Part shown: positions 1 to 64,000 of the stretch, one piece after another
Layout: each line of letters begins with the position of its first letter
Numbering within the stretch: the stretch's first letter is position 1
Assembly (NCBI RefSeq): GCF_000217815.1
Contig: NC_015707.1
Location: 1-64,000, forward strand
Reading direction: 5' to 3'
From: Pseudothermotoga thermarum DSM 5069
GTDB lineage: Bacteria; Thermotogota; Thermotogae; Thermotogales; DSM-5069
DNA: 64,000 nucleotides
Program-made: the position numbers and the translations under genes
The notes under the pieces: generated by a model
What the model was told of the DNA's origin: nothing
The model's input: only the letters and a program-made list of their open reading frames with translations
Database searches by the model: none

Positions 1-56
1 TATTATTTGCGTATAGATTCGTTTGTTTTCTTTTGTTTCAAAAGGGGTATCTTCCC

Positions 57-1379
57 ATGAAAGAGAAAATCATAGAGGCTCTCAAAGCGAAGTTGAATCG
101 ACGGGTATGGGAAAGTTGGTTCAGCACGTTCGACGTAAAGGATATTCAAGATAACGTTGTGGTTTTCCAGGTTGGAAACCTTTTCATCAAAGATTGGCTG
201 GAGAAAAAATACGGTCAACTGATTGCAAAAACGCTTAGAGAAGTTTTCGATAAACCCGTTGAATACAGGATAGAATACACGTCGATTCAACAGGATATCG
301 ATGACAACGACGAACCAGTCGTTAAAAAACGTCCTTTGATTTTAACACCACTTAACCCAATTCTCACTTTTGAGAACTTTGTCGTTGGTCCAAACAACAT
401 GTTTGCGTACAGCGCATGTTTGGAAGTTGCAAAAAATCCTGGCAAGTACAATCCACTCTTTCTGTACGGTGGAGTTGGACTTGGTAAAACGCATTTGATT
501 CAAGCTATAGGACATTATCTGTTCAAATACCAGCCTGATCTAAGGGTGATCTATTTAACAAGCGAAAGATTTCTCAACGAACTTGTTGATTCGATAAAGA
601 AAGGGAAAGTTCAAGAATTCAGAGAAAAGTTTAGAACAAAAATCGACGTTCTACTTCTTGACGATATTCAATTTCTCACGGGCAAGATGGGAATTCAGAT
701 GGAGTTGTTTCACACCTTCAACGACCTTTACAACGCAGGTAAGCAAATTGTGATTTGTTCCGATCGAGATCCAAGCGATTTGAACGGTTTTCAGGACAGG
801 TTGATTTCCAGGTTTCAAATGGGTGTTGTTGCAAAACTTGAAAAACCAGATGAGGAGACAAGTTTCAAAATAGCCAGAAAGATGGTTGAAATTGAGGGAG
901 GACAACTGGACGAGGAAGTTTTGCGTTTGGTTGCTAGGTACTTCTCTGATAATTTGAGACGTCTACGTGGTAGCATCGTCAAGCTTTTGATGCACCAGCA
1001 AATCACAGGTGAACAGGTAAATTGTGAAACTGCAAAACAGCTGTTGGATATAAATCCTGTTGGAAGAAACTTAAATCTTTCGGACAAATTGATTTACGCT
1101 TTATGCGAAGAATTTAGTGTCAGTCCACAGGAACTTTTGGGAAACTCTAGGAGGAAGGACATCATCATCGCACGTCAAATTGGGATTTATGTTGCAAAAA
1201 ACGTTTTGGGATTATCACTTAGACAAGTTGCCGAGCTTTTCAACAAATCGCATCCAACTGTTTCCCATGCGATTGAAAAAGTGAAAGAACTTCTTGAAAG
1301 TCAAAATCAAGAAATCAAGTCGAAAGTTGAGAAGATATCCAAAATGATTTCTGTGAAAGCCTACGGACAAATCGTTTGA
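57..1379 (+). CDS. dnaA: Chromosomal replication initiator DnaA
   Basis: Initiates replication by binding DnaA boxes at oriC and forming an ATP-dependent filament that melts DNA. The 440-residue product has the family architecture: an N-terminal partner domain, an AAA+ core with Walker A GGVGLGKTH near residue 138 and Walker B LLLDDIQ near 200, and a C-terminal helix-turn-helix ending in the box-binding signature SHPTVSHAI near residue 400. I chose the ATG at 57, eight codons inside the longest reading frame, because an AAAGGGG ribosome site lies at 41-47 at good spacing. The upstream region is outside the window, so its promoter and any origin cannot be judged. The 3' end overlaps convergent gpsA by 19 nt. 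Confidence 0.97.
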   Translation: MKEKIIEALKAKLNRRVWESWFSTFDVKDIQDNVVVFQVGNLFIKDWLEKKYGQLIAKTLREVFDKPVEYRIEYTSIQQDIDDNDEPVVKKRPLILTPLNPILTFENFVVGPNNMFAYSACLEVAKNPGKYNPLFLYGGVGLGKTHLIQAIGHYLFKYQPDLRVIYLTSERFLNELVDSIKKGKVQEFREKFRTKIDVLLLDDIQFLTGKMGIQMELFHTFNDLYNAGKQIVICSDRDPSDLNGFQDRLISRFQMGVVAKLEKPDEETSFKIARKMVEIEGGQLDEEVLRLVARYFSDNLRRLRGSIVKLLMHQQITGEQVNCETAKQLLDINPVGRNLNLSDKLIYALCEEFSVSPQELLGNSRRKDIIIARQIGIYVAKNVLGLSLRQVAELFNKSHPTVSHAIEKVKELLESQNQEIKSKVEKISKMISVKAYGQIV

Positions 1380-2362
1380 AAAGCCATCTCCGGTTTAAGT
1401 GGTCTTTTCATCAATTCTTCTATTGCAGCCTTTGGATCTTTTCCTTCAAACAAAACTTCGTAGACCTTACCACAAATAGGTGTTTCAACGTCTAAAGTTT
1501 TTGAAAGCTGCAGCAACGGTTTTACGGTGTTAACGCCCTCTGCAACCATTTTCATGTTTGCTAGAACTTCATCCAGTCTTTTTCCCTTTCCAATCATCTC
1601 GCCAACGTATCTGTTGCGACTGTATGGACTTGTGCAGGTTACCACAAGATCACCTATTCCAGCAAGTCCCATGAACGTCAAAGGATCTTTGGCTCCATAG
1701 GCAAGTCCAAATTTTGCGATTTCGTGGATTCCACGGGCTATCAACGATGCTTTTGCGTTGTGCCAGCCGCCAAGACCATCTATTACACCTGCAGCTATCG
1801 CGATCACATTTTTCATTGCTCCGCTGATCTCAACACCAGCCACATCTTTACTGGTGTAAACTCTAAAATAACTGTTGCTTATGACTTTTTGCAAAAGCTC
1901 AGCAACACTCTGATCTTCGCTTGCAACGACAACACTGGTTGGAAGTCTGTGTGACACTTCGATGGCATGACATGGCCCAGACAAAACTGCATAGGTTTCA
2001 AAGCAGTTTAGTTCTGAAACGATCTTGCCAACTGTTCTCATTTTTTCATCGATACCTTTTGAAAGGTTTAGCACGATTTTTGAGCCTTTTTTCAATTTTG
2101 AAAGAGTGGTTTCAACGTATTTCACTGGAACAGCTATGACTAAAACTTCACAGAAATTCTCTAATTCTTCAATGTCGGTTGTTGTCAAAATTTGCGAGGG
2201 TAACTTTACACCTGGAAGATAATCTTTGTTTTCACGTTCACAGATCAACTGTTCTGCGAGTTCTTTTCTTCTTGCCCAAAGCATCACTTGCTGACCATTT
2301 TCAGCCAAAAGCTTTGCAAAAGCTGTTCCCCAGCTTCCTGCTCCAAGGATTCCAAATTTCAA
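1361..2362 (-). CDS. gpsA: Glycerol-3-phosphate dehydrogenase [NAD(P)+]
   Basis: Reduces dihydroxyacetone phosphate to sn-glycerol 3-phosphate for phospholipid synthesis in the cytosol. The 333 residues begin with a Rossmann dinucleotide site GILGAGSWGTA and contain the conserved LSGPCHAIEV (a GPxxA-like loop), SGAMKNVIAIAAG with the catalytic-lysine region, and GIGDLVVTCTS. The start is a TTG preceded by GAGGTGATTTCC. It overlaps trmB by 4 nt and is last in the minus operon starting near 8.2 kb. Length and motifs match the family fully. Confidence 0.96.
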   Translation of the reverse strand: MKFGILGAGSWGTAFAKLLAENGQQVMLWARRKELAEQLICERENKDYLPGVKLPSQILTTTDIEELENFCEVLVIAVPVKYVETTLSKLKKGSKIVLNLSKGIDEKMRTVGKIVSELNCFETYAVLSGPCHAIEVSHRLPTSVVVASEDQSVAELLQKVISNSYFRVYTSKDVAGVEISGAMKNVIAIAAGVIDGLGGWHNAKASLIARGIHEIAKFGLAYGAKDPLTFMGLAGIGDLVVTCTSPYSRNRYVGEMIGKGKRLDEVLANMKMVAEGVNTVKPLLQLSKTLDVETPICGKVYEVLFEGKDPKAAIEELMKRPLKPEMAFQTICP

Positions 2363-3294
2363 GTGGAAATCACCTCTGCTATTTTTTGTACTGAGTATTT
2401 CACCACAGGTGTTCTGTAGGCAAAGGCATCTGGGTCAAGTTTTACAAGCCATCCATCTTTTTCTTTTCTTATAGAGATGAAATATCTTTGCTGGAAATTT
2501 TCCTCGTTGCTGACTATTCTAAGAAGGTATTCTTCTTCCGATTGTTTTTTGTACACTCCTTTAACGACGAACACACCTTTTGGAGATTTGAAAACTTGGT
2601 CTGACAAAAACGGTATTTTTTCTTCCTTGGCATCTTTCAAATGAACGTGTGGCATATCCTGTTCCCCCCAAGTCAGTCTGTCGATGGTTTTGTGCTTTAT
2701 TTTTTCCATCACAAGCGTGTAAGTTTCCCTACCTTCGTTTATCCATTTCCTCTCGTACCTTGTGCCAACGACGATTTGTTTGTTGGTTTGAAACAGCCGT
2801 TGTTCAAAACACCCTGTTTCAAGCAGAACATTTCTCATGTCTTCAACGTACCAAAGCACGTCGGAAGTCATGGAGAAAATTCCACCTAGCTTCAACACCG
2901 CAACCAGCGTGTCCGCAAAGCCAGCAACGGTAAACCTTCTTGACTGATGGGACTTTTTAGGCCAAGGACATGGGAAGTTCATGTAAACTGTGGAAACGGT
3001 TAAGTCGTTGAAAAATTCCCTTAGCCCAAACCGACCATCCACGAGGCAAACGCGTACGTTGTCAATTCCTTCTGCAAAAAGTCTTTTTTGTATTTTAACC
3101 AAACTGGTGAGAGAGGTCTCAAAACCAACAAAAAGATCAAAAGGCTGTTCTTTTGCCTTCCTCAGCAAAAACTCACCATTTCCAAAACCTATTTCAACGA
3201 TCAAATTTCCTTGTTTTTTGAAAATCTGACCCCAATCGATCGGAAGATCAAGGTACTCTGCTCTTATATGGTACGCAAGATGCTGAACTGCCAT
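2359..3294 (-). CDS. trmB: tRNA (guanine-N7-)-methyltransferase with C-terminal extension
   Basis: Methylates N7 of guanosine 46 in the tRNA variable loop using S-adenosylmethionine. The N-terminal ~200 residues carry the SAM site IVEIGFGNGEFL and the TrmB signature MNFPCPWPKKSHQSRR, a variant of the usual PDPWPKxRHxKRR in which Asn-Phe-Pro-Cys replaces Pro-Asp. About 100 residues follow the usual end of the bacterial enzyme (E. coli about 239 residues, here 311); this tail is rich in charged residues and beta-forming stretches and I do not recognise it. No good ribosome site precedes the ATG, so translation is probably coupled to the gene 10 nt upstream. Confidence 0.9.
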   Translation of the reverse strand: MAVQHLAYHIRAEYLDLPIDWGQIFKKQGNLIVEIGFGNGEFLLRKAKEQPFDLFVGFETSLTSLVKIQKRLFAEGIDNVRVCLVDGRFGLREFFNDLTVSTVYMNFPCPWPKKSHQSRRFTVAGFADTLVAVLKLGGIFSMTSDVLWYVEDMRNVLLETGCFEQRLFQTNKQIVVGTRYERKWINEGRETYTLVMEKIKHKTIDRLTWGEQDMPHVHLKDAKEEKIPFLSDQVFKSPKGVFVVKGVYKKQSEEEYLLRIVSNEENFQQRYFISIRKEKDGWLVKLDPDAFAYRTPVVKYSVQKIAEVIST

Positions 3295-3304
3295 AGTTTT
3301 TAGA

Positions 3305-4423
3305 CTATTTGATGGTTTTCAAAAAGTACTGTGCATGTGGTACGTAAACGCTGTTTGGAAAATTTGAAATGAAATCTTCAAAAAGCCTTTTGGCTAAGTC
3401 AAAATCTTTCGCCTCATAGGCAACCAAAGCCATGTAGTAAGCCACATCGTCTTTAAAATAGGCATCCTTATCTTTCAAAGCCTCCAAAACCGCTGAGAGC
3501 AAGTTGAAAGCATCATCGTATTTTCTTTCGCGGTATAACCTATAGCCAGTCAACCAAAGGGATCTCAAAGCATCAATGCTCAAACCACTTGAAGGAAAGG
3601 TTGAAGCTGAAGTTGCTCGCACAAAGGAAGATACTTTTCCCAAAAGTTCTTGGTTTTGCTTTTCAAAAAGTCCTTTCAAATCCTCGAAAGACTTGGCAAG
3701 AAGTTTTTGAGTATTTTGCAGCTCGCTTTGCAACAAAGCTAAATTGCCTAATTGCGATTTCACTTCACCAAGCTCGTTGAACGTCAAGGTCAATTTCTGA
3801 TCCAAATCTTCGCATCTTGAGTCAATGGCTGCTATCTTGTTTTCGAGTGCTGCAAATTTTTTCTCGTCAAATTGTGGTCTAAAAAGTCCTACAAGCGACA
3901 AAGCTACGCTCACAAGAACTGCGACAAGTATGATGTACTCCAAAATCGTTGCTTTAATGATTTTTTCCCGCTTTACCAATGCGGGATGAGAAGGATCAAG
4001 TTTTCTAAGTGTTTCTTCAAAGGTTCTAACTCTTTCGCGATCTTTTTTCTTCCTGGCAATTTCCAATTTCAACGCCACAACCTCTACCAATTCTGGATAA
4101 AGCTTGGACAACGACTCTAAAACGGCAATTGCTCCTTCAAAGTTGTTGCGCTCTGTCTCTTGCAAAGCATCGATGACATCTTCCGAATAATTCTCCTTAA
4201 ATCGGTCTTTTGCCGTTTTGTAGAGTGTTTGGTACTCTTTCTTCCTCTCTTCGTCTAAAGTTTCGTAAAGTCTCATAACGGCTTTCCAGTTTCCGGAGGC
4301 TGCCTCAAGTTCAAGTTCCAAATGCGGATATTCTCCGGCAAACAAACTCAAAAGAGTCCTAGCTCTACTCAGGTACCCCTCCCTGATTAAATCCCTCACG
4401 ATTCTTTCCAGTACGTTATCCAA
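3305..4423 (-). CDS. Membrane-anchored TPR/coiled-coil protein
   Basis: Unknown function. The 372-residue product has a helical N-terminal region resembling TPR repeats (residues ~1-155), one clear hydrophobic segment near 160-182 (EYIILVAVLVSVALSLVGLF), then a coiled coil (~190-265, heptad-like Leu/Lys/Glu pattern) and a C-terminal TPR-like part (~290-372) reminiscent of YbgF/CpoB repeats (DVAYYMALVAYEAKDFDLA). This order suggests a cytoplasmic N-half and an extracytoplasmic coiled coil plus TPR. TTG start with GGAGGTG. It overlaps nnr by 8 nt. A role in envelope assembly is an inference from architecture and from the neighbouring transglycosylase. Confidence 0.75.
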   Translation of the reverse strand: MDNVLERIVRDLIREGYLSRARTLLSLFAGEYPHLELELEAASGNWKAVMRLYETLDEERKKEYQTLYKTAKDRFKENYSEDVIDALQETERNNFEGAIAVLESLSKLYPELVEVVALKLEIARKKKDRERVRTFEETLRKLDPSHPALVKREKIIKATILEYIILVAVLVSVALSLVGLFRPQFDEKKFAALENKIAAIDSRCEDLDQKLTLTFNELGEVKSQLGNLALLQSELQNTQKLLAKSFEDLKGLFEKQNQELLGKVSSFVRATSASTFPSSGLSIDALRSLWLTGYRLYRERKYDDAFNLLSAVLEALKDKDAYFKDDVAYYMALVAYEAKDFDLAKRLFEDFISNFPNSVYVPHAQYFLKTIK

Positions 4424-5951
4424 CTTTGCACACCTCCTCCATTGCTTTCGGTATTAAATCAAGAAGCTCGCTTGTCAACATAGTTCCCTCTTTTAAATTG
4501 TACATTTCCGCCGCTAAACCGTGAAGATATGCTCCACAAAAAGCCGCTGACAACAAGTCCAAACCTTGTGCTGCTAGTCCACCTATCATGCCCGCCAACA
4601 CATCTCCACTTCCAGCTTTTGCAAGAGAAGTGTTACCCATAAGGTTGAAATAAGTACTTTCACCGTTTGATATTATGGTGGTTGCGCCTTTTAGTAAAGT
4701 TATCACTCCGTATTTCTTTGAAAACTCCTCAACCAAGCTGTAATTGTATTTTACAGCTTCGATGGGCAGTTTAACAAGTCTGGCAAATTCACCAAAATGT
4801 GGAGTCAGCAAAGTTGGACCTTTGCGTTGGAAAAGTACATCGAGATTTTCAGCTATGTTGTTCAGCCCATCTGCATCGATTATCATAGGTAAATCCAACT
4901 CTTTCAAAAGTTGCAAGACAAACTCCCGCGTTTGATCGGATTGTGTCAGTCCAGGACCAAGGACAACAACTTTCGAATTCTTTGCCACTTCAAAAACCGT
5001 TGGCAGGCAAGAAGGTGTGAAAAATTCTTGTTCAAAACCTCTGACAATCAAGGAAGGTTCTCTTACCAAAGCAATTTCATCAGCAGGTTTGCATGTTACA
5101 AGCTGAACGTACCCCGAGCCAACTCTGTAAGCAGCTATGCTTGTCAAAACTGCAGCTCCAGGATAGTTTTTTGAACCAGCTATCACCAAAACTTTTCCGT
5201 AAGATCCTTTGTGACTATCCTTTATCCTTTTTGGTAAACTTGAAAGCACCAAATCTTTTGTCACGATATTTCTCTTTATTTCATCGGCGTTCAACAAAAT
5301 TTTGGGAATGCCTATGTCTGCAACCTTCAAAATCCCCGTTAGTTCCCTTCCTGGAAAGAGGATGTGACATAGCTTTGGCAAACCAAAGGTAACGGTTAAA
5401 TCTGCTTTGATCGCTTTCCCAAGTACTTTACCGGTATCTGTGTCCAAACCCGAAGGAAGATCAACGGATACCACATATCTTGCATAAAGATTAACAACGT
5501 CTATAACTTGTGCAAGGATACCCTGAACCGATCCTTTTATTCCTATTCCAAGCAAAGCATCGATAACAACGTCGTAGTTTTTCACCATTTGAACTAGTTC
5601 ATCCAAGGAAAGATCTTCGTTCAAGAATTTGATGATTCCACCGATTGCTTTTAACCTTTTGAAATTTGCCAAAGTTTCGCTTGACATTTTTGTCTTGTCC
5701 CCAACTACGACTGTTACAACTTCGTCTGTGTACTGGTGAAGTATTCTTGCCACAACCAATCCATCTCCTCCGTTGTTACCATGTCCGCATAGAACTAGAA
5801 AAGATTTTTTCGACAGATCTTTTAATTCCGATTGAAGTGCAAGAACAACGGAAAGTCCTGCTCGTTCCATGAGGATTTCTGGAGAGATCAAAAAACGCTC
5901 AGATGTTAGGCGATCTATTTCTTTCATCTGATGGGCTGTTAGGACCTTCAT
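4416..5951 (-). CDS. nnr: Bifunctional NAD(P)H-hydrate epimerase/dehydratase
   Basis: Repairs NAD(P)H damaged by hydration: the N-terminal half (residues ~1-215, GHGNNGGDGLVVARIL) epimerises R- and S-NAD(P)HX, and the C-terminal half (~235-505) dehydrates S-NAD(P)HX using ADP or ATP. C-half signs are VLGPGL, IIDADGLN, LTPHFGEFARL and the nucleotide/catalytic motif AGSGDVLAGMIGGL. The 511-residue length fits the fused enzyme. ATG start with GAGGTGACC. Hydration of NADH is faster at high temperature, so the enzyme suits a thermophile. Part of the 8.2 to 1.4 kb minus operon. Confidence 0.95.
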   Translation of the reverse strand: MKVLTAHQMKEIDRLTSERFLISPEILMERAGLSVVLALQSELKDLSKKSFLVLCGHGNNGGDGLVVARILHQYTDEVVTVVVGDKTKMSSETLANFKRLKAIGGIIKFLNEDLSLDELVQMVKNYDVVIDALLGIGIKGSVQGILAQVIDVVNLYARYVVSVDLPSGLDTDTGKVLGKAIKADLTVTFGLPKLCHILFPGRELTGILKVADIGIPKILLNADEIKRNIVTKDLVLSSLPKRIKDSHKGSYGKVLVIAGSKNYPGAAVLTSIAAYRVGSGYVQLVTCKPADEIALVREPSLIVRGFEQEFFTPSCLPTVFEVAKNSKVVVLGPGLTQSDQTREFVLQLLKELDLPMIIDADGLNNIAENLDVLFQRKGPTLLTPHFGEFARLVKLPIEAVKYNYSLVEEFSKKYGVITLLKGATTIISNGESTYFNLMGNTSLAKAGSGDVLAGMIGGLAAQGLDLLSAAFCGAYLHGLAAEMYNLKEGTMLTSELLDLIPKAMEEVCKVG

Positions 5952-5959
5952 TCTTTAGG

Positions 5960-6442
5960 TCACCTCAACCAAAAATAAAGTACTTTGTAAACGAAATGGT
6001 AGACTTTAACTTTTCTAACATAAGTTTCCCCAACTTTTGGGTCCTCTTTTATCCTTCTTGGACCTGCGTTGTACGCTCTCAAAACAAGGTTCATATCGCC
6101 ATCGTAAAGATCGTGCAGATATTTTAAATACTGTATTCCAAGTGTTATGTTTACAACTGGGTTCAAAAGATCGTTTGAAAGGTTGTACTTGTTGCTCAAC
6201 CATTCTGCGGTTTGAGGCATGATTTGCATAAGACCAACTGCTCCAGCTTTTGAAACTGCCAAATGGTTGAAATTGCTTTCGGCTTTTATCACTGCCATGA
6301 TGAAAAGAGGGTCGAAGAAATCGGCGTTTTCTTTTACCACCGAGTAATATTTTATTGGAAAACCACTGTAAAGCGAAACAATACCTAGAACGATCAAAAA
6401 TAACAAAACTGCTTTTGCCAAAATCAAGTTGTTTTTATCCAT
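5960..6442 (-). CDS. Lytic transglycosylase, Slt/GH23 type
   Basis: Cleaves peptidoglycan glycan strands, leaving 1,6-anhydro-muropeptides. The 160-residue product has an N-terminal membrane anchor (residues ~7-27, AKAVLLFLIVLGIVSLYSGF) and a compact Slt domain with catalytic Glu in AVIKAESNF, then GAVGLMQIMPQTA and the AYNAGP motif. With no other domain it resembles the small transglycosylases found beside secretion or pilus genes. It overlaps the prepilin peptidase gene by 19 nt, so a role in opening the wall for a type IV pilus or secretion apparatus is plausible, but inferred. Confidence 0.9.
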   Translation of the reverse strand: MDKNNLILAKAVLLFLIVLGIVSLYSGFPIKYYSVVKENADFFDPLFIMAVIKAESNFNHLAVSKAGAVGLMQIMPQTAEWLSNKYNLSNDLLNPVVNITLGIQYLKYLHDLYDGDMNLVLRAYNAGPRRIKEDPKVGETYVRKVKVYHFVYKVLYFWLR

Positions 6443-7167
6443 GGCAAAGTCCTTTGAAACAGTATGGTTATATAAAAAGCTGGGCCAAGAAAACTTCCAA
6501 AAGGTATTTTTTGCTTTCGATCCAATTTTCCTTTGTTCTTTGCAGCAGCGAAAATCAAAGCTGCCATCGAAGCAAACATCAAAGCGTAAAAACTTGCCAA
6601 AAGTCCAACAGCGATACTCATCGTTCCAGCAAGAATGATATCACCGCTACCTATGCCACCCTTGTAAAGCACAAACAACAAAGCAAATAGGGCGGAAACA
6701 AAGCCGCCCGCAAGTAGATTCAACATTTTTTGAGAAGAATTCAACCACATCAAAAAGGACGCCAAAGCGATTAGTATCAACGTTGCGTCTGGTATCAGCA
6801 TGAAGTCAAGGTCTATGAAGACTATCACAAGAACGCATGAAATCATCGTACACATGGCTATGAATTCCAAAAAATTTTTCTGAAAAACCATAAAGTTTAT
6901 CAAATAACCCAATCCATTGAACAATTCCACGAAAAAATAGCGTTTACTTATCGGTTTTCCACAACTTCTACACTTTCCTTTCAGCGCGATAAAACTGACC
7001 AAAGGAATATTGTCGTACCAACGTATAACAGTTTTACAGTTTGGACAAATTGAACGTGGCGGATTAGTTAGGCTCAACCCTTCATTTTTCCTTGGCAATC
7101 TGTATATCACAACGTTTAGAAAGCTTCCAATGGCTGCTCCTACAACAAAGGTTAGGATATGCCACAA
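6424..7167 (-). CDS. pilD: Prepilin peptidase (leader peptidase/N-methyltransferase)
   Basis: Inner-membrane aspartic protease that removes prepilin leader peptides and methylates the new N-terminus. Visible features are the N-terminal GSFLNVVIYRLP, a cytoplasmic loop with two CxxC pairs (CPNC and CRSC, as in zinc-binding methyltransferase-competent members), and two catalytic aspartates in FIDLDFMLIPD and GGIGSGDI. About six to eight membrane segments; 247 residues, a normal length. TTG start (TTGTGGCAT) about 10 nt after GAGGAGG. It sits between a TPR gene (16-nt overlap) and a transglycosylase gene. No pilin or pilus ATPase lies in the window. Confidence 0.94.
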   Translation of the reverse strand: MWHILTFVVGAAIGSFLNVVIYRLPRKNEGLSLTNPPRSICPNCKTVIRWYDNIPLVSFIALKGKCRSCGKPISKRYFFVELFNGLGYLINFMVFQKNFLEFIAMCTMISCVLVIVFIDLDFMLIPDATLILIALASFLMWLNSSQKMLNLLAGGFVSALFALLFVLYKGGIGSGDIILAGTMSIAVGLLASFYALMFASMAALIFAAAKNKGKLDRKQKIPFGSFLGPAFYITILFQRTLPWIKTT

Positions 7168-8225
7168 ACTTGCATTTCCTCCTCTGTTAAAAATTCTTTG
7201 AAAAGTTCCTGCTTACCGTACAAGTACCACGCATGTTGATCTTTCATTTCGTTGATCAAGCTTCTGGCTTGTTCGATTTTGTTTTGTTTCAGATAAGATA
7301 TTGCCAAGATCAATTTCAAATGAACCTTACTTGGGGATTGCTGTAATACCTTTTCAAGTTCTCTTTGAACAAGTTCGTAGTTGCCGTGTCTCAGTTGAAC
7401 AAGGCTCCAAATCTCCAAATCTCCACCGTGAGTCGGTTGTGATTTTAGAATCCTTTCTTCAAGTTGTTTGCTTCTTTCGATATCACCGAGTTTTTTGTAA
7501 GCCTCGGCTAGTTCGTACATCGCTACTATACTGTTTGGATCGTTTTCAAGGAACTTTTCCAAAATTTCACAGACCTTGTCGTACCTGTTCAACTTTCTAT
7601 AGGCATCTGCAACCATGAAATAAGTGAATTTGTTGTTGGGAGCATATTCGATTTCTCTTTCCCAATAGAAAGCGGCTTTTGCGTAATCACCAAGGTTGTA
7701 ATAAGCTTCACCCAAGGATGAATAAGCTTCTACTAGCCACGGATCGATTTCTATAGCTTTATCTAGGTATTTTATTCCCTCTTGGAATTCTCCCTTTTCA
7801 AGAAGCAATGATCCCCAAAGTTCATAGGCTGGAGCATAGTTTTTGTCCACTTCAAGGATGTACTTTATAACTTTAAAGGCAACATCATGCATATCTTTGT
7901 CGGCATAGGATATCGCTAAATCGTACAAACCATTCAAGGAAGCATGAACAAAATCTTTTGGATGGATATTCTTTTCTTCCAGCCATTCTAAGAGTTCCTC
8001 AAAGCAAACAGGATCGTAAACAAAACTACACAGTATACCAACGTTCTTTTCCAAAAATTGGCAATTTTCTATTTCCTTTACAATTTGTTCTTTTTTCGAC
8101 AAATCTTCTTTCATTGTGGACCAGTCGCCTTCATACATCAAATCTCTGAGCATTATTACAAAGGGGGTATCCGTGGTGACTTCAACTACTCGGTCTTTGA
8201 CAATTAAGTCAATCACTCTCTCCAT
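7152..8225 (-). CDS. Cytoplasmic TPR-repeat protein
   Basis: Unknown function; a protein-interaction scaffold by structure. The 357 residues carry at least five TPR units from residue ~120 on, for example AYELWGSLLLEKGEFQEG, AYSSLGEAYYNLGDYAKA and AMYELAEAYKKLGDIERS. There is no signal peptide or membrane segment. The N-terminal ~110 residues are acidic and helical and do not match anything I know. I chose ATG 8225 over an upstream GTG at 8234 because AAAGGAG is then correctly spaced. It is first in the seven-gene minus operon. Confidence 0.8.
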   Translation of the reverse strand: MERVIDLIVKDRVVEVTTDTPFVIMLRDLMYEGDWSTMKEDLSKKEQIVKEIENCQFLEKNVGILCSFVYDPVCFEELLEWLEEKNIHPKDFVHASLNGLYDLAISYADKDMHDVAFKVIKYILEVDKNYAPAYELWGSLLLEKGEFQEGIKYLDKAIEIDPWLVEAYSSLGEAYYNLGDYAKAAFYWEREIEYAPNNKFTYFMVADAYRKLNRYDKVCEILEKFLENDPNSIVAMYELAEAYKKLGDIERSKQLEERILKSQPTHGGDLEIWSLVQLRHGNYELVQRELEKVLQQSPSKVHLKLILAISYLKQNKIEQARSLINEMKDQHAWYLYGKQELFKEFLTEEEMQVCGIS

Positions 8226-8267
8226 ACCAACCACTCCTTTGCAAACTTTGGTTCATCTTCAATTTAC

Positions 8268-8295
8268 ATTATACACCCATTTCTTAAAATGAAAA
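8268..8295 (-). promoter_or_regulatory. Probable promoter of the 8.2 to 1.4 kb minus operon
   Basis: On the minus strand TATAAT (8273-8268) is preceded, 16 nt away, by a weak -35 TTTTCA (8295-8290). It lies about 40 nt upstream of the TPR gene start. The -10 is consensus; the -35 is poor. Confidence 0.5.
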
Positions 8296-8322
8296 GTGTC
8301 ATGATTTCTTAGGTGGTAGGAC

Positions 8323-8351
8323 TTGCAAAAGGGTTTATGGAATGGTAAAAT
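8323..8351 (+). promoter_or_regulatory. Promoter of tRNA-Val
   Basis: TTGCAA (8323-8328), 17-nt spacer, TAAAAT (8346-8351), 13 nt before the mature tRNA 5' end. Near-consensus sigma-70-type elements. Confidence 0.65.
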
Positions 8352-8363
8352 GCTTGGTGTGAT

Positions 8364-8438
8364 GGGTGCGTAGCTCAGGGGGAGAGCGCTTCCCTCACGA
8401 GGAAGAGGTCGCAGGTTCGATTCCTGCCGCACCCACCA
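8364..8438 (+). tRNA. tRNA-Val (anticodon CAC)
   Basis: A 75-nt cloverleaf with encoded CCA. The acceptor stem GGGTGCG pairs with CGCACCC. The anticodon stem CTTCC/GGAAG holds the loop CTCACGA, giving anticodon CAC, which reads GTG. The T arm is GCAGG-TTCGATT-CCTGC. It has its own promoter and is convergent with recG. Confidence 0.95.
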
Positions 8439-8447
8439 GTTTTTAAA

Positions 8448-10787
8448 TCAAACTTTGACCAGTTTTAGCCTTTCTCCGTAGAGTCTTTCAACCCTTTCAA
8501 AGAGCTCTTTGTTTTCTTCTCTTTTAGTTAGAAGTTTTTCTGCATCTTTTCTCGCTAGGATTAAAAGATCTCTATCCCTGGTTAAATCGGCTATCCTCAG
8601 ATCAGGCAGTCCATGTTGGCGAAGTCCCAAAAATTCTCCTGGTCCTCTCAGTTTCAAATCGTATTCGGCAACTTCAAATCCATCTTTGCTCATTGCAAAA
8701 TATCTTAGCCTTTCCAAAGTTTCTTCGTCCACATTTCCAACCACAAGAAAACAGTATCCTTGTTTTTCGCTTCTGCCAACTCTACCACGAAGCTGGTGAA
8801 GTTGTGCTAATCCAAACCTTTCAGGGTTTTCAATTACCATCACCGTGGCTCCTGGAACGTCTATTCCAACTTCTATAACCGTTGTAGAAACCAGAATTTC
8901 TATTTCTCTGTTTGCAAAACTTTCCATGATTCGATCCTTTTCAATCTGGGACATTCTTCCATGTAAAAGACCAACTTTGAAATCTTTGAACACTTCGTAG
9001 GCAAGGTGTTCAAACATTTGCGTTGCGGCTTTTGCTTGCACTTTGTCGGATTCGTCTATCAAAGGATAAACAATGTAAGCTTGCCCACCGTTTTTTACCT
9101 CATTTTTGACAAAATCATAAACTTGATCTATCTTGCTCGCTGAGATTAAAATGGTCTTTGGCAATTTTCTTCCCGGTGGAAGCTCGTCTATTATCGATAT
9201 GTCAAGATCACCGTAGATGGTCATTGCAAGGGTTCTTGGAATAGGAGTTGCAGTCATGACGAGAACATCAACAACTTTGCCTTTACTTATCAAAGCTTCC
9301 CTTTGTCTAACACCAAACCGATGTTGCTCATCGATTATCACAAGTCCTAAGTTGGCAAATTCAACGTCTTCTTGGATGAGTGTGTGAGTGCCAATTATCA
9401 CATCTATCTGACCGGTTTTCAAGAAACTTTTTATCTTTTCTTTCTCTCTTGGACTTGTTTCACCCAAAAGAAGGGCAGTTTTAATACCAAGTTTTTCGAA
9501 TGCCGGAGCCATCCTTCTGTAATGTTGGATTGCGAGTATCGAAGTTGGAGCCATAATTGCCGCTTGGTATCCAGCTTCAAAGTTGTCGATGACGGCAAGT
9601 TGTGCCACCACAGTTTTACCTGAACCAACGTCTCCTTGCAGTAACCTACTCATTGGTTTCTCTGATTGCATATCTTCTCTGATCTCTTGGTGGGCTTTTA
9701 TCTGTGCGTTGGTGAGCTTAAAAGGCAAAGAAGCGATGAACTTTTCTGCAAGTTCACCTTTGATGTTTTTGCTGATTCCTCCGATTCTCTCAATTGTTTG
9801 TTTGGAAAGTAAAAACGCGAGTTGCAATATCAAAAGTTCTTCGTAAGCCAACCTTTCTATCGATTTTTTAAGGTGGTACATGCTCTTTGGAAAATGAATC
9901 CCATAAAGGGCAGTTTTGATGTCCAGAAGCTTTCTTTCTTGGATGAGCCATTCTGGTAAGGTTTCCTTGATCTTGATCGACGTTATGTTTTCTTTAACTA
10001 TGTTTCTCATCTGTTTTTGGCTCAAACCTTCGGTTAAAGAATAAACAGGAAGTATCTCAAGAACCTGTGTATCTCCTTTAGGTTCAACTTCTGGGTTGGT
10101 GAATTCAAGGCTGCCAAAGGTCCCCCTTTTTACAACGCCGGTTATGTAAACTTCCTTTCCTTTCAACGTCTCAAGAACCTTTTGCATATATTCTTGGTTA
10201 AACCATTTCAAAAGCACCTGGTTTATCCCGTCGGCTGCAACTGCGACTGTTATCGGCATTGAAAAGGTTTGTTTTGTCTCAACGTTTATTATTTTTGCCA
10301 AGGTTGTGACTTTTTCGTCTCCTCTTATATCCTTTATTGGAACTATTTTTCTTCTGTCTTCGTAGTCTCTTGGAACATACCAGACTAGATCTTTCAATGT
10401 TTTTATTTCAAGTTTTGCAAGTAGTTTCTCACGCTTTGGACCAACTTGCTTTGCGTACTTGATTGGTGTGTCTGGGTCTTTTGTTTCTTCAAAAACCGGG
10501 CAATTTATTAAAAACCAATTTCTATACTTTTCCACCATGCTTAAAAGGTTTTTTAAGCGCACTGCCGCTCTTTCTGGAGGAAGTGATGCAATTGGCTTGG
10601 CATAATCTATCATTTGGTTGAATCTTTCTTGTGCAACAGGTTCAAGTTCAAGCAGCGGATCGTGGATTAAGTTGAGTTTACTGCCGATAAAATTTTCAAG
10701 GTCTTTTACCGAAAGTTCTTTGTTTTGCACTTTCTTGATGACTGTCTCAAATTCTTCAAGGAATTCCTCCACCAGAAGAGGGCGCAT
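8448..10787 (-). CDS. recG: ATP-dependent DNA helicase RecG
   Basis: Branch-migrating helicase that regresses stalled forks and processes Holliday junctions. The 779-residue protein has an N-terminal extension of about 100 residues compared with E. coli RecG (693), then the wedge/OB domain (GPKREKLLAKLEI), Walker A GDVGSGKT near residue 385, the helicase box DEQH near 487, ATPIPRTLA, and motif VI region QLRGRVGRSEKQG. The long N-terminal domain is a known property of Thermotoga RecG. ATG start about 12 nt after AAAAGGAG. The first 32 nt overlap a small membrane-protein gene. Confidence 0.97.
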   Translation of the reverse strand: MRPLLVEEFLEEFETVIKKVQNKELSVKDLENFIGSKLNLIHDPLLELEPVAQERFNQMIDYAKPIASLPPERAAVRLKNLLSMVEKYRNWFLINCPVFEETKDPDTPIKYAKQVGPKREKLLAKLEIKTLKDLVWYVPRDYEDRRKIVPIKDIRGDEKVTTLAKIINVETKQTFSMPITVAVAADGINQVLLKWFNQEYMQKVLETLKGKEVYITGVVKRGTFGSLEFTNPEVEPKGDTQVLEILPVYSLTEGLSQKQMRNIVKENITSIKIKETLPEWLIQERKLLDIKTALYGIHFPKSMYHLKKSIERLAYEELLILQLAFLLSKQTIERIGGISKNIKGELAEKFIASLPFKLTNAQIKAHQEIREDMQSEKPMSRLLQGDVGSGKTVVAQLAVIDNFEAGYQAAIMAPTSILAIQHYRRMAPAFEKLGIKTALLLGETSPREKEKIKSFLKTGQIDVIIGTHTLIQEDVEFANLGLVIIDEQHRFGVRQREALISKGKVVDVLVMTATPIPRTLAMTIYGDLDISIIDELPPGRKLPKTILISASKIDQVYDFVKNEVKNGGQAYIVYPLIDESDKVQAKAATQMFEHLAYEVFKDFKVGLLHGRMSQIEKDRIMESFANREIEILVSTTVIEVGIDVPGATVMVIENPERFGLAQLHQLRGRVGRSEKQGYCFLVVGNVDEETLERLRYFAMSKDGFEVAEYDLKLRGPGEFLGLRQHGLPDLRIADLTRDRDLLILARKDAEKLLTKREENKELFERVERLYGERLKLVKV

Positions 10788-10923
10788 AGTTGATCACTAT
10801 CTCCTTTTGGGGAAATGAAAAACCGTTGGTCCGCATTCGAACAAGTTGGCCAACGTGGCTCAAGATTATCATTGATATGAGCAAAACCAACAAAGCGGCT
10901 ATGACAAAGGATCCTTTTCTCAC
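10756..10923 (-). CDS. Small single-pass membrane protein (55 aa)
   Basis: A short gene easily missed between hpt and recG. It begins with a GTG at 10923 that overlaps the hpt stop (GTGA arrangement) and ends with TGA at 10756, 32 nt inside recG. The product starts VRKGSF, has one strongly hydrophobic segment (residues ~6-22, FVIAALLVLLISMIIL), then HVGQLVRMRTNGFSFPQKEI and a Gly-rich end. Lys/Arg before the segment suggest the N-terminus is cytoplasmic. Translation coupling to hpt and overlap with recG support its being real. No function recognised; the shape resembles cell-division or septum helper proteins, but there is no sequence evidence for that. Confidence 0.6.
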   Translation of the reverse strand: MRKGSFVIAALLVLLISMIILSHVGQLVRMRTNGFSFPQKEIVINYAPSSGGGIP

Positions 10924-11432
10924 TCTAGATAACCTATGTAAGGCAAGTTTCGATATTTTTCTTCGTAATCCAAACCGTAACCAACCAAGAACACATCTCC
11001 CACGGTAAAACCAACAAAATCAATTGGAATTCCATGATCGTACTTCTTTTTCTCAACAAGTGCGGCTATTTTCAATTCCGCGGGCCTTTGCTTTTTTAAA
11101 TAGTTCAAGATATACCTTAGCGTGTTTCCTGTGTCCACTATGTCCTCGACAACCAGGACATACTTGTTTTCCAGAGATTCCTCGACCCAGGACTTAACCC
11201 TTATTTTCCCTGTGGATTCTGTTCCAGCATAGCTGGACACATGAACGAAGGAATAATCCACGTTCATATTGATGTTTAAAACAAGCTCGCTGAAAAAGTG
11301 GATTGAGCCTTTTAAAACACAGATGGCGTAAATTGTATCAGTCTTGTCTTTGTAATAGTTTTCTATTTCTTTTGCCATTTGTTTGATCTTTTGTCTTACC
11401 GTTAATTCGTCGTACAAAACTTTTAGTTGCAC
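10920..11432 (-). CDS. hpt: Hypoxanthine(-guanine) phosphoribosyltransferase
   Basis: Salvages hypoxanthine and guanine with PRPP to IMP and GMP. The 170-residue product carries the PRPP loop VLVVEDIVDTGNTL and the C-terminal VGYGLDYEEKYRNLPYIG typical of bacterial Hpt. The start is a GTG at 11432 behind AAAGGAGG; the longer upstream frame has no ribosome site and overlaps the preceding gene. It follows the UPF0173 hydrolase by 13 nt and runs into the small membrane-protein gene by GTGA overlap. Confidence 0.95.
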   Translation of the reverse strand: MQLKVLYDELTVRQKIKQMAKEIENYYKDKTDTIYAICVLKGSIHFFSELVLNINMNVDYSFVHVSSYAGTESTGKIRVKSWVEESLENKYVLVVEDIVDTGNTLRYILNYLKKQRPAELKIAALVEKKKYDHGIPIDFVGFTVGDVFLVGYGLDYEEKYRNLPYIGYLE

Positions 11433-11445
11433 CGAATGCCTCCTT

Positions 11446-12078
11446 TCACAGTTTAAGAACAAAAACTGCTTTTTGCTCGGATTTGATACTTTCATCGATC
11501 GTAAGTTCATTGCTCTCCAGGTACTTAACATTTTCGCACAGTTTTGTAAAATCTTCAACGCCTGCTATGTCAAATTTCAGATACTTTGTTTTGTAATGCA
11601 TCGGAACGACAACATGTGGGTTTAGCAAATCCATGGTTTGCTTCGCTTCCTTTGGACCTATTGTAAAGGTCCCCCCAACCGGTATCAAAGCGATGTCCAA
11701 TTGACCTATTTCTCTGATTTGCTCTTGGGTCGGAACGTGTCCCAGATCTCCAAAGTGTCCGATCCTTATTCCGTTGATTTCAAAGACAAAAATTATGTTT
11801 TGACCTCTTTTGCTTCCTTTTTCTGCATCGTGGAATGTTCTTATGCCTTTGATCTTGACATCCTTAAATTCGTATACACCAGGCTCCTTGATCAATTGAA
11901 AGTTTCCCTTGATCAAATGATGCGCGTTGTGGTCGAAATGTTGATGACTTTCAGTTATCAGATCTACAGCAATCGTTGGCACTTTATAACCAACGGAGCT
12001 GTCGAAAGGATCGGTCAGAATTTTGACATTACCAGTGTCAATGAGAAAACACGCATGACCAAACCACACGAGTTTCAT
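11446..12078 (-). CDS. UPF0173 metal-dependent hydrolase (beta-lactamase fold)
   Basis: A 210-residue metallo-beta-lactamase-fold hydrolase of the UlaG-like UPF0173 family, conserved in Thermotoga; the substrate is unknown. The metal site is visible: FGHACFLID, ESHQHFDHNAHH (the HxHxDH-like motif), GHFGDLGH and a late VPMHYKT histidine. ATG 12078 is chosen for its GGGGGG ribosome site 6 nt upstream; the in-frame ATG two codons earlier is too close to it. First gene of the hydrolase-hpt-small protein-recG operon. Confidence 0.9.
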   Translation of the reverse strand: MKLVWFGHACFLIDTGNVKILTDPFDSSVGYKVPTIAVDLITESHQHFDHNAHHLIKGNFQLIKEPGVYEFKDVKIKGIRTFHDAEKGSKRGQNIIFVFEINGIRIGHFGDLGHVPTQEQIREIGQLDIALIPVGGTFTIGPKEAKQTMDLLNPHVVVPMHYKTKYLKFDIAGVEDFTKLCENVKYLESNELTIDESIKSEQKAVFVLKL

Positions 12079-12105
12079 AGCCATCCCCCCTTGTCTTGTA
12101 CTCAA

Positions 12106-12136
12106 ATTATACCAAGTGCTCGGCTGTTCTTTGCAA
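12106..12136 (-). promoter_or_regulatory. Promoter of the UPF0173-hpt-recG operon
   Basis: On the minus strand an extended -10, TGGTATAAT (TATAAT at 12111-12106), with TTGCAA (12136-12131) 19 nt upstream. The long spacer is offset by the TG extension. Confidence 0.55.
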
Positions 12137-12255
12137 AAAATTATGTGTCAGTCAAATATTACGAGTGCTATACGATTTAGTTTATACAGAATTAACATAC
12201 CAAAAATGTGCATAAATAAATGAAAGATTGAATTAGCAAAAATCACAAAAACCCC

Positions 12256-12284
12256 TTGACATGGTATATGGGGGTGCTTATAAT
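12256..12284 (+). promoter_or_regulatory. Consensus promoter of the dnaK-hsp20-clp operon
   Basis: TTGACA (12256-12261), 17-nt spacer, TATAAT (12279-12284): a perfect sigma-70-type promoter 31 nt upstream of the dnaK start. There is no CIRCE operator (TTAGCACTC-N9-GAGTGCTAA) around it, so HrcA control is not supported. Confidence 0.85.
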
Positions 12285-12315
12285 CTATACCGGAAATCGA
12301 CAAGGAGGTGATTTT

Positions 12316-14091
12316 ATGAGCGAAAGAGAATTTGTTGTTGGTATCGATTTGGGTACAACCAACTCCGTTATAGCTTGGATGAAACCAGATGGAACAGTAG
12401 AAGTCATACCAAACGCCGAAGGTAGCAGATTAACACCATCGATAGTAGCTTTCACAAAAACCGGTGAAATACTCGTTGGCGAACCTGCCAAAAGACAGAT
12501 GATCTTGAACGCTGAAAGAACAATTAAATCGATAAAAAGGAAAATGGGAACCGATTACAAGGTGGTAATCGATGGTAAAGCCTATACACCGCAAGAGATA
12601 AGCGCCTTGATTCTCAAAAAGATGAAAAAAGACGCAGAACAGTACCTTGGCGGAGTCATCAGAAAAGCCGTCATAACCTGTCCTGCTTACTTCAACGACG
12701 CGCAAAGACAGGCAACAAAGGAAGCTGGACAAATAGCTGGTTTTGAGGTTCTTAGGATCATCAACGAGCCGACAGCTGCTGCCCTAGCTTATGGTTTGGA
12801 CAAAAAGAAAGAGCAAAAAGTTTTGGTTTATGACCTTGGTGGTGGAACATTCGACGTTTCGATACTTGAAATAGGAGATGGAGTCATACAAGTTATAGCG
12901 ACAGCTGGTAACAACCACCTTGGTGGAGACGACTTTGACCAAAGGATCATCGACTGGATGGCTGAGGAGTTCAAGAAACAATATGGAATAGATCTCAGGC
13001 AAGACAAGCAGGCTCTGCAGAGAATGAGGGATGCAGCTGAAAAAGCCAAGATAGAACTTTCAACAAAACTTGAAACCGATATAAGCTTGCCATACATAAC
13101 TGCAACTGCTTCTGGGCCACTTCACCTTGAAATGAGGCTCACCAGGGCATTGTACGAATCTTTGGTCAAAGACCTGTTCGAAGCGACAAGGGAACCAATA
13201 ATGAGAGCTTTAAACGACGCAAAACTGTCGCCAAAAGACATAGACGAAATCATCCTGGTTGGTGGAATGACTCGTTCACCGTACGTTCACAAGCTCATTT
13301 ACGAAATCTTTGGAAAAGAACCGAACAAAACGGTCAACCCAGACGAAGCAGTTGCGATAGGTGCGGCAATAGAAGCTGCGATAATCGCTGGTACATCAAA
13401 GCACAAAGACGTTGTTCTTGTCGACGTTACACCGCTTACGCTTGGTGTGGAAGTTAAAGGCGGTTTGATGGAACCAATAATACCGAGGAATACAACTATA
13501 CCAGTCAGAAAAAGCAAGATCTTCACGACGGCTGAAGACTTCCAGACAGAGGTTGAAATCAGAGTCTACCAAGGTGAAAGAGCTATGGCAAAAGACAACA
13601 TCTTCCTTGGAAGCTTTAGACTCGTTGGAATTCCACCGGCTCCAAGAGGAGTTCCACAGATTGAGGTTACCTTTGACATAGACAGCGATGGAATAGTTCA
13701 CGTTTCGGCAAAAGACTTGGCATCTGGTAAAGAACAATCGATGGTCGTCACAGGTAGACACAAACTCAGCGAAGAAGAAATAAGACGCATGATGGAAGAA
13801 GCGAAGAAATACGAAGAACAGGATAGAAGAAAGAGAGAAGAAGTCGAACTCAAAAACAGAGCAGACGATCTTGCATACACTGTCAGCAAGCAGTTGAAAG
13901 AACATGGTGACAAGTTACCACAAGATCTCAAAGACAACCTTGAAAGACTGGTCAACGATCTAAGAGATGCCATCAACAAAGACGACATACCAAGGGTCAA
14001 ACTGCTCTTCGACGAACTGCAACGTGAAAGCATAAAGATCGGTCAATATCTGTACGAAAGCGTTCGAAGAGAACAATCTGGTTCACAATAA
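12316..14091 (+). CDS. dnaK: Molecular chaperone DnaK (Hsp70)
   Basis: ATP-driven chaperone that binds exposed hydrophobic segments. The 591-residue product has the nucleotide-binding signatures GIDLGTTNS (~8-16), [10 protein letters not shown] (~172-181) and [10 protein letters not shown], the linker/substrate-domain start [13 protein letters not shown], and a helical lid. The C-terminal disordered tail is very short, ending REQSGSQ without the EEVD-like or DDVVDAEFEE end of proteobacterial DnaK. ATG 12316 follows AAGGAGGTGATTTT. First in an operon with hsp20 and clp; grpE and dnaJ are not nearby. Confidence 0.97.
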
Positions 14092-14129
14092 AGACTCGAT
14101 GAAAAACTTCTGAGAAAGGAGGGATGTGT

Positions 14130-14573
14130 ATGTTGTTGGAAAGAAGAGAAGACTTCTTCAAACCACTCAGACAGCTTCAGAGGGAGATTGACAGATTGTT
14201 TGAAGACTTCTTCGCGCCTGTGACTAGAAGAACTTTTGAAGTGGGATTCGTCCCAGAAATCGACGTCTACGAAACAGACAAAGAACTGATGATCGAAGTC
14301 GAAGTCCCAGGTATGGACAAAAAAGACATCAAAGTAAAAGTCGAAGATGGAGTCTTGAGAATCTGCGGCGAAAAGAAACTTGAACGCGAGAAATCCGATA
14401 GAAACTACCATGTTGTTGAAAGATCCTATGGAAAATTCGAAAGAGCCATTCGCCTGCCCGACTACGTAGACGCTGAAAAGATCAAAGCAAGATACGAGAA
14501 TGGAGTCTTGACAATCAGCATACCAAAGAAAGAAGAAAAGAAGGCTAAAGTGGTGGACGTGGAAGTCGAATAA
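14130..14573 (+). CDS. Small heat-shock protein Hsp20
   Basis: ATP-independent holdase of the alpha-crystallin family. The 147 residues have an N-terminal arm (FFKPLRQLQREIDRLFED), an alpha-crystallin domain from ~45 to 135 (EIDVYETDKELMIEVEVPGM, GVLRICGEKK, ENGVLTISIPK) and the C-terminal I-x-I anchor in LTISIPKK. Of two ATGs six nt apart I chose 14130, 7 nt after AAAGGAGG; the one at 14124 is too close. It lies 38 nt after dnaK and would pass substrates to DnaK and the downstream Hsp100. Confidence 0.95.
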   Translation: MLLERREDFFKPLRQLQREIDRLFEDFFAPVTRRTFEVGFVPEIDVYETDKELMIEVEVPGMDKKDIKVKVEDGVLRICGEKKLEREKSDRNYHVVERSYGKFERAIRLPDYVDAEKIKARYENGVLTISIPKKEEKKAKVVDVEVE

Positions 14574-14578
14574 GACCA

Positions 14579-14600
14579 AAGGGGCGGGCAACCGCCCCTT
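14579..14600 (+). terminator. GC-rich hairpin between hsp20 and clp
   Basis: AAGGGGCGG (14579-14587), loop GCAA, CCGCCCCTT (14592-14600). The stem is strong but is followed by AATATTT and not a pure T run. It is probably an attenuator or mRNA-stabilising element that raises hsp20 and dnaK message relative to clp. Confidence 0.6.
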
Positions 14601-14632
14601 AATATTTCTAACCTATAAGGAGGTGATAAGGA

Positions 14633-16861
14633 ATGATAGACTTCAAAGATTACACAGAAAGCGCTCAAAGGGTACTCAGTTCGGTTCAAGATATACTTAA
14701 CAGGTTCTCTCAGAATCAAATGTCTTCTGAGCACATACTACTAGCCATTTTGGAAGATGGTGACAACGCAGCCGTTGATATTTTGAGAAAAATAGGTGTC
14801 AACATAGACGCTTTGAGAGATGAAACAACTTCCTTTGTCTCCAGGTATGGTATGAGGGGAACTTCCTTCTACCAACCAGGAGCAGTCTCACAGGTTTACA
14901 TAACTCCCGATGCAAGGCATGTTTTGGAAGAAGCAAAAAGAGAAGCAAGAAGGATGGGAGATGAAAAGGTTGGAACCGATCACCTTCTGCTCGGAATGAT
15001 ACTGACACCAACTTCGATGACTTACAGGCTCTTGACCAGATACGGAGTAACGCCGGATAAGGTCTACGAAGCCATAAGGGATTTGAGAACCAGTGGGAAA
15101 ACCGCCGAAGATGAAAACGTTGATGTTTTGTTCAAATTCACCGAAGATCTAACGCGTCTTGCAAAAGAAGGAAAATTGCTTCCGGTAATAGGCCGTGAGA
15201 AGGAAATAAACCGAGTAATACAAATTCTTGGAAGAAAATTCAAAAACAACCCTGTGTTGGTTGGTGACCCTGGGGTTGGAAAAACGGCCATAGTTGAAGG
15301 TTTAGCACAAAAGATTGTGGCAGGAAATGTTCCGGCGTTTTTGAAGGGTAAGAAAATCCTCAGACTTGACATGGGAAGAATTATAGCCGGAACTAAATTC
15401 AGAGGGGAATTCGAGGAAAGAATGAAAAAACTAGTCGACGCGTTGAAAGCCAACGCAAGACAATACATTTTGTTCATCGACGAACTTCACACAGTTGTTG
15501 GAGCTGGAGCTGCCGAAGGTGCGGTTGATGCAGCAAACCTTTTAAAACCTGAACTTTCACGTGGAGAAATTCAAGTGATCGGCGCCACAACTATGGCTGA
15601 GTACAGAAAGTACATTGAAAAAGACAAAGCACTTGCAAGAAGATTCCAACCAGTTTTGGTTGAGGAACCTTCTGTTGAAGAAACCACAGAGATGTTGCGC
15701 GGTATCAAACAAGAGTTTGAAAAACACCACGGGGTAACGATAACCGATGAAGCCATCGTTGCCGCCGCTAAACTTAGCGCAAGGTACATAACCGATAGAT
15801 TCTTACCTGACAAGGCAATTGATTTGATCGACGAAGCCGCATCGGCAGTTAAACTTCAGGGAAATGGCAAAGTCGTTGATGAAGAAGCCGTTGCAAAAAT
15901 CGTACAGCTTTGGACTGGAATACCAGTTACAAGGTTGATCGAATCTGAGAAGGAAAAATTGATGAAACTCGAGGAACTGCTGCACAAACGAATTGTTGAT
16001 CAAGAAGATGCAGTTAGAATCGTTGCGCAAACTATAAGAAAAGCTCGTGCAGGTTTGAAAGATCCAAAAAGGCCTGCTGGAGTCTTCTTGTTCCTTGGTC
16101 CAACGGGTGTTGGAAAAACCGAGCTTGCGAAAGCTCTTGCGGAAGTTTTGTTTGGAAGTGAAAATGCGCTGATCAGGATAGACATGAGCGAGTACACTGA
16201 GAAACACACCGTCAGCAGGTTGATAGGTGCACCACCTGGCTACGTTGGTTATGAAGAAGGTGGACAGTTGACGGAGCAGGTTAGAAGAAAGCCTTACAGC
16301 ATAATCTTGCTTGACGAGATAGAGAAAGCACACCCAGAGATATTCAACGTGTTGCTTCAGGTATTCGACGATGGGAGATTAACCAGCGCGAACGGAACGG
16401 TGGTTGATTTCAAGAACACCATAATAATCATGACCAGCAACATTGCAAGCGAATATATATTGGAAATGCTTGAAGAGGGTGTCAAAGATTTAACACCTGT
16501 GATAGAAGAAGAAATGCGCAAGTACTTCAAGCCCGAGTTCATAAACAGAATAGATGCGGCTGTAATATTCAAACCTTTGACGATGGAACACATGAAAGCA
16601 ATTGTAGAACTTCAGCTTGAAAGGTTGAGAGAAAGAGTCAAAGAACAAAAGCGCGATGTGATATTCACAGACAAGTTGAAAGAATACCTTGCACAAAAAG
16701 GATATGTTCCAGCTCTTGGCGCAAGGCCGTTGAGAAGGGTTATAGAACAAGAAGTGGAATCGTTGCTTGCAGATAAGATAATCTCGGGAGAATTCAAAGA
16801 AGGTCAAACGTTGGTGGTTGATGCTGACGAATACGGTGTGATAATAAAAGAAGGGCAGTGA
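14633..16861 (+). CDS. Hsp100/Clp AAA+ ATPase without middle domain
   Basis: Two-ring unfoldase. The 742 residues contain an N-domain with two Clp repeats (~1-150), D1 with Walker A GDPGVGKTA (~211-219) and Walker B FIDELHT, and D2 with Walker A GPTGVGKTE (~488-496) and Walker B LLDEIEKAH. At the D1-D2 junction KLQGNGKVVDEEAVAKIVQ runs straight into WTGIPV, so the coiled-coil middle domain of ClpB (about 120 residues) or ClpC (about 50) is missing. After TSNIASEY there is no (I/L/V)G(F/L) ClpP-docking loop. It is therefore neither a standard ClpB nor a ClpC. AAGGAGGTGAT precedes the ATG. Confidence 0.9.
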   Translation: MIDFKDYTESAQRVLSSVQDILNRFSQNQMSSEHILLAILEDGDNAAVDILRKIGVNIDALRDETTSFVSRYGMRGTSFYQPGAVSQVYITPDARHVLEEAKREARRMGDEKVGTDHLLLGMILTPTSMTYRLLTRYGVTPDKVYEAIRDLRTSGKTAEDENVDVLFKFTEDLTRLAKEGKLLPVIGREKEINRVIQILGRKFKNNPVLVGDPGVGKTAIVEGLAQKIVAGNVPAFLKGKKILRLDMGRIIAGTKFRGEFEERMKKLVDALKANARQYILFIDELHTVVGAGAAEGAVDAANLLKPELSRGEIQVIGATTMAEYRKYIEKDKALARRFQPVLVEEPSVEETTEMLRGIKQEFEKHHGVTITDEAIVAAAKLSARYITDRFLPDKAIDLIDEAASAVKLQGNGKVVDEEAVAKIVQLWTGIPVTRLIESEKEKLMKLEELLHKRIVDQEDAVRIVAQTIRKARAGLKDPKRPAGVFLFLGPTGVGKTELAKALAEVLFGSENALIRIDMSEYTEKHTVSRLIGAPPGYVGYEEGGQLTEQVRRKPYSIILLDEIEKAHPEIFNVLLQVFDDGRLTSANGTVVDFKNTIIIMTSNIASEYILEMLEEGVKDLTPVIEEEMRKYFKPEFINRIDAAVIFKPLTMEHMKAIVELQLERLRERVKEQKRDVIFTDKLKEYLAQKGYVPALGARPLRRVIEQEVESLLADKIISGEFKEGQTLVVDADEYGVIIKEGQ

Positions 16862-16880
16862 AAACTGCCCTTCTTTTTTT
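16850..16880 (+). terminator. Rho-independent terminator of the heat-shock operon
   Basis: Perfect 10-bp stem GAAGGGCAGT/ACTGCCCTTC (16850-16859 and 16864-16873), GAAA tetraloop, then a run of seven T. The clp stop codon TGA (16859-16861) lies inside the hairpin. Confidence 0.93.
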
Positions 16881-16905
16881 GTTAAACTTAAAATGGTGAA
16901 ATACT

Positions 16906-17757
16906 GTGGAAGATATCAAGGAAATATGCAATTTTATTTTCGATTTTGTTGAAAAATACGGTTACAAAGGAATTGTGGTTGGAATCAGCGGGGGTTTGGA
17001 CTCTGCCGTAACTGCCGCTTTGTGCGTCAAAGCCATAGGAAGTGAAAAGGTCTTTGGGTTGATAATGCCTGAAAGGGATTCTTCGAAGGACACTGTGAAA
17101 GATGCAAAGCTTGTTTGTGAGTGGCTCAAAATCCCGTTTAAGGTAAAATCCATAACGCCGATTTTGAGGAAAATCGGAGTTTACAAACTTTTTCCACCTG
17201 CGAGGCTTTTTCCAAGAAGTTTTCAAGAAAGGTATGTTCTTAACAAATGGAGAAAACTTTCTCAAGATCCTTTCATCGACGATTTGCTCAGCAAAGGGAA
17301 CGATCAATTTCTCAAAGGACTTGCTTTTTACAGGATTAAGCATCGTGTGAGAATGTGTTTGTTGTACTTTGAGGCTGAGCAGCGCGGATATGCCGTTGCA
17401 AGCACTGAAAACAAAACAGAGTATTTGACTGGTTTGTACGTCAAGTGGGGAGACGACTGTGGGGACATAAGCCCCATAGCTCACCTTTACAAGACTCAGG
17501 TTTTTGATCTTGCAAAAAAACTTGATGTACCTGAAAAAATCATCGCCAAAGCACCTAGCCCCGATTTGATACCGGGTATCGACGACGAATTTGCACTTGG
17601 AATGAGCTACCAAGAGCTTGATCAAATACTTGTGGCTATTGAAACTGGCAAAGACCTTTCTACCTTTCCGACAGAAAAAGTCAACCGAGTTAAAAAGATT
17701 CTTGAAGCGGCAAAAGTTAGAAATCTGAGAAATTATAGAATTGAACGATTTGAATAG
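16906..17757 (+). CDS. nadE: NAD+ synthetase
   Basis: Last step of NAD synthesis, amidating deamido-NAD with ATP. The 283-residue protein has the PP-loop VGISGGLDSAVTAA near residues 25-38, then STENKTEYLTGLYVKWGD and GDISPIAHLYKTQV. There is no N-terminal nitrilase domain, so ammonia is the expected donor. Between the ATPase core and KHRVRMCLLY an extra Phe/Arg-rich stretch (~85-140: LFPPARLFPRSF) makes it longer than compact NadE. The GTG start at 16906 has only a weak upstream site (GGTGA). It is monocistronic, with its own leader after the terminator. Confidence 0.92.
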   Translation: MEDIKEICNFIFDFVEKYGYKGIVVGISGGLDSAVTAALCVKAIGSEKVFGLIMPERDSSKDTVKDAKLVCEWLKIPFKVKSITPILRKIGVYKLFPPARLFPRSFQERYVLNKWRKLSQDPFIDDLLSKGNDQFLKGLAFYRIKHRVRMCLLYFEAEQRGYAVASTENKTEYLTGLYVKWGDDCGDISPIAHLYKTQVFDLAKKLDVPEKIIAKAPSPDLIPGIDDEFALGMSYQELDQILVAIETGKDLSTFPTEKVNRVKKILEAAKVRNLRNYRIERFE

Positions 17758-17772
17758 GCACGCCAAACGCAC

Positions 17773-17810
17773 CCAAGTTTTCCTTGGTTTTCCGCCTCGG
17801 ACTGCAGTCC
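17773..17810. other. Small inverted repeats downstream of nadE
   Basis: In the 212-nt gap between nadE and the exporter there is CCAAG-TTTTC-CTTGG followed by TTTT (17773-17791), a possible weak terminator, and a perfect 12-nt palindrome GGACTGCAGTCC (17799-17810). Nothing else is recognisable to 17969; the rest is A/T-rich. Confidence 0.35.
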
Positions 17811-17969
17811 ATTAATAAATATACATTTCAAAAAATCAGGGAATTTAAACTTTTGCTGTTCCTAAGAGCTTTTTCGATAAACTTTTGAATGAAAATGCTG
17901 TAGAATTCATCAAAAAACTTGTTTTTGCTGTTTCTTAACTCTCAAGAAAATAAACCGTAACACTTAGCA

Positions 17970-19856
17970 CTAAGATTCAACGAAAGCTCCGAGAAATTGG
18001 CTTTTGTAGAGTTCCGCGTAAAATCCACCTTTTTCCATCAATTCTTTGTGAGTACCGGTTTCAATTATCTTTCCTTCGTTCATTACGAGTATCAAGTCTG
18101 CGTTTTTGATAGTGGAAAGCCTGTGGGCTATGATGAAGCTGGTTTTGCCTTTCATAAGCTGTTGCATAGCCTTTTGAATGTATATTTCAGTCAGCGTGTC
18201 CACGTTGCTGGTTGCTTCGTCTAAAATCAGTATGTCTGGATTTACCAAAAAGGCTCTTGCGATGGTTATAAGCTGCTTTTCACCCTGCGATATGTTGCTG
18301 GCTTCTTCGTTGATAACAGTATCGTAGCCATCCGGAAGGGCCATGATGAAATGGTGAGCTTGAGCCGCCTTGGCTGCCTGGATGATTTCCTCGTCCGTTG
18401 CATTCGGTTTGCCGTAGGCTATGTTTTCTTTAATGGTTCCGTTGAAAAGCCAAGTATCTTGCAAGACCATACCAAAGATTCTTCTAAGGTTTGATTTGAC
18501 TATGTCCCTTATATCGATACCATCGATGGTTATTCTTCCAGATTGTATTTCGTAAAATCTCATCAGCAAGTTAACAAGAGTGGTTTTCCCTGCACCGGTT
18601 GGACCGACTATTGCTATTTTTTGGCCGCTTTTAACTTCTATGTTCAAATTCTCAATTAAAGGTTTTTCAGGAAGATAGCTAAAATAAACTCTCTCGAATT
18701 TTACATCACCCTTGACCTTTTCAAGTCTTATGGCATTTGGTTTGTCGGGTTGTTCTTCCTGTTCGTCTAAGATTTCAAAGACTCTTTCTGCTGCTGCAAT
18801 GGTGGATTGAATCAAATTTGCAATGTTTGATATCTGAACTATAGGTTGAGTGAATTGCCGTGAATATTGTATGAACGCTTGTACATCACCTATCGTTATA
18901 ACTCTTTTTGTAACCAAAATTCCTCCAAAAACCGAGACAATTACGTAGCCTACGTTTCCTATGAAGTTCATCAAAGGCATTATCATACCGGAAAGAGATT
19001 GTGCTCTTTGGCTCGCTCGAAAAAGCTCTGTGTTTATCTTGTCAAATTTTTCAATGGCATCTTTTTCTTTACAGTAAGCTTTGACTACGATATGCCCTCC
19101 GTAGGTTTCCTCAACATGTCCCGTTAACTTTCCGAGCAGCTTTTGCTGCTGTGAGAAGAACTTTTGAGAATACTTTGTGATGAAAAATGTCACCAATATA
19201 CTTGCAGGAAGCGTTAAAACAGTGACCAACGTCAAAAGAGGACTTATGGTCAACATCATGATGATCACACCAACGATTGAAACCACCGCGGAAATGAACT
19301 GAACCAAATTTTGCTGCAAAGTGTTGCTTATCAAATCCACGTCGTTTGTCGCCCTGCTGATTATTTCACCGTGCGTTTTTGAATCGTAAAACTTCAGGGG
19401 AAGTTTTGTCAATTTTTGCGAAATTTCGCTTCTCATCTTTTTAACTATTTTTTGTGAAACATCTGCCATCAAAAATTGTTGAACAAAATGTAGCAAAGCG
19501 CTCAAAAGATAAAAAATACTTACTTTCACCAAAATTTTCGATATGTACTCAAAATTTATCCGTGCATTTGGCAATCGAAGGCTTTTTGCCATAATCCCTC
19601 TGAAAATCTCCGTCGTGGCCCTTCCAAGAATTTTCGGCGCTATTATTGTCAAAATCGTTGCAGCTATAGTCGCAGCCAAAGCTATTAGAATCCAAAGAAG
19701 ATGAGGTTTTAAATATTTGATCAACCTTTTTGTCGTTTCAATGGGACGTTTTGGTTTTTCCTTTTGCAAAATCAATGGTCCACCAGGTCTTGGTCCGCGC
19801 ATGGGCATTTGTCTTGAAAATCTATCGATCGACTCAGGCTTTTTGTCACGCGTCAT
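17970..19856 (-). CDS. Heterodimeric ABC exporter, canonical-site subunit (TM288-like)
   Basis: Fused membrane plus ATPase half-transporter. After an unusual Pro/Arg-rich cytosolic N-terminus (residues ~1-45) come six membrane helices and an ATPase domain with Walker A GPTGAGKTT, Walker B ILILDEATSNVD with the catalytic Glu, and H-loop IIAHRLST. Its own signature is changed to NISQGEKQ in place of LSGGQ. By the family's geometry this signature pairs with the degenerate Walker site of the partner. 628 residues; 11-nt overlap with the upstream subunit gene. Probably exports drugs or lipids; substrate unknown. Confidence 0.92.
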   Translation of the reverse strand: MTRDKKPESIDRFSRQMPMRGPRPGGPLILQKEKPKRPIETTKRLIKYLKPHLLWILIALAATIAATILTIIAPKILGRATTEIFRGIMAKSLRLPNARINFEYISKILVKVSIFYLLSALLHFVQQFLMADVSQKIVKKMRSEISQKLTKLPLKFYDSKTHGEIISRATNDVDLISNTLQQNLVQFISAVVSIVGVIIMMLTISPLLTLVTVLTLPASILVTFFITKYSQKFFSQQQKLLGKLTGHVEETYGGHIVVKAYCKEKDAIEKFDKINTELFRASQRAQSLSGMIMPLMNFIGNVGYVIVSVFGGILVTKRVITIGDVQAFIQYSRQFTQPIVQISNIANLIQSTIAAAERVFEILDEQEEQPDKPNAIRLEKVKGDVKFERVYFSYLPEKPLIENLNIEVKSGQKIAIVGPTGAGKTTLVNLLMRFYEIQSGRITIDGIDIRDIVKSNLRRIFGMVLQDTWLFNGTIKENIAYGKPNATDEEIIQAAKAAQAHHFIMALPDGYDTVINEEASNISQGEKQLITIARAFLVNPDILILDEATSNVDTLTEIYIQKAMQQLMKGKTSFIIAHRLSTIKNADLILVMNEGKIIETGTHKELMEKGGFYAELYKSQFLGAFVES

Positions 19857-21588
19857 TGTTCACACCCCCGAAAGCTTCTTCCTCTGAGATCTGCGACAAA
19901 ACTATTTCCCGATAGACTTGGTTGTGCTTTAAAAGTTCTTCGTGCTTCCCTATTCCCTTTATTTCTCCATCCTTCAAAACGATGATTTGGTCGGCATGCA
20001 TGATCGTTGCAACCCTTTGTGCAACGATTATCACCGTCGCATCTTTCAATTTGTTAAGCAGCTTTCTTCTTATCCTTGCGTCAGTTTTAAAATCCAAAGC
20101 TGAAAAGGTGTCATCGAACAAATAGATCTTTGGTTTTGAAACGATGGCTCTTGCGATTGAAATTCTTTGTTTCTGTCCACCGGAAATGTTTGTACCACCT
20201 TGGGCAATCTCTGTGTTTAAACCCTCTGGCATTTTCGAAGCGAATTCAAGCACTTTTGCAGTATCAGCCGCCTCGAGAAGATCCTCATCTGTAATGTTTC
20301 TTCCAAATCTTATGTTTTCAGCTATGGTTGTTGCGAAGATTATCGGTCTTTGTGGAGCATAACCAATAGAACTCCTCAAAACGTTTAGCGGTATCTTTCT
20401 TATGTCAACTCCGTCGAGTTTTATCGAACCTTCTGTGATATTGTAAAATCTCATTATCAAGTTGAGGATGGTAGTTTTTCCAGAGCCTGTGCTGCCTATT
20501 ATAGCCGTTATCTTTCCTGGTTCGGCTTTGAAAGAAATGTTCTTTAAAACCGGTTCTCTTGCACCTGGGTATGTGAAACTGACATTTTCGAACTCTATTA
20601 CACCTTTGATTTCCGGAACAATTTGGTCCTTTGGATCTAAAATTGATGGTTCTGTTTCCAAAACTTCAAAGATTCTTTTTGCTGAAACCGAAGCTCTTGA
20701 CATGAAGATGAAAATTGACGAGATAAAGATCAAAGCAAACATTATTTGCATGACGTATTGTATGACTGCCATCATCGATCCAACTTGAAGTTTTCCAAGA
20801 TCTATTTGTTTTGCTCCAAACCAAATTATCGCGACAATGGTAAAGTTCATTATGATGTTGATCAAAGGAAAGGAAAACGCCATGAGTCTGTTTATCTTCA
20901 GCGATGTGTTGGTAAGATCGACGTTGGCTTTCTCAAACCTTTCTTTCTCGTACTCGTCTCTGTCAAAGGCCCTTATCACCCTTACCCCGGTTACCCTTTC
21001 TCTGATTATCAAGCTAAGCTTGTCGATTTTTTCCTGAAGTTTTTGAAACATCGGGACGGCGATTTTGTAAATGACGTAAAAAACTCCCAAGGTTAAAGGA
21101 ACTGTGATCAAAAGAACCTTTGTCAAACTTGGGCTTTTGTTTAAAGCCATCACCACTCCACCGATTGCCAAAGTTGGGGCTCTTATGACCATTCTAAGCA
21201 TCATAAAAACAACTTGTTGAATTTGGGCAACGTCGTTTGTGGTTCTGGTTATCAAAGAAGCTGTGCTGAATTTGTCCATTTCAGCGAGGGAAAAACTCTG
21301 AACTTTTCTGAACAAATCTTCTCTTAGATCTTTTCCCACACCCGTTGAAACCGTTGCGGAGGTGTAGCTTGCCAAGATCATTGCAGCGATGCCAAGACCG
21401 GAGAAAAGCAACATCTTTCCGCCAACTTGCCAAATGTACTTCACGTTGCCAGTTACAATTCCTCTGTCGACGATTTTGGACATAAGGTCTGGAAGGTACA
21501 GAGTTACGAAGGATTCAAACACAACAAGGGCAATTGTTAGGATAGCAAGCCATTTATAATTCTTAAGATATGCAAAAATCTTTATCAT
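19846..21588 (-). CDS. Heterodimeric ABC exporter, degenerate-site subunit (TM287-like)
   Basis: Partner half-transporter, 580 residues, six membrane helices then an ATPase domain. Walker A GSTGSGKTT and signature NISGGQKQR are intact, but Walker B reads IYLFDDTFSALD (Asp where the catalytic Glu belongs) and the switch loop is IIVAQRVAT (Gln where His belongs). That is the asymmetric pattern of TM287/288. This subunit supplies the functional signature to the canonical site of the other chain. ATG with GGAGG; 26-nt overlap with the marR gene. Confidence 0.93.
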   Translation of the reverse strand: MIKIFAYLKNYKWLAILTIALVVFESFVTLYLPDLMSKIVDRGIVTGNVKYIWQVGGKMLLFSGLGIAAMILASYTSATVSTGVGKDLREDLFRKVQSFSLAEMDKFSTASLITRTTNDVAQIQQVVFMMLRMVIRAPTLAIGGVVMALNKSPSLTKVLLITVPLTLGVFYVIYKIAVPMFQKLQEKIDKLSLIIRERVTGVRVIRAFDRDEYEKERFEKANVDLTNTSLKINRLMAFSFPLINIIMNFTIVAIIWFGAKQIDLGKLQVGSMMAVIQYVMQIMFALIFISSIFIFMSRASVSAKRIFEVLETEPSILDPKDQIVPEIKGVIEFENVSFTYPGAREPVLKNISFKAEPGKITAIIGSTGSGKTTILNLIMRFYNITEGSIKLDGVDIRKIPLNVLRSSIGYAPQRPIIFATTIAENIRFGRNITDEDLLEAADTAKVLEFASKMPEGLNTEIAQGGTNISGGQKQRISIARAIVSKPKIYLFDDTFSALDFKTDARIRRKLLNKLKDATVIIVAQRVATIMHADQIIVLKDGEIKGIGKHEELLKHNQVYREIVLSQISEEEAFGGVNNDA

Positions 21589-22024
21589 AGTTGTATCCTC
21601 CCAGCTGGTTTTTTAGGTTGTTCAACATTTTATCCAAAAGGTTGTTAAGCATTGTCAACTCTTCTTGAGAGAAATTCTCGAAAGCTTTTTGCTCTGAATC
21701 TTGTAATTGCTGACGAATTTGATCTATCAATTCTCTTCCACGCTCGCTGAGAAAAACACGTTGAACTCTTCTATCCTTCGCATCCTGAACTCGGTAAATC
21801 AAATTCGCTTTTTCCATCCTTCTCAGCATTATCGCAATTGTTGCAGGTCTTAGGTCCAGCTTTTCTGCAATTTGTCTTTGGGTTATTCCCTCTTTCTTTG
21901 AAAGTATCATCAGAATCGGTATTTGCCCAGGATGAACCAAAAGGTTTTCAAGCTTTTTTCTGAGCAATCGAAAATGAATCTTTTGAATCAAAAAAAGCTT
22001 GTTCATTATTTCCCGAGCTTTCAA
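21563..22024 (-). CDS. MarR-family transcriptional regulator
   Basis: A 153-residue winged-helix repressor. GITQRQIAEKLDLRPATIAIMLRRME is the recognition helix region and DRRVQRVFLSERG the wing. TTG start at 22024 after AAAGGGGATGATC. It is first in the operon with both exporter subunits, and a perfect inverted repeat lies over the likely transcription start, so it probably represses its own operon until a transported compound binds. Confidence 0.92.
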   Translation of the reverse strand: MKAREIMNKLFLIQKIHFRLLRKKLENLLVHPGQIPILMILSKKEGITQRQIAEKLDLRPATIAIMLRRMEKANLIYRVQDAKDRRVQRVFLSERGRELIDQIRQQLQDSEQKAFENFSQEELTMLNNLLDKMLNNLKNQLGGYNYDKDFCIS

Positions 22025-22044
22025 AAGATCATCCCCTTTGTTTT

Positions 22045-22063
22045 ACGTCTAACAATAAGACGT
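22045..22063. promoter_or_regulatory. Candidate MarR operator
   Basis: Perfect inverted repeat ACGTCT-N7-AGACGT, 19 bp in all, just downstream of the -10 of the marR-exporter promoter and 21 bp upstream of the TTG start. Size and place are typical of MarR sites. Confidence 0.7.
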
Positions 22064-22067
22064 CTAT

Positions 22068-22097
22068 ATAATAGCATTCACTATCACGTTTTGTCAA
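22068..22097 (-). promoter_or_regulatory. Promoter of the marR-exporter operon
   Basis: Minus strand TTGACA (22097-22092), 18-nt spacer, TATTAT (22073-22068). The predicted start falls in the inverted repeat at 22045-22063. Confidence 0.75.
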
Positions 22098-22139
22098 CGT
22101 TGTTTAGTAGTAGAAAAGAAAATCCTGTAAGCTGGGTAC

Positions 22140-22167
22140 TTGATAAACCAAAAGTTTGTGATATTAT
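22140..22167 (+). promoter_or_regulatory. Promoter of tRNA-Pro
   Basis: TTGATA (22140-22145), 16-nt spacer, TATTAT (22162-22167), about 30 nt before the tRNA. Confidence 0.5.
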
Positions 22168-22196
22168 ATTTTCTGGTCATATAGAAGAAAGTGTGT

Positions 22197-22273
22197 CGGG
22201 GCGTAGCGCAGACGGCTAGCGCGCCTGCCTTGGGAGCAGGAGGTCGCTGGTTCAAGTCCAGTCGCCCCGACCA
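22197..22273 (+). tRNA. tRNA-Pro (anticodon TGG)
   Basis: 77 nt with encoded CCA. Acceptor stem CGGGGCG/CGCCCCG; anticodon stem CCTGC/GCAGG around loop CTTGGGA gives anticodon TGG; T arm GCTGG-TTCAAGT-CCAGT with one G-T pair. Confidence 0.95.
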
Positions 22274-22288
22274 TTTTTTATTTTGTGA

Positions 22289-22297
22289 TGGTATAAT
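22289..22297 (+). promoter_or_regulatory. Extended -10 element before the secreted repeat protein
   Basis: TGGTATAAT 16 nt after the tRNA-Pro end, with no clear -35. It could start the message for the gene at 22333 separately from the tRNA. Confidence 0.5.
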
Positions 22298-22332
22298 TTT
22301 CTCTGCCGATACACCAAGGGGGGAGGGTTATT

Positions 22333-23466
22333 GTGAAAACCATCTTCGCTTCATTGGTGATTCTTGCAACTTTATGTGCTTTTGCCATTCAAAGTCCTAT
22401 TCTTCTACAGAGATCTTTGAACAGGGTGTACCACGATTGTGCAAACCATGTTCTTCTAACCAGTGATGGGAGTTATTTGGTTACCGGATGGGCTGTTTCC
22501 CAAAACCGTTCTTACGATGGTTTTGTGGCCAAATTTTTTAGGGATGGAAGGATACTTTTCGAAAAACTGCTTGGCTCAAGATACGATGATGAATTCAGCG
22601 TGGCGTTGGAGATAGATGGCCATTATTTTCTTGGTGGAACAACCTTTTCAATTGAAAGCAATTACGATGCTTGGATTGTGAAACTTGATAGAAACGGACA
22701 AAAAGTGCTTGAAAAGTCCTTTGGTGGGAGAAAACGCGATGAGATTCTCGCTGGAACTGTATGTTTTGATGGTACTCTGCTTTTTGTCGGTCGAACTTCG
22801 TCGTTTGGAAGTGGTGAAACAGATGTTTATGTTATAAAGGTAGACCAAGATTTAAATCTAATTTGGCAGAAAACGTTTGGAGGAAGTTCTTTGGACGAAG
22901 CTTATGCAGTTTTAGAGGTAGAGGATGGTTATCTTGTCGTTGGTTTTTCTGAATCTTTTTCTGAAGACGAAGATGTTTATGTTCTGAAAATGGACTTAGA
23001 CGGAAACAAAATCTTTGAAAGAATTTACGGATATCCGTTTCTTCAAAAAGCCTTTGATGTGGTGCAACTTGCGGATGGTTTTCTTATGGTTGGGGTTAAC
23101 TGGAACGAACAAGCAGACGATGCCGATGGTTTGATTATGAAGATAGATTTTTCCGGTAACTTGATTTGGTTAAAAACTATTGGGACAAAAGGATGGGAAC
23201 AGTTCAACAAAGTTTTGGAGCAGAATGATGAATTTATATTGATTGGATTTGCAAAAAACGAATTTACAAAAGAAGAAGATGTTTATGCAGTTAGAATTGA
23301 TGAAAAAGGAAATGTTTTGAGCGAGTTTTATTCAAACATAGAGAACCCTGATGGTTGCAAATACGCAATAATGTCTGATAACGAACTTATCATTGTCGGT
23401 TGGATTGACAACTCGGATCCGTTCAAATGGGACGTTCTTCTTTTGAAAGTCGATATTCGTAATTAA
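22333..23466 (+). CDS. Secreted beta-propeller-like repeat protein
   Basis: Function unknown. A signal peptide (residues ~1-18, KTIFASLVILATLCAFA) is followed by about six imperfect repeats of roughly 50 residues, each with a pattern like DVYVIKVDQDLNLIWQKTFGG and DEAYAVLEVEDGYLVVG. Such repeats resemble extracellular PQQ/Kelch-like propellers. Asp-rich strand ends may bind calcium. GTG start after a strong GGGGGGAGGG site. It lies between tRNA-Pro and a convergent kinase gene and shares a 4-nt overlap with it at the 3' end. No catalytic motif is visible. Confidence 0.75.
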   Translation: MKTIFASLVILATLCAFAIQSPILLQRSLNRVYHDCANHVLLTSDGSYLVTGWAVSQNRSYDGFVAKFFRDGRILFEKLLGSRYDDEFSVALEIDGHYFLGGTTFSIESNYDAWIVKLDRNGQKVLEKSFGGRKRDEILAGTVCFDGTLLFVGRTSSFGSGETDVYVIKVDQDLNLIWQKTFGGSSLDEAYAVLEVEDGYLVVGFSESFSEDEDVYVLKMDLDGNKIFERIYGYPFLQKAFDVVQLADGFLMVGVNWNEQADDADGLIMKIDFSGNLIWLKTIGTKGWEQFNKVLEQNDEFILIGFAKNEFTKEEDVYAVRIDEKGNVLSEFYSNIENPDGCKYAIMSDNELIIVGWIDNSDPFKWDVLLLKVDIRN

Positions 23467-24299
23467 ATCAACTTTATTGCGAGAATTTCCTCCAAGCTTT
23501 TTTCAAGCTTTGCAAATGTGATCTCTTTGAAATGCTTTTTAAAACTTTCTTCGTAGTAGCTCACGTTGAACATACCACCGTGAAGATAGATCGTTTTTGA
23601 TTTTGTCAAACGAACGATTTTCTTTGTTTTTCTAACCAATGCTTGGATTTCTTTATCAATCGTTTTTACGACCAATTCTGTAAGCGGCATAACTTTGGCG
23701 AATGAGGCTATCTTTTCCTTGAAATCCTCTTGTTTTTGTAAATCCACCAAATCTTCTATTCGTTGAACTTTAAAGTGTTCAAGTAACTTGTCAAACGCAG
23801 GGTCGTACTTTCTCAAGCCATCTCGAAATTCAAGAGATTTTCTTATTATTTGACACGCTATGCTGAACGCGCTTCCTTCATCATCGAATAGATGTCCCCA
23901 ACCACCTGTTCTGACAATCTTTCGATCTTTTGTTATACCCATTACTATCGATCCTGTTCCCGCTATCACAACCACCACAGGTTCTTTTGAATAACAAGCC
24001 AGCAACGTTGCTTCGGCGTCAGTTAAAATTCTCATCTCCGCCTGTGGAAAATACCTTTTCAACACGCGAATTATCAAAGATTTTCTTTCTTCACTTCCAG
24101 CACCAGAAAAGCCAGCTTGAATGAGATCAACCTCTCCCGACCAATCTTTAACCTTTTTGAAGATTTCATCTAACTTGTTTTCGCCTACTGCAGATAGATT
24201 CACTCCACTTTCCAAAGTCAATTTTTTAACGATTTGAAAATCATTGCTCAACGCGGCTCTAAGTTTCGTTCCTCCTCCATCGATACCAAGGATTTTCAC
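23463..24299 (-). CDS. BadF/BadG-type kinase, likely N-acetylglucosamine kinase
   Basis: ATPase of the ASKHA fold that probably phosphorylates an amino sugar. Phosphate-1 loop GIDGGGTKLRAALS at the N-terminus, QAGFSGAGSEER, phosphate-2 region VVVIAGTGSIVMG, and TGGWGHLFDDEGSAF typical of GlcNAc kinases in this family. 278 residues, slightly short. GTG start after GAGGTGATATGAA. It is divergent from an Opp-type transporter, followed by AnmK, which suggests a role in amino-sugar recovery from the wall; substrate specificity is inferred. Confidence 0.85.
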   Translation of the reverse strand: MKILGIDGGGTKLRAALSNDFQIVKKLTLESGVNLSAVGENKLDEIFKKVKDWSGEVDLIQAGFSGAGSEERKSLIIRVLKRYFPQAEMRILTDAEATLLACYSKEPVVVVIAGTGSIVMGITKDRKIVRTGGWGHLFDDEGSAFSIACQIIRKSLEFRDGLRKYDPAFDKLLEHFKVQRIEDLVDLQKQEDFKEKIASFAKVMPLTELVVKTIDKEIQALVRKTKKIVRLTKSKTIYLHGGMFNVSYYEESFKKHFKEITFAKLEKSLEEILAIKLI

Positions 24300-24494
24300 T
24301 TCATATCACCTCAATTGTAACGATGTTCTACAGAATAAGATATAATGTCATAACATACTGAATCAAACATTATAATATCCTGGGTATTTTCCAGTTTTAT
24401 TGTACCATGGTCAATGGTCATTTATTAATTTCCATTTTCTCATGTTATCTTCGTTTTTCTTATCCTTTCTTTGTTTTTTGCGTTATCCCGGTGT

Positions 24495-24523
24495 TTGACA
24501 AAATACGTTACATATCGGATTAT
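24495..24523 (+). promoter_or_regulatory. Promoter of the Opp-type transporter operon
   Basis: TTGACA (24495-24500), 17-nt spacer, GATTAT (24518-24523), 42 nt before the binding-protein start. The remaining divergent gap, 24300-24494, is A/T-rich and I see no RNA structure in it. Confidence 0.6.
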
Positions 24524-24564
24524 ATAAATGTGAACTTTCTCCACAAATAAGGGGAGGTGTTTGG

Positions 24565-26343
24565 ATGAGGAAATTTGTAGTTTTCCTGTTAATTGTTTTA
24601 GCGGCAGTCATGTTGCTCGCTGCCACAGAGTACATGGTTGAAGATTCAAGGTTAACACCTGATCCAAATCCAAAAGTTGGTGGCACTTTGAGACTTGTAC
24701 TCAGCTCAACTCCTGAGTCGTTCTTGATGTATGGAACCCTTGACAGCGCAACCTACAGTTTGACCATGGGTCCGATGTTTGCACCACTTGTTCAAGAACA
24801 TCCTATGACTTTTGAGATTGTCCCAGCTCTTGCAAAGTCGTGGGAAGTTTCACCGGATGGAAAAGAAGTAACATTCTACCTCAGAGAAGCTTACTGGTCC
24901 GACGGAACACCTATAACGGCAGATGACGTAATATTCACATTCCAGTACTTTGTCATGAACAAATACGCAAGGGGAAATTCCATCGATCGTTTTACATTGC
25001 CCGATGAAACCGGCCAGCAAAAACCTGTTGTCTGGGAAAAGGTAAGCGACAAAGTGGTTAAGGCTATTCTTCCAGTACCTTATGGTGCTTTCTTCAGAGT
25101 AACCTCCCACGTTTACATTTACCCGAAGCATAAGTTAGAACCTCTCATTGACAAAAGCGATCCAGCTTCTGTCAACAAGATTTGGCTTTCAAACACTGAT
25201 CCGAAAGAAATTGTCGTGAACGGTCCTTACAAACTTGTCCAAGTTGTTACAGATCAAAAGGTAGTTCTCGAGAGAAACCCGTATTTCTGGAAGGTTGACA
25301 GATTTGGAAACAGGCTTCCATATTTTGACAGGGTCGAGTACTTGATTATAAGAGATGCCGAAATGAGATTGGCTAAGCTCATAGCAGGAGAAATAGATTA
25401 CATGGGTATATCCGGAAAAGATTATCCAATGCTTAAACAAATGGAACTTGAAGGAAAAGCACCATTCAAAGTTTATGCTCCCCAACCAACTGGTGCTACA
25501 CCAAGTCCTATTCACATTTCCTTCAACTTCGACGTTGATGATCCAGATCTAAAAGAACTGTTTGCTAAACTGGAATTTCGTGAAGCCATGGAATATGCGC
25601 TTGATAGAGAAAGAATCATAGAAGAAGTCTTTGGTGGTTTGGCAATACCAGACGCGGGATTGATACTTCCTTCCAACAAAGCTTTCTACAATCCCAAGGT
25701 TGAAGAACTTTTAAGACCATACGATCTGAAGAAAGCCAATGAGCTTCTTGATAAAATCGGTTTGACAAAGAGAGATAAAGAAGGATACAGGTTGTTCCCG
25801 AACGGTAGAAGAGTTGAATTCAACTTGCTTGTTGCAAACTCTCCAAAGGAATATCAGGACGTAGCATATATATTCGCTGAAGATCTGAAAAAGATCGGTA
25901 TAAAGGTTAACCTTCAGATTCTCGATTCATCGCTGGTTGGTCAAATGTTTGGTGCGGGCAACTTCCAAGCCGGTATAAGGGCTTTTGGTAACCAACCCGA
26001 CTTGCAGCTTAGGAAAGCCATCTGGCAACCAGGTACTCAACTTTACTACTGGCATTATTCAACGATGAACAAAGACACCGATCCTCCAAGCCCGGTCTTT
26101 GAAAAGATGTTCGATTGGGAAAAACGCATATGGGAACTTTTCGAAAAAGGTCAAGTTGAGATGGATCCAGTCAAGAGAAAGGCAATATACGATGAGGTTC
26201 AAGAGCTCTACCACATATATTTGCCGGTTATCTTCGTTTGCAAAGGCGTTCCAACCGTTGCAATTCACAAAAGTTTAGGCAATGCAGGTGTCACTGAGGA
26301 TGGAACGCTTTACTTCACGGTTTGGACAAGCTACAGAAAATAA
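24565..26343 (+). CDS. Family 5 (Opp/Dpp) ABC transporter solute-binding protein
   Basis: Extracytoplasmic ligand capture for the transporter encoded downstream. Signal peptide at residues ~1-20 (KFVVFLLIVLAAVMLLAA) without a lipobox Cys, so it is secreted or periplasmic. The family-5 core is clear: LAKSWEVSPDGKEVTFYLREAYWSDGTPITADDVIFTF (written here only as its parts LAKSWEVSPDG and WSDGTPITADDV), then FREAMEYALDRERI. 592 residues. In Thermotoga many such proteins bind oligosaccharides and not peptides, so the ligand is open. Context (AnmK, serine hydrolase, sugar kinase) suggests muropeptides or anhydro-sugars. Confidence 0.92.
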   Translation: MRKFVVFLLIVLAAVMLLAATEYMVEDSRLTPDPNPKVGGTLRLVLSSTPESFLMYGTLDSATYSLTMGPMFAPLVQEHPMTFEIVPALAKSWEVSPDGKEVTFYLREAYWSDGTPITADDVIFTFQYFVMNKYARGNSIDRFTLPDETGQQKPVVWEKVSDKVVKAILPVPYGAFFRVTSHVYIYPKHKLEPLIDKSDPASVNKIWLSNTDPKEIVVNGPYKLVQVVTDQKVVLERNPYFWKVDRFGNRLPYFDRVEYLIIRDAEMRLAKLIAGEIDYMGISGKDYPMLKQMELEGKAPFKVYAPQPTGATPSPIHISFNFDVDDPDLKELFAKLEFREAMEYALDRERIIEEVFGGLAIPDAGLILPSNKAFYNPKVEELLRPYDLKKANELLDKIGLTKRDKEGYRLFPNGRRVEFNLLVANSPKEYQDVAYIFAEDLKKIGIKVNLQILDSSLVGQMFGAGNFQAGIRAFGNQPDLQLRKAIWQPGTQLYYWHYSTMNKDTDPPSPVFEKMFDWEKRIWELFEKGQVEMDPVKRKAIYDEVQELYHIYLPVIFVCKGVPTVAIHKSLGNAGVTEDGTLYFTVWTSYRK

Positions 26344-26364
26344 TCCTGTAAATTCTCAAAAGAC

Positions 26365-26395
26365 AAAAGGCTTCCCCTTCGGGGGAAGCCTTTTT
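26365..26395 (+). terminator. UUCG-capped hairpin after the binding-protein gene
   Basis: Thirteen-bp stem AAAAGGCTTCCCC/GGGGAAGCCTTTT closed by a TTCG tetraloop, with a T run of five. It can act as a partial terminator and a 3' stabiliser, favouring binding-protein message over the permease genes. The permease ribosome site AGGAGG begins directly after it. Confidence 0.85.
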
Positions 26396-26412
26396 AGGAG
26401 GCTTATCATCAG

Positions 26413-27378
26413 ATGTGGGCTTTTATCGTCAGGAGAATTTTGATCATGATTCCAATGATGTTCATCATATCAATAATTTGCTTTGTAATAACAGAGCTTC
26501 AACCTGGTGATTTCATATCGCAGTATTTGGACAACCCACGAATCAGTCCACAGATGATTGAAACCTTGAGAAGAGAACTTGGTTTAGACAAACCGGCTAC
26601 TTACAGGTACTTCATGTGGATAAAAAACATAATAACCAAAGGAGATTTTGGTTATTCCTTTGCTTACCAGCGACCTGTTTTTGATTTGATTTGGGAAAGG
26701 TTGGGTTGGACGGTTGGTATCACTTTGCTCACGATTATTTTTCAATGGCTCGTGTCGATACCACTGGGCATAATAGCTGCGAACAAGGCGCATACGCCTG
26801 TTGATTACACCATTTCAGTTATAGGGCTAATAGGAATATCGATACCAGACTTTTTCTTTGCCCTTGTGTTGATTTACATCGCTTTAAGTTTTGGTGGGAA
26901 AGCTATAGGTGGTTTGTTTTCCCCGCAGTACATAGGTGCACCATGGAGTTGGGCGAAATTTGTAGATCTTTTGAAGCATATTTGGCTTCCAATAATTGTT
27001 GTTGGTATAGATTTTGGTGGTTTGATGAGGTTAATGCGTGGGAATATGCTTGACATAATTGGTTCTCCATTCGTAACGGCTTTAAGGGCAAGAGGGCTTG
27101 AAGAAAAGGTGGTTAAGCGACACATAATCAAGAATGCTTTAAACCCGTTTGTGAGCATAGCAGGAATGCAGCTGCCAAACGTTTTCAGCGGAACAATAAT
27201 CGTATCGATTATTCTGAACTTGCCAACGATAGGTCCCTTCTTTTACAACGCATTACTCAACCATGATCAATACCTTGTTCTTGGCTTTTTGATGTTCATA
27301 GCTTTGATAACCCAGATAGGAAACCTTCTTGCTGATATAGGGCTTGCGCTGCTTGATCCAAGAATAAGCATCAGCTGA
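26413..27378 (+). CDS. Opp-type ABC transporter permease 1
   Basis: DppB/OppB-class inner-membrane permease. N-terminal helix FIVRRILIMIPMMFIISIIC, periplasmic LGLDKPATYRYFMWIKN, and the cytoplasmic coupling motif near FVTALRARGLEEKVVKRHIIKNAL (seen as RARGLEEK and KNALNPFVS). 321 residues, about six helices. AGGAGG is 11 nt upstream. Pairs with the permease encoded 9 nt downstream. Confidence 0.93.
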   Translation: MWAFIVRRILIMIPMMFIISIICFVITELQPGDFISQYLDNPRISPQMIETLRRELGLDKPATYRYFMWIKNIITKGDFGYSFAYQRPVFDLIWERLGWTVGITLLTIIFQWLVSIPLGIIAANKAHTPVDYTISVIGLIGISIPDFFFALVLIYIALSFGGKAIGGLFSPQYIGAPWSWAKFVDLLKHIWLPIIVVGIDFGGLMRLMRGNMLDIIGSPFVTALRARGLEEKVVKRHIIKNALNPFVSIAGMQLPNVFSGTIIVSIILNLPTIGPFFYNALLNHDQYLVLGFLMFIALITQIGNLLADIGLALLDPRISIS

Positions 27379-27387
27379 GGTGATTGG

Positions 27388-28476
27388 ATGACGGAAAGAA
27401 CAAAACGCGTGATTAACCAGTTCAAAAAGCATAAATTGGGAGTTTTTGGACTCTGGATTTTGGTGATACTCTATTTGCTGGTTATTTTTGCAGAGTTCAT
27501 AGCACCATACAATTTCATGGAATCGCACCGAAATTTCACATATGCTCCACCAACCAGAATAAGGATAATTCATGAAGGAAAATTAACAAGACCATTTGTT
27601 TACGGTTTAAAAAGAACCAGAGATCCTGTAACTTTTGCGATCAAATACGAAATCGATAAGTCCAGAATATACCCTGTGAAGTTTTTTGTCCGTGGTGAAA
27701 AGTACAAATTTTGGGGTCTTTTTGAAACTGATATTCACCTATTTGGAATAGAAGCCGATCCAAGAGAAGCGATGATCTTGATCTTTGGCGCCGATAGGTT
27801 TGGTAGGGATCTTTTCTCAAGGATTTTAGTTGGTGGTCGTGTATCGATGACCGTAGGACTTGTGGGTACTTTGATAAGCGTGGTGATAGGAGCAATCGTT
27901 GGGGCTATTTCGGGTTACTACGGTGGTTGGGTAGACGTACTGATTCAAAGATTCATCGAATTGCTCAGGTCATTCCCAAGGATACCTCTTTGGCTTGCCC
28001 TTTCGGTTTTAGTCCCGCCGCATTGGCCGAGTACCTGGGTTTATTTTGGCATAGTCATCGTACTTTCGTTCATAGGATGGATGGGAGTGGCAAGGGTTGT
28101 AAGGGGTATGGTGCTGAGTCTTAGAGAGAAAGAATTTGTGCTCGCTGCCAAAGCTGCAGGAGTTTCGGATTTCAAAATCATAAGGAAGCATTTGATTCCT
28201 AACATAATGAGCTATTTGATAGTTGTCTCAACTCTTTCAATACCTGGAATGATTCTTGGTGAAAGCACCATAAGTTTTTTAGGTTTAGGTATAAAGGAAC
28301 CAATGACAAGCTGGGGACTTTTACTTTCTCAAGCTCAGTCTTTGTCTGTGATAGCGACAAGTCCCTGGCTTTTGACGCCTGGAATATTCATAATGTTAGC
28401 CGTTTTGGCTTTCAACTTTGTTGGAGATGGATTGAGAGATGCACTCGATCCATATAGGGCGGTTGAGAAGGTATGA
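27388..28476 (+). CDS. Opp-type ABC transporter permease 2
   Basis: DppC/OppC-class permease, 362 residues. N-terminal cytoplasmic segment and helix (HKLGVFGLWILVILYLLVI), a large extracytoplasmic insert (~50-115), GADRFGRDLFSRILVGGRVS and the EAA-like coupling region LAAKAAGVSDFKIIRKHL. The insert is longer than in typical DppC. Start after GAGGTGATTGG; stop overlaps the next gene by ATGA. Confidence 0.93.
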   Translation: MTERTKRVINQFKKHKLGVFGLWILVILYLLVIFAEFIAPYNFMESHRNFTYAPPTRIRIIHEGKLTRPFVYGLKRTRDPVTFAIKYEIDKSRIYPVKFFVRGEKYKFWGLFETDIHLFGIEADPREAMILIFGADRFGRDLFSRILVGGRVSMTVGLVGTLISVVIGAIVGAISGYYGGWVDVLIQRFIELLRSFPRIPLWLALSVLVPPHWPSTWVYFGIVIVLSFIGWMGVARVVRGMVLSLREKEFVLAAKAAGVSDFKIIRKHLIPNIMSYLIVVSTLSIPGMILGESTISFLGLGIKEPMTSWGLLLSQAQSLSVIATSPWLLTPGIFIMLAVLAFNFVGDGLRDALDPYRAVEKV

Positions 28477-29441
28477 TTCTGCAAATAAGTGATCTCAAAG
28501 TTTACTTCAACAGTCCAGATGGACTAGTTAAAGCTGTTGACGGAATATCCTTTGAACTTAAGAGAGGAGAAACCCTGGCTTTAGTTGGAGAATCAGGGTG
28601 TGGAAAGAGCGTCACCGCTTTAACGATAATGGGATTGGTGAAATGTCCCCCTGCGAAAGTAGAGGGAAGCATAAAGCTCGATGGTAAAGAGCTAGTCGGA
28701 TTACCAGATGAAGAATACAGAAAAATAAGAGGTAAAAGGATATCTATGATCTTTCAAGAACCCATCGCATCTTTTGACCCACTTTACACCATCGGCAAAC
28801 AAATGATGGAAGTCGCAATGACACATCTTGATGTAGACGAAGATGAGGCAAAGAGAATATGCATAGAAATGTTGAAAAAAGTTCACATTCCCCTTGCTGA
28901 AAAACGGTTTGATGAATATCCTCACGAAATGAGCGGTGGTATGCTTCAAAGGATAATGATAGCAATAGCACTTTTGACAAATCCTGATATCGTTATAGCC
29001 GACGAGCCAACCACTGCTTTGGACGTAACCATACAAGCTCAAATACTCAATCTGCTGAAAGAACTCCAACAGATGTACAACATGTCGGTCATATTCATAA
29101 CGCATGATTTTGGAGTTGTTGCAGAAGTTGCCGACAGAGTTCACGTCATGTACGCTGGAAAGATAGTTGAAAAAGCCTCGGTTAAAGAGCTTTTCAAAGA
29201 TCCAAAGCATCCTTACACAAAGGGATTGTTACACTCCCGCGTGAAAAAGGAATACAAAGGCAAGTTGTTGCCATTCATACCGGGAAATGTTCCGCTTGCC
29301 ACGAATCTTCCGGATGGTTGTAGGTTTCATCCAAGGTGTGCTTACGCCATGGATATTTGTAAGAAGAAATTACCACCAGAAGTGAATTTGAACGGAAGTT
29401 CTGTTGCATGCTGGTTATATGCAGGCAGGGATGCAAGATGA
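28473..29441 (+). CDS. Opp-type ABC transporter ATP-binding protein (OppD-like)
   Basis: Cytoplasmic ATPase: Walker A GESGCGKSVTAL, signature MSGGMLQR, Walker B DIVIADEPTTALD, H-loop FITHDFG, and the C-terminal oligopeptide domain with the Cys pattern CRFHPRCAYAMDIC that in some members holds an Fe-S cluster. 322 residues. Works with the following ATPase as a heterodimer. Confidence 0.94.
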   Translation: MILQISDLKVYFNSPDGLVKAVDGISFELKRGETLALVGESGCGKSVTALTIMGLVKCPPAKVEGSIKLDGKELVGLPDEEYRKIRGKRISMIFQEPIASFDPLYTIGKQMMEVAMTHLDVDEDEAKRICIEMLKKVHIPLAEKRFDEYPHEMSGGMLQRIMIAIALLTNPDIVIADEPTTALDVTIQAQILNLLKELQQMYNMSVIFITHDFGVVAEVADRVHVMYAGKIVEKASVKELFKDPKHPYTKGLLHSRVKKEYKGKLLPFIPGNVPLATNLPDGCRFHPRCAYAMDICKKKLPPEVNLNGSSVACWLYAGRDAR

Positions 29442-30412
29442 GTTGCATATTAAGGCTTGAAAAAGTGAAAAAGTATTTTCCAATAAGAGGAGGAGTTTTT
29501 TTACAAATAGTTGGATGGGTAAGGGCTCTCGAAGAGATAGATTTGCAACTAATGGAAAACGAAGTTGTTGGAGTGGTTGGAGAATCAGGATGCGGAAAAA
29601 CGACCTTTGGAAGAATAGTTGCCAAAATCCTTGAACCAACTTCTGGTTCAATCTATTTCAAAGACAAAGATGTCACCAAAAAAGTACCAAAAAATCTTTT
29701 GAAAGAGTTTCGAAGAAACGTTCAGATCATCTTTCAAGATCCCTTTGGTTCTCTTGATCCGCGTATGACAATACGCGAAATAGTAGCTGAACCTTTGGAA
29801 GCTCACAACATTTTTGAATCCAAAAAAGAACAGGATGAGTACATAGAGTTTTTGATTGAAAAAGTCGGACTGTATAAGGAATATCTCATAAGATATCCTC
29901 ATGAGTTTTCAGGGGGACAGAGGCAAAGGATAGCCATAGCAAGGGCGATAGCGCTCAAGCCAAAGATCATAGTTTGCGACGAACCAACATCGGCTTTGGA
30001 CGTTTCTGTTCAAAGTCAAATAATCAACTTACTTCAACAGTTGAGAGAGGAGTACAAAATTTCTTACCTTTTCATTTCACACAATTTGGACGTAGTGTAT
30101 CACATGAGCGACCGGTTGATGGTTATGTACCTTGGAAACGTCGTTGAATGCGGGGATTCCAAAGAAGTTTTCGAAAATCCATTGCATCCTTACACAAAGG
30201 CTTTGATGGATTCAACACCCAGCTGGGATCCAGAAGTCAGAAAAACTTCCACGGTAAAGCTCTTTGGCGAACCACCGAGTCCAGTGGATCCTCCAAAAGG
30301 TTGCCCGTTTGTCACACGTTGTCCAGTCAAAATTGAAAGGTGTGAAAAAGAGAAACCAACACTTGTTGGCGACGAAAAACATAAAGTTGCCTGCTTTTTA
30401 TGGGGGTTGTAA
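29438..30412 (+). CDS. Opp-type ABC transporter ATP-binding protein (OppF-like)
   Basis: Second ATPase: Walker A GESGCGKTTFGR, signature FSGGQRQR, Walker B IIVCDEPTSALD, H-loop FISHNLD, and the C-terminal Cys motif CPFVTRCPVKIERC. ATG 29438 overlaps the previous stop (ATGA); the upstream in-frame start is ignored because it lies in the preceding gene without a better ribosome site. 324 residues. Confidence 0.94.
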   Translation: MSCILRLEKVKKYFPIRGGVFLQIVGWVRALEEIDLQLMENEVVGVVGESGCGKTTFGRIVAKILEPTSGSIYFKDKDVTKKVPKNLLKEFRRNVQIIFQDPFGSLDPRMTIREIVAEPLEAHNIFESKKEQDEYIEFLIEKVGLYKEYLIRYPHEFSGGQRQRIAIARAIALKPKIIVCDEPTSALDVSVQSQIINLLQQLREEYKISYLFISHNLDVVYHMSDRLMVMYLGNVVECGDSKEVFENPLHPYTKALMDSTPSWDPEVRKTSTVKLFGEPPSPVDPPKGCPFVTRCPVKIERCEKEKPTLVGDEKHKVACFLWGL

Positions 30413-30415
30413 AGA

Positions 30416-31435
30416 ATGGATATTGAAAAGACAATTGATAGAATCGTAGAAAGTGGAATTTCTAAAATATACCCTGGCGCGACGGTTTTGGTTGCAAAGC
30501 CTGGTCAAATCGTATACCAAAAAGCGTATGGAACTTTGGACGGCGTAAAACCCACAAATCTTGAAACCATATACGATTTGGCGAGTTTGACGAAAGTTGT
30601 TGCCACAACTACCGCTGTTATGAAGCTTTTTGTCGAAGGGTACCTTCACCTTAACGACACCGTGGGAAGATTTCTTTCTGTGGAAGGCCCAAAGAGAGAT
30701 ATAACCATTCAACAGCTTCTTTCTCACACATCGGGAATGCCACCTTATTCGGATTTGTGGAAATGCTTTAAAGGTAAGGCGCTTCTTGAGGAACTTATAA
30801 AGATTCAGCCAGTGGAGCAGCCTGGAAAAAGGATAATTTACTCTTGCCTGAATTTCATAACGTTGATGGCTATTGTAGAGAAAATAACTTCACAAAGCTT
30901 TGATCAATTTGTTTACTCGATTTTTGAACCTTTGGGAATGAAAAGTACAAGGTTTTCACCTGGTTTTGGTGAAAACATAGCGCCTACATCGGAGAGGGAA
31001 GGTAAAAGGCTGGTTGGTTTACCAGATGATGAACTTGCTTACTACCTTGGAGGAGTCAGTGGAAACGCTGGTCTGTTCAGCAACGTTGTGGATCTTTACA
31101 AGTTCATGTCATCTTTGCTTGAAGGTCAAATTGTTCCAAAGAACGTTGTGAAGTTGTTCACGCAAAAGATTGTTCAAGCCGAGAATGGCAAAAGACACCT
31201 TGGATGGATGTGTCCAGAAAGCGGTGGTAGCTGCGGAGATTTGCTTACAGAAAAAGGGTTTGGTCACAGTGGTTTTACGGGTACAACCATTTGGTGCCGC
31301 GAGGATGGTTTGTTCGTCATATTCTTGACGAACAAGGGTTTCATAAAAAGGCATGAAGAGGAAATAATGAGAATTAGAATACTTTTGCACAACGTGGTGT
31401 TTGGAGGAATTGAATGTTCTGGGTCGATCTTTTAA
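30416..31435 (+). CDS. Serine hydrolase of the beta-lactamase/class C PBP family
   Basis: Likely acts on wall peptides or esters. SLTK at residues 57-60 is the SxxK nucleophile motif; GFGHSGFTG is the third (HxG) motif. The second motif reads IIYSCLNF, with Cys where Asn or Asp usually follows YS. There is no signal peptide, so the enzyme looks cytoplasmic, which fits processing of imported muropeptide rather than resistance. 339 residues. Three nt after the OppF gene and overlapping anmK by 22 nt. Confidence 0.85.
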   Translation: MDIEKTIDRIVESGISKIYPGATVLVAKPGQIVYQKAYGTLDGVKPTNLETIYDLASLTKVVATTTAVMKLFVEGYLHLNDTVGRFLSVEGPKRDITIQQLLSHTSGMPPYSDLWKCFKGKALLEELIKIQPVEQPGKRIIYSCLNFITLMAIVEKITSQSFDQFVYSIFEPLGMKSTRFSPGFGENIAPTSEREGKRLVGLPDDELAYYLGGVSGNAGLFSNVVDLYKFMSSLLEGQIVPKNVVKLFTQKIVQAENGKRHLGWMCPESGGSCGDLLTEKGFGHSGFTGTTIWCREDGLFVIFLTNKGFIKRHEEEIMRIRILLHNVVFGGIECSGSIF

Positions 31436-32508
31436 AGCTTGCAAATCAAAAAGAAAGAACGATAATGGGGTTGATGTCTGGCACATCCGCAGATGGTTTG
31501 GACATAGTCATTGCTAAGTTCACCGGATTTGGAAGAAATTCCAGTTTCCAATTGGTAAAGTTCCATTCGATCCCCTATTCAGCCGATTTTAGGAAGAAAA
31601 TCGTTGACCTGTACGATCCTGCAAAGTCCAGCGTTAAAGACATTTGCTTGATGAACTTCGAGATAGGAAAAATTCACTCGCAAATGATCAAACCTTTCTG
31701 CAAAAACGTTGATTTGATAGGCTATCACGGTCAAACTGTTTACCACATGCCCGAGCAAGGTGCCACACTTCAAATCGGTGAAGCCGATGTCTTAGCTGTT
31801 GAGACGAATATACCTGTTGTGCATTCTTTTCGAACCAAAGACGTTGCGCTCGGTGGTCAGGGAGCACCGATCACGGCTTACTTTGATTGGGTGTTTTTTA
31901 GAAAACCAAATTCGGTCGTTTTGAACATCGGTGGGATAGCCAACGTAACTTACACGGAGAATCCAGTTATAGCCTTCGACACTGGACCTGGAAATTGTTT
32001 GATAGACATCTACGTGAAAGAAAGCTTTGGATTAGAGTACGATGATGGAGGCAAACTTGCTTCTCAGGGAAAACTGGATGAAAAAATCCTTTTTAAACTC
32101 ATTGAGAAAGATAAAACATACTTGGAAAGGAATCCTCCAAAAACTACCGGAAGGGAATGGTACAACAAGGAGTTCATCCACGATTTACCACTTAAAGATT
32201 TAAACGTGCTGAGAACTCTCACATATTTTACTTCGTGGTGTATCCATGAAAACATTAAACGTTACATTGGCAAAGTTGATCGAATTTACGTTTTCGGCGG
32301 AGGAGCATTGAACAAAGTTATGATGGACGATCTTAAAAGTTTTGGCTACAAAGTCTTAATACCAAGCAAAACTTTTGCTAAAGCAAGGGAAGCCTTGGCA
32401 ATTGCTTTACTTGCAAACGATTTTATTGGTGGTTTGAACACGAGTATCACCACCGTTACAGGAGCTAAACGTGCTTGTATACTTGGAAAGCTTTCCATCC
32501 CGTGGTAA
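31414..32508 (+). CDS. anmK: Anhydro-N-acetylmuramic acid kinase
   Basis: Converts 1,6-anhydro-MurNAc and ATP to MurNAc-6-phosphate, a key step in peptidoglycan recycling. The ATPase loop GLMSGTSADGLDIV, GYHGQTVYHMP, RTKDVALGGQGAP and FDTGPGNCLID match AnmK closely; 364 residues is normal. GGAGGAATTGA precedes the ATG. It is last in the transporter operon. Its substrate is the product of lytic transglycosylases, two of which are encoded elsewhere in the window. No MurQ etherase is present here. Confidence 0.95.
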   Translation: MFWVDLLKLANQKERTIMGLMSGTSADGLDIVIAKFTGFGRNSSFQLVKFHSIPYSADFRKKIVDLYDPAKSSVKDICLMNFEIGKIHSQMIKPFCKNVDLIGYHGQTVYHMPEQGATLQIGEADVLAVETNIPVVHSFRTKDVALGGQGAPITAYFDWVFFRKPNSVVLNIGGIANVTYTENPVIAFDTGPGNCLIDIYVKESFGLEYDDGGKLASQGKLDEKILFKLIEKDKTYLERNPPKTTGREWYNKEFIHDLPLKDLNVLRTLTYFTSWCIHENIKRYIGKVDRIYVFGGGALNKVMMDDLKSFGYKVLIPSKTFAKAREALAIALLANDFIGGLNTSITTVTGAKRACILGKLSIPW

Positions 32509-32511
32509 CCC

Positions 32512-32540
32512 TTGAGATTTTTCTCTTTTTGTAGTAATAT
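32512..32540 (+). promoter_or_regulatory. Promoter of tRNA-Ser (and probably fba)
   Basis: TTGAGA (32512-32517), 17-nt spacer, TAATAT (32535-32540), only 8 nt before the mature tRNA 5' end. It starts right after the anmK stop. Confidence 0.55.
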
Positions 32541-32548
32541 ATAAATTC

Positions 32549-32638
32549 GGAGGCGTGTCCGAATTGGCTAAGGAGCCGGTCTTGAAAACCGGTGGGAGCG
32601 AAGCTCCCTTGTGGGTTCGAGTCCCACCGCCTCCGCCA
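32549..32638 (+). tRNA. tRNA-Ser (anticodon TGA)
   Basis: 90 nt with encoded CCA and a long class II variable arm (GGGAGC-GAA-GCTCCC). Acceptor GGAGGCG/CGCCTCC, discriminator G; the anticodon loop CTTGAAA gives TGA; T arm GTGGG-TTCGAGT-CCCAC. Confidence 0.96.
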
Positions 32639-32670
32639 GCTTCAATCCAAACAATTGGGAGGTCTCAAAA

Positions 32671-33600
32671 ATGCCACTGGTCAGTCCGAAGGAGATGTTC
32701 AAGAAAGCCTACGGCAAGTATGCCATAGGCGCTTTCAACGTCAACAACATGGAGATACTCCAAGGTGTTATAGAAGCTGCAAAGGAAGAAAGAGCCCCTG
32801 TGATACTTCAAATATCCGCCGGCGCAAGAAAGTACGCAAAGCAAATTTATCTGATAAAACTCATCGAAGCTGCGCTTGAGGATGCACCTGATATTCCGAT
32901 TGCAGTACACCTTGACCACGGAGATTCGTTTGAACTTTGTAAAGCCGTCATAGATGCGGGTTTCAACTCGGTTATGATCGATGGATCGCATTTGCCTTTC
33001 GAAGAAAACGTGAAACTCACCAGGCAAGTCGTTGAGTATGCTCATCCACGCGGAGTTGTCGTTGAAGGAGAGCTTGGAAGACTTGTCGGAGTAGAAGAAC
33101 ACGTTGTCGTTGACGAAAGAGAGGCAGTTTTTACAGACCCTGATAAAGCCGTTGAATTTGTTGAAAGAACAGGGGTAGATTCGCTTGCTATATCCATAGG
33201 AACAAGCCATGGTGCTTACAAATTCAAAGGTGAACCAAGGCTTGATTTTGAAAGGTTGCAAGAAATTGCAAAACGCTTACCTGGTTTTCCACTAGTTCTT
33301 CATGGTGCATCCAGCGTTCTACAAGATCTTGTCGAAAAAGCCAACAAGTATGGTGCCAAAATAGTGGGTGCGCAAGGTGTTCCAGAAGAAATGATAAGAA
33401 AGGCTACAATAATGGGTATCTGCAAGGTGAACATAGACACCGATTTAAGATTGGCATTCACAGCCACTATTCGCGAAGTTTTGGCAACTAAACCCGAGGA
33501 ATTCGACCCGAGAAAGTACTTAGGTCCGGCAAGAGAAGCCATTAAAGAAGTTGTAAAGCACAAAATGAGAAACGTTCTTGGTTGCAGCGGTCAGGCTTAG
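32671..33600 (+). CDS. fba: Class II fructose-bisphosphate aldolase
   Basis: Zinc-dependent aldol cleavage of fructose 1,6-bisphosphate in glycolysis. The 309 residues show YAIGAFNVNNMEI, the metal-binding VHLDHGDS, SVMIDGSHLPFEENV, EGELGRLVGVEE, SIGTSHGAYKF and VLHGASS. ATG 32671 follows GGGAGGTCTC; the longer frame would run into tRNA-Ser. The start is only 33 nt after the tRNA, with no separate promoter visible, so the tRNA and aldolase may share a transcript. Confidence 0.96.
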   Translation: MPLVSPKEMFKKAYGKYAIGAFNVNNMEILQGVIEAAKEERAPVILQISAGARKYAKQIYLIKLIEAALEDAPDIPIAVHLDHGDSFELCKAVIDAGFNSVMIDGSHLPFEENVKLTRQVVEYAHPRGVVVEGELGRLVGVEEHVVVDEREAVFTDPDKAVEFVERTGVDSLAISIGTSHGAYKFKGEPRLDFERLQEIAKRLPGFPLVLHGASSVLQDLVEKANKYGAKIVGAQGVPEEMIRKATIMGICKVNIDTDLRLAFTATIREVLATKPEEFDPRKYLGPAREAIKEVVKHKMRNVLGCSGQA

Positions 33601-33938
33601 TCCAACCTGACCGCTGTTGTTTCCCAAAGTCCCTCCAAATCGTAAAATTCCCTTCCGCGTTGTGTGAAAACGTGGACAACTATATCTCCTGCGTCTATCA
33701 AAAGCCAATCGTAGTTTGTTCCTTTGTCAAAGTAAATCAGTGGGTGTCCGTTGCTCTCGAAGAATTCAACGATAGCGTCTCTTAATGCTCCCATGTGAAT
33801 CTGGGAGTTTGCAGTGACGATGACGAAGTAATCGGTCGGCAAAGGTGTCTTTCTCATGTCAAGTACAACGGGATCTATTGCCTCTTTTTCACGCATGAGT
33901 TTCAGCAAAAGTCTCAGTTCTTCCAACACATCCCTCAT
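33597..33938 (-). CDS. rsfS: Ribosomal silencing factor RsfS
   Basis: Binds ribosomal protein uL14 and blocks 30S-50S joining when nutrients are short. The 113 residues show the family pattern AIDPVVLDMRKTPLPTDYFVI, YDWLLIDAGDIVVHVF and FYDLEGLW. Last gene of the yceD-rpmF-plsX-glmS-rsfS operon, 12 nt after glmS. Its stop overlaps that of convergent fba. Confidence 0.95.
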   Translation of the reverse strand: MRDVLEELRLLLKLMREKEAIDPVVLDMRKTPLPTDYFVIVTANSQIHMGALRDAIVEFFESNGHPLIYFDKGTNYDWLLIDAGDIVVHVFTQRGREFYDLEGLWETTAVRLD

Positions 33939-33950
33939 CAGATCCCTCCA

Positions 33951-35759
33951 TCATTCCACTGTCACACTTTTTGCAAGATTTCTAGGCTTATCAGGATCGA
34001 GCCCGAGTTCATCGGCAACGTAATAGGCAAAAAGCTGTATAGCCGGCGTCATCAAAATTGGATAAAGTTCGTCTATTGAATTGCTAACAAAGATCACGTC
34101 ATCTGCCAGTTCAAAAGCTTCCTCGTTGCCTTCGTTGGTGAGCAAAACTATTCTTGCTTTTCTTGAACGACATTCGATTATGTTGCTCTTCGTTTTTGAA
34201 AACAGAAAATCGTTTGGTGCCACTGCAAAAACCGGAAAATCAGGTCCAAGCATAGCTATCGGTCCGTGTTTTAGTTCACCGGCAGGATAAGCCGTGGCAT
34301 GTATATAGCTTATTTCCTTTAACTTCAAAGCTCCTTCCAACGCCGTTGGATACCCATATCCCCTGCCGATGTACATGAAATGCTTGAAATCCTTGTATTT
34401 TGCCGCAATTTGATGAATGTTGTCAACTTGATCGAGAAACTTTTCAAAGATCTCTGGCATTCTGAGCAACCTGTCGATCAAACCCTCGTGTTTTTCATCC
34501 CAGATTCCCTTGATTTCCATAATCTTTAAGGCAAGCAAGTAAAGCAAAGTGATCTGCGAAACATAGGATTTGGTTGCGGCAACGCTGATTTCAGGTCCGG
34601 CGTTCAAATAGAGTGTAAAGTCAGATTCTCTACTCAACGTGGAACCAACGACGTTTGTTATGGCAACAACGGTTGCTCCTTGACGTTTAGCCAGTCTTAC
34701 TGATTCCAGAGTATCGGCGGTTTCCCCAGATTGTGATATGGCAATAACAACGTCGTTCGGCTTTAAATGTTGCCTTTTATACCTAAATTCAGACGAGATT
34801 TCAGCGTCAACATTCACGTCACTTAGATTTTCCAAAAAGTACTTGAAAGATAGCGCGGCATGATAACTTGTCCCGCATGCTACTACTTTTACAAAGTTGA
34901 TATTCTTTAATCTTTCTTTCAAACCTTCCAGTTCCTCAAAATGAACTTTGCCGTTTTTTATACGACCAGTCATCACAGAGACTAAACACATTGGTTCTTC
35001 GAAGATTTCTTTCAACATGAAATGTTTAAAACCAGATTTTTGTGCATCCTCGTAAGACCAGGTGATTTCAATCGCCCTTTTTTCCCTTTCAACTCCGTCG
35101 AATCCGAACACTTTCATTCCATCTTCTGATATGACAACGATTTCTTCATCGTTCAGCGGAACCATATACTTTGTGTACTTCAAAAGCGGAGGAACATCTG
35201 AAGCCAAACCATGCTCACAGGCAATTAGCGGACTGCCTTTTCTCGCACCGACTATCATGTTTGGGTGATCGGCATGCATGACCGCTATCGCAAAACTACC
35301 CTCTAGCTTGAGAACAGTCTTCCTAATGGCTTCGAATAAATCTCCTTTGTAGTGTTCCTCTATCAAATGTGGTATAACTTCTGTGTCGGTTTCGGAAAAA
35401 AATCTATGTCCAAGTTCTATCAAGCGATTCTTCAGATATCTGAAATTTTCTATGATTCCGTTGTGAACAACAACTATCTTTTCAGAGCAGTCTAAGTGTG
35501 GATGAGCGTTGATGTCGTTCGGTTCTCCGTGTGTAGCCCAGCGCGTGTGAGCTATGCCGACGTTTATCCTTTGTTCTATTCGATCCAAGACTAGGTTTTT
35601 TAAATCAGCCACTTTTCCTTTTGTCTTTTCGACCTGCACTTTGCCATTGTTCAAAAAAGCCAAACCAGCAGAATCATACCCTCTGTACTCTAGTTTTTCA
35701 AGTGCTTCTATCAGATCGGCTATCTTTATTTCCCCCACAAGCCCCACTATTCCGCACAC
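33951..35759 (-). CDS. glmS: Glutamine-fructose-6-phosphate aminotransferase (isomerising)
   Basis: First step of UDP-GlcNAc synthesis. The 602-residue enzyme has the N-terminal glutaminase with Cys2 (CGIVGLVG), HTRWATHGEPND and two SIS isomerase domains (AISQSGETADTLES; YIGRGYGYPTALEGALKLKE), and ends NLAKSVTVE with the conserved Lys. GTG start behind AAAGGAGGAAATAAAGC. It begins 62 nt inside plsX, so there is no leader for a glmS ribozyme; control must come from the operon. Confidence 0.97.
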   Translation of the reverse strand: MCGIVGLVGEIKIADLIEALEKLEYRGYDSAGLAFLNNGKVQVEKTKGKVADLKNLVLDRIEQRINVGIAHTRWATHGEPNDINAHPHLDCSEKIVVVHNGIIENFRYLKNRLIELGHRFFSETDTEVIPHLIEEHYKGDLFEAIRKTVLKLEGSFAIAVMHADHPNMIVGARKGSPLIACEHGLASDVPPLLKYTKYMVPLNDEEIVVISEDGMKVFGFDGVEREKRAIEITWSYEDAQKSGFKHFMLKEIFEEPMCLVSVMTGRIKNGKVHFEELEGLKERLKNINFVKVVACGTSYHAALSFKYFLENLSDVNVDAEISSEFRYKRQHLKPNDVVIAISQSGETADTLESVRLAKRQGATVVAITNVVGSTLSRESDFTLYLNAGPEISVAATKSYVSQITLLYLLALKIMEIKGIWDEKHEGLIDRLLRMPEIFEKFLDQVDNIHQIAAKYKDFKHFMYIGRGYGYPTALEGALKLKEISYIHATAYPAGELKHGPIAMLGPDFPVFAVAPNDFLFSKTKSNIIECRSRKARIVLLTNEGNEEAFELADDVIFVSNSIDELYPILMTPAIQLFAYYVADELGLDPDKPRNLAKSVTVE

Positions 35760-36714
35760 GCTTTATTTCCTCCTTTATGTTTTCAACAAGTTTCATTTTG
35801 CAACCTCTTACGGCAACTTCTATCGCGTTTTTGATTGCAACACGATCGGACGAACCGTGTGCTTTAACAACAATTCCATCTATCCCAAGGATAAAAGCCC
35901 CACCGTAAGTTCTTGGATCAAGCGTTGTTTTAAGCTGAAGGAAAACTTTTTTCATCAACAAGGCACCCAGTTTTGCAATGATACCAGAATTTTCTATCTT
36001 CTCCTTCAAAGTTTGCAATATCATCTTCGCGGTGCCTTCCATTGTTTTCATCGCCACATTTCCAGAAAATCCATCGGCTACAACTACATCAACTTTCCCA
36101 GCGTTTATGTCGTGACCTTCGACGTTACCGATGAAAAAGTCTGGAAAAAGTTCCTTCAAAAGTTTATAAGCTTCCTTTGTCACTTCATCACCTTTGTTTT
36201 CTTCTTCTCCAACGTTTAAAAGTCCAAGCTTAGGTTTGTCTTTTCCAAGTACCTTTGCGTACGCAAGACCCATAATCGCGAAATCCAGTAGATGTTCTGG
36301 TCTAACCCTGGCGTTTGCTCCCGCGTCGATCAATATCGCAAAACCATTTGTTGAAGGAACTGGTACTGCCAAGGCTGGCCTTTCAACACCTTCCATCCTA
36401 CCAACAACAAAAGTTGCACCAGCAAGCAATGCTCCAGTGTTGCCAGCGCATACAAAGGCATCGACCAATTTCTCTTTCACCAATTTTAAGCCGACGTACA
36501 TCGAGGAAGTCTTGCGGTGAAGTATTTCCATTGGTTTGACATCCATCGGTAGGAAATCTTCGACTTCTATCTTTTCCACGCCATCGATTTTTTCAAGCAC
36601 ACTTTTTGTGCCTATTACAACAAGTTGGCAGAGATTTTTTGACAAAAGGGCACCCTCTAGAATTTCTTCAGGTGCCCTGTCACCACTCATCAAATCAAGC
36701 GCGATGCGTACCAT
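35698..36714 (-). CDS. plsX: Phosphate acyltransferase PlsX
   Basis: Makes acyl-phosphate from acyl-ACP for the PlsY route to lysophosphatidate. MVRIALDLMSGDRAPEEI at the N-terminus (the usual DAMGGD reads DLMSGD), CAGNTGALLAGATF, LIDAGANARVRPEHLLDFA and DGFSGNVAMKTMEGTAK. 338 residues. The last ~20 residues (Gly/Asp/Ser-rich) are coded in the 62-nt overlap with glmS and look like an unconserved tail. Follows rpmF by 3 nt. Confidence 0.94.
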   Translation of the reverse strand: MVRIALDLMSGDRAPEEILEGALLSKNLCQLVVIGTKSVLEKIDGVEKIEVEDFLPMDVKPMEILHRKTSSMYVGLKLVKEKLVDAFVCAGNTGALLAGATFVVGRMEGVERPALAVPVPSTNGFAILIDAGANARVRPEHLLDFAIMGLAYAKVLGKDKPKLGLLNVGEEENKGDEVTKEAYKLLKELFPDFFIGNVEGHDINAGKVDVVVADGFSGNVAMKTMEGTAKMILQTLKEKIENSGIIAKLGALLMKKVFLQLKTTLDPRTYGGAFILGIDGIVVKAHGSSDRVAIKNAIEVAVRGCKMKLVENIKEEIKRVRNSGACGGNKDSRSDRST

Positions 36715-36717
36715 TTT

Positions 36718-36900
36718 TCACTCGCCAATCTCCAAGATCTGTTTTCCTGCGTAATAACCGCAGCTAAGGCAAACTCTGTGTGGCATCTTTGGTTGACCGC
36801 AGTTTGGACATTTGCTGATAGGAACGCTTATGGCTCTGTAAGTCTTAGCCCTCTTTGCGTGGGTTCTGGATCTTGATCTTTTCTGCTTTGGGTTTGCCAT
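36718..36900 (-). CDS. rpmF: 50S ribosomal protein L32
   Basis: 60-residue bL32 with MANPKQKRSRSRTHAKRA and the zinc ribbon CPNCGQPKMPHRVCLSCGYY (two CxxC). The yceD-rpmF-plsX order is widely conserved in bacteria. Confidence 0.97.
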   Translation of the reverse strand: MANPKQKRSRSRTHAKRAKTYRAISVPISKCPNCGQPKMPHRVCLSCGYYAGKQILEIGE

Positions 36901-36905
36901 TTGCT

Positions 36906-37448
36906 TTAACCCTCCTTTTGTATCTGAGCTTTTATTTTCAAAAGTTTCATAAGTCTTGGATCAATATCTTCTTCTTGACAACGGTGGTCTTTTTCCTCGT
37001 TTAAATCTGCTCCACACCTAGGACACAAGCCTTTGCAATCTGGTTTGCACAAAACTTTTGCCGGTACATCCACCACGATGGCTTCAATTATTCTCTCCGA
37101 TAGATCTATCTTGTCCGAAGAATAGTATATCACGTTTCTTAGAGATTCCAATTGCTCTTCCTTTGTTTTTGGCGCTTCTGATATCGGTTTGTACAAAGCC
37201 TCAATTGTTCCATTGATCGGGAGTTTTACCATCTTCAAGCATCGATCGCATGGATGTTCTACGACAGTTTTCGCATATCCACCCACTGCTATGCCATCCT
37301 TTGTAATCACCGCAACCATTTTCACTTTTATCGATTCCAAAACCTTGCACTTGGCAAATGGCAAATCAAGAAATTCTGCTTCATAGGTTCCCTCCAAAAA
37401 GATACGTTTTTTTCTTAAAAGTTCCTCAACTTCTATAACCCAATTCAA
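36906..37448 (-). CDS. YceD/DUF177 family protein
   Basis: Conserved partner of rpmF, thought to act in 23S rRNA maturation. The 180-residue form has the DUF177 core and four C-terminal cysteines in CKPDCKGLCPRCGADLN, as in other YceD proteins. I prefer the TTG at 37448 (8 nt after GGGG) to the GTG at 37457, which overlaps the ribosome site. First gene of the operon. Confidence 0.85.
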   Translation of the reverse strand: MNWVIEVEELLRKKRIFLEGTYEAEFLDLPFAKCKVLESIKVKMVAVITKDGIAVGGYAKTVVEHPCDRCLKMVKLPINGTIEALYKPISEAPKTKEEQLESLRNVIYYSSDKIDLSERIIEAIVVDVPAKVLCKPDCKGLCPRCGADLNEEKDHRCQEEDIDPRLMKLLKIKAQIQKEG

Positions 37449-37500
37449 AGAAATCACCCCATTATTATCGTATAATTTTTTAGGAGCGTGTTTAGTTGAA

Positions 37501-38379
37501 ATGAGATTCTTTGTGATTACTTTTGTGCTGTTTGCATGCCTTTGTGTCGCAGGTCCTTTGTTTTACCTCACATCGTCGACACCACATTTTACCATAGAAT
37601 TATACAAAGATGGCATTAAGTTGTCTATGTCTCAACCGTTTTTTTACAATACCTTACCAGTCGATGTTCTCCTTCCAAAAGAAGGCAAAACAGTACTCAA
37701 AGGTTTGCTTTCCGTTGAATCAAACTTTTTCATCCACGCTCTTTCCAACGTTGGGGCTATGGGGATCGCACAGATAATGTCTGAAACGGCTAAAGAACTT
37801 GGGGTTAGAAATGCTTTCAACGTTTTTGAAGCAATTCGCGGAGCAGATCTTTATTTGAACAAGTTGACCGATCAATTCAGTGACACCAAAGTTGCCCTTG
37901 CTGCTTATTACGAAGGACCAACTAAGGTCAAAAGGTATGGACCTTCGTCGAGCGGTTTAAGGTATGCCGAAAAAGTTTTAAGTGAAGCAGAAAGGCTTGC
38001 TTTAAAACCAGTTTTTCTTAGAGATATTTTCTACGTTGAACCGTATGTAAAAGTTGGTGACGGACTGTCAGCAGGTTTAAACAGCGGTTTTTCATTTTTT
38101 GGTATAGTTGATGTTGCTGCTCAGATAGGGTATGAAGAAGGTTTTGTGCATCGTTTGATGATTTATCCAAGGTTAACACACAACTTTGCTTTGATATTCG
38201 GAGAGGAAAATTTAGACTTTTTAATTGGGGCATCCTTTGAACACCCGAAAAGATTTGGTGTAGAATTCTATTTGACCCAAGGAAGCTTTTCATTGTCGTG
38301 GTACTTGAAGCTTTGGGAGTTTTTCGTAAAGTTTGGTTACAACCATAGACATGGCTTGTGGTTGGGAATTTTGAAATAG
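37501..38379 (+). CDS. Exported lytic transglycosylase with C-terminal beta domain
   Basis: Signal peptide (residues ~1-18, FFVITFVLFACLCVAG), then a Slt-type core with catalytic Glu in GLLSVESNFF, GAMGIAQIMSETA and YLNKL, and the relaxed AAYYEGP in place of AYNAGP. From residue ~175 to 292 the protein is Phe/Gly-rich with alternating hydrophobic residues, like outer-membrane beta-strands, and ends in a hydrophobic stretch. That second half is unusual for this family. It is 20 nt upstream of fliF and on the same strand, so it may be the flagellar transglycosylase that opens the wall for the rod. Confidence 0.8.
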   Translation: MRFFVITFVLFACLCVAGPLFYLTSSTPHFTIELYKDGIKLSMSQPFFYNTLPVDVLLPKEGKTVLKGLLSVESNFFIHALSNVGAMGIAQIMSETAKELGVRNAFNVFEAIRGADLYLNKLTDQFSDTKVALAAYYEGPTKVKRYGPSSSGLRYAEKVLSEAERLALKPVFLRDIFYVEPYVKVGDGLSAGLNSGFSFFGIVDVAAQIGYEEGFVHRLMIYPRLTHNFALIFGEENLDFLIGASFEHPKRFGVEFYLTQGSFSLSWYLKLWEFFVKFGYNHRHGLWLGILK

Positions 38380-38398
38380 TCTTTATGAGGTGAGCAGA

Positions 38399-40012
38399 AT
38401 GGATTTTTTAAGAAAGTTTCTCGACTTTTTTAAAAATCTCTATGGAAAATGGCAACAAATGCCTAGACCGAGCAAAATTTTAGTTGCTGGTATAGCGATA
38501 TCTGCCGTGAGTGTTCTTATTGTAATGTTGATACTTGTTGGAAGACCAACCTATACCATGCTTGTCAGCGGTTTAACCGACGAACAAGCTGGATATATTG
38601 TTCAGCAGCTTCAGAACATGGGTATTGCTTACAAAGTTGAGCCTGGCGGTAGAATTCTTGTACCGAGTAAATACAACGTTTACGAGCTTAGGATGAGATT
38701 AGCCTCAATGGGTGTTCTTGGAGCCACAACCAAGGGCTTTGAAATTTTGGACCAACAGGCTTTTGATGCAACAAGCTTTGACAAACAGGTGCGTTATCAA
38801 GTGGCACTTCAAGGTGAACTTGAAAGAAGTATCATGACTATAAGAGGAGTTAAAGCAGCGCGTGTACATCTAACGCTTCCAAAGTACACATACTACGTCA
38901 GGGGTGAAATGGCTGAACCAAGAGCTTCGGTTCTGGTGGTTCTTGAACCTGGGGTGGAACTTTCTCAAAACCAAATCAAGGGGATCATGGAGCTCGTTGC
39001 CGGAGCCGTTGAAGGCCTTAAACTTGAAAACGTACGAGTAATAGACCAGAATTCTCGGGTTTTGAGTGATCGTGTAATCACAGCGCAAGATACACTTCTT
39101 GCAAGCACAAGAGCTGAATTGAAAATGAACCTTGAAAACTATTACAGTAAAAAAATAAAGCAAACTTTGGAAACGGTCTTTGGGGTTGGAAGGGTTGAAG
39201 TGATACCGGACGTAAAGTTGGATTGGCAAAAGATAGAACGACAATCAACAATTTTTCAACCCGTGACAAGGCAGGGAGGTATAATAATCAGTCAAGAGCA
39301 GGAAACAGAAAAAAGCGTCAACATGCCACCGACGGCAGGACCTGTTGGAACGGATTCCAACATACCACCGACTTATCCAAGTTTAACCCCACAAGCAACT
39401 TCAACGTACGAAAGGACGCATACTATAACAAATTACGAGGTTAACAAAATTGTTGAAAGCGTTGTTCAAAACAAAGAAGGCGAAATCGAAGCAATAACCT
39501 TGTCGGTGATAGTTGATTCAAATTCTCCTACTTTAGGAAAACTTGAAGAAAACGAAATGAAAAGATGGGCGGATGTGGTTTCAAACTTGATTGAGAAGGG
39601 TATAGGTGCTACAGCGAACGATCCAAAGCTTTCAATCTCGGTTGCTTTTTTGCCTTTTGATAGAAGCTTTGAAGAAGAGTACCAAAGAAGTCTTGTGGAA
39701 ATGGAAAGAAGAAGAAGATACGTCATGAGAATGGTAGGAATAAGTTTGTTGATAGTTTTAGGGTTCATGATGGTTTATCTTTTGATACTGCAGATTAGAA
39801 GAGTCAAAGCAAGAAGATTGATCGAAGAAAGAAAGATGAGAATAGAAGAAGAATTGAAAAAGGTTTTGGAAGCGGAGGCGAAAAAGGAAGTTCTTACCCC
39901 AGAGCAGCAAGCTTTGCTTGAGTTGAAAGAAATGTTGGACAAGATGTACGTTGAATCGCCGGAAGAGATAGCCGCGATAATAAGGCTGTGGCTTTTGGAA
40001 AGGGGAACCTGA
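38399..40012 (+). CDS. fliF: Flagellar MS-ring protein FliF
   Basis: Forms the inner-membrane ring that nucleates the flagellar basal body. The 537 residues have an N-terminal membrane helix (~22-45), the ring-building domains (YTMLVSGLTDEQAGYIVQQL; LPKYTYYVRGEMAEPRASVLV), a Pro/Thr-rich loop (~300-330), a second helix (~450-468) and a cytoplasmic FliG-binding tail. ATG 38399 lies 5 nt after GAGGTGAG. Starts the fliF-G-H-I block. Confidence 0.96.
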   Translation: MDFLRKFLDFFKNLYGKWQQMPRPSKILVAGIAISAVSVLIVMLILVGRPTYTMLVSGLTDEQAGYIVQQLQNMGIAYKVEPGGRILVPSKYNVYELRMRLASMGVLGATTKGFEILDQQAFDATSFDKQVRYQVALQGELERSIMTIRGVKAARVHLTLPKYTYYVRGEMAEPRASVLVVLEPGVELSQNQIKGIMELVAGAVEGLKLENVRVIDQNSRVLSDRVITAQDTLLASTRAELKMNLENYYSKKIKQTLETVFGVGRVEVIPDVKLDWQKIERQSTIFQPVTRQGGIIISQEQETEKSVNMPPTAGPVGTDSNIPPTYPSLTPQATSTYERTHTITNYEVNKIVESVVQNKEGEIEAITLSVIVDSNSPTLGKLEENEMKRWADVVSNLIEKGIGATANDPKLSISVAFLPFDRSFEEEYQRSLVEMERRRRYVMRMVGISLLIVLGFMMVYLLILQIRRVKARRLIEERKMRIEEELKKVLEAEAKKEVLTPEQQALLELKEMLDKMYVESPEEIAAIIRLWLLERGT

Positions 40013-40013
40013 T

Positions 40014-41024
40014 ATGCCGGAGAAAAAACAATCTCTTGGTAGAAGAAAAGCTGCTATAATTTTACTTCTGCTTGGACCTGATAAAGCTGCTAGAGTTTTG
40101 AAGCATTTGGAAGAAAACGAAGTTGAACAACTAACGGTTGAGTTGGCAAACCTTGGAAAGGTTACCGATGAAGAAAAACGAGCGGTTCTTTCAGAATTCC
40201 AAGAACTTGCGAAGGCAAGGGAGATGATTTCACAAGGTGGCATTGAGTATGCCAAGCAGATCCTCATAAAAGCCTTCGGACCTGAAAAAGCCATGAAAAT
40301 AATAGAAAGGTTGATTTCAAATCTTCAGGTGAAACCCTTCGATTTTCTTTCCCAAGCCGATCCTGTGCAACTTGTGAACTTTTTGCAGAACGAACATCCA
40401 CAAACCATTGCTCTGATATTGAGCTATCTAGATCCTGCTTACGCAGGTAGAATATTGTCCTCTTTACCAGAGGACCTTCAAGTCGAGGTAATAAAGCGTA
40501 TCGCTATGCTTGAAAGAACTTCTCCCGATGTTATACGTGAAATAGAGAAAAACCTTGAGAAAAAGCTGACAGGTTTTGTCAGTCAGACGTTCAGCAAAGT
40601 TGGTGGTGTGGAGACTGCGGCAAACATCATGAACAGTCTAGACAGAAGTTCAGAGAGAAAGATCATGGAAAAGCTCAGCTACGATTCTCCTGAACTTGCG
40701 GAAGAGATCAGAAGAAGGATGTTCGTGTTCGAAGACATTGTCAAGCTCGATGATAGGTCGGTACAGCTGGTTTTAAGAGAAGTTGAAACCCGTGATTTGG
40801 CGCTTGCTTTGAAGGGAGCATCCGAGGAAGTGAAGGAAAAAATCTTCAAGAATATATCCAAGCGTGCTGCACAACTTTTGCAGGATGAACTTGAATACAT
40901 GGGACCTGTTAGAGTTAAAGATGTTGAAGAAGCTCAGCAGAAAATTATAAATGTCATAAGAAGACTTGAAGAAGCTGGCGAAATAGTTATAGCAAGAGGC
41001 GGAGGCGAGGAGTTGATAATGTGA
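40014..41024 (+). CDS. fliG: Flagellar motor switch protein FliG
   Basis: Rotor protein that converts stator force to torque and switches direction. The 336 residues show AIILLLLGPDKAARVLKHL, the middle-domain EHPQTIALILSYL, and the charged C-terminal torque helix VKLDDRSVQLVLREVETRD. One nt after fliF and overlapping fliH by 4 nt. Confidence 0.97.
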   Translation: MPEKKQSLGRRKAAIILLLLGPDKAARVLKHLEENEVEQLTVELANLGKVTDEEKRAVLSEFQELAKAREMISQGGIEYAKQILIKAFGPEKAMKIIERLISNLQVKPFDFLSQADPVQLVNFLQNEHPQTIALILSYLDPAYAGRILSSLPEDLQVEVIKRIAMLERTSPDVIREIEKNLEKKLTGFVSQTFSKVGGVETAANIMNSLDRSSERKIMEKLSYDSPELAEEIRRRMFVFEDIVKLDDRSVQLVLREVETRDLALALKGASEEVKEKIFKNISKRAAQLLQDELEYMGPVRVKDVEEAQQKIINVIRRLEEAGEIVIARGGGEELIM

Positions 41025-41683
41025 TAATCAAAAAGCGCCAACTTTTCATAGATGCTCCTTACATAATCAGCAAAAGCAAAGAAGAAAAAGCAAAAGTTGA
41101 AGAAGAAGAAAAAATCGATTTTGAACAATTTTTAGCCGAGGCAAAAAAACAGGCAGAAAAGATCATATTGTCTGCGCATGAACAAGCTCAAAGAATAATT
41201 GAAGAAGCGAACGCACAATCACAGAGAATATTGCAAGAAGCCCAGATAAAAGCTCAACAAATGCAGAATCAACTGAAACAAAAGTATCAAGAAGCTTTGA
41301 ATATCATTTCCAAATTTGAGCAAAATTTAAATTCAGCTTTGGAAAACATATCAAAGGATCTCAGCGAAGTGATAGCTTTGCTGGTAGAGAAAATAACTTA
41401 CAGGGAAATCGACAAAGTAAATCTTGAAAAAAAGATCGCTGAAATACTGAGAAAAATCGTGGCAATGAAATCGGTTAAAGTAACCATGAGCCTGGAAGAT
41501 TTCGAAAACCACTTGCAACTTGTAGAGCAACTGGAGGATTCTGGTGTCGAAGTCACAAGGTCTTCTCAGCTTAAACCAGGTGAAATAATCGTTGAAACGG
41601 AAGTGGGAATAATAAATGGAACAAGAGAAAAAACTAAGCAGATGGTTGAGCAAATCATCGAGGAGGTCTTGGGAGTTGAATGA
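41021..41683 (+). CDS. fliH: Flagellar export ATPase regulator FliH
   Basis: Peripheral stalk that holds the FliI ATPase at the export gate. The 220-residue product is mostly long helices rich in Gln/Glu/Ala (AEKIILSAHEQAQRIIEEA) with a V-ATPase E-subunit-like C-terminus. GTG start in a GTGA overlap with fliG. Confidence 0.88.
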   Translation: MIIKKRQLFIDAPYIISKSKEEKAKVEEEEKIDFEQFLAEAKKQAEKIILSAHEQAQRIIEEANAQSQRILQEAQIKAQQMQNQLKQKYQEALNIISKFEQNLNSALENISKDLSEVIALLVEKITYREIDKVNLEKKIAEILRKIVAMKSVKVTMSLEDFENHLQLVEQLEDSGVEVTRSSQLKPGEIIVETEVGIINGTREKTKQMVEQIIEEVLGVE

Positions 41684-43001
41684 CCTTCAAGGGATTTTAA
41701 AAGCCTTAAAGGAAAGAATATTACACGAGGATTTTTTAAAAATGGACGGAAAAATATCCAGGGTAATCGGTTTAACCGTTGAATCAATCGGTCCTGATGC
41801 CTTCCTTGGTGAAGTTTGCAAGCTTGCCCTTGGTGAAAAAAACCCTTTGTGCGAAGTAGTTGGTTTTAAAGATGGCAAGGTTTTGCTGATGCCGCTGGAA
41901 GATATTTCTGGTGCCAAACATGGAACCTTTGTCTACAAAACTGGTAGAAGATTAGAAGTGGCAGTTTCAGAGGATATGACGGGAAGAATCTTCGATGGAC
42001 TTGGAAGACCGATAGACGGAAAACCTTTCTTTGGAAAAAAACGTTATCCTTTGATAAACTATGCACCTCATCCTTTGCATCGTTCAAGAATTACAGAACC
42101 ACTTTCGGTTGGGGTTAGAGCAATAGATGGTTTTATCACCATAGGTAAAGGACAAAGGATGGGAATTTTTGCAGGAAGTGGCGTTGGAAAAAGTACCTTG
42201 CTTGGGATGATAGCCAGGAACACCGTTGCAGATGTGAATGTGATAGCCTTGATCGGCGAAAGAGGTAGAGAAGTTAGAGAATTCATAGAAAGAGATCTGG
42301 GTGAGGAAGGGTTGAAAAAATCAATTTTAGTTGTTTCAACGTCGGATCAACCTGCTTTGATGAAAGTAAAGGCACTTTACACTGCTACAAGTATTGCCGA
42401 ATTTTACAGAGATCTGGGTTACGACGTGCTTTTGATGGTTGATTCGTTAACTCGTTGGGCAATGGCTTAAAGAGAAGTTGGACTTGCCATAGGTGAACCT
42501 CCCACCGCAAGAGGCTATACACCGAGTGTTTTCGCTGGTATACCGGCAATTTTGGAACGCGCAGGTAATTCCGACAAGGGAAGCATTACGGCTATATACA
42601 CCGTGTTGGTCGAAGCGGACGATTTCAACGAACCGATTTCTGATACTGTTAGGAGCGTTGTCGACGGCCATATAATGCTTTCAAGAAAACTGGCAGAGCT
42701 GAATCATTATCCTGCGATCGATGTTTTGGCAAGCATCAGCAGATTGATGAACGATATAGTCGATGAACAACATTTGATGGCTAGCCGAAAACTCAGAAGC
42801 CTTCTTGCTGTCTACAACGAGGCGAAAGATTTGATCGATGTTGGAGCTTACAAGCCAGGTTCGAACCCAAAAATAGATGAGGCTATAAAGATGATCGACG
42901 AAGTTAACGATTTTCTAAAGCAAGATATATACGAAAAATCCACTTTCGAAGAAACTCTGGACAGGTTGAAGACTCTTGTACAAAAACTCACTGCTTTTTA
43001 A
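41676..43001 (+). pseudogene. fliI: Flagellar export ATPase FliI, interrupted by an in-frame stop
   Basis: Type III export ATPase. The reading frame starts at TTG 41676 (behind GGAGGTC, inside fliH) and has Walker A GSGVGKSTLLG and Walker B VLLMVDSLTRWAMA. Codon 265 (42468-42470) is TAA where the family has Gln in AMAQREIGL; the frame then resumes exactly as REVGLAIGEPPTARGY and runs to 43001 with no further stop or frameshift. One C-to-T change (CAA to TAA) explains it. The truncated product would lack the catalytic Glu region and the C-terminal domain. This may be a recent pseudogene or a sequence error. Confidence 0.9.
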
Positions 43002-43560
43002 GATCGGCTATTTTTGTCAGTTTTAAGTAGAACACCTTATCAAATTTTTGTTCCTCCAAGACTTTAAATCCAGTTTCACGCGCGATTTTCTTTAAGTACA
43101 AAATGTCTTGTTCTCTTTTCCACCTTGTAATGTGAACCATCTTGACAAGCTCAATCCCGGTGTCCACAAGTGTTGGAACGACGAAAAAGCTGTAGTTACC
43201 AAACTTTTTCGGTATCTCCACATCCCAGATGTGAAGTATTCCCCATCTTTTTAAAACCTTGTTCGCATTTTCAAAAATTGCTTGGTATTTTGGAAGATAA
43301 AAGAAACAAAAAAAGCAAAAGACTCGATCAAAGCATGAAGCATCAAACAAAAGTTTTGTCGGGCTCATCAAGATGCGTAAAGAACTTTGATCCGCGCATC
43401 TCAACAATTCTTCGTACGGCGTTATGAAAACAGCTTGCTCTTTCAAAAATTTTGTAACAACATCGTCGCCACCTGTGTGTATTACCAAATTTTTCGTATT
43501 TTGACTCTTCTCGATTTTAAGTGGAAAAATTTGTTCATTCGAGGTGTAGTAACCTCGCAA
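42988..43560 (-). CDS. SAM-methyltransferase-like protein
   Basis: Not firmly identified. The 190-residue product has a degenerate class I methyltransferase pattern: LVIHTGGDDVVTKFL where motif I should be, FDRVFCFFCFFYLPKYQAIFENANKVLKRWGILHIWDVE (quoted parts: YLPKYQAIFEN, GILHIWD) resembling the motif IV to post-motif region, and a late beta strand FYLKLTK. The glycine-rich SAM loop is weak. I chose TTG 43560 (9 nt after GGAGAGGTG); the longer start at 43635 has no ribosome site and collides with the divergent MATE gene. It overlaps fliI by 14 nt. Confidence 0.6.
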   Translation of the reverse strand: MRGYYTSNEQIFPLKIEKSQNTKNLVIHTGGDDVVTKFLKEQAVFITPYEELLRCADQSSLRILMSPTKLLFDASCFDRVFCFFCFFYLPKYQAIFENANKVLKRWGILHIWDVEIPKKFGNYSFFVVPTLVDTGIELVKMVHITRWKREQDILYLKKIARETGFKVLEEQKFDKVFYLKLTKIADLKKQ

Positions 43561-43649
43561 TGGTTTTTTCACCTCTCCAAGAGAAGTATAAGGTATACTA
43601 AGGTATGAAAGAAAGTTATGTTTGCGAACAAACATGGAGGGAAGATTTT

Positions 43650-45065
43650 GTGAGATACTCTTTGATCAAACCGTACCTTTCAAAGATTGAAGCAAAACGT
43701 GTGGGAAAAGAACTTTTGTCCCTTGGGCTTCCGGCAATGGCTGAAAATGCTCTGCATATGCTTTTGGGAATAGTCGATACAGCTTTTTTGGGTCATCTTT
43801 CTTGGCAAGCGATGACTGGCGCAGGTTTGGCCAACCAGCTTTTCTTCGTTTTACAAGTTTTCATAGTGGCAGTTTCAACGGGTGTGACGGTTCTTGTGGC
43901 GAATTCTGTGGGAGCTAAAAATTACAGAATGGTTGGAAATGTGGTTTGGAACAGTTTGTACCTTGCTTTCGGCTGGGGCGTTTTGTTGATGTGTCTTGCA
44001 CCGTTTTCAAAATACCTTTTGTCGATATTCCCAAAAAGCGATCAAATAGTTTATCAATCAGCAGTTGATTATCTACAGGTTATCCTCTATGGAATACTTG
44101 GAATGTTTCTTATGGCAGTTTTGTCGGCGTCTTTAAAGGGAGCAGGGGATACAAAAACTCCTATGTTTGTGGTGGCAATGTCCAACCTTTTGAACGTTTT
44201 CCTTGATTATGCAATGATCTTTGGAAAGTTTGGTTTTCCGGCTTTGGGTGTAAAAGGAGCAGCGCTTGCAACGATAATCTCAAGGTTCTTCGGTTCTATA
44301 TTGTTGTTTATTGCAATTATGAAAAGCGAAAGATTGAACGTCAAGCCAAAGTACGTTCGATTGTTTAATCTTAAAATAATCAAGAACATTCTTTCAGTTG
44401 GACTACCAACTTCTTTTGAAAGCCTATCTTTCTCCGCCGGTTTAATAATTTTCACCAACATCTTGTTCATAGCTGGTCCAATGGCTTACGCAGGACACAG
44501 GATAGGTATCAACATAGAATCTTTGTCTTTCATGCCTGGGCTTGGTATATCCGTTGCCGTGACAACACTTGTTGGCATGTACAACGGTAAAGGTGACTTA
44601 ACAAAAGTTGCCGGTGTTGTTAGGCAAGGTTGGATCATCATAACGATTTTCCAAGTCAGCGTAGGTGTGTTCATTTTGTTGTTTCCTGAACCTTTGATTT
44701 TGCTTTTTACAAAAGAACCAGAGATAGTACAACTTGCAAAACTTCCGGTTAGGTTGATAGGAATGTTCCAATTTTTCTTGGCTTTGGACTTTTTAGCAAA
44801 TGGGGCTTTGAGAGGTACAGCTAATACATCTGTTCCCTTCATCTTCACAACTATAGCAATGTGGTTGGTCAGATTACCTTTGGCTTTTGTGCTGGTTTCT
44901 CATTTCAACCTGGGGCTTCTCGGTGGTTGGATTGGTATGATAAGTGACATAGTTTTTAGAAGCACAACTAAAATACTTTACTATCTTTCTGGAAAATGGG
45001 AGAAGAAGGCAGAAAAAGTCAGAACATCGGTGAAAAGCAACTCGTTGATCGAAGAAAAAACTTAG
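43650..45065 (+). CDS. MATE-family multidrug/Na+ efflux transporter
   Basis: Inner-membrane antiporter with twelve predicted helices in two halves (LLSLGLPAMAENALHMLLGIVD; IKNILSVGLPTSFESLSFS, each quoted in part). 471 residues. GTG 43650 is preferred because GGAGGG is 8 nt upstream, against an ATG at 43605 with a poor site. Conserved AFLGHLS and LKGAGDTKTPM motifs support the family. Substrate unknown. Convergent with the TPR gene by a 4-nt overlap. Confidence 0.92.
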   Translation: MRYSLIKPYLSKIEAKRVGKELLSLGLPAMAENALHMLLGIVDTAFLGHLSWQAMTGAGLANQLFFVLQVFIVAVSTGVTVLVANSVGAKNYRMVGNVVWNSLYLAFGWGVLLMCLAPFSKYLLSIFPKSDQIVYQSAVDYLQVILYGILGMFLMAVLSASLKGAGDTKTPMFVVAMSNLLNVFLDYAMIFGKFGFPALGVKGAALATIISRFFGSILLFIAIMKSERLNVKPKYVRLFNLKIIKNILSVGLPTSFESLSFSAGLIIFTNILFIAGPMAYAGHRIGINIESLSFMPGLGISVAVTTLVGMYNGKGDLTKVAGVVRQGWIIITIFQVSVGVFILLFPEPLILLFTKEPEIVQLAKLPVRLIGMFQFFLALDFLANGALRGTANTSVPFIFTTIAMWLVRLPLAFVLVSHFNLGLLGGWIGMISDIVFRSTTKILYYLSGKWEKKAEKVRTSVKSNSLIEEKT

Positions 45066-46213
45066 GTTTTTTGTTGCTTAGCCATTTTCATCAAATCTTT
45101 TATGGCTTTGTACTCTGAGATTGCCCGTTCCACATCGCCAACTTTTTCATAAAGTGCCGCTAGTTTTAGCCTTATTTGAAAATTCAAAGGATCTTTTGAA
45201 AGAATTCTTTGACATGTTTTTATCGCAGCCTTTTTGGCACGTAAAAACAAAAGTATTTCCAATCTGATTCTATCAAATGAAATTAAAAATAAAATACCAC
45301 CAAGTATCGTCAAAACAAGCCAATAGTTGGCTTTCTTACTGTCAAGTTGATCACTTTTTCCAATCAAAGTAGAAAGATAACTATCTTTTGTTTTTACACC
45401 ATCAAGGGGTATCTTCGCCTGTTTTGCCGAAACGATCAAGAATGCCAATTTGTTTCTCAGTTCATCCTTTTTTATTTCTATGCTGTCAAACTGTTTGAGT
45501 ATTTCCTCAATTTCTGCTTTGGTTAGGCGTTTTACATCCATACGAATAATTTGGTTGAGCAAATTAATGTACAAAGAAAGTTGTCTCTCAAAAAAGGTTG
45601 GTTCTTTGAAAACCATATTTCTTGTAACTTCAAAAATTCTGTAAAGATGTGGATAGTACGATTCTGTTTGCGAGTATTTCAAAGCGGTTTGAACAATTTC
45701 ATCTGCAATTTCTTCCTTGTTTTTCATTTCCTGAAGAAAGCGGACGGTGTTCCAATCCAGCAATTGAGGGTTTTCTAGGAAAGATTCAACTAGCCATTTT
45801 CCAAATAGTCTTGGCGCCGAAAGTTTGAATCCAACCTTCCAGAGTGTTTTTATTTTATCGAAATTCTCAAAATTTCCTTTTTCAAATTCATCTATAAGGA
45901 CTTGAATTTGCGGAAATACCAAAGTCACCTCTTTGGTTAAATCCAGCGGAGGATTGATTGTGACGTGCGCCAAGTTCATCAAGAATTTTTCAAAATCCTC
46001 AGCTACAACTGCTTCTTTCAACCATTCAATCTGTGCAAGCTTTCTTTTTGCAGCTATTCTTGGTCCTTCGATGGTTATAAGCGTAGAATTGGGATCCAAC
46101 TTGATCAAATTTATAAGCTCGTTCCAGCTTTCCTCGGGATCTTTGCCCGGTCTATCTATGGCGAAAACTATAAGCACCGCAAAAGTCAGCAAAATTACCA
46201 CAAGGTATCTCAT
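45062..46213 (-). CDS. Exported/membrane TPR-containing protein of unknown function
   Basis: N-terminal signal or anchor (residues ~3-18, YLVVILLTFAVLIVFA), a long helical extracytoplasmic region (~20-290) and a second hydrophobic segment (~298-315, YWLVLTILGGILFLISF) followed by a short cytoplasmic C-terminus with TPR-like helices (RLKLAALYEKVGDVERAISE). 383 residues. Last of a three-gene minus operon with a Mrp ATPase and a permease. Not recognised. Confidence 0.75.
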   Translation of the reverse strand: MRYLVVILLTFAVLIVFAIDRPGKDPEESWNELINLIKLDPNSTLITIEGPRIAAKRKLAQIEWLKEAVVAEDFEKFLMNLAHVTINPPLDLTKEVTLVFPQIQVLIDEFEKGNFENFDKIKTLWKVGFKLSAPRLFGKWLVESFLENPQLLDWNTVRFLQEMKNKEEIADEIVQTALKYSQTESYYPHLYRIFEVTRNMVFKEPTFFERQLSLYINLLNQIIRMDVKRLTKAEIEEILKQFDSIEIKKDELRNKLAFLIVSAKQAKIPLDGVKTKDSYLSTLIGKSDQLDSKKANYWLVLTILGGILFLISFDRIRLEILLFLRAKKAAIKTCQRILSKDPLNFQIRLKLAALYEKVGDVERAISEYKAIKDLMKMAKQQKT

Positions 46214-46216
46214 GCT

Positions 46217-47224
46217 TTATTCCCTCTCGAATTCCGGTGCAACGAATTTATCAAAGAATACTGTTGCAAACAAAGCTGCCGGTGCACCGAAGAAGGTACC
46301 AACCATTCCAAAGACTTGACCGGCAAGCAAAATGGAGAATATCAAAAGAACTGGGTTGAGTCTTGTGTACCCTTTCATGAGTTCAAAGAAAAGCACAAAA
46401 ACAAAGGTATGGATGATGACAAGAAAAACGACTATCCAAAATATTTTTCCCAGTCCAAGCGACAGAGAAAAAATCAGAACCGGAATGATCTCGAAAACCG
46501 TTCCAACTATTGGTATAAAGTTGGTTACAAACCCCCAAAAAGCCAGAAGCGGTGCATATGGAAGTTTCATTATACTGAAGAAAACGGCAAACGAAACACC
46601 AATTATCATTGCGTTGAGTGCAATAACACTTATAAATCTTCTTGTGTTTCTCATCAGTTCCTCAACGAATTCGGTTACATCCTTTCTACAACCTTTTGGA
46701 TAAAGGTATGGTATAACTGCTATCAAATTTTCCAAATAAATCGATGCGTACACCGTACCTAGGATTGAAAAGAAAGCCACAACGAGCATGTCTGGAAATT
46801 GCCTCGCCAAAGTTTTTACTACGTAGTTCAAAAGTTCAGAGAAACTTGGTTTGAGAAAGTCAACGATATCATTCAACATTTTCAAAAGAGCTTCGTTGCC
46901 TTTTATGTAATCTTCCCATGCCCGGCTTTCAATTGTATTTGCGATCAATTCGTAAAATCCCGAAAATTCTATGAAAGCTTTAGGTATCAACATTATCAAT
47001 CCCCACAAGATAACCCCAAAGTAAAGAGTCAAAGCAACTATTTTTGCCGGCAATTTTGGTAGTTTTGTGAATCTTTGTATTATGTTTGCCAGTCCATCGA
47101 CTATCATTGTCCCAATGAAAGTCAACAAAAAAGCGTTGAAAAAGTTTCTAAAAATCACACCAATTATTAGAAAAATTGCCGAATACAGAAGAGTGAAGTA
47201 CAGTCCCAATCGTTTTCCCTTCAT
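46217..47224 (-). CDS. AI-2E-family (PerM) membrane protein
   Basis: 335-residue transporter-like protein with seven to eight helices. The family signs are the long amphipathic periplasmic region (~60-150) and the end motif LNPVLLIFSILLAGQVFG followed by GTFFGAPAALFATVFF. Members are linked to AI-2 export or Na+/H+ antiport; specificity here is open. ATG 47224 is chosen because the ATG at 47230 abuts GGAGG. Confidence 0.88.
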   Translation of the reverse strand: MKGKRLGLYFTLLYSAIFLIIGVIFRNFFNAFLLTFIGTMIVDGLANIIQRFTKLPKLPAKIVALTLYFGVILWGLIMLIPKAFIEFSGFYELIANTIESRAWEDYIKGNEALLKMLNDIVDFLKPSFSELLNYVVKTLARQFPDMLVVAFFSILGTVYASIYLENLIAVIPYLYPKGCRKDVTEFVEELMRNTRRFISVIALNAMIIGVSFAVFFSIMKLPYAPLLAFWGFVTNFIPIVGTVFEIIPVLIFSLSLGLGKIFWIVVFLVIIHTFVFVLFFELMKGYTRLNPVLLIFSILLAGQVFGMVGTFFGAPAALFATVFFDKFVAPEFERE

Positions 47225-47226
47225 TT

Positions 47227-48060
47227 TCATCCTCCTGTTGAAACTTTGCCAAGTTTTTCAAGCATAGTTCCAATAACTGCTCTAAAGCTTTTTTCTACTT
47301 CCGATCCTCGTAGAAAGCTAACCACTGGTTTACCTGCGTCGGCTAACTTTGCTATCGCTGGATCCATTGGTATCTCGCCAAGAACATCGATTCCAACAAG
47401 TTCTGCAAAATCTTTCGCAGCATTTTCGCCAAACAGGTCTATTTTGGTTTTACATTGTGGACAGATCAAATAGGACATATTGATTATCAAACCAAGAACT
47501 TTTTGATTCATCTCTATGGCGAAATTCATTGCTCTTGAAACATCGTCAATGGCAACTTTTTGCGGAGTTGTCACAAGCACAATTCCATCCATCTTGACCA
47601 ACTGAAAAAGACTCAATGCTTCGTCGCCTGTTCCTGGAGGTAAATCGAAGATCAGAAAATCAAGTTCTCCCCAGTCTGTATCGGCAAGAAATTGCTGTAT
47701 CACACTGTGTTTCATGGGACCTCTCCAAGCCAAAGGTTGACTTTCTTCCAGTAACATAGCCATTGACATAACTTTCATGTTCTTCAAATATGTTGGAGGT
47801 TTTATCAAACTGTTTTCTATCGTTGGATTTTCCTTTATTCCAAGCATTCTAACTATGTTTGGTCCATGCAAATCCAAATCCAAAAGTCCAACCAGAAAAC
47901 CTTCCTCCATCAAACCAACGGCAAGATTCACGGAAATTGTTGTTTTTCCAACCCCACCTTTTCCACTTAAAACTGCTATCTTATACTTGATCTTTGACAT
48001 GTTTTCTGTAATCCTTTTTTCTCGCTCTTTGACCTTGTTTAGCCTTTCATTTAAATCCAT
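47227..48060 (-). CDS. Mrp/NBP35-type Fe-S cluster carrier ATPase
   Basis: P-loop ATPase that assembles or delivers Fe-S clusters. The deviant Walker A GKGGVGKTTISVNLA, DLDLHGPNIVRMLG, DLPPGTGDE and the cluster-binding CPQC pair (ICPQCKTKIDLFG) are visible. 277 residues. ATG 48060 sits 5 nt after GAGGTGA, in preference to the GTG within that site. First gene of its minus operon, divergent from queD. Confidence 0.93.
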   Translation of the reverse strand: MDLNERLNKVKEREKRITENMSKIKYKIAVLSGKGGVGKTTISVNLAVGLMEEGFLVGLLDLDLHGPNIVRMLGIKENPTIENSLIKPPTYLKNMKVMSMAMLLEESQPLAWRGPMKHSVIQQFLADTDWGELDFLIFDLPPGTGDEALSLFQLVKMDGIVLVTTPQKVAIDDVSRAMNFAIEMNQKVLGLIINMSYLICPQCKTKIDLFGENAAKDFAELVGIDVLGEIPMDPAIAKLADAGKPVVSFLRGSEVEKSFRAVIGTMLEKLGKVSTGG

Positions 48061-48094
48061 AGTTTTCACCTCGTTGATATTTTAGCATTGCAAG

Positions 48095-48109
48095 ATCACG
48101 TGATACAAT
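48095..48109 (+). promoter_or_regulatory. Extended -10 promoter of the queD-to-bamA operon, with overlapping palindrome
   Basis: TGATACAAT (48101-48109) is an extended -10 with no good -35. It overlaps the perfect palindrome ATCACGTGAT (48095-48104), which could be an operator. First start codon at 48144. Confidence 0.5.
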
Positions 48110-48143
48110 CAAAAAGGAAAACAAACAAGTATAAGGAGCTTGA

Positions 48144-48509
48144 TTGAGAATGTACCTCATTTCAAGGGATTTTAAATTTGACGCCGCCCATAAGCTTGAA
48201 AAGTACCATGGGAAGTGTGAGGCACTACATGGGCATACTTACAAGCTTCGTGTGACCTTGATTGGCATTCCCAACGAAGAGGGGATGGTAGTTGATTTTG
48301 TGCAGTTGAAAACGATTGTTCAAGAAAAAGTCTTAAAGGTTTTAGATCATTCTTATTTGAACGAAATAATCCCACAACCAACCGCTGAAAACATAGCCAA
48401 GTGGATTTGGCAAATGCTCGAGGAATCTTTAACCTTCTCAAATTGCAAATTGTACGAAGTGATCGTTTGGGAAACGGAAGATTGCTTTGTTACATACAGA
48501 GGTGGCTGA
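48144..48509 (+). CDS. queD: 6-carboxytetrahydropterin synthase QueD
   Basis: Converts 7,8-dihydroneopterin triphosphate to 6-carboxytetrahydropterin on the way to queuosine. The 121-residue protein has the zinc histidines (FDAAHKLEKYHGK, HGHTYKL) and the catalytic Cys in KCEALHGH (CxxxHGH, the QueD/PTPS pattern and not the PTPS-III Glu variant). TTG 48144 is 5 nt after AAGGAG; ATG 48150 is an alternative. Its substrate is made by the FolE2 encoded next. Confidence 0.93.
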   Translation: MRMYLISRDFKFDAAHKLEKYHGKCEALHGHTYKLRVTLIGIPNEEGMVVDFVQLKTIVQEKVLKVLDHSYLNEIIPQPTAENIAKWIWQMLEESLTFSNCKLYEVIVWETEDCFVTYRGG

Positions 48510-48512
48510 TTC

Positions 48513-49316
48513 GTGAAAGACGTACAATCTCAACCCGATCGCAGAAACATCTACCTTCAAAGGGTTGGCATCAAAGGTTTACTTTATCCGATAACGGTTA
48601 TGGACCGGCAAAAAGGTTTTCAAGACACCGTTGCAACGATAAACATGTACGTTGATCTTCCTGTTCAATTCAGAGGTACTCACATGAGTAGATTCGTGGA
48701 AGTTTTAAACAAATATCACTTAGGCATAGATCCAAGGGTGTTGGGTGAATTGCTTGAAGAGTTGAGAAAAAAGCTAAAAGCCAAAACTGCAGTGGTTGAA
48801 ATCGAGTTCCCATACTTCATGACCAAAAAAGCACCAGTTACAAACGCGGAAGGATTTGTAAGCTATACATGCCGCATATTTGGGCAAAAGACGGAAGAAG
48901 GCTGTGACTTCACATTTTCCGTTGGTGTTCCTGTTATGACGCTTTGTCCTTGTTCGAAAGAGATCAGCGATAGAGGGGCTCATAACCAGCGAGCGGTCGC
49001 GTGGGTACACGTAAAGTCGAAAAGATTGATCTGGTTTGAAGAACTCATCCAGATTGCCGAGGAATCAGCGAGTGCACCTGTATTCACCGTTTTGAAGAGA
49101 CCAGACGAAAAGTTTTTGACCGAACATGCCTATGATAATCCAAGATTTGTCGAGGATTTGGCTCGAGAAATAGCTTTAAGGTTAAAATCGGATAAAAGAA
49201 TCGAATGGTATAAAGTTGAAGTGGAAAGCTTTGAATCGATTCACACACACAACGCTTATGCGTGTGTGATTTCGGAAAAGGAGGATTTTTCGAATGACGA
49301 TACAAGTCTTGGATAA
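48513..49316 (+). CDS. folE2: GTP cyclohydrolase FolE2 (type IB)
   Basis: Makes 7,8-dihydroneopterin triphosphate for folate and queuosine. The 267-residue product shows the FolE2 pattern: [14 protein letters not shown], the metal Cys in [12 protein letters not shown] and GAHNQRA. FolE2 can use several metals and often replaces zinc-dependent FolE. GTG start. 3 nt after queD and 23 nt overlap with thyX, tying pterin and thymidylate synthesis in one operon. Confidence 0.95.
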
Positions 49317-49956
49317 AGGCTTTGTAAAACTCATAGATCATTTGGGCAACGATTTGACTGCAGTCAGAGCCGCGAGAATATCCTTTGGAAAAGACGTCAT
49401 GGATGAAGAAAGAGACAAGCGTTTGATCGAACATCTTTTAAAAAACGGTCACGAATCCCCCTTTGAGCACATAGTTTTCACCTTTCATATTAAATGCCCA
49501 ATTTTTGTGGCAAGACAATGGATGAGACATAGAATAGCTTCTTACAACGAATTAAGTGGTCGTTACACTCAATTTGGCGAGGAATTTTACATTCCAAAAG
49601 CTGACGATCCAAGGCTTAAGTTAAGCGATCAGCAAAACGGGGAAATCTGTAGAATATTTGAGGATGCTTTCAACCAAGCGTACGATGTCTACAGAAAACT
49701 TTTGGATCTTAAGGTACCAAGGGAATTAGCAAGGATAGTTTTACCTTTATCGCTTTACACCGAGTTCATATGGTCTGTCAACGCGAGAAGTTTGTTCAAC
49801 TTTTTGTCCTTAAGAGCCGACTCACATGCGCAATTTGAAATGCAGCAGTATGCAAAAGCTGTGGCAACTATATTCAAGCAAATTTGCCCTTGGACGTACG
49901 AAGCATTCATCAAGCATCGTTACACTGGGGATTTGTTGAAGGAGGGGGAAGTATGA
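49294..49956 (+). CDS. thyX: Flavin-dependent thymidylate synthase
   Basis: Methylates dUMP using methylene-tetrahydrofolate, FAD and NADPH. The ThyX signature [14 protein letters not shown] (RHRx7S) is intact, after [20 protein letters not shown]. 220 residues, normal length. AAAAGGAGG is 11 nt upstream. Its stop overlaps the next start (ATGA). Confidence 0.97.
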
Positions 49957-50306
49957 AGTTAAGTGAGATATTGCAAGAGTTAAAGGCAACAGTTCTTGCC
50001 AATCCTCATCTTGTTGATCAACTTGAATTCGAATATGTGGCCGCTTCAGATTTGATGAGCGATGTTCTTGCCATAGCTAGGCCAAACATGTTGCTTTTAA
50101 CAGGCCTTTCTACCCCACAAGTTGTGCGTACGGCGGATGTCGTTGGTTTGAAAGCAGTGGTGATAACAAGAAGAGATGTCGTTCCTGAGGAAACGATCAA
50201 ATTGGCTCAAGCTTGTGGAATAGTTCTTGCGGTAACCAAGATGACCATGTTTGAAGCCTGCGGGAGATTGTATTGCAAAAGACTAAAACCAATCTGGGAA
50301 GTGTAA
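49953..50306 (+). CDS. DRTGG-domain protein 1
   Basis: 117 residues made up of a single DRTGG domain ([36 protein letters not shown]). Such domains occur in regulatory regions of phosphotransacetylase and pyrophosphatases, where they seem to sense ligands. No catalytic residues. ATG 49953 overlaps the thyX stop after GGAGGGGG. First of five linked signalling genes. Confidence 0.85.
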
Positions 50307-50310
50307 AGGA

Positions 50311-51264
50311 ATGGAGAAGGTATTAGAAAAAGTCCAAAGTTTCTTTTTGGACATGCCAATAACTGAGATAATGACTACGAATGTTATCTCCATTAAACCT
50401 GACAGAACATTGAAACAAGTTAAGGAGATAATGAGAATAAAGAGAATATCAGGTTTGCCGGTGATCGATGACAACCGAAGATTGATAGGAATAGTGAGCA
50501 TTGAGGACATCATAAAAGCTCTTGAAGGTGGGTACATCAACGACAAAGTGGAGGAAAGAATGACAAGAAACGTTGTTTATCTGAAAAACACCGATACCCT
50601 CAGGGATGCGATAGAAGTTTTTGAAAAATACACGTACGGTCGATATCCTGTGGTGGATGAGGAAATGAGATTGGTTGGCATTGTGACCAAGATGGACATC
50701 ATCACCGCAATTCTTACAAAATTGGGCCTGGTTTACCTTCACGATGAGAGAAGAAGAGAAGTTTTGGAGAGCAAGGAATACTACGATAGATCGTTGATCA
50801 CCGGTGAAACATTGAACAAAACGGGTGCAGATTTTGTCTTCGTGATAGATTACTTTGACATAAATTTGGCTGGTATAGGTGCTTCAAAGCTTAGACAATT
50901 TTTGCTTTCCAAGGGTGTTGATGAGCAAACGGCTCGAAGAGTTGCCATCGCCACTTATGAAGCAGAAACAAATGTTGTGATACACAGCGGGAGCACGGGA
51001 GTAATATATTGCTTTGTGAGACCTGATACGATTTACGTTCGAGTGGAAGATTATGGCAAAGGAATTGAGGACATAGAGCTTGCCATGAAGGAAGGATATT
51101 CAACTGCGCCCGATTACGTGCGCGAACTTGGCTTTGGTGCAGGTATGGGAATGGCAAATATGAAAAAATGTTCTGACAAAATGGTGGTTATGTCGAAGGT
51201 TGGTGCTGGTACCATCGTGGAAATGGAATTTGTGAGAAAGGGGGATCAGGGTGAAAATCTCTGA
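50311..51264 (+). CDS. CBS-pair sensor fused to a RsbW-like ATPase
   Basis: Two CBS motifs (residues ~17-71, ITEIMTTNVISIKPDRTL; ~80-135, MTRNVVYLKNTDTL) that should bind an adenosyl ligand, then a linker and a GHKL ATPase from ~175 to 310 with N-box YEAETNVVIHSG, G1 box DYGKGIED and G2 box GFGAGMGMANM. The ATPase is RsbW/SpoIIAB-like, with no DHp dimerisation helix or phospho-accepting His, so it would be a serine kinase or anti-sigma-type switch. 317 residues. Target unknown. It overlaps the second DRTGG gene by 14 nt. Confidence 0.87.
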   Translation: MEKVLEKVQSFFLDMPITEIMTTNVISIKPDRTLKQVKEIMRIKRISGLPVIDDNRRLIGIVSIEDIIKALEGGYINDKVEERMTRNVVYLKNTDTLRDAIEVFEKYTYGRYPVVDEEMRLVGIVTKMDIITAILTKLGLVYLHDERRREVLESKEYYDRSLITGETLNKTGADFVFVIDYFDINLAGIGASKLRQFLLSKGVDEQTARRVAIATYEAETNVVIHSGSTGVIYCFVRPDTIYVRVEDYGKGIEDIELAMKEGYSTAPDYVRELGFGAGMGMANMKKCSDKMVVMSKVGAGTIVEMEFVRKGDQGENL

Positions 51265-51583
51265 AATTGTCAAAAAACTTGGGCTTCAAGTTTGCTGTGG
51301 TGATTGCGAGCAAGAAATCACATACGGGTGCGTTGGAGATCTTCTGAGTGATGTTATGGCCACCGCAAAACCAAATTCAATTTGGGTTACTGTTCAATCC
51401 CACGTAAACATTGTGGCTGTTGCAACCATAAGTGGAATAAAAGCGATACTGCTATGCAACAACCATCAGTATTCGCATGAAACTTTGGCGAAAGCCCAGC
51501 AGGAAGGGTTGTGTCTTTTAAGGACTTCCAAAAGTCCTTTTGAAGTGGTTGGAGAGCTTTACCAAATGGGTGTCAAACCATGA
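51251..51583 (+). CDS. DRTGG-domain protein 2, cysteine-rich N-terminus
   Basis: 110-residue DRTGG relative of the protein encoded two genes upstream (SDVMATAKPNSIWVTV aligns with [16 protein letters not shown]). It differs in having four cysteines near the start (VCCGDCEQEITYGC) and a further CNN and CLL, which could bind a metal or act as a redox switch. GTG start after GGGGGATC; ATGA overlap with the PHP gene. Confidence 0.8.
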   Translation: MKISEIVKKLGLQVCCGDCEQEITYGCVGDLLSDVMATAKPNSIWVTVQSHVNIVAVATISGIKAILLCNNHQYSHETLAKAQQEGLCLLRTSKSPFEVVGELYQMGVKP

Positions 51584-52308
51584 ATTTCAAAGCTGATTTA
51601 CATATACATTCTTGCCTTTCGCCGTGCGCCGATATAACGATGGTTCCAAGTGTCGTGGAAAAAGCTTGCCTGGAAAAAAAACTGGACATAATCGCCATAA
51701 CGGATCACAATTCTTTTGAAAATTTAGAGGTGTTTCAAAAAAAGCTGAAAGAAACCTTGGTTTTACCAGCTGTAGAGCTTTGCTCAAAGGAAGAAGTGCA
51801 CGTGCTTGGTTATTTTGAAGATATCGACAAAGTGAAAAAGCTCTGCGAAGTGGTTAGAGAACGGTTGATAAAGTTTCCATACGATCCAGAGTTGGTTGGT
51901 TATCAATTGGTTTTAGGAGAAAACGAAGAGTTCACGGATATGATCGATGATGTTTTCTTAGGTGCCCCGCTTTTAATTTCGCTAGATGAACTGGTGGGGT
52001 TGATTTGTTCACTCGATGGAATAGCGGTTTATGCACATGTTGAAAGACAGTTTGGGGTATTATACCAGCTGGGTGTTTTTCCAGAAGATGACAGGGTGAA
52101 GATAGTTGAAGCAAGATCAAAGGAAGGTTGGCTGGCTGCAAAAAAACGAGGTTATGAGGTTATAAGTAGCTCCGATGCGCATATGCCAGATCAAATAGGC
52201 TGCAGATTCAGTTACATCGATGTTGGTGTTCTCACGACAAAAGAAATTATAAACGCGATGAGGTCACCTGAAGGAAGGTTGAAGTCTATATGGGACTTAG
52301 AACGATAG
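51580..52308 (+). CDS. PHP-domain phosphoesterase
   Basis: 242-residue metal-dependent phosphoesterase. PHP motifs are intact: DLHIHSCLSPCADI, IAITDHNSFEN, VLPAVELCSKEEVHVLGYF, YAHVERQFG and SSDAHMPDQIG. No polymerase or histidinol-phosphatase context. Substrate unknown; in this cluster it could remove phosphate from a protein or nucleotide messenger. It overlaps the next gene by 19 nt. Confidence 0.9.
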   Translation: MNFKADLHIHSCLSPCADITMVPSVVEKACLEKKLDIIAITDHNSFENLEVFQKKLKETLVLPAVELCSKEEVHVLGYFEDIDKVKKLCEVVRERLIKFPYDPELVGYQLVLGENEEFTDMIDDVFLGAPLLISLDELVGLICSLDGIAVYAHVERQFGVLYQLGVFPEDDRVKIVEARSKEGWLAAKKRGYEVISSSDAHMPDQIGCRFSYIDVGVLTTKEIINAMRSPEGRLKSIWDLER

Positions 52309-52838
52309 CAGATCATATAATGGATATCGTTCAAAATTCTTTTAACGCTGGAGCAACGAGAATCGTCTTAACCATAATTGAAAACAGTAGTGGCACCTTC
52401 TATTTTAAAGTTGAAGACAACGGTAGAGGAATGGATGAAGAAGAACTTCAAAAAGTTTTCGATCCTTTTTACACGACCAGAGATCATAGGATAAGAAAGG
52501 TTGGTTTGGGACTTCCGTTTTTAAAATATGCGGCAGAGCTTACAGGTGGAAAGGTGTCCATCCAAAGTCAAAAGGGTGTTGGAACAATTGTGGAAGCGAC
52601 TTTCAACACCCGTCATGTTGACTGTCAAGATGTTGGCGATCTTGCTGGAACCATATCAACGTTGCTTTTGATGGCAAATGATGTAGAATTGGTTGTGAAA
52701 AGATTCAAAGATGAGGAAGGTTATCAGCTTTCAAGTTCTGAATTGAAACAAAAGTTTGGTGATTTAAGTTCTCCCATCGTTATGAAAGTTGTTTTCGACC
52801 TTATAGAAGAACTTGAAGCATCTTTGAAAAAGGGGTGA
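52290..52838 (+). CDS. Stand-alone histidine-kinase-type ATPase domain
   Basis: 182 residues with the full GHKL set: N-box IMDIVQNSFNAGA, G1 VEDNGRGMDEEEL, F-box FDPFYTTRD and G2 VGLGLPFLKYAAE, followed by a ~50-residue helical tail. No sensor, HAMP or DHp region, and no response regulator nearby. Likely transfers phosphate to a partner or works as a switch. 4 nt before bamA. Confidence 0.87.
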   Translation: MGLRTIADHIMDIVQNSFNAGATRIVLTIIENSSGTFYFKVEDNGRGMDEEELQKVFDPFYTTRDHRIRKVGLGLPFLKYAAELTGGKVSIQSQKGVGTIVEATFNTRHVDCQDVGDLAGTISTLLLMANDVELVVKRFKDEEGYQLSSSELKQKFGDLSSPIVMKVVFDLIEELEASLKKG

Positions 52839-52842
52839 GAGG

Positions 52843-55080
52843 ATGAAGCGTCATCTTACTATTACTTTGTGTTTGTTACTGACTATTGTGATTTTTGGAA
52901 TAACCATTGGGGATGTAAGGTTCGAGGGTTTGATAACTATTGAAGAAAGTTATTTAAAACAACTTGTTTCTGATTATCTAAACGTCGAGCTCAACGAAAA
53001 AGGCGTGCAGGAAATGCTTCGAAAGATATTCGAAACCGGATATTTTTCCTCCCTCACGCCGAACTTGGTTTTCAACGGTAACTTTTATGTTTTGATTGTG
53101 AAGGTTGAGGAAAATCCAAAGATATCGGACTGGAGGATTGAGATCGTCGGACCTGGTTTGATAAAGAAAAAGGATCTTGAAGAAGCTGTCACAATCGAAA
53201 AAGGTAAGGCGTTGAACATAAACAAAATTCGTGAATCGCTTGAAAAGATAAAATCTCTATACGATTCTGAGGGATACTTTTTGATAGAAGTTGGTGGCGA
53301 GCTGGATAAAGATGTGTATATTCTGAAGATAGTTGAACATGCACTTTGGGAAATTTACTTTGAAGGCGAAACAGAGGGAATAGACTTTTCAAAGATCAGG
53401 AAGGAAATGAAAGTTGATACCTTGAAGGACTACTACACAACCCCAGGTATTCTAAGGGTGTTTTTGAAGGATATAAAAAGATGTTATCCAAAAAAGACAA
53501 CCATAATGGAAATAATGTCCGTTCTTTCCAAGTACGTTTACTTTGCACCGGAAACGTCAATTGATTTTGAGCCTATGGATATTCCCGGTGTAAAGGAACG
53601 TGTGGTTCGCATGAGGATAAACGTTGTTCAAAGAAAAATAATTGATAAACCGAAAAGTTTTGAGCAAATTCGCTTCACTGGAAATTCTCAGATATCTTCT
53701 TTGCAACTTTTGAACGTTACTCAGTTAAAAGAAGGGGAAACTTATTCCAACGCCGATATTTTAAAAGCGATGCAAACGATTGTTGATTTTTATAACGAAA
53801 AAGGGTTTGCGGGCGTTTCGGTTCAAGCCAAAGATTTAGGCAATATTTTGGAATTTGAAGTTTTTGAAAAATTCGTTGCCGATGTTCGTTTCGAGGGGTT
53901 GACTTTGACAAAACCCTATGTGATCAAGGATCTTATAACCTTTGAAAAAGGTGAGCCTTTGACAAAACAAGATTTTTACGACACGATATCTGCTCTCAAC
54001 CGAACACAATTTTTCGAATCGGCCTCGGTTTATCCAGTTGTGGAGAATGATCCAAGGTCTGCCGTTGTTGTTATTGACGTAAAGGAAAAGGAAAAGAAGT
54101 TCAACCTAAGTGGTGGAGTTGCATGGACTCCACTCAAAGATCGTCCATGGTACGAAGGCTTTGCTGGACAAGTGAGCCTTTCGACGATAAATCCCTTTGG
54201 TTACGGTGAAAGTTTTTCTTTCAACGGTGAACTTGGTTTTTATTCCACAAAAATAGATTTTTCGTTTTCGATCAGAAGGCCTTTTGACATCCCGGCAATA
54301 CTTGATGCCAATGTTGTATACCAAAGAGATTATGGTTTTGACAGTTCAACGGTATCTTTTGACATCTTCAAAATAGGTGGAAACATTTCAACACTTAGGT
54401 TGGATGGTCATAGTTTCGGTTTTGGTCCGGCCTACGAATGGAGAACTTATTATCCATCCTCAGGCAACATTCAAGAACAAACGCTGATCCTTTCGGCTAA
54501 CTATTCATACGACACAAGAAATAACGTTTTGTTCGCAACCAAAGGACAATATCTATCGATAGGCTTGCAAAAGGCAGGTTTATTCGATCCACTTGACGAC
54601 AGAAGTTACTGGAAAGCCACTCTCGATGCGAGGTATTTTATACCTCTGTTCAACGACAACCTTGCGCTTGGCTTTAGAGTCTACGGCACCACGCTGCTTT
54701 TTGAAAGTTACAGGAAAGAAAATGATTTTAAGAATGCCGGTATACCCGACGCAATCTATGGAGAATACATACTCTTCTACGGTATGAACGCCGTCAGAGG
54801 AATGGGTAGTAGCAAGGCAAAAGCCGGTGCTTTGGCTAGCGTTGAAATAAGATACGATTTGAAATCTCAAACTGTTCCAATATACCTTGTTGGATTTGCA
54901 GATGTTGGTGGTACTGGGAAATCTTTGACTGATTTGGATATAAACATTACAGCCGGTCCAGAACTTGATATCGTTGTACCCATGTTCGGTGCACTTGGTT
55001 TTGGTGTTGCATACCATTTTGATGGAAATTGGACCTGGGACAACTTGAAAACTTTCTTTAGATTCGGCTCGACTTTCTGA
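52843..55080 (+). CDS. bamA: Omp85/BamA outer-membrane assembly protein
   Basis: Inserts beta-barrel proteins into the outer membrane (toga). Signal peptide (residues ~1-20), four to five POTRA repeats (~24-400; for example DVRFEGLITIEESYLKQLV and ADVRFEGLTLTKPYVIKDL, each quoted in part), then a 16-strand barrel with GMNAVRGMGSSKAKAG (the conserved RG of loop 6) and a C-terminal Phe (FRFGSTF). 745 residues. Last gene in an operon with nucleotide and signalling genes, and with no skp, lpxD or fabZ as in proteobacteria. Confidence 0.95.
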   Translation: MKRHLTITLCLLLTIVIFGITIGDVRFEGLITIEESYLKQLVSDYLNVELNEKGVQEMLRKIFETGYFSSLTPNLVFNGNFYVLIVKVEENPKISDWRIEIVGPGLIKKKDLEEAVTIEKGKALNINKIRESLEKIKSLYDSEGYFLIEVGGELDKDVYILKIVEHALWEIYFEGETEGIDFSKIRKEMKVDTLKDYYTTPGILRVFLKDIKRCYPKKTTIMEIMSVLSKYVYFAPETSIDFEPMDIPGVKERVVRMRINVVQRKIIDKPKSFEQIRFTGNSQISSLQLLNVTQLKEGETYSNADILKAMQTIVDFYNEKGFAGVSVQAKDLGNILEFEVFEKFVADVRFEGLTLTKPYVIKDLITFEKGEPLTKQDFYDTISALNRTQFFESASVYPVVENDPRSAVVVIDVKEKEKKFNLSGGVAWTPLKDRPWYEGFAGQVSLSTINPFGYGESFSFNGELGFYSTKIDFSFSIRRPFDIPAILDANVVYQRDYGFDSSTVSFDIFKIGGNISTLRLDGHSFGFGPAYEWRTYYPSSGNIQEQTLILSANYSYDTRNNVLFATKGQYLSIGLQKAGLFDPLDDRSYWKATLDARYFIPLFNDNLALGFRVYGTTLLFESYRKENDFKNAGIPDAIYGEYILFYGMNAVRGMGSSKAKAGALASVEIRYDLKSQTVPIYLVGFADVGGTGKSLTDLDINITAGPELDIVVPMFGALGFGVAYHFDGNWTWDNLKTFFRFGSTF

Positions 55081-55129
55081 GAAAAAGCAAGAAAGAACGA
55101 GATTTAGGGAGAAAAACCCGGTATATTTG

Positions 55130-55157
55130 TTGATAGTTAACTATTTCATGCTATAAT
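55130..55157 (+). promoter_or_regulatory. Promoter of the yicC-to-transpeptidase operon
   Basis: TTGATA (55130-55135), 16-nt spacer, TATAAT (55152-55157), 20 nt before the TTG start. The 12-nt palindrome ATAGTTAACTAT (55133-55144) covers the -35, a place for a repressor. Confidence 0.72.
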
Positions 55158-55176
55158 TAGCAAAGGGTGGATTATT

Positions 55177-56055
55177 TTGCCTAAAAGCATGACAGGGTAC
55201 GCAAAGCTGCAAAGAACATACGACAATTGGCGAATAACATGCGAAGTAAAGTCCTTGAATTCGAAATATTTGACGGTGGAAATGTCTTTACCTCAGTTTT
55301 TATTTCCGTTTGAGCATGAACTTGTTCAAGTTGTTCAAAGTCATGTAAAAAGGGGAAAGGTTTCTGCGAAAGTTACAGTTGAATTTTTGACTCCCCCTGA
55401 TGCTGTAAAAGTAGATCTAGCTCTTGCAAAAAGCTACTATGATGCACTAGAACAATTAGTTCTTAGTCTTGGCATACCTGAGCCGGTCAAGCTTGAAGAC
55501 CTTTTGAAATTCAAAGATATAGTTAGATTTGAACTACCGCAGGATCAGCAGGAAGCAGTTGCAAGGGATGTAAAGCAACTTTTAGATGAAACTTTGATAG
55601 CTCTAAACAAAGAAAGAGAAACTGAGGGAAACAAACTTGCGAAAGACTTGATTGAGATAACTCAAAGTTTGACGCAAAATATTGCCGAAATCAAGGAGAG
55701 ATTTGAAAGAATAAAACCTTTGGTCAAAGAAAAACTGGTTGAAAATGTCAAGTCACTTTTGAGCGAAACAGTTCCTGTCAGCGAAGTTTTGATTGAGAAC
55801 GCAGTGGCTCTTTATGTTCAAAAGGTTGATATACGCGAAGAGTTGACAAGGCTTTCCAGTCATGTCGAAAGGGCAAGGCAACTTTTGATGTCGCAGGAAC
55901 CCGCTGGTAACCATTTGGATTTTTTAGCTCAGGAAATGAATCGTGAAATAACCACCGTTTTGGCAAAAACACAAGACAGCGATATAGTCAATGTAGCTTT
56001 GAACTGTAAAGTTTTGATTTCTCAATTTAGAGAGCAGGTTCAAAACCTTGAATGA
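55177..56055 (+). CDS. YicC-family endoribonuclease
   Basis: YicC/YloC proteins cleave RNA. The 292-residue product starts KSMTGYAKLQ, carries CEVKSLNSKYLTVEMSLP and ends with the conserved HLDFLAQEMNREITTVLAK and NVALNCKVLISQFREQVQNLE (quoted in part as HLDFLAQEMNREI and REQVQNLE). TTG start. Typical order yicC-remA-gmk-rpoZ-coaBC seen in many Gram-positives. Confidence 0.94.
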   Translation: MPKSMTGYAKLQRTYDNWRITCEVKSLNSKYLTVEMSLPQFLFPFEHELVQVVQSHVKRGKVSAKVTVEFLTPPDAVKVDLALAKSYYDALEQLVLSLGIPEPVKLEDLLKFKDIVRFELPQDQQEAVARDVKQLLDETLIALNKERETEGNKLAKDLIEITQSLTQNIAEIKERFERIKPLVKEKLVENVKSLLSETVPVSEVLIENAVALYVQKVDIREELTRLSSHVERARQLLMSQEPAGNHLDFLAQEMNREITTVLAKTQDSDIVNVALNCKVLISQFREQVQNLE

Positions 56056-56074
56056 TTGGGGAGGTGCAGTGTGA

Positions 56075-56350
56075 ATGTACGGTTTGATAAACATAGGCTT
56101 TGGAAACGTCATCTCTGGTGATAGGGTTATAGCCATAGTGAATCCAGAATCTGCACCTTTGAAAAGGTTGAAAGAGGAAGCTAAGGAAGAGGGAAAGTTA
56201 ATTGACGCAACTTACGGTCGCAAGACCAGAGCCATCTTGATAACTGACAGCAATCACATAATATTGAGCGCCATTCAACCTGAAACTATAGCGCAACGCT
56301 TTAAGCAATCTATGCTTGAAATAGAGGAAAGTCTGAGCAAAGTGAGGTAA
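56075..56350 (+). CDS. RemA/DUF370 family regulator
   Basis: 91-residue DNA-binding protein of the RemA family, which in Bacillus activates biofilm matrix genes. Shows [20 protein letters not shown] and [29 protein letters not shown] lies upstream. Confidence 0.93.
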
Positions 56351-56354
56351 AAAC

Positions 56355-56993
56355 GTGAAAGGCATCCTTTACGTGATCAGTGGACCATCAGGGGTTGGAA
56401 AGACTAGCATAATAGAAGGTACACTTAAACGAGTCCGCAACTTGGTTTTCTCTGTGTCTTACACGACGAGGAAAAAAAGACCGAACGAAATAGAGGGAAA
56501 GGATTACTTCTTTGTGGATGAATCCACTTTTAAAAGTATGATCGAACGCGACGAGTTTTTGGAGTGGGCAGTTGTGCATGGAAACTACTATGGTACACCG
56601 AAAAAATTCGTTGAAGAAAATTTGCAGAAAGGTTTTAACGTTCTGCTTGACATAGACGTTCAAGGTGCTATGACCGTCATGAAAAAAGTGAAGGATGCCG
56701 TTTACATCTTCATAGCGCCTCCATCTTTTGATGAACTTAAGCAGAGATTGATAAAGCGTGGAACAGAAAATGAAATTGATTTACAAAGACGTTTGGAAGA
56801 TGCCAAAAAAGAGTTATCTTACATTCCAAAATTTCAGTACATAATAGTCAATGTGAATTTGAACGAATCAATTGACCAGCTTTGTTCTATCATTGTTGCA
56901 GAGCAGCTGAAAGTTGAAAGATTTATAGAAAGATTGGGAGAGTACAGAATATTCGAAGAAGGAGGTAAAGCCGATGCGCGATGCGGTGCTTAA
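56355..56993 (+). CDS. gmk: Guanylate kinase
   Basis: Phosphorylates GMP to GDP. Walker [11 protein letters not shown] near the N-terminus, [19 protein letters not shown] and [13 protein letters not shown]. 212 residues. GTG start 56355; overlaps rpoZ by 20 nt. Confidence 0.97.
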
Positions 56994-57204
56994 CTACGAT
57001 TATCTTTCCAAGAAAATACCTTACAAATACGCTGTGCCAATCGCGGTCGCAAAAAGGGCTGAAGCTTTAAAAGAGTACGCCAAACCTTACGTTAAAACCA
57101 ACGACAACAACCCGGTTTCAATAGCTTTCAAAGAGCTTCAAGAAGGTTATGTAAGGATAAAGAACGAAGAAATTTTGAGGATACTTGTACCAGAGGTCCG
57201 TTGA
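56974..57204 (+). CDS. rpoZ: RNA polymerase omega subunit
   Basis: 76 residues. The family pattern [25 protein letters not shown] (parts: [19 protein letters not shown]) and [13 protein letters not shown] is seen. GAAGGAGG precedes the ATG inside gmk. Confidence 0.93.
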
Positions 57205-57206
57205 GA

Positions 57207-58388
57207 ATGAAGATCCTCTTAGGTGTAACTGGTTGTGTGGCTTTGTACAAAGTAGTTGGATTGGTTAGCTCACTGAGGAAAGCTGGCAATGAATTAGTCG
57301 TCGTCATGACTCAAAGTGCTGAAAAGTTGGTTTCCAAAGACCTTTTTTCCGCAGTGGGTAATTGTCCAGTTTACACCGACAAGGATGCCTTTGATATCAA
57401 AAACGGTTGGATTCCACACACTGAATTGTCAAAATGGCCAGATGTTCTTGTCGTAGCCCCTGCAACTGCAAACACCATCGCCAAGATAGCAAACGGTATA
57501 GCGGATAATTTGCTGACTATGGTATGCCTGGCTTATGCTGGAAAGTCCAAGCTTGTGGTACCGGCCATGAACGTTCGAATGTATGAAAATCCTGTCACAC
57601 AAAGAAATATACAAACTTTAAGAGAACTTGGATGGTGGGTTTTAGAACCTTCCGAAGGTCATCTCGCTTGTGGAGAATACGGTAAAGGAAGATATCCTGA
57701 AAACGAGGTCGTTGAAGAAGCCATAAAGATACTTGCTACGGAGAAAAAGCTTTCGGGAATGAAACTTCTTATAACCGCTGGACCAACTTGGGAACCAATA
57801 GACCCAGTGAGAATTATCTCAAATCGTTCGAGTGGCAAGATGGGGTACGAGCTAGCCAAAGTCGCTACCAGAATGGGTGCAAAAGTTACTTTAATCTCTG
57901 GTCCAAGTTGTTTAAAACCGCCGTACTTTGTCGAAGAATTTGTGAAAGTGAAAAGCAGCGATCAAATGTACGAAGAAGTTGTGAAAAGATTTGACAAAGC
58001 TGATGCCGTGATAATGGCCGCAGCCGTTGCGGATTACAAACCATCTTTTGTTAGCACAGAAAAAATAAAGAAAGGTTCAGATACGCTTGTTTTAACGTTG
58101 GAAAAGACAAAGGATATCCTTTCTGAGCTTGGAAAACGCAAGGGTAAAAGAATACTTGTGGGTTTCGCCGTTGAGACTTCAAACCTTGAAGAATATGCAA
58201 AAACCAAGCTTGTGTCGAAAAACTTGGACATGATAGTTGCCAACGACGTGAGTGCAATGGGAAGTGAGAAAAACTTGGTTGTGATATTCAAATCCGATGG
58301 AACTTCAAAGCGGGTAGGCCCCGATGATAAGGAAAATATTGCTTTTGCTATTCTTGACGAGCTTTCTTTGTTTTGGAATAGATCATAA
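57207..58388 (+). CDS. coaBC: Bifunctional CoaBC (phosphopantothenoylcysteine synthase/decarboxylase)
   Basis: Two steps of coenzyme A synthesis. The N-terminal FMN decarboxylase (residues ~1-175) has GVTGCVALYK, WIPHTELSKWPD with catalytic His, VPAMNVRMYENP and the Cys flap ACGEYGKGR; the C-terminal synthase has TAGPTWEPIDPVR, NRSSGKMGYELA, AAVADYKP and NDVSAMGSE. ATG 57207 (TTG 57201 possible). The last 65 nt overlap the next gene. Confidence 0.96.
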   Translation: MKILLGVTGCVALYKVVGLVSSLRKAGNELVVVMTQSAEKLVSKDLFSAVGNCPVYTDKDAFDIKNGWIPHTELSKWPDVLVVAPATANTIAKIANGIADNLLTMVCLAYAGKSKLVVPAMNVRMYENPVTQRNIQTLRELGWWVLEPSEGHLACGEYGKGRYPENEVVEEAIKILATEKKLSGMKLLITAGPTWEPIDPVRIISNRSSGKMGYELAKVATRMGAKVTLISGPSCLKPPYFVEEFVKVKSSDQMYEEVVKRFDKADAVIMAAAVADYKPSFVSTEKIKKGSDTLVLTLEKTKDILSELGKRKGKRILVGFAVETSNLEEYAKTKLVSKNLDMIVANDVSAMGSEKNLVVIFKSDGTSKRVGPDDKENIAFAILDELSLFWNRS

Positions 58389-59523
58389 AGTAATCGTTGA
58401 GTGGTTTGAAAACGATTTGATATGTCTTTCCGCACAAACTTTGTACACCCCTTCTAAGCCTTTGAAAATATACCTTTTAACCCAAACTGGTCACAGGTTG
58501 CCAAAACATGTTGAAAGCGATCGATATGTTTTCGACGTGTCAAGAACAAGTTGGATCTTGCTTGAAGTTTTTGGCAAAAACTCTCTTGGATTTACAATGT
58601 CAGGCTCTGATCCTGAAAAAATCGATTTATCTGTTTTTAGGGCAGAACCAGACATCTATGTATTTTCTGATTTGGAAAGTGGGAGAACCTACGTTGTCGT
58701 AAAAATTCCTGATGGTTGGACTTTCAAAGGCTGCAAACTTCAAAATGTCTCTTTTAGAAAGTTTTATCACGCAGGCTATCTTTATCTTTACACGACCGAC
58801 AAACTTAAAGATGGCATTGATAAGTTGCAGGTAAATTTTTTGCTCCCATTTGGTGTGGAGAAAACCTTTGTACAAGAGCTTTTCATACTCAATCATGCAG
58901 TCAACATTTTGCGAGGAGGCACAGAACCTTATGTGATAGAACCTGTGGCACCGTACCAACACGTTGTTCAAAGAGGAGAAACTCTCTGGGAAATAGCCAA
59001 CAGGTATGGGGTAAGGATAGCTGATCTTGAAATAGCCAACAATCTACCGGATGGTAATCGCATAGTTGCCGGGACAGTACTCAAAATAGCTAGAGTTAAG
59101 TTTTTGGAATCTTTAACCACTTTGGTTATAAATACGCAAACATCAAAACTTGCTCTCTATTATAACAATAGACTCGTAAAGACCTTCCCAATCGCCGTTG
59201 GTAAAAGTGATGCCACTCCGCCTGGAGTGTATTGGATAATGAAGAAGGAAATTGATCCAGCTCTTTATTGGTATGGAGAATACATTCCCCCAAGGTCTCC
59301 AATAAACGGTCTTGGAACGCGTTTCTTCCAACTCTCGAATCCAACTTATGGAATACATGGAACAACAAAACCATGGGAGATCGGTAAGAGGATCTCCCAT
59401 GGTTGTATTCGCATGTTCAATCAGGATATAGAAACCATAGATGCCTTTATAAACGTTGGTACAAAGGTGATAGTAGTAAGATCAACTGAGGATTTTCCAG
59501 AAAATCTTAAAGACTTACGCTAG
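58324..59523 (+). CDS. LysM plus L,D-transpeptidase (YkuD) protein
   Basis: Exported wall cross-linking enzyme. Signal peptide at residues ~1-18, an N-terminal beta-rich region (~20-200) I do not recognise, one LysM repeat (~217-260, HVVQRGETLWEIANRYGV) that binds glycan, and a YkuD domain (~265-399) with SKLALYYNNRLVKTFPIAVG, the HGTTKPWEIG His and the SHGCIRM nucleophile. 399 residues. It may form 3-3 cross-links. The start lies 65 nt inside coaBC with a poor ribosome site, so it is probably coupled. Confidence 0.92.
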   Translation: MIRKILLLLFLTSFLCFGIDHKVIVEWFENDLICLSAQTLYTPSKPLKIYLLTQTGHRLPKHVESDRYVFDVSRTSWILLEVFGKNSLGFTMSGSDPEKIDLSVFRAEPDIYVFSDLESGRTYVVVKIPDGWTFKGCKLQNVSFRKFYHAGYLYLYTTDKLKDGIDKLQVNFLLPFGVEKTFVQELFILNHAVNILRGGTEPYVIEPVAPYQHVVQRGETLWEIANRYGVRIADLEIANNLPDGNRIVAGTVLKIARVKFLESLTTLVINTQTSKLALYYNNRLVKTFPIAVGKSDATPPGVYWIMKKEIDPALYWYGEYIPPRSPINGLGTRFFQLSNPTYGIHGTTKPWEIGKRISHGCIRMFNQDIETIDAFINVGTKVIVVRSTEDFPENLKDLR

Positions 59524-59879
59524 AACCTCCCACCCTTCTTCTCTGCTCTCTTTTTGTACTCTGCAAACTTCTTTTCGCTGTCTCTCAAAAATTTTGCGAG
59601 TTTCCTTTCAAACTCAGCCTTAGCTGCAGCTTTTTGTTGATCTTCATCCACCTTTTGATCCTTCAAAGAAAGTTCCCATTTGCCGTCCTTTGTTTTTCCT
59701 ATAACCCTTGCTTCTACTTCCTGTCCTTCCTTTAGAAAGTCCGCCACGTTTTTAACGTACTGATTTGAGATTTTGGAAATGTGGATGAATCCTGGTTCTC
59801 CGTTTTCAAGTGTGACCATGGCTCCGTACTTTGTTATCTGGGTTACTTTACTCTTGACAATATCTCCGACTTTCGTCAC
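59520..59879 (-). CDS. S1-domain RNA-binding protein (GSP13/YabR-like)
   Basis: A single S1 domain (VGDIVKSKVTQITKYGAMV, GEPGFIHISKISNQYV, ELSLKD) then a Lys/Glu-rich helical tail of about 50 residues. 119 residues from GTG 59879, chosen because GAGGAGGGG lies 8 nt upstream; longer in-frame starts overlap rpmE. Such proteins bind the ribosome or mRNA under stress. 31 nt after rpmE. Confidence 0.85.
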   Translation of the reverse strand: MTKVGDIVKSKVTQITKYGAMVTLENGEPGFIHISKISNQYVKNVADFLKEGQEVEARVIGKTKDGKWELSLKDQKVDEDQQKAAAKAEFERKLAKFLRDSEKKFAEYKKRAEKKGGRF

Positions 59880-59910
59880 AAAAATGCCCCTCCTCAAAAA
59901 ATTTATGGCA

Positions 59911-60126
59911 TTAATATCCTTTACCTTGGTACTTTCTGCGGAACTTTTCAATTCTTCCTTCAGAGTCAATCACCAAGGATGCACCAGTTGCACCTTTGTA
60001 CAACGGGTGACAATTTGAACACACGTCTATACGTACACTTTGACGTGTTGTATAAAATTTGTGTTCCGCACCACACGCACACTTAACCGTTACAAGTCTC
60101 ATTTCAGGATGAATTTCAGGTTTCAT
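59911..60126 (-). CDS. rpmE: 50S ribosomal protein L31, zinc form
   Basis: 71 residues with [19 protein letters not shown], then the second Cys pair in [13 protein letters not shown], so this is the C+ zinc-binding paralogue. ATG 60126 after GAGGTGATAG. No C- paralogue is visible in the window. Confidence 0.95.
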
Positions 60127-60178
60127 TTTTTCTATCACCTCTTTCTTTTCGATTTACCATATTTCGAAATTCAATGAC

Positions 60179-60206
60179 ATTATACCACCAAAAATAAACT
60201 TTTCAA
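60179..60206 (-). promoter_or_regulatory. Promoter of rpmE
   Basis: Minus strand TTGAAA (60206-60201), 16-nt spacer, extended -10 TGGTATAAT with TATAAT at 60184-60179. Strong elements. Confidence 0.75.
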
Positions 60207-60224
60207 CTACCCAAAAAGTGGTAA

Positions 60225-62375
60225 TTATATCCGTCGCTGGAGGGCGAGAGAGTTAACAGTTACGGTGATTGAACTTGCTATCATGGCAAGTTCTGCTACA
60301 AGTGGATGAAGCAGTCCCATGGCTGCAATTGGCAAGGCCAAAATATTGTAACCGAAAGCCCAAATTAAATTCCACTTGATGGTGGAAAACATTTTTTTTG
60401 ACATTTTGATAAATTCTGGAATGTTCTGCAAGTTTTCCCTCATTATTATCACGTCGGCGCTTGTTATAGTAATATCCGTACCTGTAGCTAACGCGATACC
60501 GACATCGGCACCTTTTACAGAGGCAGCATCATTTATGCCATCTCCCACCATGGCAACTTTTCCGAATTTTGTTTGATAATTTCTCACAATTGAAAGTTTT
60601 TCATCTGGCTTTACTTCAGCGTAAAAGTCTTCTATGCCAACAAGTTTTGCAACGTATTCAACATTTTCCTTTTTATCACCGCTTACTAAAACTGTTCTCA
60701 TTCCAAGTTCTTTCAGTTTTTCAATGGCTGTCCTTGCGTCTTTCCTTATCCTATCACCCAGGACAATTATTCCTATTTTTTCATCGTTTTTTCTAACCTC
60801 TACAACTATTTCCAGTTGGTTTTTAAAATCATATTCATCCACTGGTTTTCCAATGAAATACCTTGAACCGTTGACAACGCCATATACACCTTTTGAAGGT
60901 ACTTCAACAAAATCAAAAACTTCAACATAATTTTCAACCAAAGACGATATAGCCTTGGCTATAGGATGGTTGGAAAATCTTTCTATGGATGCAACTGCAA
61001 GAAGATCTTCCGATGACAAGTTGTGTTTTAACACCAAAAGTTTGCCTTCAGTCAAAGTTCCTGTTTTGTCAAAAAGAACTACTTTTACATCTTTACTTGT
61101 TTGTACAGCTTCGGCATTTTTTACGAGTATACCCTTTTTTGCCGCCACCGTTGTACCTATAAGCAAAGCCATTGGTGTTGCCAATCCAAGAGCACACGGG
61201 CAAGCAATTAGTAAAGTCGATATGGCAGCAAAAATAGCAAAGTTTAAGGCGTTTTCAATGTGAACCATCCACGGTATAACTTGGCTTAAATTGATCAAAA
61301 ACGGTTTCAATTTGTCGAAAGCAAACAGCCAAAAGACAAAGGAAAAAACTGAAAGAACAAGCACGAACGGTACAAATGCATTGGTTATTTTATCAACTGT
61401 GGCTTGAATAGGTATCTTTGAGCCTTGTGCAAGTTGAACCAATTGCAATATTTGTTCAAGAAAAGAATCTTTTCCGACTTTGGTTGCCCTAACTTTTAAC
61501 ACACCAGATAGATTAACCGTTCCACTTACAACTTCGTCATTTTCTTTTTTGAAAACCGGAATAGGTTCACCATTTATGAGTGACTGATCAACCCAAGATT
61601 GTCCTTCCACCACAACACCATCAACTGGTATTAAATCTCCCGGCTTAACAAGAACGATATAATTTTCTTTCACAGCTTCTATAGGCATGATTATTTCCTC
61701 GTTATCGTTGAGAACAATCGCCTGCTTTGCTTTTAACTTTAAAAGAGATTGAACTTGCTTCAGCGCTTTGTCCCTCAAACGCGATTCTATGAACTTACCA
61801 GTTAAATGAAAGGTCATTATCATAGCACCTATGCTGGCAAAAGATTCTATTTTCAAATCAAACAACTTTAGAAATCCCGTTAGCCATGCAGCTGTAGATC
61901 CAATGGCAATCAAAGAATCCATGTTTGTATGCTTGTGGGTGATTGCTATAACTGCACTTTTAAAAACTTTCCTTCCAATTAGAAACACAATCGCAGCAGA
62001 AACTGATACTTCAAAAACCAACAGATAACGATGCCAAAAATGATCGTAGGAAAACATATGAATGATCATTAAAATCAACAGCGGAAGTGTTAAAATCCAG
62101 CTTAAAATCAAATATTTTTTAGCTTGAAGATATCGTTTTTCTTCCTCAGATGAATTATAATCAAGTACCGCTTCATATCCAACGCTTTCAACGGTTGTCC
62201 TTATAACATCGAAAGGTATATCTTCTTCCGATACTATGAATGCAGTAGAAGTTGAAAGATTAACGGCGGCAAACTTTACCTTCGGAATTTGCCTTAAAGC
62301 TTTTTCGACAATGTTTGCACAATTTACACATGTCATTCCCAGCACTTTGAAGGTTATACTCTTTTTCTCCAACAT
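60225..62375 (-). CDS. copA: Copper-transporting P1B-type ATPase
   Basis: Pumps Cu+ out of the cytosol. One N-terminal HMA domain with GMTCVNC, eight membrane helices, the CPC motif in IACPCALGLATP, the phosphorylated Asp in FDKTGTLTEG, the HP motif FSNHPIAKA and GDGINDAASVKGADVGIA. 716 residues from ATG 62375 (GGGG 5 nt upstream); a TTG one codon later is possible. No copper chaperone or CsoR regulator gene is adjacent. Confidence 0.94.
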   Translation of the reverse strand: MLEKKSITFKVLGMTCVNCANIVEKALRQIPKVKFAAVNLSTSTAFIVSEEDIPFDVIRTTVESVGYEAVLDYNSSEEEKRYLQAKKYLILSWILTLPLLILMIIHMFSYDHFWHRYLLVFEVSVSAAIVFLIGRKVFKSAVIAITHKHTNMDSLIAIGSTAAWLTGFLKLFDLKIESFASIGAMIMTFHLTGKFIESRLRDKALKQVQSLLKLKAKQAIVLNDNEEIIMPIEAVKENYIVLVKPGDLIPVDGVVVEGQSWVDQSLINGEPIPVFKKENDEVVSGTVNLSGVLKVRATKVGKDSFLEQILQLVQLAQGSKIPIQATVDKITNAFVPFVLVLSVFSFVFWLFAFDKLKPFLINLSQVIPWMVHIENALNFAIFAAISTLLIACPCALGLATPMALLIGTTVAAKKGILVKNAEAVQTSKDVKVVLFDKTGTLTEGKLLVLKHNLSSEDLLAVASIERFSNHPIAKAISSLVENYVEVFDFVEVPSKGVYGVVNGSRYFIGKPVDEYDFKNQLEIVVEVRKNDEKIGIIVLGDRIRKDARTAIEKLKELGMRTVLVSGDKKENVEYVAKLVGIEDFYAEVKPDEKLSIVRNYQTKFGKVAMVGDGINDAASVKGADVGIALATGTDITITSADVIIMRENLQNIPEFIKMSKKMFSTIKWNLIWAFGYNILALPIAAMGLLHPLVAELAMIASSITVTVNSLALQRRI

Positions 62376-62526
62376 ATCCACCCCAACGGTTATGATAAAA
62401 CAACTTGAGAAAATTGGACAACTTTTATCCACATTTATAAAAGCTGTGCAAAAATCTTAACACAAAAAGCTAACTCACATCGTTTTTTTATCGTTGATTG
62501 CTGTGTGATGAATTCGTCATGTCTAC

Positions 62527-62542
62527 GTTACTTTTAAGTAAC
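62527..62542. promoter_or_regulatory. Palindromic operator candidate upstream of the dehydrogenase
   Basis: Perfect 16-bp palindrome GTTACTTTTAAGTAAC in the 277-nt gap between copA and the dehydrogenase gene. It extends imperfectly (TA before, TA after) and lies about 110 nt before the start at 62653. A TAAAAT (62544-62549) follows directly. The rest of the gap is A/T-rich, with no hairpin or RNA motif I recognise. Confidence 0.5.
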
Positions 62543-62652
62543 ATAAAATAACACCAAGAGTCTGCTTTTTTCTGATAAAATTTTTTCGAAATAGAGAGTT
62601 ACATATGGTAATTGAAAAAATATTATTTACTCATTTGAAAGGAGGCTTAAAG

Positions 62653-63618
62653 TTGTCATCCAAAAGAGTTTTTGTAACTGCGCTTTCTTTCTCAAAATAC
62701 AGTAAGGAACCAAAGGAATACCTTGAAAAACATGGTGTAGAGATATTTTGGAATCCACTTGGAAGACCTATGAAAGAGGAAGAGTTGATAATTGAGTTAT
62801 TGAAGGTCTCACCGATACACGGAATAATTGTTGGAACTGATCCAATCACAAGGAAAGTGATAGAATCTCTACCAGACCTCAAAGTTATAGCAAAACACGG
62901 TGTAGGGGTGGATAACATAGATCTTAAGGCGGCAAAAGAAAGAGGAATAATTGTTACCAATGCACCTGGGTCGAACAATGAAGCTGTAGCCGATTTGACA
63001 TGGGCTTTGATTTTGGCAGCGGCAAGGCAAGTTCCAAAAGCCGACCAAACAACAAGACAAGGGCGCTGGGATAGATTTGTGGGATATGAAATATATGGAA
63101 AAACCATAGGGATAATTGGAACTGGTCAAATTGGATTAGCTGTTGCAAGAAGAGCAAAAGGTTTTGGGATGAGGATACTCGGCTATGACTTAGTTCAAAA
63201 CGAAATAGCCATAAAGGAACTTGGTGTAATTTATGTTTCTTTGGAAGAATTGCTAAAAGAATCTGACGTTGTAACAGTCCATGTTCCTCTTAACGAGAAA
63301 ACTCAGCACATGATTGGCAAAAAGGAGCTTGAACTCATGAAAAAAACCGCTATACTTGTGAATACATCAAGGGGTGAGGTTATCGACGAAGAGGCGCTTT
63401 ACGAGGCTTTAAAGAACAATCGTATTTTTGCCGCAGGACTTGATGTTTTTTCACAAGAACCACCGGTTAACAGCCCTTTGCTGAAACTTGAGAACGTTGT
63501 TCTGACACCTCACATAGGCGCTTACACCGTTGAGGCTAACTACAGAATGGGAATGGCCGCGGCAAAAAGTATAGTTCAAGTTTTCAACGGTGAGGTGCCA
63601 GAAAATATGGTTGTTTGA
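62653..63618 (+). CDS. D-2-hydroxyacid dehydrogenase (SerA-like)
   Basis: NAD-dependent oxidoreductase, 321 residues. KHGVGVDNIDLKAA, the Rossmann loop GIIGTGQIGLAVARRAKGFG, NTSRGEVIDEEALYEAL, the Glu in DVFSQEPP and catalytic His in TPHIGAYTVEA are all there. It lacks the C-terminal ACT domain of regulated SerA. TTG 62653 is chosen for GAAAGGAGG 7 nt upstream. Because a TRAP binding protein follows, the substrate may be an imported 2-hydroxyacid and not phosphoglycerate. Confidence 0.9.
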   Translation: MSSKRVFVTALSFSKYSKEPKEYLEKHGVEIFWNPLGRPMKEEELIIELLKVSPIHGIIVGTDPITRKVIESLPDLKVIAKHGVGVDNIDLKAAKERGIIVTNAPGSNNEAVADLTWALILAAARQVPKADQTTRQGRWDRFVGYEIYGKTIGIIGTGQIGLAVARRAKGFGMRILGYDLVQNEIAIKELGVIYVSLEELLKESDVVTVHVPLNEKTQHMIGKKELELMKKTAILVNTSRGEVIDEEALYEALKNNRIFAAGLDVFSQEPPVNSPLLKLENVVLTPHIGAYTVEANYRMGMAAAKSIVQVFNGEVPENMVV

Positions 63619-63639
63619 TTATACTAATGGGGAGGTGTT

Positions 63640-64000
63640 ATGATGAGGTCCAAAGGGTTTGTAACCGTTGTGTTGATTCTTTTGATTACCTCTGTTATGC
63701 TAGCTGCGCCTAGATACGTGCTTAAATTCAACCACGTTTTGTCGCCGACATCTCCTTATCACGAAGGATTTTTAAAGTGGGCAAAAGCTGTTGAGGAAAG
63801 AACAAACGGAGATTTGAAGATTGAAGTTTACCACAGTGCTCAGCTCGGTGTAGAAGAGGATATCCTCGAACAAATTCGTGCTGGTGCTAACATTGGTCAG
63901 AACACAGATTCTGCAAGAATGGGGATGTATGTGCGAGAGATTGCCGTTATGAATGCCGCTTACTTTATCGACTTCATGGGTGCAAAGACTCCAGAAGAAG
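63640..64000 (+). CDS. TRAP transporter solute-binding protein DctP, truncated by the window end
   Basis: First 120 codons of a DctP-family periplasmic binding protein. Signal peptide (residues ~3-24: GFVTVVLILLITSVMLAA), then LKFNHVLSPTSPYHEGFLKWAKAVEERT (parts: NHVLSPTSPYHEGF) and VYHSAQLGVEEDILEQIRAG, the common TRAP start. Starts at ATG 63640 or the second ATG 63643, behind GGGGAGG. Permease genes presumably follow. Organic acid ligand inferred from family. Confidence 0.88.
   Translation, partial: MMRSKGFVTVVLILLITSVMLAAPRYVLKFNHVLSPTSPYHEGFLKWAKAVEERTNGDLKIEVYHSAQLGVEEDILEQIRAGANIGQNTDSARMGMYVREIAVMNAAYFIDFMGAKTPEE

Follow-up and report, generated by a model that had tools for sequence, protein, structure and literature searches.

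A co-inherited module of DRTGG-like, GHKL ATPase and PHP proteins in Pseudothermotoga thermarum, possibly a control unit for ferredoxin/NAD redox enzymes

Five adjacent genes in the 64,000-nucleotide stretch of Pseudothermotoga thermarum DNA analyzed here (the window) form a module that is co-inherited in Thermotogota, and whose five families are also found in Clostridia, arranged in a constant order around group D HydS, a putative H2-sensing hydrogenase. Both the co-inheritance and the conservation of gene order far exceed chance. The module may well be a cytosolic unit that controls ferredoxin/NAD redox enzymes (electron-bifurcating HydABC and Rnf), in the version that Thermotogota carry; the best reading of the exchange between the two phyla is that the putative H2 sensor has been replaced in Thermotogota by a predicted nucleotide-sensing CBS pair.

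The locus and its proteins

The earlier note placed a set of five genes at 49953–52838 in the order D1, CBSK, D2, PHP, HATP, and both its coordinates and its order are correct (Table 1). It also described the genes as overlapping, which is the case at all junctions except that of D1 and CBSK, where a gap of four bases is found; the overlap of CBSK with D2 is 14 bases long. The start of D1 is an ATG inside a longer TTG open reading frame, and its ATGA overlaps the thyX stop codon. The five genes probably sit within a single operon running from queD through bamA, and a strong promoter-like site is located at 55130–55157, 3′ of bamA. The adjacency of thyX and D1 recurs in loci from several Thermotogota families, while that of HATP and bamA is kept in the mapped Thermotogota loci of f1, f2, f9, f10, and f11. 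These neighbors of the P. thermarum module, thyX and bamA, are not redox genes, an observation that speaks against a role in redox control.

Table 1. Features of the P. thermarum locus (window positions)
Feature	Position	Strand	Basis
queD-like PTPS, folE2, thyX; upstream part of probable operon	48144..49956	+	
D1, small DRTGG-like protein, 117 aa	49953..50306	+	Pfam relatives, neighborhood
CBSK, two CBS domains and SpoIIAB/RsbW-like GHKL ATPase, 317 aa	50311..51264	+	Pfam, structure match
D2, second DRTGG-like protein, 110 aa, GTG start	51251..51583	+	relatives, hhalign, neighborhood
PHP, metal-dependent PHP-fold phosphoesterase, 242 aa	51580..52308	+	Pfam, AlphaFold, fold search
HATP, stand-alone GHKL ATPase with own C-terminal extension, 182 aa	52290..52838	+	Pfam, AlphaFold
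bamA (Omp85), probable last operon gene	52843..55080	+	

Pfam analysis of CBSK reveals CBS (113.7 bits), HATPase_c (35.2 bits), and HATPase_c_2 (34.6 bits) matches, all of which pass their cut-offs. The G-h-h-S/T-x-x-D-type ribose motif is retained in both CBS repeats throughout the family, and the suggestion that the pair reads adenylate state is, on this sequence evidence, plausible. The ATPase portion is of the HATPase_c_2 type with a conserved E-x-x-x-N box and GFGAGMG motif, and it matches SpoIIAB structures (E about 2e-6). No HisKA domain was detected by Pfam in CBSK or HATP, nor did the module proteins or the ten scanned flanking genes include a response regulator, which agrees with the view that this is not a two-component system.

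Taken alone, D1 and D2 of the window score below the Pfam DRTGG cut-off (18.1 and 22.0, respectively, versus 25.2); the profile is matched by 19 of 20 D1 and 18 of 18 D2 family members, and one clostridial D1 scores 29.4. D2 is a paralogue of D1 (hhalign probability 99.7). The D33-x-M-S36 motif of D1 is invariant and a Cys is near-invariant. Its gene adjoins that of the ATPase in most examined Thermotogota loci and also in Clostridia, while the gene for D2 lies directly 5′ of that for PHP. The cysteine-rich D2 had been proposed to sense redox state, a reading that we have dropped because C15, C16, and C19 are rarely present in its relatives (2 of 13 Thermotogota sequences; 0, 3, and 0, respectively, of 25 clostridial ones). 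CBS and DRTGG domains are also combined in the CBS-DRTGG inorganic pyrophosphatases, to which D1 and D2 give weak sequence matches, but in the module the domains are carried on separate proteins and the set is without a pyrophosphatase. A literature search for DRTGG together with hydrogenase yielded no relevant paper.

The PHP protein passes the cut-offs for Pfam PHP (27.5 bits) and PHP_C (28.6 bits); it has the PHP fold, and its metal site is complete: across 43 sequences H43, E66, H74, H153, D199, and H201 are invariant, and H8 and H10 are more than 90% conserved. While a PDB sequence search gave no match, the AlphaFold model (pLDDT 97.3) is nearest to endonuclease Q (EndoQ; TM 0.72 by query), RNase AM, and AMP phosphatase, and the sequence matches the TrlF family. 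Because its closest folds are nucleases and nucleotidases, a role in RNA or nucleotide-signal metabolism is possible. The proposal of the earlier note that the kinase and the phosphoesterase work against each other on a single target is a conjecture.

HATP exceeds the cut-off for Pfam HATPase_c (64.3 bits), its residues N16, D43, G47, G72, and G74 are invariant, and its AlphaFold model (pLDDT 91.6) is nearest to the ATPase domains of MutL and histidine kinases. It matches Acetobacterium woodii HydE as described in the literature (PMC3315566), the two being set side by side by description rather than by sequence. Both HydE and clostridial HATP are encoded among hydrogenase genes, HydE being a histidine-kinase-like ATP-binding protein of the hyd operon, whereas HATP of P. 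thermarum adjoins bamA. The protein so described in that paper is HydE and not HydD.

Co-occurrence with hydrogenase and Rnf genes

CBSK, PHP, and HATP occur together in 66 of 82 good Thermotogota genomes and are all missing from the other 16, with no genome possessing a mixture, and this all-or-none pattern persists where the genes are unlinked. The module is real and co-inherited, strictly so in these 82 genomes and with its order kept in two phyla. In two f8 Thermotogota loci, the module continues directly into HydC and HydB. A strict dependence on HydABC is ruled out: Petrotoga-like genomes lack the module yet have genes for HydABC and Rnf, while in Mesotoga-like genomes (G023) the module is present with a single monomeric HydA, and neither HydABC nor HydS was found. 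Because of these two patterns, the module is neither required for HydABC nor limited to it. PF01512 (HydB family) was uninformative as a profile marker: RnfC and related subunits also belong to this family, and each of the 103 genomes searched contains it.

In Clostridia, the fixed order is D1-ATPase-HydS-D2-PHP, mostly followed by HydC-HATP-HndB-HydB-HydA and at times by Rnf. Among 40 randomly sampled clostridial loci, where the order is retained as far as the contig permits, D2 and PHP were found in all 40, HydS in 39, the ATPase in 38, and D1 in 37. Hyd genes adjoin 30 of these loci, and Rnf genes adjoin 3. No gene fusions between module families were seen in 80 clostridial loci. In 293 Clostridia genomes, the presence of PHP and that of group D HydS coincide nearly perfectly (139 with both, 1 and 3 with one alone, 150 with neither; phi 0.97). 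The association of such genes with bifurcating [FeFe] hydrogenases, as put forward earlier, holds; the earlier note mentioned neither group D HydS, the central clostridial partner, nor the Rnf link. HydS genes have been reported to lie close to those for kinases and 5′ of those for bifurcating hydrogenases (PMC8163306; PMC3561251). The D1, ATPase, D2, PHP order is shared with the group D (M2e) HydS clusters of Clostridia, such as those of Thermoanaerobacter mathranii (TamHydS) and Clostridium thermocellum (Cthe_0335 region), where these genes surround HydS and HATP lies within the adjoining hydrogenase genes. The P. thermarum module differs in having no HydS, in the CBS pair on its ATPase, and in standing apart from hydrogenase genes.

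The P. thermarum module contains all five families but has no HydS between ATPase and D2, the genes of which overlap here, and the window offers no adjacent HydABC or Rnf. Group D HydS is lacking in all 103 Thermotogota genomes, the top score being 133 bits versus about 320 bits or more for 142 clostridial proteins. Conversely, the CBS fusion is carried by every full-length Thermotogota ATPase match and was seen only in that phylum, whereas the clostridial ATPase, of approximately 140 residues, is without CBS. In the ATPase tree, the Thermotogota members constitute one side of a 100/99 branch.

The pairing with group D HydS and with Hyd or Rnf genes in Clostridia points to redox control. It makes unlikely a nucleotide-signal or RNA unit, in which PHP would degrade a signal or RNA sensed by the DRTGG and CBS domains while the GHKL proteins act as ATP-driven clamps, even though the folds nearest to PHP, its TrlF match, and the proximity of HATP to MutL would suit one; a nucleotide messenger within redox control is possible.

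Alternatively, one might regard the ATPases as assembly or repair factors that chaperone maturation of HydABC or Rnf (Fe-S/flavin complexes) without any signalling. HATP is located amid the clostridial enzyme genes, and A. woodii HydE is missing from the enzyme as purified, a possible part in assembly or signalling having been suggested for it (PMC3315566). This explanation appears very improbable, given that Petrotoga-like genomes manage HydABC and Rnf without the module and that sensor-type domains (CBS, HydS) are ill-suited to a chaperone.

The earlier statement that there is no hydrogenase in the window is literally true, because the window ends at 64 kb, yet it misleads, since the same contig carries at 86–98 kb (23–34 kb past the window end) the genes for HydABC, group C HydS, and a SpoIIE-type phosphatase, the phosphatase gene adjoining those for HydS and HydABC. 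This cluster, located at 90–98 kb and of the T. maritima TM1420-1426 type, likewise unites a putative sensory and a bifurcating hydrogenase, but its genes and distribution are other than those of the module. In classical transcriptional partner switching of the RsbW/SpoIIAB kind, CBSK would be an anti-sigma kinase phosphorylating an unlinked STAS protein, from which the phosphatase of this cluster would remove the phosphate. CBSK shares the GHKL fold and E-x-x-x-N box of such kinases and scores 62.4 bits against TIGR01925, although this is far under the cut-off of 135, and it differs from them by its CBS fusion. Neither a STAS protein nor a sigma factor was detected among the scanned window proteins or recognized beside the module in the mapped loci, and the phosphatase gene accompanies that for group C HydS, a protein that many module-bearing genomes lack. 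Partner switching of this kind is, therefore, decidedly unlikely.

A possible control mechanism and its significance

With regard to ligands, phosphorylation, targets, and the direction of control, we infer the following for a redox control unit. The sensor would respond to H2 or redox state in Clostridia (HydS) and to adenine nucleotides in Thermotogota (CBS), and would alter how far the SpoIIAB-like ATPase is occupied by ATP or how active it is as a kinase. D1 may be the direct protein partner or substrate of this ATPase, the invariant Ser36 being the candidate site, and D2 together with the PHP enzyme could reset the state. HATP, which travels with enzyme genes, would presumably serve as output adaptor, acting on redox-enzyme assembly or activity.

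More tentatively, D1, the ATPase, D2, PHP, and HATP might represent an ancient signalling core with swappable sensors, in which a GHKL kinase has DRTGG rather than STAS partners and which steers ferredoxin/NAD enzymes; if true, it would add a new class to the known partner-switching systems. The signal route downstream of group D HydS is a question raised in the hydrogenase field (PMC8163306, PMC13104023), and near-perfect genome co-occurrence names the ATPase, D1, D2, and PHP as likely candidate partners of this HydS. The Thermotogota proteins are small, soluble, probably thermostable, and free of the H-cluster, making tests of mechanism feasible. The module would be relevant to the control of H2 output and of the ferredoxin/NADH balance in fermenting anaerobes.

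Anatomy of the module and its domains

The earlier note had claimed five genes between thyX and bamA, and these proved to be real and densely packed. They encode two DRTGG-like proteins (D1 and D2), a CBS pair joined to a SpoIIAB/RsbW-like GHKL ATPase (CBSK), a PHP phosphoesterase and a stand-alone GHKL ATPase (HATP). Genes queD and folE2 lie ahead of thyX, and the P. thermarum genome is a single contig of 2,039,943 bases. Because the region has its best promoter-like site (55130-55157) only downstream of bamA, a nine-gene operon running from queD to bamA is likely. The hydrogenase genes of this organism are found outside the window, at 86-98 kb.

Positions of the module and of the hydrogenase genes in P. 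thermarum (G000, its genome; L065, the hydrogenase locus)
Feature	Position	Strand
D1	49953-50306	+
CBSK	50311-51264	+
D2	51251-51583	+
PHP	51580-52308	+
HATP	52290-52838	+
Monomeric HydA (583 aa) and ABC transporter genes	G000:C1:86028-90168 (L065:3028-7168)		
Single block: Rex, HydA, HydB, HydC, SpoIIE-domain phosphatase, group C HydS, small 2Fe-2S protein	G000:C1:90157-98263 (L065:7157-15263)		

Pfam domains were found in CBSK (CBS, 113.7 bits; HATPase_c_2, 34.6 bits), HATP (HATPase_c, 64.3 bits) and the PHP protein (PHP and PHP_C, both over cut-off). DRTGG is weak in the window D1 and D2 taken singly and general across their families; the two are paralogues (hhalign probability 99.7), and in each of them an Asp and, three residues on, a Ser are invariant (D33, S36 in D1; D30, S33 in D2). 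A Cys at residue 102 of D1 (116-residue reading) is kept in all 10 Thermotogota sequences compared and in 23 of the 25 from Clostridia. The PHP metal site (43 sequences) and the HATP ATP-binding boxes (42 sequences) are conserved, as are the E-x-x-x-N box and GFGAGMG of the CBSK ATPase part in Thermotogota and Clostridia alike. AlphaFold models were confident for PHP (pLDDT 97.3) and HATP (91.6), and fold searches placed the former closest to endonuclease Q, RNase AM and an AMP phosphatase, and the latter closest to MutL and histidine-kinase ATPase domains. The motif G-h-h-S/T-x-x-D, which in CBS domains contacts the ribose of adenine nucleotides, is kept in both CBS repeats of CBSK, and this pair is predicted to bind adenine nucleotide.

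Distribution in Thermotogota

Strong matches among 103 Thermotogota genomes numbered 81 for CBSK, 82 for PHP and 83 for HATP. In the 82 good-quality genomes all three occurred in 66, none in 16 and a mixed set in 0, with the proviso that MAGs may miss genes; D1 and D2 were traced in the retrieved loci rather than genome by genome. Co-retention holds even for unlinked genes, CBSK being located away from D2-PHP-HATP in genomes of family f2, and HATP being separate in T. maritima. The order thyX-D1-CBSK-D2-PHP-HATP-bamA is repeated in several families. On ORF maps that are mechanical, with several Hyd and Rnf subunits detected by single-sequence profiles, the module leads instead into HydC and HydB in two f8 genomes (L069, L081). 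In a T. maritima-sized genome D1 adjoins an RseC_MucC gene; the family member rseC, along with the Rnf complex, is described as indispensable for autotrophy of C. ljungdahlii (PMC9124969).

Group D (M2e) HydS, a putative H2-sensing hydrogenase, was not found in Thermotogota, where the best match, from longer group C-type frames, reached 133 bits versus about 320 or more in Clostridia. The CBS pair is present on the Thermotogota ATPase in every full-length match; in 12 whole clostridial genomes the match covers the C-terminal half only, in frames of 147-195 residues. In the tree, a 100/99 branch sets the Thermotogota ATPases apart.

Several side observations concern the hydrogenases themselves. 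HydA with apparent three-part ABC transporter genes recurs in Thermotogota (also L068, L069, L206, L209 and L210). The group C HydS frame of the T. maritima-sized G090 (L067:1767-3331) is broken into two overlapping frames in the assembly, and is one frame of about 526 codons in close relatives. The Mesotoga-like G023 (L076, L220) keeps the full module; HydABC and HydS were not found there, only one monomeric HydA.

The clostridial set around group D HydS

A search of the genome collection with a DNA pattern of the PHP motif in Clostridia gave at least 120 stretches, from which 80 loci, all Bacillota, were taken. On ORF maps of the same mechanical kind, these loci encode D1, an ATPase of 140 residues that lacks CBS, a HydS-matching protein, D2 and PHP, surrounded by HydC, HATP, an HndB-like protein, HydB and HydA. 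The HydS-like protein carries 4Fe-4S domains, Fe_hyd_lg_C and a C-terminal FeS domain, and its cysteine spacing as read from the sequences (Cx2Cx4Cx16C) fits the M2e/group D description (PMC8163306).

Of 293 clostridial genomes, 140 have PHP and 142 have group D HydS, a 139-bit match in G172 being excluded from the latter. Both occurred in 139, PHP alone in 1, HydS alone in 3 and neither in 150 (phi 0.97); any p-value would be inflated by shared ancestry, and it is the scarcity of exceptions that counts. In 130 of the 139, the two genes share a strand and HydS is within 8 kb upstream of PHP, the median gap of 409 bases leaving room for D2. Among 40 loci drawn at random, each taken with about 9.5 kb of flank on either side, the order D1-ATPase-HydS-D2-PHP held wherever contigs allowed; Hyd genes were adjacent in 30 (two continuing into Rnf), one locus had Rnf but no Hyd genes next to it, and 9 had neither. 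In three genomes picked as exceptions the core without HydS leads into HATP and Rnf, and HydS is elsewhere, beside Nqr-like genes in two. A lone group D HydS next to Nqr-like complex genes was seen at L260:6409-12600 and L262:2559-8230, and at two further clostridial loci (L273, L279) RnfCDGEAB comes straight after HydC-HATP-HndB-HydB, and HydA was not seen.

Proposed mechanism and published context

Genomics shows the module to be one functional unit that is linked to ferredoxin/NAD enzymes and, within Clostridia, also to group D HydS. We surmise that the ATPase would be gated by the sensor, with D1 as its partner or substrate and Ser36 as a candidate site; D2 and PHP would reset the system, and HATP may be the output adaptor. 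HATP fits A. woodii HydE, which is reported to be missing from the active enzyme and to have a possible role in assembly or signalling (PMC3315566).

Group D HydS had been observed near kinases, upstream of bifurcating hydrogenases, and its signal route was left open (PMC3561251; PMC8163306). No paper naming D1, D2 and PHP as partners was found in a search that covered few subscription journals and few of their accounts of clostridial hydrogenase clusters. The module is best read as a Thermotogota version of the clostridial regulatory set, in which the CBS pair would stand in place of group D HydS.
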